From Clostridiales bacterium (GTDB taxonomy: Bacteria; Bacillota; Clostridia; Christensenellales; Borkfalkiaceae), in contig SVIJ01000017.1 of assembly GCA_015069565.1 (NCBI GenBank), forward strand, positions 1-32,417: a stretch of 32,417 nucleotides of DNA. The letters run 5' to 3'. The notes under the pieces are model-generated. The model had not been told where the DNA came from. It searched no databases and saw only the letters and a list, made by a program, of their open reading frames with translations. Every line of letters starts with the position of its first letter. The first letter of the stretch is position 1. A program made the position numbers and the translations under genes. Positions 1 through 32,417 of the stretch are shown here, piece by piece.

Positions 1-2
1 GT

Positions 3-185
3 TTAGTCGGGAAAGGTTTGTACGATGGGCTCACGTTTGTAGAGATAGAAGACGCGCCCGAAGAGTTTTTTGCGGTTGGCTTCCGCAATACGGACGCTGA
101 GCTTTGTGAAAAAGTGAATGGTTTGAATGAGAAATATTCCAAAGACGGTACGTTCGATGCTTTGAAGAGTAAGTACTTAGGATAA
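3..185 (+). CDS. C-terminal end of an amino-acid ABC transporter substrate-binding protein (partial)
   Basis: An open frame enters from the left edge and ends at TAA 183-185, giving about 60 residues. It contains EEFFAVGFRNTD and ends DGTFDALKSKYLG. This fits the last part of family 3 solute-binding proteins, where a GFRKGD-like strand is followed by a helix and a final DGT...KY motif. Such lipoproteins capture amino acids outside the membrane and deliver them to an ABC permease. The signal peptide and ligand pocket lie outside the window, so the substrate cannot be judged. The gene ends 55 nt before proB. No clear terminator separates them, so readthrough into the proline genes is possible. 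Confidence 0.6.
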   Translation, partial: LVGKGLYDGLTFVEIEDAPEEFFAVGFRNTDAELCEKVNGLNEKYSKDGTFDALKSKYLG

Positions 186-240
186 AGCGCATTTTTCTTA
201 AAAAGAATAGGGCAGGTACGCGTTGAAAAGGAGAAAAGAG

Positions 241-1008
241 ATGAAACTCGTGGTGAAAGTGGGCACGTCGACGTTGGCGCACAGTACGGGGAAACTGAAT
301 ATTCGCCGAGTGAAATCGCTGTGTGAAACGCTGAGCGATTTGAAAAACGAAGGGCATGAGCTCGTGCTCGTGTCTTCGGGCGCAATCGGGATGGGGGTTG
401 GAAAGCTCGGCTTGACGGCTCGTCCTACCGATATTCCCACCAAGCAGGCGGCTGCGGCGGTGGGACAATGCGAGCTGATGTACACCTACGATAAGCTCTT
501 TTCCGAATACGGCCACACGGTTGGTCAAGTGCTTTTGACGGGCGCGGACTTTACGCACGAAGAGCGTTTGGAAAATCTAAAAAATACGATGGAGCGATTG
601 CTTGCGCTCGGCGCGTTGCCCATCATCAACGAAAACGATACGATTGCGACCGACGAAATTAAGGTGGGGGACAACGATACCCTTTCCGCGTTGGTGGCAT
701 CCAGTTTGCAAGCGAATTTGCTCGTGATCCTTTCCGACATCGACGGGCTGTATACTGCCGATCCGCACAAGGATAAAAATGCGGTGCGCATTGAGCGCGT
801 TAGAGAGCTCACGCCTGAGATTATGGCGCTTGGGGGCGGCGAAGGCTCGTCGCTTGGCACGGGCGGAATGCGGACGAAGCTCCACGCCGCAGAGATTTGT
901 ATGGCGGCGGGCGTGGATACGGTGATTGCAAGCGGGGAAGACCCCACCATTTTGTATAAGCTAGTTGCAGGGGAAAGCGTGGGAACGCTGTTTGGGGGCA
1001 AAAAATGA
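241..1008 (+). CDS. proB: Glutamate 5-kinase
   Basis: ProB phosphorylates L-glutamate with ATP to gamma-glutamyl phosphate, the first step of proline synthesis in the cytoplasm. The 255-residue protein has the amino-acid kinase fold: KVGTST near residues 6-11, SSGAIG at 45-50, NENDT at 130-134, GDND at 143-146, SDIDGLY at 165-171 and GTGGM at 206-210. It ends at GTLFGGKK, so the C-terminal PUA domain of the long (about 370 aa) form is absent. Short forms are known in the family. The ATG at 241 is chosen because AGGAGA lies about 8 nt upstream; an in-frame TTG at 223 would overlap that site. The stop overlaps the proA start as ATGA, which points to translational coupling. Confidence 0.95.
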   Translation: MKLVVKVGTSTLAHSTGKLNIRRVKSLCETLSDLKNEGHELVLVSSGAIGMGVGKLGLTARPTDIPTKQAAAAVGQCELMYTYDKLFSEYGHTVGQVLLTGADFTHEERLENLKNTMERLLALGALPIINENDTIATDEIKVGDNDTLSALVASSLQANLLVILSDIDGLYTADPHKDKNAVRIERVRELTPEIMALGGGEGSSLGTGGMRTKLHAAEICMAAGVDTVIASGEDPTILYKLVAGESVGTLFGGKK

Positions 1009-2255
1009 GAGAAATGCTGAAAAAAACGAAAGCGGCGTCACGCCTTCTTGCGAAAACGTCGGGGGAACAGCGCAATGCCGCTTTGGAAAAAATCGCACAG
1101 GGATTAGAAGAGAATGCCGAGCGTATTTTGGCGGCGAACGCCTTGGACTTGGAAAACGCAAAGGGTACGATCGGGGAAGTGATGCTCGATCGGTTGCGAT
1201 TGACGCATGCGCGTATTGCGGATATGGCAAAAGGGGTGCGCGAAGTGGCGGCTTTGCCTGATCCTTTGGCTCGCACGCTGGATAAAATCGACCGCCCGAA
1301 CGGCTTGCATATTGAAAAAATCGCCGTACCCTTGGGGGTAGTGGCAATTATTTACGAGAGCCGTCCAAACGTGACGGCGGATGCGGCGGCGCTTTGTATC
1401 AAAAGTGGAAACGCCTGCGTTTTGCGCGGTGGCTCGTCTGCGTATACGACGTGTAGCGAGATTGTCAAAATCATCAAGGCGTCGCTTGTGGAAGCTGGCT
1501 TGGACGAAGAGTGCGTGAATATGCCGACGGATACTTCTCGCGAGAGTGCAAACGCGCTGATGACGGCGGTTGGCTTGGTAGACGTACTCATTCCGCGCGG
1601 CGGCGCAGGGCTGATTCGGAGCTGTGTAGAGAATGCAAAAGTGCCTTGCATCGAAACGGGCACGGGCATTTGCCATATTTACGTAGATGAAAAAGCGGAC
1701 TTTTCCAAGGCGCTTTCCATCATCGAAAATGCAAAGACGAGCCGACCTTCCGTATGCAACGCCGAAGAAGTCTGCTTGGTACACGAGCGGATTGCGAAGG
1801 ACTTTTTGCCTTTGCTGAAAGCAAAGCTTGTGGAAGATAGAGCGGCGGCGGGCAAAGCGCCCGTAGAGCTGCGGCTGTGCAAACGGTCGGCGGCAATCAT
1901 CGACGGAGTGGCGGCAGGCGAGCAGGATTTTGATACCGAGTTTTTGGATTATATCTTGGCGGTGAAGGTGGTGCAGAGCGTAGACGAAGCAATCGAGCAT
2001 ATTGCTCTGCATTCCACGGGGCATAGCGACGGAATTATTACGGAAAACGAAGCGGCGGCGCAGGCGTTCGTGCGCGGCGTGGATAGCGCGGCGGTGTACG
2101 TGAACGCATCCACTCGTTTTACCGACGGCGGCGAGTTTGGCAACGGCTGTGAGATCGGGATTTCCACGCAAAAGATGCACGCGCGCGGACCGATGGGCTT
2201 GAAGGAGTTGACGTCGTATAAATACGTTGTGTACGGAAACGGTCAGGTACGGTAA
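1005..2255 (+). CDS. proA: Gamma-glutamyl phosphate reductase
   Basis: ProA reduces gamma-glutamyl phosphate with NADPH to glutamate-5-semialdehyde, which cyclises to pyrroline-5-carboxylate. At 416 residues it has the normal length for this aldehyde dehydrogenase-fold enzyme. Landmarks are YESRPNVT at 117-124, KSGNACVLRGG at about 133-143, LIPRGG at 195-200 and the catalytic cysteine, Cys251, within PSVCNAEE. The ATG at 1005 overlaps the proB stop; a second in-frame ATG at 1014 is possible. The stop codon is part of a small hairpin (tacgg/ccgta, 2248-2262). The intergenic space to proC then carries linker-and-hairpin units like those between pheS and pheT. Confidence 0.95.
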   Translation: MREMLKKTKAASRLLAKTSGEQRNAALEKIAQGLEENAERILAANALDLENAKGTIGEVMLDRLRLTHARIADMAKGVREVAALPDPLARTLDKIDRPNGLHIEKIAVPLGVVAIIYESRPNVTADAAALCIKSGNACVLRGGSSAYTTCSEIVKIIKASLVEAGLDEECVNMPTDTSRESANALMTAVGLVDVLIPRGGAGLIRSCVENAKVPCIETGTGICHIYVDEKADFSKALSIIENAKTSRPSVCNAEEVCLVHERIAKDFLPLLKAKLVEDRAAAGKAPVELRLCKRSAAIIDGVAAGEQDFDTEFLDYILAVKVVQSVDEAIEHIALHSTGHSDGIITENEAAAQAFVRGVDSAAVYVNASTRFTDGGEFGNGCEIGISTQKMHARGPMGLKELTSYKYVVYGNGQVR

Positions 2256-2316
2256 TTCCGTAAACGAGCTTGAATTTTGGGCTTTCGCCCAAGTGAATTG
2301 TTTGCCTTTGGTAAAC
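2248..2316 (+). repeat. Small modular palindrome cluster between proA and proC
   Basis: Three short hairpins follow each other: tacgg/ccgta (2248-2262, over the proA stop), ttgggc/gcccaa with loop tttc (2277-2292), and gtttgcc/ggtaaac with loop ttt (2300-2316, one G-U pair). The second and third are joined by the exact 7-nt linker GTGAATT at 2293-2299. A degenerate linker, ttgaattt, stands before the second hairpin. The same linker and the same hairpin-linker-hairpin grammar recur in the large array at 12889-13100. None is followed by a T-run, so they do not look like terminators. Confidence 0.65.
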
Positions 2317-2348
2317 GTTGTGAAAAAAGCAAAAGAATGGGGGCAGGT

Positions 2349-3140
2349 ATGTATTCATTAGGATTTATCGGCTGTGGAAATATGGGTGGCGCGTTGGCAA
2401 AATCGTCGGTGACCATGCTTGGGGAGCAGGTTGCGGTTTTTGATCCGATGGCGGAAAAGACGGCGGCGCTTGAAAAGGAATACGGTTTTATTTCTACCAC
2501 GGCGGAAGACATCGCCGCAAATGCCGAGTACGTTGTGATGGGGGTCAAGCCGCAAAACATCGAGAGCGTTATGGGCGCGTTGCAGTCGGCGTTTGCAAAA
2601 AATCCTTCCTTGACTATCGTCAGTATGGCGGCAGGAGTTTCCATTGACGCGGTGAAGCGGTTTGCGGGCGGCGAGTATCCTGTAATTCGCATTATGCCCA
2701 ACACCCCCTGTATGCTTGGGGAAGGGGCGGTGCTCTATGCGACGGAAGGGGTTTCGGAAATGCAGGAAAAGATTTTCCGACTTCGGCTTGCAGGCGCGGG
2801 GCAGTTTTTTAAGATGGACGAAAAGGACATCGACGCCGCAGGTGCGCTTTCGGGCTGTGGACCTGCCTACTTTTACCTGTTTGCAAACGGCTTGGCGGTT
2901 GGGGCTGAAAAGCTCGGGATTGATCGAAAAACCGCCGTTCGGTTGGCGGCGCAGACGATGCTCGGCGCAGGGAAAATGCTTCTACAATACGAAGATCCGA
3001 TTGATTTGAAAAACAAAGTTTGCTCCCCTGGCGGTACGACGCTTGCAGGGGTAGCGGCGCTCGAAGAAGGGAGCTTGGAAGACGTGGCGGCATCCGCAGT
3101 CGATGCGGCGTACCGCAGAACGCTTGAACTCAAAAAATAA
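2349..3140 (+). CDS. proC: Pyrroline-5-carboxylate reductase
   Basis: ProC carries out the last step of proline synthesis, the NAD(P)H reduction of pyrroline-5-carboxylate. The 263-residue product opens with the Rossmann fingerprint GFIGCGNMG at residues 5-13. It holds VKPQN in the middle of the cofactor domain, RIMPNTPCMLGEG, and the C-terminal dimerisation part with LSGCGPAYFYLF and CSPGGTT. All are family hallmarks. An ATG at 2349 gives the expected N-terminus; another in-frame ATG at 2337 would add four residues. The ribosome site is weak (gggggcagg directly before the start), so translation may rely on coupling or on local structure. It is the third gene of the pro set and is followed 52 nt later by serC. 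Confidence 0.94.
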   Translation: MYSLGFIGCGNMGGALAKSSVTMLGEQVAVFDPMAEKTAALEKEYGFISTTAEDIAANAEYVVMGVKPQNIESVMGALQSAFAKNPSLTIVSMAAGVSIDAVKRFAGGEYPVIRIMPNTPCMLGEGAVLYATEGVSEMQEKIFRLRLAGAGQFFKMDEKDIDAAGALSGCGPAYFYLFANGLAVGAEKLGIDRKTAVRLAAQTMLGAGKMLLQYEDPIDLKNKVCSPGGTTLAGVAALEEGSLEDVAASAVDAAYRRTLELKK

Positions 3141-3192
3141 TTTTTGGAACGGCTAAGTGGGAGAATGGTAGAACGTCAAAAGGAGTGATGAT

Positions 3193-4280
3193 ATGGCAAG
3201 AGTGTATAACTTTTCGGCAGGGCCTTCGATGCTGCCTAAGGAAGTCTTAGAGCGGGCGGCAAGCGAAATGCTCGATTATGGTGGTAGCGGTACGTCTGTT
3301 TTGGAGATGAGCCATCGTTCGCCCGTCTACGACGAGATTATTAAAGGCGCGGAGCGGAAATTTCGCGCTCTACTCAATATTCCCGACAACTACAAGGTGT
3401 TGTTTTTGCAGGGCGGGGCGTCGACGCAGTTTGCGGCTGTGCCCTTGAATTTGATGAACGGCAGTGGCAAGGCGGACTATATCCTTTCAGGGCAGTTTTC
3501 GTCCAAGGCGTACGAAGAAGGAAAGAAATACGGTGACGTTATTGCCGTAGCGTCGTCTAAGGACGCAGGCTTTTCCTACGTTCCCGTGGTGGAGAAAACC
3601 GCCTTTCGGCAGGACGCGGATTACGTGCATATTTGCTTTAATAACACGATTTACGGTACGAAGTTTCCCTATATCCCCGATACGGGGGAGATCCCCTTGG
3701 TGGCGGATTTTTCGTCCTGTATCGCAAGTGAGCCGATCGACGTTTCCCGTTTCGGGCTCATCTATGCAGGAGCGCAAAAGAATATTGCGCCTGCGGGCTT
3801 GACGGTGGTGATCGTTCGCGAAGATCTGCTTGGCAAGGCACGCGCCTGCACGCCGACGATGCTTGATTATAAGGTGATGGCGGACAATGATTCTATGTAC
3901 AACACGACCCGTGCTATTGCATCTATATGCTCGGTTTGGTGTGCGATTGGCTGGAAAAACAAGGGGGCATGTCCGCAATGAAAGCTAAAAACGAGAGAAA
4001 GGCAAACCTTCTCTACGGATACTTGGATAGCCAAGATTATTATATCGCGCCCGTGCAAAAGGAAAGCCGCTCGATGATGAACGTCACCTTTGTGACGGGG
4101 GATGCGGAGCTGGATAAGGCATTCGTCAAGGCGGCGGAGCAGGAAGGCTTGATCAATTTGAAGGGTCACCGCAGTGTGGGCGGTATGCGCGCTTCGATTT
4201 ACAACGCAATGCCCTACGAAGGGGTGGAAAAACTGGTGGACTTTATGAAGAAGTTTGCCGCAGAGCATCCGAAGGTGTAA
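3193..4280 (+). pseudogene. serC: Phosphoserine aminotransferase, split by an apparent one-base deletion
   Basis: SerC transfers an amino group from glutamate to 3-phosphohydroxypyruvate, the second step of serine synthesis. The first frame gives NFSAGPSMLP at the N-terminus, FLQGGASTQFA at about 71-81, FNNTIYGT at 149-156 and the PLP lysine, Lys196, in GAQKN. After MYNT near 3907 the reading goes wrong and stops at 3981. The other frame resumes with YMLGLVCDWLEKQGG and finishes normally with GHRSVGGMRASIYNAMPYEGV. Restoring one C in the C-run at 3908-3910 joins both halves into a protein of about 362 residues, the normal length. The start has a strong AAGGAG site. The gene is either truly broken or carries a sequencing or assembly error. 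The rest of the sequence looks conserved, and serA follows 4 nt later. Confidence 0.85.
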
Positions 4281-4284
4281 GACA

Positions 4285-5442
4285 ATGAAGAAAATAACTG
4301 TATTCAATAAAATTGCCCAAGTGGGCTTAGACGTACTTGAAAAAAGATACGAGCTTGTAGATACGCTCGACGGCGCGGACGGGATTTTGCTCCGTTCGGC
4401 AAAGCTGCACGATACCGTCTTTCCTTCGTCTGTCAAGGCAATTGCCCGTAGCGGCGCAGGGGTGAATAACATCCCTATCGAGCGTTGCACCGAGCAGGGG
4501 ATTGTCGTTTTCAACACTCCTGGTGCGAATGCAAACGGGGTGAAAGAGCTGACGATTTGCGCACTGATTTTGGCTTCGCGCGACGTGCTTGGCGGCGCAA
4601 ACTGGGCAAGCTCGCTCGTGGGCGAAGCGGACGTTGCGAAGGCGGTGGAAGCGGGAAAAGGGGCGTTTGTCGGCTGTGAGCTTGCAGGAAAGACGCTCGG
4701 CGTCGTCGGCTTAGGTGCAATCGGTGGCAGCGTGGCAAACGCGGCAACGGCGCTTGGGATGAACGTTATCGGCTACGATCCTTACATCACCGCAAAAGCG
4801 GCATGGAGCTTAGCGCCGTCTGTCAAGCAGGCAAGCGGCTACGACGAGATTTTCAAAAAGAGCGATTATATCACTCTCCACGTACCTGCTACCGAGCAAA
4901 CGAAAAATATGATCTCGGAAAAGACGATTTCGCAGATGAAAAAGGGTGTGAAAATTTTGAACCTTTCGCGTGCGGAGCTCGTATGCGCCGACGATATCAA
5001 GGCGGCGCTCGCAAGCGGTAAGGTGGGCAAATACGTCACCGATTTCCCGACGAACGAAACGGTGGGGGTGGAAGGGATTATCACCATTCCGCATTTGGGG
5101 GCGTCTACCTACGAATCGGAAGACCACTGCGCGGTGATGGCGGCAAAGCAGTTGCACGAATACCTGTCCTGTGGGAATATCGCAAACAGCGTCAATTTTC
5201 CGTCCGTATCCCTGCCGCATACGTCCTTTGCACGCGCGTGCGTTTTGCATAAGAACGTACCGAATATGCTGACGCAAATCACGTCGGCGTTCTCGGCGGA
5301 CGGCATCAATATCGACAATCTTGCCAACGGATCGAAGGGACAAATGGCGTATACCATCGTGGAAATTTCTTCCGCGCCCGATGAAAAAATCGTAAAAGAG
5401 CTTGAAAGCATCGACGGTGTAATTCGAGTGCTGACTTATTGA
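4285..5442 (+). CDS. serA: D-3-phosphoglycerate dehydrogenase
   Basis: SerA oxidises 3-phosphoglycerate with NAD to 3-phosphohydroxypyruvate, the entry step to serine. The 385-residue protein has the split substrate domain with RSGAGVNNI at 56-63, the NAD-binding Rossmann motif GLGAIG at 142-147, LHVPATEQT at 198-206, the substrate arginine in NLSRAEL (Arg229) and the catalytic histidine in IPHLGAST (His270). A C-terminal ACT domain (about 318-385, with NVPNMLTQIT) suggests allosteric control, possibly by serine. It is the short form of the enzyme. The ATG at 4285 lies 4 nt after serC. The upstream in-frame GTG/ATG positions fall inside serC. A strong terminator follows within 15 nt. Confidence 0.93.
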   Translation: MKKITVFNKIAQVGLDVLEKRYELVDTLDGADGILLRSAKLHDTVFPSSVKAIARSGAGVNNIPIERCTEQGIVVFNTPGANANGVKELTICALILASRDVLGGANWASSLVGEADVAKAVEAGKGAFVGCELAGKTLGVVGLGAIGGSVANAATALGMNVIGYDPYITAKAAWSLAPSVKQASGYDEIFKKSDYITLHVPATEQTKNMISEKTISQMKKGVKILNLSRAELVCADDIKAALASGKVGKYVTDFPTNETVGVEGIITIPHLGASTYESEDHCAVMAAKQLHEYLSCGNIANSVNFPSVSLPHTSFARACVLHKNVPNMLTQITSAFSADGINIDNLANGSKGQMAYTIVEISSAPDEKIVKELESIDGVIRVLTY

Positions 5443-5452
5443 TAGCGACAAT

Positions 5453-5489
5453 AAAAAAAGAGCAAGTACAACATGTACTTGCTCTTTTT
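5453..5489. terminator. Bidirectional intrinsic terminator between serA and the iron-sulfur gene
   Basis: A perfect 11-bp stem (gagcaagtaca / tgtacttgctc, loop aca, 5460-5484) is flanked by seven A on the left and five T on the right. It therefore ends in a U-run on either strand. It sits between the convergent genes serA (+) and the QueG-like gene (-) and should stop both transcripts. Confidence 0.9.
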
Positions 5490-5500
5490 AGTTTGATAGG

Positions 5501-6172
5501 TTATAAGCGGTTTTTCGGGCAGACCTTAATACATACGCCGCAAACGCTTCCCCTGCCGACGTCTTGAAAATGCTCCTTCATATACCGCGAGCATTTTTCG
5601 GGATCATAGTTTCTCTCGCCGTTCGTTTTGGGGAGTTCCCCAAAGATTGCGCCTGCAGGGCAAGCGCGCATACACGCCGTACATTCTCCGCAGCCGTTTT
5701 CAATGATTTTCCGCTTAGAAGTGACGGGCATGTCCGTAATCACCGTGGCAAGGCGTACCTTACTGCCATACTGTTCGGTGAGAAAAAGTCCGCTTTTTCC
5801 GACGAAGCCGAGCCCTGATAAAACTGCCGCCGTCTTGTGCGGCAGAATCCCTTGATAGGGAGCATTTTTGCCAAGACTTTGGCTTGCCGCGACGGGGAAG
5901 GCGTTGTAGCCGAGCCTTTCTATCTCGTTTGCCATACGGAATGCGATTTGGTCAAGCAGGGCGTTTGCCGCGCGGTAGTGCTGAAAGTACGCGAACGTCG
6001 GCGCGCCGTCAATCGACGAAAGAACGGCGTCCGAGAGCTTTACCGCAATCGAGAAGGCGTAATGCAGGGTGGGTTGCTCCTTGATCGGGGAAAATCTAAG
6101 GTCGCATTCCCCGCAAAGACAAGCGCCTTGCGAAAGGGCAAGCTCTTCGATTTTTTGTTGCAATTTTTCCAT
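5501..6172 (-). CDS. QueG-like protein with two 4Fe-4S clusters
   Basis: The 223-residue protein resembles a shortened epoxyqueuosine reductase (QueG). GFVGKSGLFLTEQYGSK at about 122-138 matches the QueG core. A ferredoxin-like C-terminus follows with Cys161, 164, 167 and 171 in CGECTACMRACP, then Cys194 and Cys211, 214 and 218 in CGVCIKVCP, enough for two 4Fe-4S clusters. True QueG is longer (over 300 aa) and ends in a HEAT-like segment that is missing here, so the substrate is uncertain. The family includes many stand-alone 4Fe-4S double-cluster proteins of unknown role. An AAAAGGA site lies 8 nt before the start. It is the second gene after the antiporter on this strand, with a terminator-like hairpin between. 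Confidence 0.8.
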   Translation of the reverse strand: MEKLQQKIEELALSQGACLCGECDLRFSPIKEQPTLHYAFSIAVKLSDAVLSSIDGAPTFAYFQHYRAANALLDQIAFRMANEIERLGYNAFPVAASQSLGKNAPYQGILPHKTAAVLSGLGFVGKSGLFLTEQYGSKVRLATVITDMPVTSKRKIIENGCGECTACMRACPAGAIFGELPKTNGERNYDPEKCSRYMKEHFQDVGRGSVCGVCIKVCPKNRL

Positions 6173-6187
6173 TTTATAATCCTTTTC

Positions 6188-6224
6188 AAAAAGTAAGGGC
6201 AGGGGCGCAAACGCGTACCTGCCC
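6188..6224 (-). terminator. Terminator-like hairpin after the antiporter gene
   Basis: Read on the minus strand, agggcagg pairs with cctgccct with an inner cgc/gcg pairing, and tactttttg follows. This fits intrinsic termination shortly after the antiporter stop at 6236. One arm (6210-6226) contains the 17-nt tagggcaggtacgcgtt, identical to 208-224 in front of proB. Some readthrough must occur if the downstream iron-sulfur gene has no promoter of its own, and none was seen in the 63-nt gap. Confidence 0.6.
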
Positions 6225-6235
6225 TAGTGAAATGC

Positions 6236-7561
6236 TTAGTTTTGCGCCGATTCCGCTTTCTTTGCCGCCATCTTTTTGGCGTGCTCGTGACGGGCGCTCG
6301 TCTTGCCTTCGGGGTTGATGTCGCCAGCCTTTGTCAGCGCCATCTTCGTCAGGGCAGGGCCTACAAGCTCATAGACAAGCACTGCAAACAGTGTGATGGA
6401 AACAACGATGGTTGCAATCGGGTGCTCTTGCCCGAAGTACGTCTTTACCATATCCGCCATGCCGAGCGCTACGCCCGCTTGGGGAAGCAGGGTAATACCC
6501 AAATATTTGACGATGTTATCGTCGCATTTTGCCCACTTGGACGAGAGCAACGCGCCTGTGTATTTACCTGCCGAGCGGAAGATGAGATAGACAATGCCGA
6601 TAAGGACAATGATTACGTCTGCGAATACGGAGAGTTCCAGCTCTGCGCCGCTTAAAACGAAGAAGAGAATGAACAGGGGGGCAGTCCACCGATCCAGTCT
6701 GTCCATCAGCTCTTCGGAGAAGTCGCACACGTTGCAGAAGATTGTGCCGAGCATCATACAAACGAGCAAGGACGAGAAGCGTACTTCTACCGCACCGATA
6801 TGAAATTCGAGCGTGGAGAGTGCGATGGTCATCAGGACGAATGCAACCGAAACCGCCAAACGCTTGGAGCGGGAGTGGAAGAAGCGTTCGCAAAGGCTGA
6901 ACAGCCAACCCATAAGCGCGCCGAGAGAGAGCGATGCGACGATTTCGACGATCGGATCGACTAAAATCGAGATCAAATCGGGGTTGCTAGAACCGAGCGC
7001 TTTGGCAATCCCAAAGGAAATTGCAAACAGGATCAAGCCCACGGCGTCGTCCAAAGCGACGACGGGCAACAGCATATCGGTCACAGACCCCTTTGCCTTG
7101 TATTGCTTGACGACCATCAGGGTTGCGGCAGGGGCGGTTGCCGATGCGATCGCGCCCAAGATGATTGCCGCTTCCATGGGGAATTGCTCGGGAATGATTA
7201 AATGCAACACGATGAGTGCCGCGTCTACGAGCAGTGTAGTGATTACCGCTTGCAGGATGCCGACGATCGTCGCTTGCTTGCCGATCTTTTTGAGCTGCGA
7301 AAGGCGGAACTCGTTGCCGATCGAAAAGGCGATAAAGCCGAGTGCAACCTTGCTAAACAGGTTGAACTTGCCAAGGTTTTCCATGCTGGTGAAGCCGAGC
7401 GGAAGCTCCCAAGCCTTGCCGAGCGCGCCCAAAAGGTAGGGGCCGATCAAGATCCCTGCCACCAAATAGGCGGTGACTGCAGGGAGCTTTAATACCTTTG
7501 CCAAACGGGACAAAAGCAAGCCTGCAAGAAGCGCAATAGAAACGGGTAATAAGATTTCCAT
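6236..7561 (-). CDS. Cation/proton antiporter of the CPA2 (NapA/KefB-like) family
   Basis: This 441-residue integral membrane protein has about a dozen hydrophobic segments. It is expected to exchange Na+ or K+ for protons across the cytoplasmic membrane. Features are the N-terminal LPAVTAYLVAGILIGPYLLG (27-45), the SATAPAATL stretch at 140-148 that crosses the transport core, and the double aspartate LDDAVGL (Asp171-Asp172) typical of electrogenic exchangers. The C-terminal tail after residue 415 is charged and lysine/alanine-rich. There is no RCK/TrkA nucleotide-binding domain, unlike KefB or KefC. The start has AGAAGG about 9 nt upstream and a sigma-A promoter at 7610-7638. Ion specificity cannot be read from sequence. 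Confidence 0.88.
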   Translation of the reverse strand: MEILLPVSIALLAGLLLSRLAKVLKLPAVTAYLVAGILIGPYLLGALGKAWELPLGFTSMENLGKFNLFSKVALGFIAFSIGNEFRLSQLKKIGKQATIVGILQAVITTLLVDAALIVLHLIIPEQFPMEAAIILGAIASATAPAATLMVVKQYKAKGSVTDMLLPVVALDDAVGLILFAISFGIAKALGSSNPDLISILVDPIVEIVASLSLGALMGWLFSLCERFFHSRSKRLAVSVAFVLMTIALSTLEFHIGAVEVRFSSLLVCMMLGTIFCNVCDFSEELMDRLDRWTAPLFILFFVLSGAELELSVFADVIIVLIGIVYLIFRSAGKYTGALLSSKWAKCDDNIVKYLGITLLPQAGVALGMADMVKTYFGQEHPIATIVVSITLFAVLVYELVGPALTKMALTKAGDINPEGKTSARHEHAKKMAAKKAESAQN

Positions 7562-7609
7562 AATATTTACCTTCTTTTCCGTGTAAAAACTTTCTTAATT
7601 TCGTGAACA

Positions 7610-7638
7610 ATTATACTCCTTGCCTAAGCGAAAAGCAA
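7610..7638 (-). promoter_or_regulatory. Sigma-A promoter for the antiporter
   Basis: On the minus strand, TTGCTT (7633-7638) and a perfect TATAAT (7610-7615) are separated by 17 nt. Transcription should start near 7603, leaving a leader of about 40 nt. It is divergent from the nfnA promoter in the same 253-bp intergenic region, with little else in between but A/T-rich runs. Confidence 0.75.
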
Positions 7639-7712
7639 CTAAAATAAGGGGGCTTTTTTGTAAAAAAAGAAATTTTTTGTCGACTTTTGCGAAAAACTAG
7701 CCTTGCGCCCCC

Positions 7713-7741
7713 TTGACATTCCTGAAAAAAACGATTATAAT
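7713..7741 (+). promoter_or_regulatory. Perfect-consensus sigma-A promoter for nfnAB
   Basis: TTGACA (7713-7718), a 17-nt spacer and TATAAT (7736-7741) match the housekeeping consensus exactly. The start of transcription should be near 7748, giving a leader of about 65 nt to nfnA. Such a strong promoter suggests high expression or control by a repressor; an inverted repeat lies just downstream. Confidence 0.85.
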
Positions 7742-7753
7742 ACAAAATGGCGG

Positions 7754-7773
7754 TTCGTGGGGTTTGTCACGAA
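7754..7773 (+). promoter_or_regulatory. Inverted repeat just downstream of the nfn transcription start (possible operator)
   Basis: TTCGTG (7754-7759) and CACGAA (7768-7773) form a perfect 6-bp inverted repeat with an 8-nt spacer, starting a few bases after the predicted transcription start. The position suits a repressor site or a leader hairpin. It does not match the Rex consensus known to me, and no regulator gene is adjacent. Confidence 0.45.
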
Positions 7774-7814
7774 TTTGCCTTAAATAAAGAAAAAAACTTG
7801 CAAGGAGATATACA

Positions 7815-8657
7815 ATGTATAAGATCGTGCGGAAAGTACAACTCAATCCTACCGTGACGAAGATGGATATTTACGCTCCCTTCGTTGCGAAAAAGGCAAA
7901 GCCCGGGCAGTTCATCATTCTGCGTGTGGACGAAGACGGGGAACGTATTCCCCTGACGGTTGCGGACTACGATAGAGAAGCGGGAACGGTTTCCATCATC
8001 TTCCAAATCGTAGGCGGCGGCACGCAAAGACTGAATGCGAAGGAAGAAGGGGATTTTATCCCCGATTTCGTAGGCCCGTTGGGCAGACCTACCCACATCG
8101 ACGGCTTGAAGAAGGTTTGCGTCGTGGGCGGCGGCGTTGGCTGCGCGATCGCGTTGCCTGTTGCAAAGGCGTTGCACGCGGCTGGCTGCGAAGTGACGTC
8201 GATCATCGGTTTCAGAAGCAAGGATCTCGTGATTTTGGAAGACGAGTTCAAGGCTTGCTCTTCCCGTTTCCATATGATGACGGACGACGGCTCTTACGGC
8301 AGACAGGGGAACGTTTGCGTACCCTTGAACGAAATGCTCTCCGCTGGGGAAACGTTTGACGAAGTAATCACCATCGGGCCGCTGATTATGATGAAATTCG
8401 TGTGCGCGGCAACCAAGCCCTACGGCGTGAAGACGATTGCGAGCATGAACCCGATTATGATCGACGGTACGGGTATGTGCGGCGGCTGTCGTTTGACGGT
8501 GGGCGGCGAAATGAAGTTTGCTTGCGTGGACGGCCCTGAGTTCGACGGCCATTTGATCGACTTTGACGAAGCGATGAGCCGTTCGAGAACGTATTCTGAT
8601 TTTGAAGCGCGCGAAAAGGAAGAAGCGTGCAATCTGTTTAAGAAGGAGGTGGAGTAA
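7815..8657 (+). CDS. nfnA: NADH-dependent ferredoxin:NADP+ oxidoreductase, alpha subunit
   Basis: NfnA carries the NADH-side FAD and a 2Fe-2S cluster of the NfnAB complex. This complex couples ferredoxin and NADH oxidation to NADP+ reduction by flavin-based electron bifurcation in anaerobes. The 280-residue protein has the ferredoxin-reductase barrel with RIPLT (44-48), a nucleotide-binding GGGVGC (105-110) and, near the end, DGTGMCGGC (Asp218, Cys222, Cys225) and FACVDG (Cys237). Three cysteines plus an aspartate is the cluster ligation known for NfnA. Its relative PyrK uses four cysteines, so the residues and the partner gene favour NfnA. The start has an ideal AAGGAGATATACA leader. It lies 1 nt before nfnB. 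Confidence 0.88.
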   Translation: MYKIVRKVQLNPTVTKMDIYAPFVAKKAKPGQFIILRVDEDGERIPLTVADYDREAGTVSIIFQIVGGGTQRLNAKEEGDFIPDFVGPLGRPTHIDGLKKVCVVGGGVGCAIALPVAKALHAAGCEVTSIIGFRSKDLVILEDEFKACSSRFHMMTDDGSYGRQGNVCVPLNEMLSAGETFDEVITIGPLIMMKFVCAATKPYGVKTIASMNPIMIDGTGMCGGCRLTVGGEMKFACVDGPEFDGHLIDFDEAMSRSRTYSDFEAREKEEACNLFKKEVE

Positions 8658-8658
8658 G

Positions 8659-10083
8659 ATGGCACCGAAGTTTAATATGTCCCCTTTGACCAACCCGATG
8701 CCCACGCAAGACCCGAACGTTAGAAACGGGAATTTCAACGAAGTTGCGCTCGGCTACACGCCCGAAATGGCAATCGATGAAGCAAAGCGTTGTATCGGCT
8801 GTAAGAACCATCCCTGTGTGGCGGCTTGCCCTGTAAACATCGACATCCCCGCATTCATCGCAAAGGTCGCGGAAGGGGAGTTTGAAGAAGCATATCAAAT
8901 CATCGCGAAGGATTCCGCATTGCCTGCGGTTTGCGGCAGAGTTTGCCCCCAAGAAACGCAGTGCGAAGGCAAGTGTACGCGTGGGATCAAGGCGGGCTGT
9001 CAGTCCGTTTCCATCGGTAGACTCGAACGCTTCGTTGCCGACTGGCACAACGAACACGCCACCGAAAAACCCGTTCCCGTTCCTTCCAACGGACATAAGG
9101 TCGCGGTGGTCGGCTCTGGGCCTGCAGGGTTGACCTGCGCAGGCGATTTGGCTCGACTTGGCTACGAAGTGACCGTCTTTGAAGCGTTGCACGTTGCAGG
9201 CGGCGTACTCGTGTACGGTATTCCCGAATTCCGTCTTCCCAAGGCGATCGTGCAAAAGGAAGTGGATAACCTGATTGCGCTCGGCGTAAAGATTGAAACG
9301 AACATGGTTATCGGCAGAGTAATCACCATCGAAGAATTGAAGAGCGAATACGGCTTTGACGCGGTGTTTATCGGCTCGGGCGCAGGTTTGCCCAAGTTCA
9401 TGAACATCCCTGGCGAAAGCTTGAAGGGCGTGTACTCGGCAAACGAGTTTTTGACCCGTTCCAACTTGATGAAGGCGTACATGGTAGGCAGTCACACCCC
9501 CATTCAGCACGGTAAGTGCGTGGCGGTTGTCGGCGGCGGCAACGTTGCGATGGACGCGGCGCGTACGGCAAAACGCTTGGGCGCGGAAGTGCATATCATC
9601 TACCGTCGTGGGGAAGAAGAGCTCCCTGCGAGAAAGGAAGAAATCGAGCACGCAAAGGAAGAAGGCATCATCTTTGATTTGCTTACCAACCCCACCAAGA
9701 TTTTGGCGACGGCGGAAACCGATCCCCGCAGCCCCCACTACGGTTGGGTGGACGGCATCGAATGTATCCGTATGGAGCTTGGCGAGCCCGACGAAAGCGG
9801 TCGTCGTTCCCCCAAGGCTGTGCCTGGTAGTGAGTTCGTAATCCCCGTGGATTGCGTGATTATGTCGCTGGGTACTTCCCCGAACCCGCTTTTGAAGGCA
9901 ACGACGCCTGGACTGGAAACCTTACGTCGTGGCGAAATCGCGGTGGACGAAGTGGGTAAGACATCCATTGAAGGCGTGTATTGCGGCGGTGACGCGGCAA
10001 CGGGCGCGGCAACCGTTATCAAGGCGATGGGCGCAGGTAAGGTCGCGGCAAAGGCGATAGACGAATATATTCGTAGTAAGTAA
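8659..10083 (+). CDS. nfnB: NADH-dependent ferredoxin:NADP+ oxidoreductase, beta subunit (glutamate synthase small-chain family)
   Basis: NfnB holds the bifurcating FAD, two 4Fe-4S clusters and the NADP(H) site. The 474-residue protein shows N-terminal cysteines CIGCKNHPCVAACP (45-58) and CGRVCPQETQCEGKC (92-106), the FAD motif GSGPAG (152-157), GGVLVYGIPEFRLPK and the NADPH motif GGGNVAMDAART (292-303). The same fold serves as the GltD subunit of glutamate synthase. With nfnA directly upstream and no large GltB gene nearby, NfnB is preferred. The ATG at 8659 is preceded by AAGGAGGTGGAG inside the end of nfnA. A terminator follows 13 nt after the stop. Confidence 0.88.
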   Translation: MAPKFNMSPLTNPMPTQDPNVRNGNFNEVALGYTPEMAIDEAKRCIGCKNHPCVAACPVNIDIPAFIAKVAEGEFEEAYQIIAKDSALPAVCGRVCPQETQCEGKCTRGIKAGCQSVSIGRLERFVADWHNEHATEKPVPVPSNGHKVAVVGSGPAGLTCAGDLARLGYEVTVFEALHVAGGVLVYGIPEFRLPKAIVQKEVDNLIALGVKIETNMVIGRVITIEELKSEYGFDAVFIGSGAGLPKFMNIPGESLKGVYSANEFLTRSNLMKAYMVGSHTPIQHGKCVAVVGGGNVAMDAARTAKRLGAEVHIIYRRGEEELPARKEEIEHAKEEGIIFDLLTNPTKILATAETDPRSPHYGWVDGIECIRMELGEPDESGRRSPKAVPGSEFVIPVDCVIMSLGTSPNPLLKATTPGLETLRRGEIAVDEVGKTSIEGVYCGGDAATGAATVIKAMGAGKVAAKAIDEYIRSK

Positions 10084-10095
10084 ATAATAAGAAAA

Positions 10096-10126
10096 ACGGA
10101 GCGTGAAAATTCGCTCTGTTTTTTTT
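10096..10126 (+). terminator. Intrinsic terminator after nfnB
   Basis: The arms acggagcg and cgctctgt form an 8-bp stem (one G-U pair) closed by about eight nucleotides and followed by eight T. Confidence 0.85.
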
Positions 10127-10135
10127 GTTTGGCTC

Positions 10136-10164
10136 TTGACAAGTTTATAATTCTATGATAAAAT
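10136..10164 (+). promoter_or_regulatory. Sigma-A promoter for the membrane protein at 10214
   Basis: TTGACA (10136-10141), a 17-nt spacer ending in TG, and TAAAAT (10159-10164) form a near-consensus promoter. It lies directly after the nfn terminator, so the following gene is a separate transcription unit. Confidence 0.75.
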
Positions 10165-10213
10165 AATAGAAATTGTACGTATTATTAAAATTTTGTACAA
10201 AAGGAGAATATTT

Positions 10214-11272
10214 ATGGGGTTCTTTAAGGGTTTGTGGCGTTTAATTGCAACGGTGCTTGCACATGTCGGTCTGTTCATAGTAGTGATGATTTTACAAAGC
10301 ATTTTTGGCGACGATTCGAATAGCGTCGATATGGCGGTGTGGATGATGCCCGTTTTGCTTTCCTTGGTAGTTTGCGTTGTAAACGTGGTGTTGTACGACG
10401 TACTGGATTTGGGTATTCTTGATAACACGGTCGGTAGATTTATCAAGGCAGTAATTTTCTTTACGGCTACGATTGTTGCATTGATTCTTCAACTTTCTTC
10501 CTGTCTTCCAGAAGAGTTTGGTATGGGAGAATCTGAAGGTCTGTTTGTTAATATTTTCTTCTTTGGATCAACTTGCACGGGCGGTGTTGCAACTTTCCTT
10601 TGGTGTAAAAGGATGGAAGAAGACGAAGATGAAGGCGTTTGGTTGATAGGGCCGATTTCAGTTGGTATCAGCTTGGTGGTAGGCATTGTGTTGCTTATTT
10701 TATCGAGCGTCCTTTCGGGTGCAACTTGGGTGGCTTGGCTCGGCTTTATCCTTTCTGTCGGTGCGGTGGTGTTTGCGATGCTTAAAGACGGTATTCCTTA
10801 TACCGAAATCGACGGCGTTTTGAACTTTGGCAGCAGCAGATCGTCCTATTCGTCCAGCAGTAGTAGCAGTTCTTCAAGCTACACGCCCAGACCCCAAAAG
10901 CCGTCTACGCCTGCTTCTCGTACGCATGATAACTACGATCAGCTTGGCACGGCGATGAGAAGAGTTGCAAGCAGGGCTTCGGGTACGCAGTACGTACACG
11001 CAGGCACAAAGTTATTTAAGAAGGTCAGCGTGAGCATCTCGGGTACGTCAATCACTTTCACAATCAGCGCGGAATACGGCTTGCCTTCCAACGTCACGCA
11101 GTCGGATATGAGCTATATTTCCGACGATATCCAAAGAGCTTTGTCCGATGTGGTGGACGAAGTTTTGAGCGAAGCGGATTCCGAAATTGATACCCTGCGC
11201 GATTTGTATACGAATTACGATAAGGACTATCATTTGGCTACGCGTAGCGGCGGTATTCGACAGGCTTATTGA
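10214..11272 (+). CDS. Unrecognised multi-pass membrane protein with poly-serine linker and soluble C-terminal domain
   Basis: I do not recognise this 352-residue protein. It shows six hydrophobic segments (about 8-31, 41-62, 76-96, 109-130, 142-167 and 171-190). An acidic loop, EEDEDE (135-140), sits between the fourth and fifth. Residues 207-222 are almost all serine. A proline/threonine stretch follows, and then a soluble domain of about 110 residues that looks alpha/beta: VSVSISGTSITFTISAEYG followed by an acidic helix. This layout suggests a membrane anchor joined by a flexible tether to a cytoplasmic or external domain. No catalytic motif is evident. The ATG at 10214 has AAAAGGAGA 7 nt upstream and its own promoter, and the T-box promoter follows 20 nt after its stop. 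It is a single-gene unit. Confidence 0.7.
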   Translation: MGFFKGLWRLIATVLAHVGLFIVVMILQSIFGDDSNSVDMAVWMMPVLLSLVVCVVNVVLYDVLDLGILDNTVGRFIKAVIFFTATIVALILQLSSCLPEEFGMGESEGLFVNIFFFGSTCTGGVATFLWCKRMEEDEDEGVWLIGPISVGISLVVGIVLLILSSVLSGATWVAWLGFILSVGAVVFAMLKDGIPYTEIDGVLNFGSSRSSYSSSSSSSSSSYTPRPQKPSTPASRTHDNYDQLGTAMRRVASRASGTQYVHAGTKLFKKVSVSISGTSITFTISAEYGLPSNVTQSDMSYISDDIQRALSDVVDEVLSEADSEIDTLRDLYTNYDKDYHLATRSGGIRQAY

Positions 11273-11291
11273 TTTTTATACGAAAAAACGT

Positions 11292-11320
11292 TTGACAAAT
11301 ATCTAATAAATAGATATAAT
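11292..11320 (+). promoter_or_regulatory. Perfect-consensus sigma-A promoter for the pheS T-box leader
   Basis: TTGACA (11292-11297), 17 nt and TATAAT (11315-11320) match the consensus exactly. Transcription should begin near 11327, about 12 nt before T-box stem I. Confidence 0.85.
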
Positions 11321-11326
11321 ATATCT

Positions 11327-11586
11327 ATACTTAAAAAAGGCAATGAACAAGTTGGGATCTTTCATATTCCGTTTTGCAGAGATCGTATCCGTAGGCTGAA
11401 AGGTACGAATTCGGAGAAGGGTTGCCGTTTCGCTTGGGAGCCGCGACGGGGAAAATAGAGTAGTCGTCGCCGCGTTTCGCGCGTGATAGCGAAAAAGAAG
11501 GCAGGGCGTTTTCGCCTTGCGAATACAGGTGGTACCGCGGTTTATGTCGCCCTGTGTGCAGTTGCATGCAGGGCGCACTTTTTTTG
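11327..11586 (+). ncRNA. T-box riboswitch leader, phenylalanine-specific
   Basis: The leader contains the T-box signature AGGTGGTACCGCGG at 11527-11540, whose bulge pairs with the CCA end of uncharged tRNA. Stem I starts with ggcaat (11339) and closes with ttgcc near 11421-11425. On its 3' side, GAA is followed by TTC at 11410-11412, a Phe codon suitable as specifier, consistent with pheS downstream. The competing terminator has arms cgccctg and cagggcg (11548-11575) with inner tgca/tgca pairing, followed by seven or more T (11579-11586). When uncharged tRNA-Phe binds, the antiterminator should form and transcription continue. The specifier register is inferred by eye. Confidence 0.9.
11548..11586 (+). 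terminator. T-box regulated terminator
   Basis: Stem 11548-11575 with a following T-run at 11579-11586. Its 5' side overlaps the region needed after the T-box sequence, as expected for an antiterminator/terminator switch. Confidence 0.85.
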
Positions 11587-11590
11587 CCTG

Positions 11591-11628
11591 TAAAATACTT
11601 CGCAATACTTTGTCGGGCTTGCGTTTTC
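11591..11628 (+). repeat. Dispersed repeat R1, copy A (before pheS)
   Basis: Positions 11594-11627 match 12818-12851 at 31 of 34 bases in the same orientation. A diverged third copy lies at 31406-31443 (29 of 38). The following 160 nt up to pheS contain a stem tttccc...gggaaa around cgtac/gtacg (about 11625-11670), with no convincing gene and no promoter. A T-box terminator is normally followed closely by the gene, so this block of about 200 nt looks inserted. Confidence 0.65.
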
Positions 11629-11792
11629 CCTTGGTCACGTACGTCTATGTACGCTCCCGTCGGGAAAGCCGCGCCCTTCGCGTCTTGCTCGTATTTTCCG
11701 ACGGCAAACCCACTTCGGATAGGCTTTCGCGGCGGCAAGCTAAAAACTCACTATCACTCAAATAGATAAACAAACCTTAAAAGGAGAACAAT

Positions 11793-12806
11793 ATGCAGGA
11801 AAAAATCAATGCGTTGCGCCAAGAGATTTTGGCGGCAATGGAAAAGACGGAAAGCGGTAGAGCGCTGTACGAATTGAAGGTGAAGTTCCAACAGGAGCTC
11901 AAAACGATCATGGCGGGTATGAAGGATTTGCCCAAGGAAGAAAAGCCCGTATTTGGGAAGATCGTCAACGAGTTCAAGCAGAGTATGGAAGCTGCCTTTG
12001 AAGCGCGCGCCGTCGTTGTAAAGGAAAAGGAAATGCAACAAAAATACGCCGCAGAGCGTATCGACATATCCATGCCCGGCAAAAAGTACACGGCGGGGGC
12101 TTTGCATCCCATCACCTTGGTGAAAAACGAGCTCATCGACATTTTCGCTGGTATGGGCTTTAAGATGTTTGAAGGCCCTGAAATTGAAACCGATTACTAC
12201 AATTTCACGGCACTCAACACTCCGAAGGATCACCCTGCAAGAGATATGCAGGATACCTTCTATTTGGCGGAAAATCTGCTCCTTCGCACGCAGACGTCCG
12301 CAGGGCAAATCCGCGTTATGGAAAAGGAAGCGCCCCCCATTAAAATCCTTTCCCCTGGTAGAGTGTTCCGTTCGGACGACGACGCGACCCATTCCCCGAT
12401 GTTCCATCAAATGGAAGGACTGGTGGTGGATAAGGGTATCACCCTTTGCGATTTGCAGGGTATGCTTGGCGAGTTCGCGCGGAAGATGTTCACGTCGTCC
12501 ACGAAGGTGCGCTTGCGTCCTTCCTATTTCCCCTTCACTGAACCGAGCGTAGAAGTGGATCTTTCCTGTTCGGAATGCGGCGGCAAGGGCTGTCGTCTTT
12601 GCAAGGGTACGGGCTGGATTGAAGTGCTCGGCGCAGGGATGGTCAATCGTCACGTCTTGGAAAACTGCGGCGTAGATCCCGACGAATACACGGGCTTTGC
12701 GTTCGGTATGGGGATTGAGCGTATTGCGATGCTCAAATACGGTATCAACAACATCAAGACGTTGTTTGAGAATGATATACGCTTTATCTCTCAATTTGAA
12801 GATTAA
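11793..12806 (+). CDS. pheS: Phenylalanyl-tRNA synthetase alpha subunit
   Basis: PheS carries the class II catalytic core of the (alpha-beta)2 enzyme that charges tRNA-Phe. The 337-residue protein has an N-terminal coiled-coil (about 1-90) that binds tRNA, HPITLV at 105-110, the motif 2 region [19 protein letters not shown] (191-209) and motif 3 in [14 protein letters not shown] (301-314). A zinc-knuckle-like insert with Cys259, 262, 267 and 270 precedes TGWIEVLG; it is common in Bacillota PheS. The start has AAAAGGAGAACAAT before ATG. The gene is controlled by the T-box leader. Unusually, 325 nt of repeat-rich DNA separate it from pheT, its obligate partner. Confidence 0.96.
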
Positions 12807-12817
12807 AAAACGACGTA

Positions 12818-12851
12818 TATACTTCACAATACTTTGTCGGGTTTGCGTTTT
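12818..12851 (+). repeat. Dispersed repeat R1, copy B (after pheS)
   Basis: This block begins 11 nt after the pheS stop and matches copy A (11594-11627) at 31 of 34 bases, direct orientation, offset 1224 nt. It is followed by a hairpin gccgt/acggc (12864-12879) and then by the palindrome array. Together copies A and B bracket pheS exactly. Confidence 0.65.
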
Positions 12852-12888
12852 GTTCGCATCTACGCCGTTTTTGCACGGCACGAGATCA

Positions 12889-13100
12889 GTGAATTGATTT
12901 ATTCAAAATAAATCGTGAATTGCCCTTACGGGCGAGAAATGAAACTTGCAGTTTCGTGAATTGATTGCCAAAGGCAATCGTTATGGAAAAATAAAAATTT
13001 AGCCTTAACGCAAGGCAAAGCCTTGCAATTCACGTTTTCGTTTGAAAACAATTCACGACGGCATAGCCGTCAATTCACGCATACAAAGGATGCAATTCAC
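12889..13100 (+). repeat. Mirrored modular palindrome array between pheS and pheT
   Basis: Eight different short hairpins are separated by 7-nt linkers. Left linkers are GTGAATT at 12889, 12915 and 12956, and a degenerate GAGAAAT at 12934. Right linkers are AATTCAC at 13027, 13050, 13072 and 13094. Hairpins lie at 12896-12914, 12922-12933, 12941-12955, 12963-12979, 13010-13026, 13034-13049, 13057-13071 and 13079-13093. All are 12-19 nt, begin with G and end with C, and have loops of 3-4 nt except the last (7 nt). An AT-rich centre (12980-13009) is itself edged by gttatgg/ccttaac. Left linkers are complementary to right linkers, so the whole block can fold as one nested, branched structure. 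No T-run marks it as a terminator. I cannot match it to a named family. Confidence 0.85.
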
Positions 13101-13131
13101 TTAAAGTAAATATGAATTTAGGAGAAAAACA

Positions 13132-15570
13132 ATGAAAGTACCTTTCAGTTGGTTAAAAGATTACGTAGAAATTGATATCACCGCGCAGGAGCTTGCGGAA
13201 AAGCTCTTTTCTTGCGGTTTTGAAGTGGAAGAGCTCATCTACCTTGGCGAAAAAATCAGCCGCGTGGTGGTGGGCGAAGTAAAGGCGCTCACCCCCCATC
13301 CTGACAGCGACCATATGCAGGTTTGCGTTGTGGACTGCGGCGACGAATACGGTAGAGAACTGCAAATTGTCACGGGTGCGCCCAACGTGTACGTGGGCAT
13401 GAAGACGCCCTGCGCGCTCGATGGCTCGACGGTAGTCGAAAGCGACCCCAGACAGCTTGAAAAGAACCCCGACGCGGTGAAGAAAATCAAGAAGGGCAAG
13501 CTTCGCGGCGTGGAATCGTGCGGTATGCTTTGTTCGGGGGAAGAGCTTGGCATCAACGACGATTATTACGACGGCGCAGAAGTGAACGGCTTGCTTGATT
13601 TGGCAAAGGATACCGTCGTGGGTACGGATATTAAGCAGGTAGTGGGCTTGGACGACTGGATTTTTGATATTTCCATCACTGCAAACCGCCCCGATTGCCA
13701 GAGCGTTTTAGGGATTGCGCGCGAAGTTGCGGCGGTTCTCAAAAAGCCCTTGAAGCACCCTGACGTTTCCTTCACGGCGAAAAAATCTTCCGCCGCGCCT
13801 GTTGCGGTGGAAGTGCTTGCACCCGATCTTTGCCCCCGATACGTAGGGCATTACGTCGAAGACGTAAAGGGCGGCAAGACGCCTGCTTGGATGCGTAAGC
13901 GTTTGGCGCTTTCGGGGATTCGTTCCATTTCGCCCATCGTCGACATCACGAACTTTGTGCTCCTTGAAATGGGGCAGCCCATGCACGCGTTTGATGCGGA
14001 CGAAATCGGCGGCAGAAAGATTGTCGTAAGAAGGGCAAACGACGGCGAAAAGATCGTCACGCTCGATGAGAAAGAGTTTACGCTCACCCACGACAACCTT
14101 GTCATTTGCGACGGCAACAAGCCTGTTGCGCTTGCAGGGATCATGGGCGGCTTGAATAGCGGCATCAAGGACGATACGAAGAACGTTTACTTCGAGTCCG
14201 CAAAGTTCGCGCGTGACAGCGTTCGTAAGACGTCGCGTGCGCTCGGGCAGTCTTCCGATTCGTCTTCGCGCTTTGAAAAGGGCGTGGATACGTACACGAA
14301 CGGCTTGGGTATGGCAAGAGCTCTGCACTTGATTGAAGAGTTTGCTTGCGGCACGGTCACCGACATTTGCGCGGACGTTTGCGCGGTTGATCTTTCCGAA
14401 CGAAAGATGGTTGCGTCCGTTTCGAAAATCAACGCTTTGCTCGGTATTCAAGTGCCCGATCAAGAGATCGTGGCAATCCTTTCGCGCTTGAACTTCCGTC
14501 CCGAAATCAACGGCGACACGCTGACGGTGACCGTTCCTGGCTACCGTGACGACGTTGATAACTATCCCGACCTTGCGGAAGAAGTGATCCGTATGTACGG
14601 CTACGATAAGCTCGTGCCCACCTTCTTGGAAGCGGCGGCGGTGACGGGCGGCGGCTTGACGGACGAGCAAAAGAAGGAAATGCACTTGAAGAACTTGCTC
14701 AAAACGCAAGGCTACTATGAAGCGCACAACTATTCCTTCTATTCCCCCAAGGATTTGGATTTGATGCGTATTCCCGAAGACGGCGTGGAGCGCAACGCGG
14801 TGCGGATTTTGAACCCGATCAGCGAAGAGCTTTCCATTATGCGTACCTTCCTTGCGCCTTCGATGCTGGCAAATGCCGTACGCAACATTCGTCGCGGCAA
14901 CGATGAAGGGAGAGAGTTTGAAATTGCCAACGTCTTCCTGCCCCGCGATACGGCGGCGAGCGAACAACCTGACGAAAGAAAGCATCTCGTCTTCTCGATC
15001 TGGGGCGCGAAGTGCGACTTCTTCGATATCAAGGGTACGGTAGAAGCGATTGCAGAAACCTTCCACTTGCCGTTCTCTTACGTTCGCGCGGAAAAAACCT
15101 ACCTTCATCCTGGCGTTTCCGCGAGCGTTATGCTCGGCAAAACGGTGGTGGGTGAAATCGGTGAACTCGACCCTGCTATTGCCCTTTCGCTTGGTTTGGA
15201 TAAAAAAGTGTACCTTGGCGAGCTCGATCTTTACGCGCTTGCGGAAAGTATGGACGACGCGGTACGCTATACCAACCTGCCCAAGTTCCCTGCGGTAAAG
15301 CGTGACTTTGCGCTCATCGTAGACGAAAAGCTTACCTGCGGTGAAATTGAAGAAGTGTTGATGCACTCGTGCAAGTACGTGACGAAGGCGGTGCTCTTCG
15401 ACGTGTACCGTGGCGGTCAGTTGCCCGAAGGGAAGAAGAGTATGGCGTTCACGCTCACCTTCACGCCCGACGCTACGGCGGAAAAGGGCTTTACGCCTGA
15501 AAGCTTGGACGGCTTCGTTAAAAAGATTTTGGGCAACTTGAAATTTAAGCTGGGGATCGAATTGCGCTAA
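13132..15570 (+). CDS. pheT: Phenylalanyl-tRNA synthetase beta subunit
   Basis: PheT is the large non-catalytic subunit that holds tRNA-Phe and edits mischarged Tyr-tRNA-Phe. At 812 residues it has the full Bacillota length. The N-terminal EMAP/OB-type tRNA-binding domain includes VVGEVKALTPHPDSDHMQVC (about 45-64). It is followed by the B3/B4 editing region with ITNFVLLEMGQPMHAFDAD, the B5 domain with PGYRDDVDNYPDLAEEVIR, the inactive synthetase-like core, and the C-terminal FDX-ACB anticodon-binding domain with PKFPAVKRDFALIVDE. The ATG has GGAGAAAAACA upstream. No promoter is visible in the 325-nt gap after pheS, so expression should come from readthrough under T-box control. The stop shares one base with the truB start. 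Confidence 0.96.
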   Translation: MKVPFSWLKDYVEIDITAQELAEKLFSCGFEVEELIYLGEKISRVVVGEVKALTPHPDSDHMQVCVVDCGDEYGRELQIVTGAPNVYVGMKTPCALDGSTVVESDPRQLEKNPDAVKKIKKGKLRGVESCGMLCSGEELGINDDYYDGAEVNGLLDLAKDTVVGTDIKQVVGLDDWIFDISITANRPDCQSVLGIAREVAAVLKKPLKHPDVSFTAKKSSAAPVAVEVLAPDLCPRYVGHYVEDVKGGKTPAWMRKRLALSGIRSISPIVDITNFVLLEMGQPMHAFDADEIGGRKIVVRRANDGEKIVTLDEKEFTLTHDNLVICDGNKPVALAGIMGGLNSGIKDDTKNVYFESAKFARDSVRKTSRALGQSSDSSSRFEKGVDTYTNGLGMARALHLIEEFACGTVTDICADVCAVDLSERKMVASVSKINALLGIQVPDQEIVAILSRLNFRPEINGDTLTVTVPGYRDDVDNYPDLAEEVIRMYGYDKLVPTFLEAAAVTGGGLTDEQKKEMHLKNLLKTQGYYEAHNYSFYSPKDLDLMRIPEDGVERNAVRILNPISEELSIMRTFLAPSMLANAVRNIRRGNDEGREFEIANVFLPRDTAASEQPDERKHLVFSIWGAKCDFFDIKGTVEAIAETFHLPFSYVRAEKTYLHPGVSASVMLGKTVVGEIGELDPAIALSLGLDKKVYLGELDLYALAESMDDAVRYTNLPKFPAVKRDFALIVDEKLTCGEIEEVLMHSCKYVTKAVLFDVYRGGQLPEGKKSMAFTLTFTPDATAEKGFTPESLDGFVKKILGNLKFKLGIELR

Positions 15571-16457
15571 TGGGCAAGCGAGAACCAAAAATCAAACGTT
15601 GCGGTTTTTTCAACGTAGACAAACCGTCGGGGATTGTTTCTTCGACGGTTGTCAACAAACTCAAATGGCTGACGGGGATGCCCTGCGGGCATATGGGCAC
15701 GCTTGATCCGCTCGCATCAGGGGTGTTGCCTGTGGGCGCAGGGAACGCAACGCGGCTGTTCGATTACTTTTTGGAAAAGGAAAAAGAGTATATCGCGGAG
15801 TTTACGTTCGGCGTTTCTTCCGATACGCTTGATAGCACGGGTGAGCTCATTTATGGGGGGCATGTACCGATTGAGAGTGATATTTTGGCGGTTTTGCCGA
15901 CGATGATCGGGGAAATTGACCAGATGCCGCCCAAGTATAGCGCGAAGAATATCAACGGCAAGCGTGGCTACGAGCTTGCAAGGGCTGGCATTGAATTTGA
16001 GCTGCAGCCCAAGCGGATTGTAATTCACGATATGCAGCTTTTGGGAAAATCACGCGAAGATACCTTTCAGGTGAAAATCCGTTGCGGTGGCGGTACGTAT
16101 ATCCGCTCTATCGGCAGGGATTTGGCGGCGGCGCTTGGAACAAACGCGGTGATGAGCAGCCTTCGCCGTACGCAAAGCGGCGTGTTCACGCTGGAAAAAG
16201 CCATTCCCTTTTCCGTACTTGAACAAGATCCAACGCCTGCGGAGCTGGAAGAATATCTCATTCCCACCGAAAGCGTTTTGCCGTATCCTACGCTCACGCT
16301 TAGCGGAAAGGGCTGGCAAAGGATATTCAACGGCGTTGCCGTCAAAGCGGACGAAAAAGACGGATTGTATTTGTTCTATAACGAAGACGGCAGTTTTTAC
16401 GGAATTGCCGAAGTGAAAAACGGACTGGCAAAATTAAAGACAAAACTTTGTTTGTAA
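15570..16457 (+). CDS. truB: tRNA pseudouridine-55 synthase
   Basis: TruB isomerises uridine 55 in the T-loop of tRNAs. The 295-residue protein has FNVDKPSGIVSS at 14-25 and the catalytic motif GHMGTLDPLASG (40-51) with the nucleophile Asp46. Further landmarks are RLFDYFLEKEKEY, QMPPKYSAKNINGKRGYELAR and RCGGGTYIRSIGRDL. Length is typical of the family. The ATG at 15570 overlaps the pheT stop (TAATG), so translation is coupled to pheT and there is no separate ribosome site of note. truB followed by ribF is a common Bacillota order, although pheST upstream of it is less usual. Confidence 0.94.
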   Translation: MGKREPKIKRCGFFNVDKPSGIVSSTVVNKLKWLTGMPCGHMGTLDPLASGVLPVGAGNATRLFDYFLEKEKEYIAEFTFGVSSDTLDSTGELIYGGHVPIESDILAVLPTMIGEIDQMPPKYSAKNINGKRGYELARAGIEFELQPKRIVIHDMQLLGKSREDTFQVKIRCGGGTYIRSIGRDLAAALGTNAVMSSLRRTQSGVFTLEKAIPFSVLEQDPTPAELEEYLIPTESVLPYPTLTLSGKGWQRIFNGVAVKADEKDGLYLFYNEDGSFYGIAEVKNGLAKLKTKLCL

Positions 16458-16460
16458 GCA

Positions 16461-17324
16461 ATGATACACAAAACGGTTATTCTCTCTGGAAAACGGAATA
16501 TACGCGGTTGCGTAATGCTTTTGGGCGGCTTTGACGGCTTGCACGTCGGGCATCGCCTGCTTTTGGCGCGCGCAAAAGAGTACGGCTTAACCGTGGGTGT
16601 GATGTCGATCGTTGGCGGAAAAGACGGGCGTCTGTTTGACTTTTCCGAACGGGAACGGATTTTTAAGTCGGCTGGAATAGATTTTGCCGTTGAGTTTTCC
16701 TTTGATGAAATCAAAGAGCTTTCGCCGAAAGACTTTGTGGAAATCTTAGAAGGGCGGTTTGCGCCGTCGGTGTACGTTTGCGGTGAAGATTTTCGTTTTG
16801 GCAAAGGCGCGGAAGGAACGGCGCAGGGCTTAGTGGCTTTGACGAGCGCCAAGGTGGACGTCTTGCCCCTTTTGGAATTGGACGGCGAAAAGGTTAGCTC
16901 TTCCGCGATCAAAAGATTGCTCGCTGACGGAGAACTTGAAAAGGCAAACGCTCTTTTAGGCGTGCCGTTTACTCTTTCAGGAACGGTGATTCGGGGAAAA
17001 AAGCTGGGCAGGACAATCGGTTTTCCCACGGCGAACTTTATCTACCCGAAGGGAAAGTTTTGCCTTCCCCACGGCGTGTATAAAACGCAGGTATCGGTAG
17101 ACGGCGAAAAATATTTTGCGATAACGAATTGTGGCGCTCAGCCAACGGTTAATGGCACCCATGTCTACGTTGAAACGCATATTGCTGGTTTTTCAGGAGA
17201 TTTATACGGGCAATATTTGACGGTGTGTTTTTTACAAAAAATTCGCGAAATCCGTCGCTTTGAAAACGTAGAAGAATTGCGAGAACAACTAGAACAGGAT
17301 TTGGAGAGTGTGAAAAATGATTAA
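16461..17324 (+). CDS. ribF: Bifunctional riboflavin kinase / FAD synthetase
   Basis: RibF converts riboflavin to FMN and then FAD. The 287-residue protein has the nucleotidyl transferase N-terminal domain with GGFDGLHVGH (22-31, the HxGH motif), CGEDFRFGKGAEG at 107-119 and SSSAIKRLL at 146-154. The C-terminal kinase domain has GRTIGFPTANF (183-193), HGVYKTQV, the usual NxGxxPTV as NCGAQPTVNG, and ETHIAGF with the probable catalytic Glu238. It is slightly shorter than the usual 300-315 residues. The ATG lies 3 nt after truB. Its end overlaps the next gene by 8 nt, so all five genes from pheS appear to be one unit. Confidence 0.92.
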   Translation: MIHKTVILSGKRNIRGCVMLLGGFDGLHVGHRLLLARAKEYGLTVGVMSIVGGKDGRLFDFSERERIFKSAGIDFAVEFSFDEIKELSPKDFVEILEGRFAPSVYVCGEDFRFGKGAEGTAQGLVALTSAKVDVLPLLELDGEKVSSSAIKRLLADGELEKANALLGVPFTLSGTVIRGKKLGRTIGFPTANFIYPKGKFCLPHGVYKTQVSVDGEKYFAITNCGAQPTVNGTHVYVETHIAGFSGDLYGQYLTVCFLQKIREIRRFENVEELREQLEQDLESVKND

Positions 17325-18162
17325 GTTTGGACCTTCGGGGAACTGTGAAGATTTTTACGCGGCAGGTTTTTCCCACACCGAGCAATCGGCGGCGTTTGTC
17401 AAGGGCTTGGGACTCGACTGCTTTGAGTATTCCTTCGGTCGCGGTGTGCGTATGACCGACGAAAAAGCGGCTTCCATCGGCAAGGCTTTTGCGGATGCAG
17501 GGGTGGAAATATCCGTACATGCCCCCTACTTTATCAATTTTGCAAACCCTGACGACGAGATGGCGGAAAAGTCCTTTGGCTACGTTCTTGACTCGGCGCG
17601 CATGGCAAAAATGATGGGCGGTAAGCGAGTGGTGTTTCATCCTGCGGCGCAAGGAAAGGCAACGCGCGAAGACGCGGTGCGCTTGACGATTGAGCGGCTG
17701 AAAATCCTGCGCGATCTTTTATACGAAAACGGCTATGGGGATATGATCATCTGCCCCGAAACGATGGGGAAGCTTGCGCAGATCGGTACGCTTAGCGAAG
17801 TGGTGGAGTTTTGTAAAATCGACCCCATCTACACGCCCTGCGTGGACTTTGGTCACATCAACGCGCGGGAGCAAGGCTCGCTGAAAACGGTTGAAGACTA
17901 CCGCGATCGGTTGCAGTACATGATAGACGGGCTCGGTTTTGATCGGGTGAAGAACTTCCACGTACATTTTTCCAAGATTATGTATTCGGCAAAAGGCGAA
18001 GTGAAGCACTTGACCTTTGAAGATACCGTTTACGGCCCCGATTTTGCCCCTTTGAGCGTGGCGCTCAAAGAGTGCGGTTTAGAGCCGTACATCGTCAGCG
18101 AATCTTCGGGAAAACAGTCGAAAGAAGCGCAAGAGATGAAAAAAATGTACTTTGGGGCATAA
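17317..18162 (+). CDS. Endonuclease IV-like TIM-barrel protein
   Basis: The 281-residue protein resembles endonuclease IV (Nfo), a zinc-dependent AP endonuclease of base-excision repair. Probable metal ligands can be aligned: His68 in SVHAPYFIN, His108 in VVFHPAAQG, Glu148 in CPETMGK, Asp177 and His180 in CVDFGH, His215 or His217 in FHVHFSK, His231 in EVKHLTFED and Glu262 in VSESSG. In classic Nfo the segment before the last histidine reads DRH; here it reads VKH, so one aspartate ligand seems to be missing. The product may be a divergent AP endonuclease or another TIM-barrel enzyme. It overlaps ribF by 8 nt and is the last gene of the T-box operon. Confidence 0.75.
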   Translation: MIKFGPSGNCEDFYAAGFSHTEQSAAFVKGLGLDCFEYSFGRGVRMTDEKAASIGKAFADAGVEISVHAPYFINFANPDDEMAEKSFGYVLDSARMAKMMGGKRVVFHPAAQGKATREDAVRLTIERLKILRDLLYENGYGDMIICPETMGKLAQIGTLSEVVEFCKIDPIYTPCVDFGHINAREQGSLKTVEDYRDRLQYMIDGLGFDRVKNFHVHFSKIMYSAKGEVKHLTFEDTVYGPDFAPLSVALKECGLEPYIVSESSGKQSKEAQEMKKMYFGA

Positions 18163-18179
18163 TAATCGTTATAGACCAC

Positions 18180-18208
18180 TTGACGAACGGCGATTTTTTT
18201 GGTAGAAT
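18180..18208 (+). promoter_or_regulatory. Sigma-A promoter for the M24 peptidase-efp unit
   Basis: TTGACG (18180-18185), a 17-nt spacer with a T-run, and TAGAAT (18203-18208) lie 17 nt after the previous stop. The predicted start near 18215 leaves a very short leader of about 13 nt to the ATG at 18228. Confidence 0.7.
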
Positions 18209-18227
18209 AGACAAAGGAGAGTTTGGA

Positions 18228-19286
18228 ATGGTTTTGACAAACGGACAAAAGGTGCTTGCGGCGAGCGGTTTGGACGCCGTGTACACCTCCTGTGAATATA
18301 TGATGCGTTATCTTACGGGCATGGCGGCGGAAAACGGTTGCGTGATCGTGGATAAAAGCGGCACTACCTTTTATACGGATAGCCGATACATTGAAGCGGC
18401 AAAGAAGCTGTTTGAAGGTACGGACGTCACGCCGACGAATTATAAGCAGTCGGAAGTGCTTCAACGCTTGGCTGGATATGATTCCGTCGGGATTTCGTTC
18501 CGTGAAACTGCGCACGTGGAATATCTTGCTCTTGAAAAGGCGGGCGTGAAGGCAGTGGATGCGGATAAGGCGTTTACCGATTGTATGATCGTCAAAAGCG
18601 AATGGGAGCTTGTGAACATTGAGCGAGCTTGCAATATCGCGGAAGACGCGTTCAATATGCTCCTTCCAAATATTCGGGAAGGGATGACGGAAACGGCGGT
18701 GGCGGCGATGCTCGAATACAATATGCGTAAGCTTGGCGCGCAGGGGCTGGCGTTTGAAACGATTGTAGCCTTCGGCGCGAATGCGGCTGTTCCCCATCAC
18801 GAAACGGGGCTGACTACCTTGAAATTTGGGGACGAAGTATTGATGGACTTCGGTTGTCGCGTAAACGGCTATTGTTCGGACATCACCCGCACCTTCCTGT
18901 TTGGCGACGACGGCAAGCACGAAGCTTTCAAAAAGGCGTATGCGTGCGTTTTGGAAGCGCACAACTTGGCGCAGGAAAAGATTGTTGCAGGGATGACGGG
19001 CGTGCAAGCGGACGCAATCGCGCGCGATCACTTGAAGGCGAACGGCTACGGCGAACTCTTCACCCATTCCTTGGGGCACGGCATCGGCTTGAACGTACAT
19101 GAAGCGCCGTCTTTAAGCCCCAGAGCGTCGGAGCTTCCCCTTTGCGACGGAATGGTATTCTCGGACGAGCCTGGGGTGTACGTTGAAGGGGAGTATGGGA
19201 TTCGTATTGAAGATACGGTGGTTTTGAAAAACGGAAAGATCAAGAGCTTTATGGGCAAAACCCAAAAGATCTTGTTGATTTTATAA
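18228..19286 (+). CDS. M24-family aminopeptidase (Xaa-Pro type)
   Basis: This cytoplasmic dinuclear-metal peptidase is expected to remove an N-terminal residue before proline. The 352-residue protein has an N-terminal creatinase-like domain (about 1-120) and the pita-bread catalytic domain. The five metal ligands are visible: Asp207 in LMDFGC, Asp218 in CSDITRTF, His284 in HSLGHGIGLNVHE, Glu314 in FSDEPGVY and Glu328 in GIRIED. The ATG at 18228 follows AAAGGAGAGTTTGGA. An open frame reaches further upstream into the previous gene but lies before the promoter. An M24 peptidase next to efp is a conserved Bacillota pair, which supports the call. Confidence 0.9.
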   Translation: MVLTNGQKVLAASGLDAVYTSCEYMMRYLTGMAAENGCVIVDKSGTTFYTDSRYIEAAKKLFEGTDVTPTNYKQSEVLQRLAGYDSVGISFRETAHVEYLALEKAGVKAVDADKAFTDCMIVKSEWELVNIERACNIAEDAFNMLLPNIREGMTETAVAAMLEYNMRKLGAQGLAFETIVAFGANAAVPHHETGLTTLKFGDEVLMDFGCRVNGYCSDITRTFLFGDDGKHEAFKKAYACVLEAHNLAQEKIVAGMTGVQADAIARDHLKANGYGELFTHSLGHGIGLNVHEAPSLSPRASELPLCDGMVFSDEPGVYVEGEYGIRIEDTVVLKNGKIKSFMGKTQKILLIL

Positions 19287-19351
19287 GCCCACCAAACGCG
19301 GTGGCGCGACACAAAAAATAAAAAAGAAAAAGTCATAAGGAGATATTTACT

Positions 19352-19915
19352 ATGGCACAAATTTTGGCAGGCGATATTCGTAAAGGTTCGACCTTCGAAT
19401 ACAAGAGCGGTGTTTACACTGTCACTGATTTCCAGCACGTAAAGCCCGGCAAGGGCGCGGCGTTTGTTAGAACGACGCTGAAAAACGTAGTGACTGGTCA
19501 GGTTTTGTCCAACGAAACCTTCAACCCCACCACGAAGCTTGAAACGGCGCAGGTAGAAACGAAGAAGATGACCTATTCCTACTTCGACGGCGAATTCTAC
19601 GTATTCGTAGACGAAGAATGGAACCAGGAACAGCTCACCTTCGATCAGGTGGAAGACGCGCTCAAGTACATCAAGGAAAACGACACGGTCACCGTGAAGT
19701 TCCTGTACGGCAAGGCGTTCTCGGTTGAACCCGAAAACTTCGTAGAACTGAAAGTTGTAGAAGCTGAACCCGGCGTTAAGGGCAACACGGCTACCAACGT
19801 AATGAAGGCTGCGAAGGTAGAAACGGGCGCTACCATCCAAGTACCTATGTTCGTCGAAGAAGGGGATACGATCCGTATCGACACCAGAACCGGCGAATAC
19901 ATGAGCCGCGTTTAA
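19352..19915 (+). CDS. efp: Translation elongation factor P
   Basis: EF-P binds between the P and E sites of the ribosome and rescues stalls at consecutive prolines. The 187-residue protein has the three-barrel EF-P length. The tip loop PGKG (32-35) carries Lys34, the residue that is modified or acts unmodified depending on the species. [18 protein letters not shown] and the C-terminal [16 protein letters not shown] are family marks. No epmA-like lysyl modifier is present in the window. AAGGAGATATTTACT precedes the ATG. The 65-nt gap after the peptidase gene has a weak hairpin (ccacc/ggtgg, 19289-19304). Confidence 0.96.
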
Positions 19916-19948
19916 TTACGAACGACCAACTATAAAAACAACCAAAAT

Positions 19949-19977
19949 GCAGGATCGGTGACCCTATCCTGCGTTTT
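19949..19977 (+). terminator. Possible weak terminator between efp and dtd
   Basis: A 7-bp stem gcaggat/atcctgc (19949-19972, 10-nt loop) is followed only by gttttg. The short T-run suggests partial termination at most, so dtd could be reached by readthrough. Confidence 0.45.
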
Positions 19978-20003
19978 GTCGTACAAAAAGGAGTGCTTTT
20001 ACA

Positions 20004-20444
20004 ATGCGTGCAGTTGTGCAGAGAGTGAAAAATACGCGGCTTTGCGTGGACGGAGAACTCATCTCCGAAATTCCCTTTGGGCTCACCGTTTTCTTGGGCG
20101 TGAAGGTGGACGACAAGCAGGAAAATGCTGATTATTTGGCAAAAAAGATTGCGAATTTACGCATTTTTGAAGACGAAAACGGCAAGATGAACCGTTCGGT
20201 TTTGGACGTCGGCGGCGAAGTTTTGATGGTTTCGCAGTTCACCCTGTATGGGGACGCGTCCCACGGCAACCGCCCGAGCTTTACCTTGGCGGAGCGCCCC
20301 GAGCGTGCAAACGAGCTGTACGAATATACCGTAAAAGCATTGCAGTCGTATGGTGTGACGGTCAAAAAAGGGGTGTTTGGAGCGGATATGCAAATTGAAC
20401 AGCACAACGACGGCCCTGTCACCATTCTCTTGGAAAAGGAATAA
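20004..20444 (+). CDS. dtd: D-aminoacyl-tRNA deacylase
   Basis: Dtd hydrolyses D-amino acids wrongly attached to tRNA, and also Gly-tRNA-Ala. The 146-residue protein has the two defining active-site motifs, SQFTLYGD (77-84) and the Gly-cisPro loop NDGPVT (135-140), and the starting MRAVVQRV strand. Length and ends are normal. AAAAAGGAG lies 11 nt before the ATG. The next gene follows within 4 nt, so the two are probably co-transcribed. Confidence 0.95.
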   Translation: MRAVVQRVKNTRLCVDGELISEIPFGLTVFLGVKVDDKQENADYLAKKIANLRIFEDENGKMNRSVLDVGGEVLMVSQFTLYGDASHGNRPSFTLAERPERANELYEYTVKALQSYGVTVKKGVFGADMQIEQHNDGPVTILLEKE

Positions 20445-20448
20445 TGCA

Positions 20449-20997
20449 ATGAAAATCTCGATTTTTGGGTATAGCGGCTCGGGAAAATCCACGCTTGCAA
20501 AAGCCCTTTCCAAGGCGTATGCAATCCCTGTATTGCATTTGGATAGCGTACATTTTTTGCCTGACTGGAAAGAGAGAAGCGTGGAAGAAATGTCCGCGAT
20601 TGTCAAAGACTTTTTGGATAAGAATTCGTCTTGGGTGATCGACGGCACGTATAAGCGCAACTGCTTTGAGCGGCGTATGGCGGAGAGTGATCTGCTCGTG
20701 TTTTTGGATTTTAACCGTTTTACCTGCTTTTTTCGGGCGTGGAAACGGTATCGGCAAAACAAGGGCAAGACGCGTGCGGATATGGCGGAAGGCTGCAACG
20801 AGCGCTTTCACGGCGAGTTTATCCGTTGGCTTTTGTGGGACGGAAGAACGCGTAAACGTCGTCAGGCGTTTCAGAAAGTGGTAGCCATGTACGCGTCCAA
20901 GACGGTAATTCTCAAAAACCAACGGCAACTGACCGCCTTTTTGAACGAGCAACAGGCGCAAGCGGCGAAGGTCGCGCAGGCGCAAGAGAAAGAGTAA
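20449..20997 (+). CDS. Small P-loop kinase-like ATPase (topology modulation protein type)
   Basis: The 182-residue protein starts with a Walker A motif, GYSGSGKST (7-15). It then has a short substrate stretch, LHLDSVHFLPDW, followed by WVIDGTYKR and VFLDFNRFTC. These are features of the adenylate-kinase-like FlaR or 'topology modulation' family, whose physiological substrate is not established. The C-terminus is rich in Gln, Ala and Lys (about residues 163-182), likely a disordered or helical tail. The ATG at 20449 is 4 nt after dtd. A longer reading from 20377 would sit inside dtd and lacks support. Confidence 0.7.
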   Translation: MKISIFGYSGSGKSTLAKALSKAYAIPVLHLDSVHFLPDWKERSVEEMSAIVKDFLDKNSSWVIDGTYKRNCFERRMAESDLLVFLDFNRFTCFFRAWKRYRQNKGKTRADMAEGCNERFHGEFIRWLLWDGRTRKRRQAFQKVVAMYASKTVILKNQRQLTAFLNEQQAQAAKVAQAQEKE

Positions 20998-21000
20998 GAA

Positions 21001-21849
21001 ATGAAGATTTTATTTTTAGGAACGGGCGCGGCGGAAGGCGTGCCCGCTATATATTGTGAATGTGCTACCTGCGTGGAAGCGCGCAGGCGTGGGGATGCGG
21101 AATATCATACCCGTTCGCAGCTTGTGATAGATGAAAGGGTGGGGATAGATTTTCCGCCCGACGCGTACTACCGCGCCTTGCGATACGGCGTACAGCTTGC
21201 TAAAATAGAGCATTTGCTGATTACGCATAGCCACATGGACCATTTTTACGCACATGATTTTATTTTGCGTGGGTATAAGTATACGAAAACCGCTTGTAAG
21301 GACTTGCATATTTACGGCAATACTGCCGTTTGCGACGTCTACCGTGAATGTACCCGTCGGGAGCTTCGTCCTGAAATTGCGGATACCATTCACCTGCACG
21401 AAATCCAGCCCTTTGGGCCCTTTGCCTTTGACGGCTATACGGCGACGGCGCTTCTTGCGCAGCATAGCAAGACGGAAGACGCATACGTCTATCTTTTGGA
21501 AAAGGACGGGAAGGCGTACCTGCATTTGACGGACACAGGAAGACTGCCTGAAGAAACCCTGCAATACCTTAGAGCGCACTTTGCAGGGAAGGAAAAGGGG
21601 GTGGATTTGGTCACCTTTGACTGTACCTTTTTATTCCGCACGGCAGGGGAAGTTTCCCGCCATATGGGGCTGGAAGACAATATGGCAATGAAGGAATGCT
21701 TGAAGGAGCTGAAAGTGGTGGACGAGCATACCAGGTACGTGATTACGCACTATTCACACAACGCAAATCCGCTTTCTGAAAACCTGCAAAAAGCGGAAAA
21801 GGAATACGGTGTGATTGCCGCCTACGACGGCGCTTGTATGGAGATATAA
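21001..21849 (+). CDS. Metallo-beta-lactamase-fold hydrolase, PhnP-like
   Basis: The 282-residue protein has the metal motif HSHMDH (His76, His78, Asp80, His81), LLAQHS with His155, LTDTG with Asp178 and a late THYSHN (His250, His253). Near the N-terminus GTGAAEGVPAIYCECATC resembles the Cys-containing stretch of PhnP phosphodiesterases, which can hold a structural zinc. It probably hydrolyses a phosphodiester, but no phn genes are in the window, so a role in phosphonate use is not supported. It begins 3 nt after the P-loop gene and ends 1 nt before the acyltransferase gene. Confidence 0.8.
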   Translation: MKILFLGTGAAEGVPAIYCECATCVEARRRGDAEYHTRSQLVIDERVGIDFPPDAYYRALRYGVQLAKIEHLLITHSHMDHFYAHDFILRGYKYTKTACKDLHIYGNTAVCDVYRECTRRELRPEIADTIHLHEIQPFGPFAFDGYTATALLAQHSKTEDAYVYLLEKDGKAYLHLTDTGRLPEETLQYLRAHFAGKEKGVDLVTFDCTFLFRTAGEVSRHMGLEDNMAMKECLKELKVVDEHTRYVITHYSHNANPLSENLQKAEKEYGVIAAYDGACMEI

Positions 21850-21850
21850 T

Positions 21851-22723
21851 ATGGACGAGAGCAAAATTTCCAAAGAGAGAAAAGAGATCCTGCAAAGGAT
21901 AGCGGAATACGAAGCAAAGGGCTGGTTTGATAAGCCGATTGAAAACGATCCTGAAGCCCCTGAGCTGTTGCCTGAGCAAATCGACTATCTTTGTAAAAAA
22001 TGGTCGAGCCGCTTCAAACGCCGCGTGGCAAACTTTATTGCCGACCGATATTTCTTGAACTTGATCAAAAAGGACGTAATCACAATCGACGGCGTGACGG
22101 GGGAAGAATACTTGGAAGAGGGCTTGAAAAAGGGCGCGATTGTCACCTGCAACCATTTCTCGCCGTTCGACAACTATATTGTCTTCCATTGTATTCGTAA
22201 ATACCTGCCAAAAAAGTATTTGTACAAGATCATTCGGGAAGGGAATTACACCAACTTCCCTGGGCTGTACGGTTTCTTTTTTCGGCATTGTAATACCCTG
22301 CCTCTCTCTCGCAACCGCAGGACGATGATGAACTTTATGTCGGCGACGAACACCCTTTTGAAGAGTGGTGAAAGCATACTCGTCTATCCCGAGCAAGAGA
22401 TGTGGTGGAATTACCGCAAGCCCCGACCCTTCAAGGTGGGCGGCTTTAAGATGGCGTATAAGGCAGGCGTGCCCGTGCTTCCCATCTTTATCACAATGCA
22501 GGACGATCCCGAGCGTTTGGACGAACACGGCTATCCCGTGCAACGGCATACCGTGCATATCCTGCCGCCGATTTACCCGAATGCGGAGCTTGGCGAAAAG
22601 CAAGGGGCGCAAGCGATGATGGTTGCGGCGGAAGCGCTCTACAAGCAAAAATATGAAGAAGTGTACGGCGAGCCGTTAGCGCTTGGAAAGGCGGTAGTAG
22701 AAAAACACACAACGGATAATTAA
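21851..22723 (+). CDS. PlsC-like 1-acyl-sn-glycerol-3-phosphate acyltransferase family protein
   Basis: The 290-residue protein contains the acyltransferase signature NHFSPFD (His102 and Asp107 of the HX4D dyad), LPLSRNRR (150-157) at the position of the substrate-binding block and YPEQEMWW (179-186), where the family has the EGT/PEG block. The family transfers acyl groups to lysophosphatidate in membrane phospholipid synthesis. The unusual third block and the extended N-terminus (about 90 residues before the dyad) suggest a different acceptor may be used. The N-terminus is charged, without a clear membrane helix. The ATG at 21851 follows the previous stop by 1 nt, with GGAGATATAAT just before it. 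Confidence 0.8.
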   Translation: MDESKISKERKEILQRIAEYEAKGWFDKPIENDPEAPELLPEQIDYLCKKWSSRFKRRVANFIADRYFLNLIKKDVITIDGVTGEEYLEEGLKKGAIVTCNHFSPFDNYIVFHCIRKYLPKKYLYKIIREGNYTNFPGLYGFFFRHCNTLPLSRNRRTMMNFMSATNTLLKSGESILVYPEQEMWWNYRKPRPFKVGGFKMAYKAGVPVLPIFITMQDDPERLDEHGYPVQRHTVHILPPIYPNAELGEKQGAQAMMVAAEALYKQKYEEVYGEPLALGKAVVEKHTTDN

Positions 22724-23110
22724 GTCCTTAACAATGGTTGCTAAATGCTTAACAAAGCCTATTTTTTGATAGAAAATAGGGGTGGGGAAGAACGTTTCGA
22801 CGAAGGCGTATAGCCCTTCAAAAATGGGCTTTTCGCGCTAAAAATTAAATGAAAACAATAAAAATAAGCAAATTCTACTGTGGGTGGAGTTTGCTTATTT
22901 TTTAGTAGAATCGGGTTTTTGAGAAGTGGAGAAGGGGGATGACGGAGTAGGTTGTTTTTTTGGGAGTCGTCGGGGTAAAATAGAAATATCGAAGGGGTTG
23001 CCCCTTGGATAAAAGCCTGTAATCGTGTTTGAAGAATACGGAAAAGGCCAAGAAAAATAACGACTAAAAGCCAACGTTTTTGTGCGTTGGGATAAGGAGA
23101 GAAAACAACT
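22724..23110 (+). other. 387-nt gene-free stretch with several hairpins
   Basis: No convincing gene is seen here. It holds an AT stem cctatttt/aaaatagg near 22758-22782, a stem agccc/gggct near 22815-22833 followed by TTTT, the strong terminator at 22862-22903, a small perfect hairpin aagggg/cccctt (22992-23006), and a stem ccaacg/cgttgg just before the next gene's ribosome site. A weak promoter (TTGTTT, 18 nt, TAAAAT at 22952-22981) could serve the glycosyltransferase gene. An unknown small RNA ending at the 22903 terminator is possible but unproven. Confidence 0.5.
22862..22903 (+). terminator. Intrinsic terminator after the acyltransferase gene
   Basis: An 11-bp stem, aaataagcaaa (22862-22872) with tttgcttattt (22890-22900), encloses a 17-nt loop and runs into six T. 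Confidence 0.85.
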
Positions 23111-24103
23111 GTGAAAAGTATTGTTTTGGGCGGCTCGGCAAAGAGGTTGCAAGAAAGAATGGAATATTACGGCAAGAAGCCGATGCAGGCGGTTCGTAAA
23201 AAAAGAGAGAACGTTCCCGTATTTTTTGCGTCGGACGATCGGTATTTGCCCTATTTGGACGTGGCGATCTCGTCGCTTGTAGAGCACGCGTCGAAAAATT
23301 ACGATTATACTCTGCACGTATTGCATTCGGGAATTGACGGGAAGCGCGCGGAAAAGCTTATGCGGCACGAGCGGCGCGGGGTAAAAATCCGCTTCGTCAA
23401 CGTCGAAGAGCATTTGTCGAAGATTGAGAACTTTTTCAACCTTCGCGACTACTATACCCCTGCCATTTACTACCGTCTTTTTATCGTCGGGATGTTCCCT
23501 GCATACAAGAAAGCGGTGTATCTTGATTGTGATACCGTAATTCTTGGGGACGTGAGTGAAATTTATCGCGTAAATTTGGGCAATAATTTAATCGGTGCTG
23601 TGGCGGATTCCGTCGTGGCGAGCGTGCCTGTTTTTAAGCGGTACACAAAAGAAGCTCTTGGAGTGGACGGCGATAAGTATTTCAACTCGGGCGTAATTTT
23701 GATGAATCTTGACGGGATGCGAAAGGCAAACTTCTATCAGGCGTTTGCGGATACCTTGGAAAAGTTCCGTTTCCGCGTTGCGCCCGATCAGGATTGCCTG
23801 AACGTTTTATGCAAGGGCAGGGTGCATTATTTTTCGCAGGACTGGAATGCAATGCCGCAGGCGCAAAGCATATCGGCAAAGCCGAAGCTCGTGCATTATA
23901 ACTTGGCGCAAAAGCCTTGGCATTACGACGGGATCAAGCACGAAGACTATTTTTGGTCGTACGCAAAGCAAAGCGTATTCTACGACGATATCGTAGCGGA
24001 AAAGCAAAGCTTTACTGCGGAGAAGGCAAAGAAGGACGAAGAGAGCGGCGCGGCGCTTTTGGCGCTTGCGGAAGCAGAAATCAACCGAGTATCGGTAAAA
24101 TAG
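23111..24103 (+). CDS. Family 8 glycosyltransferase
   Basis: GT8 enzymes transfer hexoses from nucleotide sugars to lipid or polysaccharide acceptors with retention. The 330-residue protein has VPVFFASDDRYLPYL (35-49) at the nucleotide end, the metal-binding DxD in YLDCDTVILGD (Asp139, Asp141), YFNSGVILMNL (190-200) and the late KLVHYNLAQKPWH with His262 and KPW. All are typical of GT8. The GTG at 23111 follows AAGGAG by about 11 nt; an ATG at 23159 would still keep the catalytic domain. The C-terminal 35 residues are charged and rich in Lys, Glu and Ala. The acceptor is unknown, and no other surface-polysaccharide genes are nearby. Confidence 0.88.
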   Translation: MKSIVLGGSAKRLQERMEYYGKKPMQAVRKKRENVPVFFASDDRYLPYLDVAISSLVEHASKNYDYTLHVLHSGIDGKRAEKLMRHERRGVKIRFVNVEEHLSKIENFFNLRDYYTPAIYYRLFIVGMFPAYKKAVYLDCDTVILGDVSEIYRVNLGNNLIGAVADSVVASVPVFKRYTKEALGVDGDKYFNSGVILMNLDGMRKANFYQAFADTLEKFRFRVAPDQDCLNVLCKGRVHYFSQDWNAMPQAQSISAKPKLVHYNLAQKPWHYDGIKHEDYFWSYAKQSVFYDDIVAEKQSFTAEKAKKDEESGAALLALAEAEINRVSVK

Positions 24104-24114
24104 GAGTGGGGATT

Positions 24115-24996
24115 ATGCAAAGACGGTTTCAAATCATTACGGATTCGGGGTGCGATTTGCCGAACGCATATTTTCAAGAAAAGGGGGTAGAGTGTTTGCG
24201 GCTCGGCTTTGTGATGGGCGGCGTGGAGTATTACGGCGAAGCGGGGCAGGACATTTCCTTGCAGGCGTTTTATTCGCGGTTGCGTGCAGGGGAGCTGCCG
24301 ACGACCTATCAAATCACCCCCGAAGTGGCAAGGGAGCATATCGAACGGTACGTAGAAGCGGGGCAGGACGTGCTGATCGTTGCCTTTTCTTCGGGGCTTT
24401 CGGGGACGGCGAATAGCTACTCTGTGGCGGCAAAGGCACTTTTGGAAGAATATCCCGACCGAAAAATTTTCGTACTGGATTCCCTTTGCGCGTCGATGGG
24501 GCAGGGCTTGCTGTTGCATTACGTTATCGAAAAGGCGGACATGGGGGCGACGATTGAAGAAACGTACGAATATGCGGAAGACTTAAAGCGCAAGATCGAC
24601 CACGAGTTTACGGTGAACGACTTATTTCACTTGAAGCGCGGCGGACGAGTTTCTTCCACTGCCGCCGTGGTGGGCTCGATGCTGAACGTCAAGCCGATTT
24701 TGCACGTGAGCAACGAAGGGAAGCTGACGCCTACGGGCAAGGTGATGGGCAGGAAAAAGGCGTTAAAACGCTTGGTGGAAAATATGGTAGAGCTTGCGGA
24801 TATTACCGATAAAGACCCCATTTACATCAGCCATGCCGACTGCGCGGACGATGCGAAGACCTTGGCGGAAATGGTAAAAAAGAGCTTTCCTGAAAACAAG
24901 ATTGTGATCGAATACATCGGGCCTGTAATCGGCAGCCATTCGGGCTGCGGAACGGTGGCGCTCTTTTTTAAGGCGAAGCGTCGCATAGATAAATAG
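24115..24996 (+). CDS. DegV-family fatty-acid-binding protein
   Basis: DegV proteins bind a fatty acid between two alpha/beta domains; some (FakB) present it to the kinase FakA for phospholipid synthesis. The 293-residue protein has ITDSGCDLP (8-16), the family signature LPTTYQITPE (61-70), FSSGLSGT (91-98), LHLKRGGRVSSTAA and the C-terminal GPVIGSHSGCGTVALFF. No FakA gene is in the window, so calling it FakB would be inference. The ATG at 24115 has a ribosome site (AGGAGTGGGG) that overlaps the stop of the glycosyltransferase gene, so the two are coupled. Confidence 0.92.
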   Translation: MQRRFQIITDSGCDLPNAYFQEKGVECLRLGFVMGGVEYYGEAGQDISLQAFYSRLRAGELPTTYQITPEVAREHIERYVEAGQDVLIVAFSSGLSGTANSYSVAAKALLEEYPDRKIFVLDSLCASMGQGLLLHYVIEKADMGATIEETYEYAEDLKRKIDHEFTVNDLFHLKRGGRVSSTAAVVGSMLNVKPILHVSNEGKLTPTGKVMGRKKALKRLVENMVELADITDKDPIYISHADCADDAKTLAEMVKKSFPENKIVIEYIGPVIGSHSGCGTVALFFKAKRRIDK

Positions 24997-25041
24997 CAAA
25001 AAAAGGTGCAAAAAAACATCAAAAAAATGGCAAAAATATGG

Positions 25042-25071
25042 CAAAAAACGGCGTTTTTTCGACGCCGTTTT
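25042..25071 (+). terminator. Intrinsic terminator after the DegV gene
   Basis: A 10-bp stem aaaaacggcg/cgccgttttt (25043-25071) with a 9-nt loop; A-runs precede it and T-runs follow. Confidence 0.85.
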
Positions 25072-25185
25072 TGCTTTGCTTATCGGGAATGTTTACAACC
25101 GATGATTTTCGTTTATAAAAAATATAAATATTTTTTTAATTTTTTTTCTAAGAAAAAAAGGATTTTTTATTTCGCCGTCGAATAA

Positions 25186-25191
25186 TATAAT
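25186..25191 (+). promoter_or_regulatory. Possible promoter -10 box for the dgt-dnaG-rpoD unit
   Basis: TATAAT at 25186-25191 lies in a very AT-rich stretch. At the matching -35 position there is only a T-run (25163-25168), so the promoter is not well defined. A hairpin ttgggc/gcccaa (25220-25238) sits 2 nt before the GGGGG ribosome site of dgt and could influence its translation. Confidence 0.4.
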
Positions 25192-25249
25192 AGAAGGGCT
25201 TTTTGAATAAGCGTTTTTGTTGGGCGTTTTTAGCCCAAAAGGGGGAATT

Positions 25250-26272
25250 ATGGACAAGCTGACCGTTCGGGAAAGAGTTTGGCAAACGGAAGACAAGGTT
25301 TTAGCGCCGTATGCAACGCACGCTCAGTTTACGCGCGGGCGTATGCGTGAAGAAAAGCTGTGCGATTTCCGCACCGTCTTTCAGCGCGACCGCGACCGTA
25401 TCATTTATAGCAATTCCTTCAAGCGTTTGAAGAATAAGACGCAGGTCTTTTTCGCGCCCGAAGGGGATCACTATATCACCCGTATGACGCATACGCTGGA
25501 CGTTTCGCAAATCTCTCGTTCGCTTGCCCGATCGTTGCGGTTGAACGAAGATTTGGCGGAAGCCATCGCGCTGGGGCACGACCTTGGACATACCCCCTTT
25601 GGTCACGTTGGCGAAAGGGTGCTCAATAAGCTTTCGAGCACGGGCTTTATGCACAACGAACAATCCCTTCGCGTCGTGGACGTTTTGGAAAAGGGCGGCA
25701 GGGGCTTGAACCTGACGATGGAAGTTCGCGACGGGATCTTGGAGCACAAGAGCAGCGGCAAGCCGCAAACCTTGGAAGGGAAAATCGTTTCTTGGGCGGA
25801 TCGTATTGCCTACATCAATCACGATATTGAAGACGCCATCCGCGCAGGGATTTTGAAGAACGAAGACCTGCCTGCCTTCCCCGTAAGCGTTTTGGGGAAA
25901 GTGACAAAAGAGCGTATCCACACCGCGATTGCGGACATCTACGAGCATTCCTACGGCAAGCCTGCCATTGAAATGTCCGCAGACGTGGAAAAAGCCATCA
26001 AGGAGCTGCGCGCGTTCATGTTTGAAAGGGTGTACAACCTGACGAATAAGGTGATTTTGGAGCGCGCGGAAAGAATGATTACCGAGCTGTTCGCTTACTT
26101 TATGGCGCACACGGAAAAGCTTCCTGCGCCGTACGCCGCTCTGCTTGACGAATGGGGCGTGGAGCGCGCGGTATGCGACTATATCTCGGGCATGACCGAT
26201 CGCTATGCGATCACCGTATTTGAGAACATTTTCATTCCGACCACTTTTTCGATGAGCGGTTTGGAACAGTAG
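25250..26272 (+). CDS. dgt: Deoxyguanosinetriphosphate triphosphohydrolase-like HD protein
   Basis: Dgt-type enzymes cleave dNTPs to the deoxynucleoside and triphosphate. The 340-residue protein has the N-terminal RDRDRIIYSNSFKRL region (47-61), the HD-domain metal ligands His81 (RMTHTLDV), His110-Asp111 (GHDLGHTPFGH) and Asp184 (WADRIAYINHD). The short length fits the type 2 dGTPase-like subfamily, whose nucleotide preference varies. The ATG at 25250 follows AAAAGGGGGAATT; a TTG at 25217 lies upstream inside a hairpin and is less likely. The gene opens the conserved Bacillota cluster dgt-dnaG-rpoD. Confidence 0.88.
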   Translation: MDKLTVRERVWQTEDKVLAPYATHAQFTRGRMREEKLCDFRTVFQRDRDRIIYSNSFKRLKNKTQVFFAPEGDHYITRMTHTLDVSQISRSLARSLRLNEDLAEAIALGHDLGHTPFGHVGERVLNKLSSTGFMHNEQSLRVVDVLEKGGRGLNLTMEVRDGILEHKSSGKPQTLEGKIVSWADRIAYINHDIEDAIRAGILKNEDLPAFPVSVLGKVTKERIHTAIADIYEHSYGKPAIEMSADVEKAIKELRAFMFERVYNLTNKVILERAERMITELFAYFMAHTEKLPAPYAALLDEWGVERAVCDYISGMTDRYAITVFENIFIPTTFSMSGLEQ

Positions 26273-26302
26273 ACGAAGACAACGAAAGATAAGGAGTAAT
26301 AC

Positions 26303-28093
26303 ATGGCGGAGTTTGATCGCTTTCTACAAGAATTAAAAGCGAAAAACGATATCGTGGACGTGATCGGTAGCTACGTCGCGCTTGATCAAAAGGGGGGCAA
26401 CCACTGGGCTTGCTGTCCCTTCCATCACGAGCGAACGCCGTCCTTTGCTGTCAACCGTTCAGAGCAGTTTTACCACTGCTTTGGGTGCGGTGAATCGGGG
26501 GACGTGATCAAGTTCGTGCGCGAGATTGAGAGCACCGACTTTATGGGCGCGGTGCGTATCTTGGCGGCGCGCGTGAAGATGGAAGTGCCCGATAACAATC
26601 TCGACACGGAAGAAGCGCTCTTGAAGAAGAAAAAACGGGACGCGATGCTGGCAATTTTGCTGGATACTGCAAGATTTTATCGTAGCAACCTGTTTAGTGG
26701 CGACGAGCGCGCGGACGCGCATTTGCAGTATATTGAAGATCGAAAAATGCTCCCTTCGACGGTGAAGCAGTTTGGCATAGGCGCGTCGCTCGATTACCGC
26801 GAGCTGGGGGAATACCTTGCAGGCAAGGGATATATGCGGCAAGATATTTTGGATAGCGGCGTTATCATCGAAGACAAGAACGGCAGGCTCATCGACGCGC
26901 AGGCGGAACGGCTCATCTTCCCCATCATCAACAATATGGACGAAGTAATCGGCTTTGGCGGTAGGTTCTTGGGAAAGACGGATTTTGCCAAGTACAAGAA
27001 CACCAAGGAAACGATGCTGTTCAATAAGCGCAACACGCTGTACAATATCAACCTTTTGAAAAAGCTTAAACGAGAACAGCCGATCTCGAACGTGATCATC
27101 GTGGAAGGGTACATGGATACCATTTCTCTCTATCAGGCAGGCTTCAAAAACGTCGTGGCGTCCATGGGTACGTCGCTGACGAAGGATCAGGCAAGGCTGA
27201 TAAAGCGGTACACCGAGAACGTCTATATTAGCTACGACGGGGATTTTGCAGGTCAGAAAGCCGACCTTCGCGGGCTGGAAATTTTGGACGGCGAGCATTT
27301 GAAGGTACTGGTTGTGCCCATGCCCGACGGGCTTGATCCCGACGACGTGGCAAAGCAGGGCAAGGACGCCTACCAAAAGTGCTTGGACGCAGCCATGCCC
27401 CTAGTCGATTATAGACTGCACGCCATCGAAAGAAAGTACGATCTTGGTCGAACGGAAGAGAAAAGAGCGTTTGTCAAAGAAGCGCTCAAGGTGGTGGCGG
27501 CAACGGATAGCGCGGCGGTCAAGGAAGACCTTTTGAAGAAGCTTCGCGATAAGACGGGGCTTACCTATCATTCGCTCGAACGGGATTTGGAAAACCTGCC
27601 CAAGGACGAAAAGGTGGAAGAAACGCCCCAAGAAACCGATCGTATGATCAAGGAAGTGGCAAGCGGCTCGGATAAGATTGCGAAGGCAGAACGGTTTATC
27701 TTGGCGGCAAAGCTTTTTTCCTCCGTCTACGCAAAGGGGTATTCGCTTGAACGGCTGCATTTTTCGAGCTCTGTTCACGCGCGAATTGCCGAATATATCA
27801 TGCAGCGAGAAAAGGCAGGGGAACGGGTTCGCCCTGCGGAGCTGTTCGAGGTGTTCGACGAGAGCTGCCCTGAGTTCAATGAGATACTTGATTTGAACTA
27901 CAACGACAAGCTTTCGGGGGACGTGGCGGCGAAGTTCTTTGCCGACAGCATCGCGACGATCGTGAGCGAAGGAATCGAGCAAGAGATCGCTCTTTTGCAG
28001 GCTGAACTGGAACAGACGGACGAGCAGGAAAAGCGCAAGGCGATTCTGCTTCGTTTGCAAGACGCGTTGCGCCGTCAAAAGAAGCGCAAATAA
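26303..28093 (+). CDS. dnaG: DNA primase
   Basis: DnaG makes the RNA primers for chromosome replication. The 596-residue protein has the N-terminal CHC2 zinc finger (Cys38, His41, Cys59, Cys62 in CPFHHE and HCFGCG). The RNA polymerase domain carries RLIFPIINNMDEVIGFGGR, and the TOPRIM acidic residues are Glu268 in EGYMD and Asp312/Asp314 in YDGD. The C-terminal 150 residues form the less conserved helicase-binding part. The ATG has AAGGAG 8 nt upstream, and the gene lies 30 nt after dgt. The order dnaG-rpoD is the classic macromolecular synthesis operon. Confidence 0.96.
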   Translation: MAEFDRFLQELKAKNDIVDVIGSYVALDQKGGNHWACCPFHHERTPSFAVNRSEQFYHCFGCGESGDVIKFVREIESTDFMGAVRILAARVKMEVPDNNLDTEEALLKKKKRDAMLAILLDTARFYRSNLFSGDERADAHLQYIEDRKMLPSTVKQFGIGASLDYRELGEYLAGKGYMRQDILDSGVIIEDKNGRLIDAQAERLIFPIINNMDEVIGFGGRFLGKTDFAKYKNTKETMLFNKRNTLYNINLLKKLKREQPISNVIIVEGYMDTISLYQAGFKNVVASMGTSLTKDQARLIKRYTENVYISYDGDFAGQKADLRGLEILDGEHLKVLVVPMPDGLDPDDVAKQGKDAYQKCLDAAMPLVDYRLHAIERKYDLGRTEEKRAFVKEALKVVAATDSAAVKEDLLKKLRDKTGLTYHSLERDLENLPKDEKVEETPQETDRMIKEVASGSDKIAKAERFILAAKLFSSVYAKGYSLERLHFSSSVHARIAEYIMQREKAGERVRPAELFEVFDESCPEFNEILDLNYNDKLSGDVAAKFFADSIATIVSEGIEQEIALLQAELEQTDEQEKRKAILLRLQDALRRQKKRK

Positions 28094-28146
28094 CCAAAGC
28101 GAAAGCTTGTGGCTAACCAAAGAAAATCAATGTAAGGAGAAATACT

Positions 28147-29202
28147 GTGGCAATTTCCGAACAAAAATTAAATGAAATCTTGAACACCATTATTGCGAAC
28201 TACGGAATGAAGGGTTGTATTTTGACCAACGCGCTTTGCGATATTTTGGAAAAATACGACACGAGCCCCACGCAGATGGACTACGTCTATAAGGCGTTGC
28301 CCGAAGCAGGGATTCAGATCATCGACGAAGACGCAAGGGATAAGGAGCTGTTTGAACAGGCGCTTTCCGATATTGGCTTGGACGACCCTGTAAAGCTGTA
28401 TCTTAAAGACATTGGTGACGTACCCCTGCTTTCTGCGGAAGAAGAAGTGGAGCTTGCAAAGCGTATGCAGGAAGGGGACGAGAGCGCGAAAAAACGCCTT
28501 TCCGAAGCCAACCTGCGTTTGGTTGTATCCATCGCAAAACGCTTTATCGGCCGTGGTATGCTGTTCTTGGATTTAATCCAAGAAGGGAACTTGGGGCTTA
28601 TGAAGGCGGTGGAAAAGTTCGATTATCAACGCGGCTTTAAGTTCTCTACCTACGCTACGTGGTGGATTCGTCAAGCGATTACGCGTGCTATTGCGGATCA
28701 GGCGCGTACCATTCGTATCCCCGTGCATATGGTGGAAACGATCAACAAGCTGACGAGAGTACAGCGCGTGCTCTTGCAGGAGCTCGGCCGTGAGCCTACC
28801 CCTGCGGAAATCGCGGAAAAGATGGGCGTTAGCGAAGAACGCGTTTGCGAGATTCAAAAGATCGCGCAGGATCCCGTTTCCCTCGAAACCCCTATCGGTG
28901 AAGAAGAAGATAGCCATTTGGGGGATTTCATCGAAGATGAAAAGACGATCACGCCTAGCGACTCGGTGGCGTTTACGATGCTCAAAGAACAGCTTTTGGG
29001 CGTGCTCGATACCTTGACTCCGCGTGAAGAAAAGGTGCTTCGCTTGCGCTACGGCATCGACGACGGCAAGCCCCGTACCTTGGAAGAAGTGGGCAAGGAG
29101 TTCAACGTCACCCGTGAACGTATCCGCCAAATCGAAGCAAAGGCTTTGAGAAAGCTTCGCCATCCTTCGAGAAGCAAGAAGCTCAAGGATTTCCTGTACT
29201 AA
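28147..29202 (+). CDS. rpoD: Housekeeping RNA polymerase sigma factor (sigma-70/A)
   Basis: This is the primary sigma factor that recognises promoters such as those found here at 7713, 11292 and 18180. The 351-residue protein has a short region 1.1-like N-terminus, region 1.2 ([20 protein letters not shown]), region 2 with [12 protein letters not shown] and the -10 recognition helix in [14 protein letters not shown], region 3 with [11 protein letters not shown], and region 4.2 with [20 protein letters not shown] for the -35. The start is GTG at 28147 with AAGGAG 7 nt upstream. The stop overlaps the trmK start by one base. Confidence 0.97.
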
Positions 29203-29876
29203 TGGCAGTCAGCTTACGCATACGCACGCTTTGCTCGTTGCTCACGCCTACGGACGTCTTTGCGGACGTGGGCTGCGACCACGGGTATTGCACCGAATAT
29301 ATGCTGAAAAACGGACTTTGCAAGAAGGCAATCTTTTCCGACGTCAGCAAGGGTAGTCTTCGTAAAGCGGAGCTGCTCCTTGCCGATTACGTTTGGGAAG
29401 GGAAGGCGGTCGGTGTGCTCGGCGACGGGTTTTACGGCGTGCCGAGCTCGGTCGGCGAAGTCCTGATTGCGGGAATGGGCGGAAGTGAAATTTTATCCAT
29501 TCTCACGGACGAAAAGCACGGCTTTTTGCCCGAAACCTTCGTCTTTCAGCCTATGCTGAACGCAGATAAGCTCCGTCGGTTTTTGATTGAAAACGGTGGG
29601 TATATCACCCGCGATTTCACCTTCAAGGACGGCAAGTATTACGACGTAATCTGCGGCAGACGATTGAAGGCAGGAGAAGAAAAGCAGGTCTACACGGACG
29701 CGGAGTTGGAGTTCGGCAAGGAAAATCTCGCCACCCGTCCTGCGGCGTTTGTGGAAAGAACGAAAAAACAGTGCAAGGACATCGAGCGTTTTTTGGCGGT
29801 GGAGAGCTTGCAGGAAGAGAGCCGCGCTGAACTCTTAGAGAGAAAGGCAAGGCTGGAAGGAGTGATAGGAAAATGA
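29202..29876 (+). CDS. trmK: tRNA (adenine(22)-N1)-methyltransferase
   Basis: TrmK uses S-adenosylmethionine to methylate N1 of adenine 22 in certain tRNAs. The 224-residue protein has the SAM-binding motif FADVGCDHGY (20-29), an acidic position in IFSDVSKGSL and the IAGMGG motif (89-94) that stands at the catalytic post. FVFQPMLNADKLRRFL is also family-like. The C-terminus is a coiled-coil helical part. It overlaps rpoD by one base and the next gene by four (ATGA). The order rpoD-trmK-nif3 matches B. subtilis sigA-yqfN-yqfO. Confidence 0.92.
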   Translation: MAVSLRIRTLCSLLTPTDVFADVGCDHGYCTEYMLKNGLCKKAIFSDVSKGSLRKAELLLADYVWEGKAVGVLGDGFYGVPSSVGEVLIAGMGGSEILSILTDEKHGFLPETFVFQPMLNADKLRRFLIENGGYITRDFTFKDGKYYDVICGRRLKAGEEKQVYTDAELEFGKENLATRPAAFVERTKKQCKDIERFLAVESLQEESRAELLERKARLEGVIGK

Positions 29877-30688
29877 CCGTTTTCGAAATTTATACGAAGC
29901 TGGACGAGGTAGCGCCCAAGGCGCTCAGCGACGAATATTGCCGCACCTGCGGCGCTTATGATAATAGCGGTATCTTGGTGGATTGCGGCGGCGAAATTAA
30001 AGGGGTGCTCTTTACGCTCGACTTGACGGACGGCGCGATTGCGGCGGCGAAAAAGGCGGGGGCAAATCTCATTGTCACCCATCACCCCGTTATCTACGGT
30101 AAAATCGGGGATATTCGCTTGGATACGCCGCTTGGTGGAAGATTGATCTCTTGCGTGCAGGCGGGCATTTCGGTGATTTCGATGCACTTGAATCTCGATT
30201 GCGCGGTGGGCGGAATTGACGATTGCTTAGCGGACGGAATCTACCGCGCGGCAGGCGGTTTTGTGGGGGCAGGTACGGATCGAATAAATCTTTGTCGCCA
30301 CCATGCTCTCTCGCAAGGCGGGTACGGCAGCGTGTACGCCGTGCCTGAAATCACCGCAGGCGATTTGCGCGCGCGTATGAAAGAAGTGTTTTCGTCCGAG
30401 CCGAAGCTCGTCGGGGACGAAAACAAGGTGGTTTCTAAGGTTGCAAGCTTTTGCGGCGCGGGCGTAGATGATTCGTCTGTTGCGTTTGCTATCGCTTGCG
30501 GCGCGGATGCCGTTGTGTCTTCCGACTGGAAGCATCATTTGATTTTGGCTTGCTATCAAGCAGGCGTTGCCGTATTCGAGCTGTCGCATTATGCGTCCGA
30601 AGAATATGGGTTTGAAAAATATTACGAAAAAATGTGTAAAAGCATTTCCCTTCCCTGTGCGTTGCATCGGGAAGACGGATTGCTTTGA
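29873..30688 (+). CDS. Nif3-like dinuclear metal centre protein
   Basis: Nif3/YbgI/YqfO proteins form hexameric toroids with two metal ions per subunit, and their reaction is still debated. The 271-residue protein shows metal-ligand motifs VTHHPVIYG (His70, His71), HLNLD (His105, Asp109) and the C-terminal SDWKHH and ELSHYASEEYG. The PII-like insert of the longer YqfO form is absent. The start overlaps trmK by 4 nt. In B. subtilis the homologue also follows trmK. Confidence 0.92.
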   Translation: MTVFEIYTKLDEVAPKALSDEYCRTCGAYDNSGILVDCGGEIKGVLFTLDLTDGAIAAAKKAGANLIVTHHPVIYGKIGDIRLDTPLGGRLISCVQAGISVISMHLNLDCAVGGIDDCLADGIYRAAGGFVGAGTDRINLCRHHALSQGGYGSVYAVPEITAGDLRARMKEVFSSEPKLVGDENKVVSKVASFCGAGVDDSSVAFAIACGADAVVSSDWKHHLILACYQAGVAVFELSHYASEEYGFEKYYEKMCKSISLPCALHREDGLL

Positions 30689-30699
30689 AGGAGTGTTAT

Positions 30700-31398
30700 A
30701 TGTTAAAGGCAATTTTGAACTATCAAGAAATTGACAGAAAGCTGTTTCAGCTGGAACGCGAGCTTGCGGGTAGCCCCGAAAGAAAGAAATACGCGAAGCT
30801 GAAAAAGTACATGGAAGTTGCGTCGGAAAAGCTGGACGCGCTGGATGCTAAGGCGGAATCCCTGCGCCACGAAGCGGCAAGCTTGGAAGAAAAGTATGCG
30901 GTGACCGAAGCAGCGCTTGTGGAGTTCGACCACATGGAAGAGCTTGTGGAAGAAGGCGGCGCGGATTTGGCATTCTACAAGAAGAAGGCGTTGATGCACT
31001 TGGATCGTATGAAGAAGCTTAAAAGCGACATCGCGGCTTTGGAAGAAAGCATCAAGGAAACGGACAAAGAGTTCAAGGAATTGAAGGCGGAAGTTATCGC
31101 AAAGCAAGCGGAATATAAGGCGGCGAAGGAAGAATACGCGGCGCTTAAAGACTCGAAGGAAGGGGAAAAGAACGCAATCGAAGCCGAGCTTGCAAAAGCG
31201 GCTGTGGGGATCGACCCTGCTGTTTTGGCGCAGTACAAGACGAAGCGGAAGGAAAAGATTTTCCCGATCTATTCGCAGCTGTTCTCGGGCAGGTGTTCCT
31301 GTTGCAGTATGGAACCGCCGATTGCGGCGCAAAGCAAGCTTTCGGGCGGTGCAACCATTGAGTGTGATAACTGCCATAGAATTTTGTACTCTGAATAA
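30700..31398 (+). CDS. Coiled-coil protein with C-terminal C4 zinc ribbon
   Basis: The 232-residue protein consists of a long charged coiled coil (about 12-165) and a small C-terminal zinc ribbon with Cys199, 201 and 202 and Cys222 and 225 (ECDNCHRILY). Proteins of this build occur directly after nif3 in many bacteria; some homologues act in ribosome-associated functions or as partner-binding scaffolds, and the role here is unknown. The first cysteine pair reads CSCC rather than the usual CxxC, so which residues bind zinc is not certain. The ATG at 30700 has AAGGAG 9 nt upstream; a TTG at 30685 would overlap the nif3-like gene. Confidence 0.82.
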   Translation: MLKAILNYQEIDRKLFQLERELAGSPERKKYAKLKKYMEVASEKLDALDAKAESLRHEAASLEEKYAVTEAALVEFDHMEELVEEGGADLAFYKKKALMHLDRMKKLKSDIAALEESIKETDKEFKELKAEVIAKQAEYKAAKEEYAALKDSKEGEKNAIEAELAKAAVGIDPAVLAQYKTKRKEKIFPIYSQLFSGRCSCCSMEPPIAAQSKLSGGATIECDNCHRILYSE

Positions 31399-31405
31399 TT
31401 GCAGA

Positions 31406-31443
31406 TAAAACGCTACGCAATACGGCGTCGAGCTTGCATTTTT
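31406..31443 (+). repeat. Dispersed repeat R1, copy C (diverged)
   Basis: This stretch aligns without gaps to copy A (11591-11628) at 29 of 38 bases, same orientation. Like the other copies it follows closely after a stop codon (8 nt). The remaining gap to alr holds nothing else recognisable apart from the palindrome at the alr start. Confidence 0.45.
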
Positions 31444-31497
31444 CTGCGGCAATGCGACGTAAAAAACGTTTGGGGTTGTGCTACCATTTCACCATTT

Positions 31498-31519
31498 TTG
31501 CATACAATAACGTATGCAA
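31498..31519 (+). promoter_or_regulatory. Palindrome and possible -10 box over the alr start codon
   Basis: TTGCATAC (31498-31505) and GTATGCAA (31512-31519) form a perfect 8-bp inverted repeat with a 6-nt spacer. The start codon lies in the right arm. TACAAT (31503-31508) could be a -10 box, which would put the transcription start at the ATG itself. No good -35 box is seen. The palindrome could be an operator or an mRNA hairpin that hides the start. Confidence 0.45.
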
Positions 31520-32417
31520 GAAACAACGCTGGAAATTCATTTAGGAAACTTACGCGCAAACGCTTTGGCGTTTAAGAAAGCGACCGATCGGTTTATGTAC
31601 GCCGTCGTCAAGGCGGACGCTTACGGACACGGCGCGGTGCAATCGGTGGCGGCGCTTTATAGGGTTGTAGACGGCTTTGCGGTGGCACTCATCGACGAAG
31701 CGATTGCAATCAAACAGGCTGCGGGCGGGAAGGAAATTCTCGTTTTTACGCCCCCGATGGACGAAGGGGACGTAGTGGTGGCGGCAAGGAACGGTTTTTC
31801 GCTGTCGGCAACGGACGTGCGTTCGGCGCGCTTAATGGTGCAAACGGCGGAAAAATACGGCTTGCGCGTGACCGCGCAGGTGAAGGTCAATACGGGAATG
31901 AACCGCTACGGCGTGTGCGGCGACGCGGTTGGGAAAATCTGCTCTATCTTAAAAAGGTCGGGGCAGGTACGCGTTGAAGGGGTTTATTCTCATCTATATT
32001 CTCACGATAAAGCCCTTTGCGAAGAGCAACGCTTGCGCTTTTGGCGGTCGGTAAAGATTTGCCGAAGCTATTTTCCGCTTGCGCGGGCGCACCTTTCGTC
32101 GACCTTCGGGGCGTGCCTTGGGAAGGAATACCTTTTTGACGGAACGCGGATCGGGCTTGGGCTCTACGGGTATTTTCCCGAAGGTGAGCCGCCGTTTCCG
32201 CTCCTGCCTGTTATGCGGGCATACGCTCCTTGCGTGGGCGAAAGAAGGCTTTGCTTTGGCGGCGCAGGGTATGGCGATAAGCGGCAGGATCTATTGGGCA
32301 AAAAGGTGTCCGTCCTGCGTGGCGGTTATGCGGACGGCTTGGGGGTATCGGGAGAACAAAGCGGCTTGTTGCCGCCGATTGTCGGGCAAATTTGTATGGA
32401 CGTTTGCCTATCAAAGC
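31514..32417 (+). CDS. alr: Alanine racemase (3' end cut off by the window)
   Basis: Alr is a PLP enzyme that converts L-alanine to D-alanine for peptidoglycan. The first 301 residues are present. The PLP lysine is Lys33 in VVKADAYGHG. KVNTGMNRYG (124-133), RIGLGLYGY (212-220), the probable catalytic tyrosine in AGYGD (Tyr253), GGYADG (270-275) and QICMDV (292-297) follow in family order. Some parts are divergent: the usual HxANS motif reads HLSSTFG. TAA at 31508 is in frame just upstream, so ATG 31514 is the first usable start, yet no ribosome-binding sequence precedes it. The gene runs off the right edge without a stop. Confidence 0.88.
   Translation, partial: MQETTLEIHLGNLRANALAFKKATDRFMYAVVKADAYGHGAVQSVAALYRVVDGFAVALIDEAIAIKQAAGGKEILVFTPPMDEGDVVVAARNGFSLSATDVRSARLMVQTAEKYGLRVTAQVKVNTGMNRYGVCGDAVGKICSILKRSGQVRVEGVYSHLYSHDKALCEEQRLRFWRSVKICRSYFPLARAHLSSTFGACLGKEYLFDGTRIGLGLYGYFPEGEPPFPLLPVMRAYAPCVGERRLCFGGAGYGDKRQDLLGKKVSVLRGGYADGLGVSGEQSGLLPPIVGQICMDVCLSK

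Follow-up and report, generated by a model that had tools for sequence, protein, structure and literature searches.

The array between pheS and pheT

In the window, by which we mean the whole stretch of 32,417 nucleotides that was analysed, the genes pheS (11793-12806) and pheT (13132-15570) are separated by 325 bases, and this gap holds an array (12889-13100) of eight hairpins in two mirrored halves with 7-nt spacing throughout, as stated for hairpin number, spacing, symmetry and location in a preliminary description of the locus. The left half reads GTGAATT-h1-GTGAATT-h2-GAGAAAT-h3-GTGAATT-h4-GTTATGG and is followed by an AT-rich centre, the right half reads CCTTAAC-h5-AATTCAC-h6-AATTCAC-h7-AATTCAC-h8-AATTCAC, and the individual features are the following.

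12889-12895, plus strand: left linker 1, GTGAATT, outer end
12896-12914, plus strand: hairpin 1, 8-bp perfect stem
12915-12921, plus strand: left linker 2, GTGAATT
12922-12933, plus strand: hairpin 2, 4-bp stem; loop GTAA on the hairpin-AATTCAC-type (minus) strand
12934-12940, plus strand: left linker 3, degenerate, GAGAAAT
12941-12955, plus strand: hairpin 3, 6-bp stem; loop GCA on the hairpin-AATTCAC-type (minus) strand
12956-12962, plus strand: left linker 4, GTGAATT
12963-12979, plus strand: hairpin 4, 7-bp stem
12980-12986, plus strand: core motif GTTATGG (consensus GTTRYGG)
12987-13002, no strand: AT-rich centre
13003-13009, minus strand: inverted core motif CCTTAAC (consensus CCRYAAC)
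13010-13026, plus strand: hairpin 5, 7-bp stem
13027-13033, plus strand: right linker 1, AATTCAC
13034-13049, plus strand: hairpin 6, 6-bp stem
13050-13056, plus strand: right linker 2, AATTCAC
13057-13071, plus strand: hairpin 7, 6-bp stem
13072-13078, plus strand: right linker 3, AATTCAC
13079-13093, plus strand: hairpin 8, 4-bp stem, then A-G mismatch
13094-13100, plus strand: right linker 4, AATTCAC, outer end
12887-12967, plus strand: sub-threshold match to the Rfam Gut-1 RNA (RF01706), 35.0 bits against a gathering score of 50

In two details the anatomy departs from what had been described. Three of the four left linkers are exact GTGAATT (at 12889, 12915 and 12956), the third being GAGAAAT, and six stems instead of seven are perfect and longer than 4 bp (h1 and h3-h7), with h2 a perfect stem of 4 bp and h8 having four pairs before its mismatch. 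The inverted 7-mer pair GTTATGG/CCTTAAC at the core, which has one mismatch, is absent from the earlier account. The fold of the array has z = -7.77, with none of 200 shuffles as good. The word GTGAATT alone is not significant in the window (nine sites versus 5.1 expected, and nine or more in 8 of 100 shuffles); it is the clustering and grammar of the linkers which, unlike the bare word count, go beyond chance.

A dispersed family of dyad-symmetric elements

The genome holding the window (G000, 1.27 Mb, from an uncultured member of the Clostridia) gives 86 matches to a triple-linker pattern (38 forward and 48 reverse, neighbouring triples within one array being counted separately) and none to the reversed control, and in the stretches around these matches 41 arrays have three or more exact linkers, that of the window included. 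Between their linkers, 130 of 149 segments are perfect hairpins, i.e. have a stem of at least 4 and a loop of 3-6, versus 0.27% of shuffled segments. The array in the window is a single copy of a dispersed, dyad-symmetric element, canonically of about 212 bp, in which four hairpins with GTGAATT, the core GTTRYGG...CCRYAAC and four hairpins with AATTCAC follow one another. Each half is a quartet, composed of four short hairpins with a constant 7-nt linker and the core motif, and the full element consists of two quartets head to head around the AT-rich centre, its outer ends GTGAATT...AATTCAC forming terminal inverted repeats found in multiple dispersed copies.

A grammar parser applied to all fetched loci, minus 26 loci without hairpins described below, recognizes 83 distinct elements, each of four units or more. 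Exactly four hairpins are found in 92 of the 131 non-empty halves and more than four in seven, elements with four hairpins on either side measure 184-221 bp (15 of 19 fall in 210-217), and among 188 exact-linker chains a length of four is the commonest (114 chains; 61 have a length of three and 13 exceed four). Some apparent half elements, such as L035:18749, turn out to be complete, with a different linker in the opposite half, so that nothing is concluded from half elements. With respect to neighbouring genes, 17 of the 41 arrays are tandem, 12 convergent, 11 divergent and one undetermined, background gaps being 75 tandem, 39 convergent and 34 divergent; no clear preference for a gene arrangement is seen with these rough calls, made by a simple ORF caller which misread the tandem window as divergent. 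The expectation that further arrays exist in the genome and form a defined element family is strongly supported by the 41 arrays against an empty reversed control, by relatives with and without arrays and by element-free pheS-pheT gaps in relatives.

Several side features accompany the elements. In L037, L038, L048 and L050 (e.g. L048:4566 and L050:4527), one slot often holds a broken, mirror-like hairpin, of which the type GGAGCG-TCA-GCGAG replaces the palindrome GTCGC/GCGAC and recurs in several copies. At L048:15089-17349, a lipoprotein-like ORF of 504 aa lies between two near-identical elements that have matching flanks, and the whole 2.4-kb block is lacking in the relative G051. Other repeated intergenic sequences (GAGATCCTTCGGCTACGCTCAGGATGACA; GGCGGGGGCTTGCTCCCGCC; GGGGCGATTCACGAATCGCCC), present at L048:15030-17110 and in C13 of G000 (L359), adjoin arrays or occupy places where a relative has an array, and the AT-rich centre at L034:11375-11620 and in its G051 orthologue carries an extra hairpin, CCCCTTG...CAAGGGG. 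The genome also has a T-box leader (L047:177-423), a cobalamin riboswitch (L051:2475-2672) and an L10 leader (L048:9908-10047).

The distribution of the family is patchy. A two-linker pattern occurs in 21 of 57 congeneric genomes, with a reversed control of 0 in all 57, and 18 of the 21 have at least two matches; since the single matches in G005, G010 and G045 may be due to chance, 21 is an upper figure and 18 the firmer one. Counts reach 150 in G000, 135 in G047, 99 in G050, 84 in G022, 66 in G051 and 48 in G057, with 0 in G058. Across the order, six of 396 sampled genomes, G000 included and belonging to three families, contain the triple pattern. Hairpin sequences differ between species, and the linkers are the same by construction, having been searched as fixed words.

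Pattern scans of sequence collections gave at least 118 loci, at least 109 of them in genomes and nine viral, and the genome matches listed are mostly Clostridia/Clostridiales MAGs, many from ruminants. Among 34 loci inspected, eight of the 25 from genomes have hairpins; the other 17, from other groups or unnamed (including Prevotella, Rikenellaceae, cyanobacteria, Verrucomicrobiales, Planctomycetota, Rossellomorea and others), and all nine viral loci hold tandem repeats or unstructured spacers instead. These 26 were left out of the loop, stem-pairing, chain-length, strand-energy and grammar-parser counts. A phage or plasmid origin was rejected, neither collection giving a blastn match.

That structure is kept over sequence, as suggested from the window alone, is true for the stems, which covary strongly. 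Among 111 distinct 15-nt segments, 80 are fully paired versus a mean of 4.2 (maximum 11) after the 3' arms are re-dealt, with all four pair types used at five of six positions, and segments of 13, 14, 16 and 17 nt pair similarly. Mismatches over the five lengths comprise 29 G-T, 38 A-C and 94 others, i.e. no excess of G-T over A-C.

Sister linkers and the relationship to Gut-1 RNA

A linker-blind scan of the fetched loci recovers the same hairpin chains with GTGAAAT, GTGAAGT, GCGATAT, TCGATAT and ATGAATT linkers and, in L071, one chain with an 8-nt linker; arrays with ATATCGC, equal to GCGATAT, are found in four of ten genomes (six matches in G000, four in G051, three in G047 and 30 in G022). 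The whole window has no Rfam match at gathering level. Its match to Gut-1 (35.0 bits, E 2.7e-05 for 401 bases, below the 50-bit gathering threshold) is full-length on the model, with GTGAATT or GAGAAAT as linkers versus the consensus (G)UGAAAU. Searching 20 loci gives four matches at gathering level, and every one of them falls on an array with the GTGAAAT linker (two in L108, one in L057 and one in L226). With matches up to E = 1 admitted, L035, L036 and L048 yield scores of 37.9-47.4 bits for four more arrays, whose linkers are GTGATAT, GCGATAT or GCGAGAT-type, and no Gut-1 match for their ten GTGAATT arrays; one GTGAATT array, in L108, reaches 27.6 bits.

The two kinds of quartet meet within single elements. 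One core in L035 has a GTGAATT quartet on one side and a Gut-1-like quartet of 47.1 bits on the other, and in L057 a Gut-1 quartet lies opposite AATTCAC hairpins. As Gut-1-like and GTGAATT/AATTCAC halves share elements, Gut-1 and the window array are one system, and the window, not a member of Gut-1 by score, is nevertheless its relative. The initial impression that no named family has this linker is therefore not quite right.

Literature searches gave no description of such arrays other than Gut-1, which is listed, in the parts of Weinberg et al. (2010, PMC2864571) that concern it, as a noncoding-RNA candidate from human gut only. It resembles the window array in its consecutive hairpins, its 7-nt linker (GTGAAAT in Gut-1), its varying stems and its occurrence in gut bacteria, and two of its three consensus loops, C-UUC-G in the Rfam orientation, correspond to C-GAA-G on the complementary strand, the form also seen here. 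On the other hand, Gut-1 has three hairpins on one strand and is classed as an sRNA, whereas the elements described here have four hairpins per half, mirrored halves, several linker types, a dispersal over Clostridia MAGs, many of them ruminant among the matches listed, and a DNA-type loop bias.

Strand asymmetry of the hairpin loops

Read in the hairpin-AATTCAC orientation, 144 triloops are GNA versus 9 TNC (n = 299) and 53 tetraloops GNNA versus one TNNC (n = 120), and a C-G pair closes 371 of the 442 perfect hairpins found among 552 segments. Distinct triloop hairpins, summed over three genome groups, include 77 GNA versus 8 TNC; binomial p is about 1e-32 for the former and 3e-15 for the latter triloop comparison. 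The bias is weaker in G000 alone (31 GNA and 3 TNC, n = 91 triloops), and two of the eight loops in the window fit the C(GNA)G/C(GNNA)G preference. No GNRA preference is seen in the tetraloops (30 GNRA, 23 GNYA). In 23 elements with both halves, a set from which the 26 non-hairpin loci were not removed, the bias is 21:2 in left and 26:1 in right halves. Since the halves are inverted, it lies on opposite strands of one element and a single transcript cannot satisfy it, and the preference in both halves for C(GNA)G/C(GNNA)G, a very stable type of DNA minihairpin, argues for DNA hairpins over one RNA. Among the roles first proposed for the array, the loop asymmetry thus favours the cruciform or DNA-level site.

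The motif C(GNA)G was reportedly described by Yoshizawa in 1997 as a DNA minihairpin. For the promoter hairpins of the phage N4 virion RNA polymerase, a C:G closing pair and a G...A loop are required for extrusion at physiological supercoiling, according to the sections of PMC4496689 that deal with them, and GNA minihairpin stability is discussed in parts of PMC6479982. The N4 hairpins, as presented in those sections, are alike in being short DNA hairpins with a three-nucleotide G...A loop and a C:G closing pair that are extruded by supercoiling, and differ as phage promoters with some conserved stem bases and with no quartet, linker array or dispersal. Nearest-neighbour strand energies of 259 hairpins (ViennaRNA) are nearly uninformative: the hairpin-AATTCAC strand is more stable in 44, less stable in 11 and equal in 204 with DNA parameters, versus 34, 24 and 201 with RNA parameters. 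As this difference is small, the GNA argument rests on the published thermodynamics.

That the array is transcribed and its hairpins act in RNA, as the listing of Gut-1 as an sRNA implies, would agree with the GTGAAAT arrays that pass the Gut-1 gathering score, the sub-threshold score of the window itself, its strong predicted RNA fold and the covariation of the stems. Such a structured RNA is nonetheless rather improbable in view of a loop bias that goes with the linker, on opposite strands of the same element, the lack of a GNRA or G-U signature and the lack of a clear gene-arrangement preference among the 41 arrays by the rough ORF calls.

Presence and absence at matching sites

PheT was found in 55 of the 57 congeneric genomes and 30 PheT loci were fetched, from which a script resolved 25 pheS-pheT gaps, our own included, and left five loci unresolved. 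No array is present in the gap (11-156 bases) of any of the 24 relatives, and in the nearest one, G051 (PheT 89% identical), the flanks of the gap are recognizable. The empty sites that the preliminary description proposed to look for are seen in every one of these 24 relatives, and the role in setting the PheS:PheT ratio that it considered is unsupported, as the copy is absent from all these relatives.

In the fetched loci of G051, G057 and G058, both flanks were found near each other for 11 of the 41 arrays, and nine of these sites were aligned (L037:11872 and L041:7664 were left out). G057 has no array at the places matching L035:4106, L035:9531 and L037:13511, the array at L035:17475 is missing in G051 and G057, that of the window site in G051, G057 and G058, and the L048 pair in G051; in the other direction, G000 lacks two arrays that G051 carries in L261. 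Arrays shared between genomes are those at L034/L267 and L040/L269, the L042/L266 sites being ambiguous. The site alignments are noisy, as the sites often hold other sequence, and absence from relatives could be loss instead of gain.

The shared sites show how copies diverge. The copies at L034/L267 agree fully in five of their eight stems, whereas none of the five loops carried by these stems is conserved. A different hairpin occupies the place of h2, one genome has a mismatch in h7 and one in h8, and the two genomes have identical h8 loops. At L040/L269, h2, h3, h4, h6 and h7 (5/8) differ as whole units and most linkers are kept. An alignment of 16 close copies shows almost no change in most stems and linkers and variation in the loops; some copies lack the outer left hairpins or have different ones.

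Hairpins thus seem to be exchanged between copies, as units at L040/L269 and also within G000, where 8 of 51 stems recur in more than one slot, which would suit a simple non-autonomous inverted-repeat element with functionless hairpins, its palindromes being kept perfect by template-switch correction and gene conversion among copies. We regard this as unlikely: under correction alone, stems would be expected to drift at about the rate of loops, whereas loops diverge faster (as judged from the L034/L267 site and the 16 aligned copies), half size is held at four hairpins in 92 of 131 non-empty halves, and the strand-specific loop bias needs a further cause.

Comparison with REP elements and pairing of the linkers

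REP, BIME and REPIN sequences are, like the array, intergenic, of high copy number, palindromic and arranged in inverted pairs. According to PMC3733652 and PMC6006769, it is the stems and loops that define a REP family, and a GTAG/GTGG (or CGTC) end is present, whereas here the linker is conserved, the hairpins differ and no REP-associated tyrosine transposase (RAYT) matches. G000 encodes a RAYT-like protein (L342:1323-1922; NF047646, 77.2 bits, cut-off 80), and a full-length Y1_Tnp gene is present in each of the array-rich genomes G047 and G022; but relatives of the G000 protein occur in only two of 56 other congeners (G046 and G053), both without arrays, any Y1_Tnp is present in 9 of 21 array-positive versus 12 of 36 array-negative genomes (Fisher p 0.57), and the array-rich G050 (93% complete) and G051 have none. 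A RAYT or other Y1 transposase as mobilizer is therefore disfavoured by the phyletic pattern, and the REP likeness noted at the outset survives as an analogy only. With GTGAATT/AATTCAC or a sister linker, not GTAG/GTGG, as the conserved word at the hairpin feet and with hairpins that differ within one array, REP/BIME elements mobilized by a RAYT are a very unlikely explanation.

Even less credible is a single large branched fold with stacked four-way junctions through paired linkers as the functional unit, which was proposed initially and does appear in the minimum-energy RNA fold, where the two halves pair partly through their linkers, but gains no support from covariation and is rejected as nested linker pairing for lack of compensation, given that in 20 full elements (the 26 non-hairpin loci not removed) linker substitutions are one-sided or uncompensated with the exception of one pair, GTGAATG/CATTCAC, and the middle positions of the inner GTTRYGG/CCRYAAC do not compensate. 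The linkers, kept as words without compensation while the stems covary, look like recognized words and not like helices.

A possible function at the DNA level

We assign a probability of roughly 0.5 to an action of the element as DNA, in which a putative reader protein would recognize the evenly spaced linkers displayed by extruded or single-stranded minihairpins and would also disperse the element. Upon unwinding or negative supercoiling of the duplex, the hairpin-AATTCAC strand of each half would snap into C(GNA)G-type minihairpins, which would expose the single-stranded, evenly spaced linkers to this putative protein; it would read the linker and need the hairpins but not their letters. If the same protein disperses the element, the latter would be a non-autonomous mobile element. 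Counting against action as DNA, Rfam lists the related Gut-1 as an RNA. No linked enzyme tracks the arrays among those searched (Y1_Tnp and the G000 RAYT), and 20 full elements show no target-site duplication of 2-9 nt beyond shuffles, exact direct repeats being present at one element with 4 nt and at one with 7 nt (flank-shuffled means 0.44 and 0.17). Of the hallmarks of a MITE, terminal inverted repeats and dispersed copies are present, and target-site duplication is not.

The double-hairpin elements of organelle genomes are mobile and likewise keep their structure while their stems vary, and integron attC sites are structure-recognized single-strand sites with variable sequence. The former differ from the element described here in having two hairpins and in their organellar location, and we know of no constant linker in them; the latter have one imperfect hairpin per site and an integrase.

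More broadly, and with somewhat less than even odds in our estimation, Gut-1 and the GTGAATT, GTGAAGT, GCGATAT and TCGATAT arrays may constitute one class of mobile DNA and not RNAs, namely paired quartets of supercoil-extruded C(GNA)G minihairpins of which a protein reads only the spaced single-stranded linker, with swappable hairpins and the linker type as specificity. The array between pheS and pheT belongs to a Gut-1-like system that looks more like a DNA-hairpin element, and a reinterpretation at the DNA level is proposed. If this is true, Gut-1, a Rfam family for which the descriptions drawn on here state no function, would turn out to be one half of a mobile DNA-hairpin element, and hairpin shape plus a 7-nt single-stranded word would be the recognition code of a natural class of elements. 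The occurrence of C(GNA)G on one named strand would then separate DNA-hairpin from RNA-hairpin elements in genome data, a rule which could be applied to other unexplained 'structured RNAs'.
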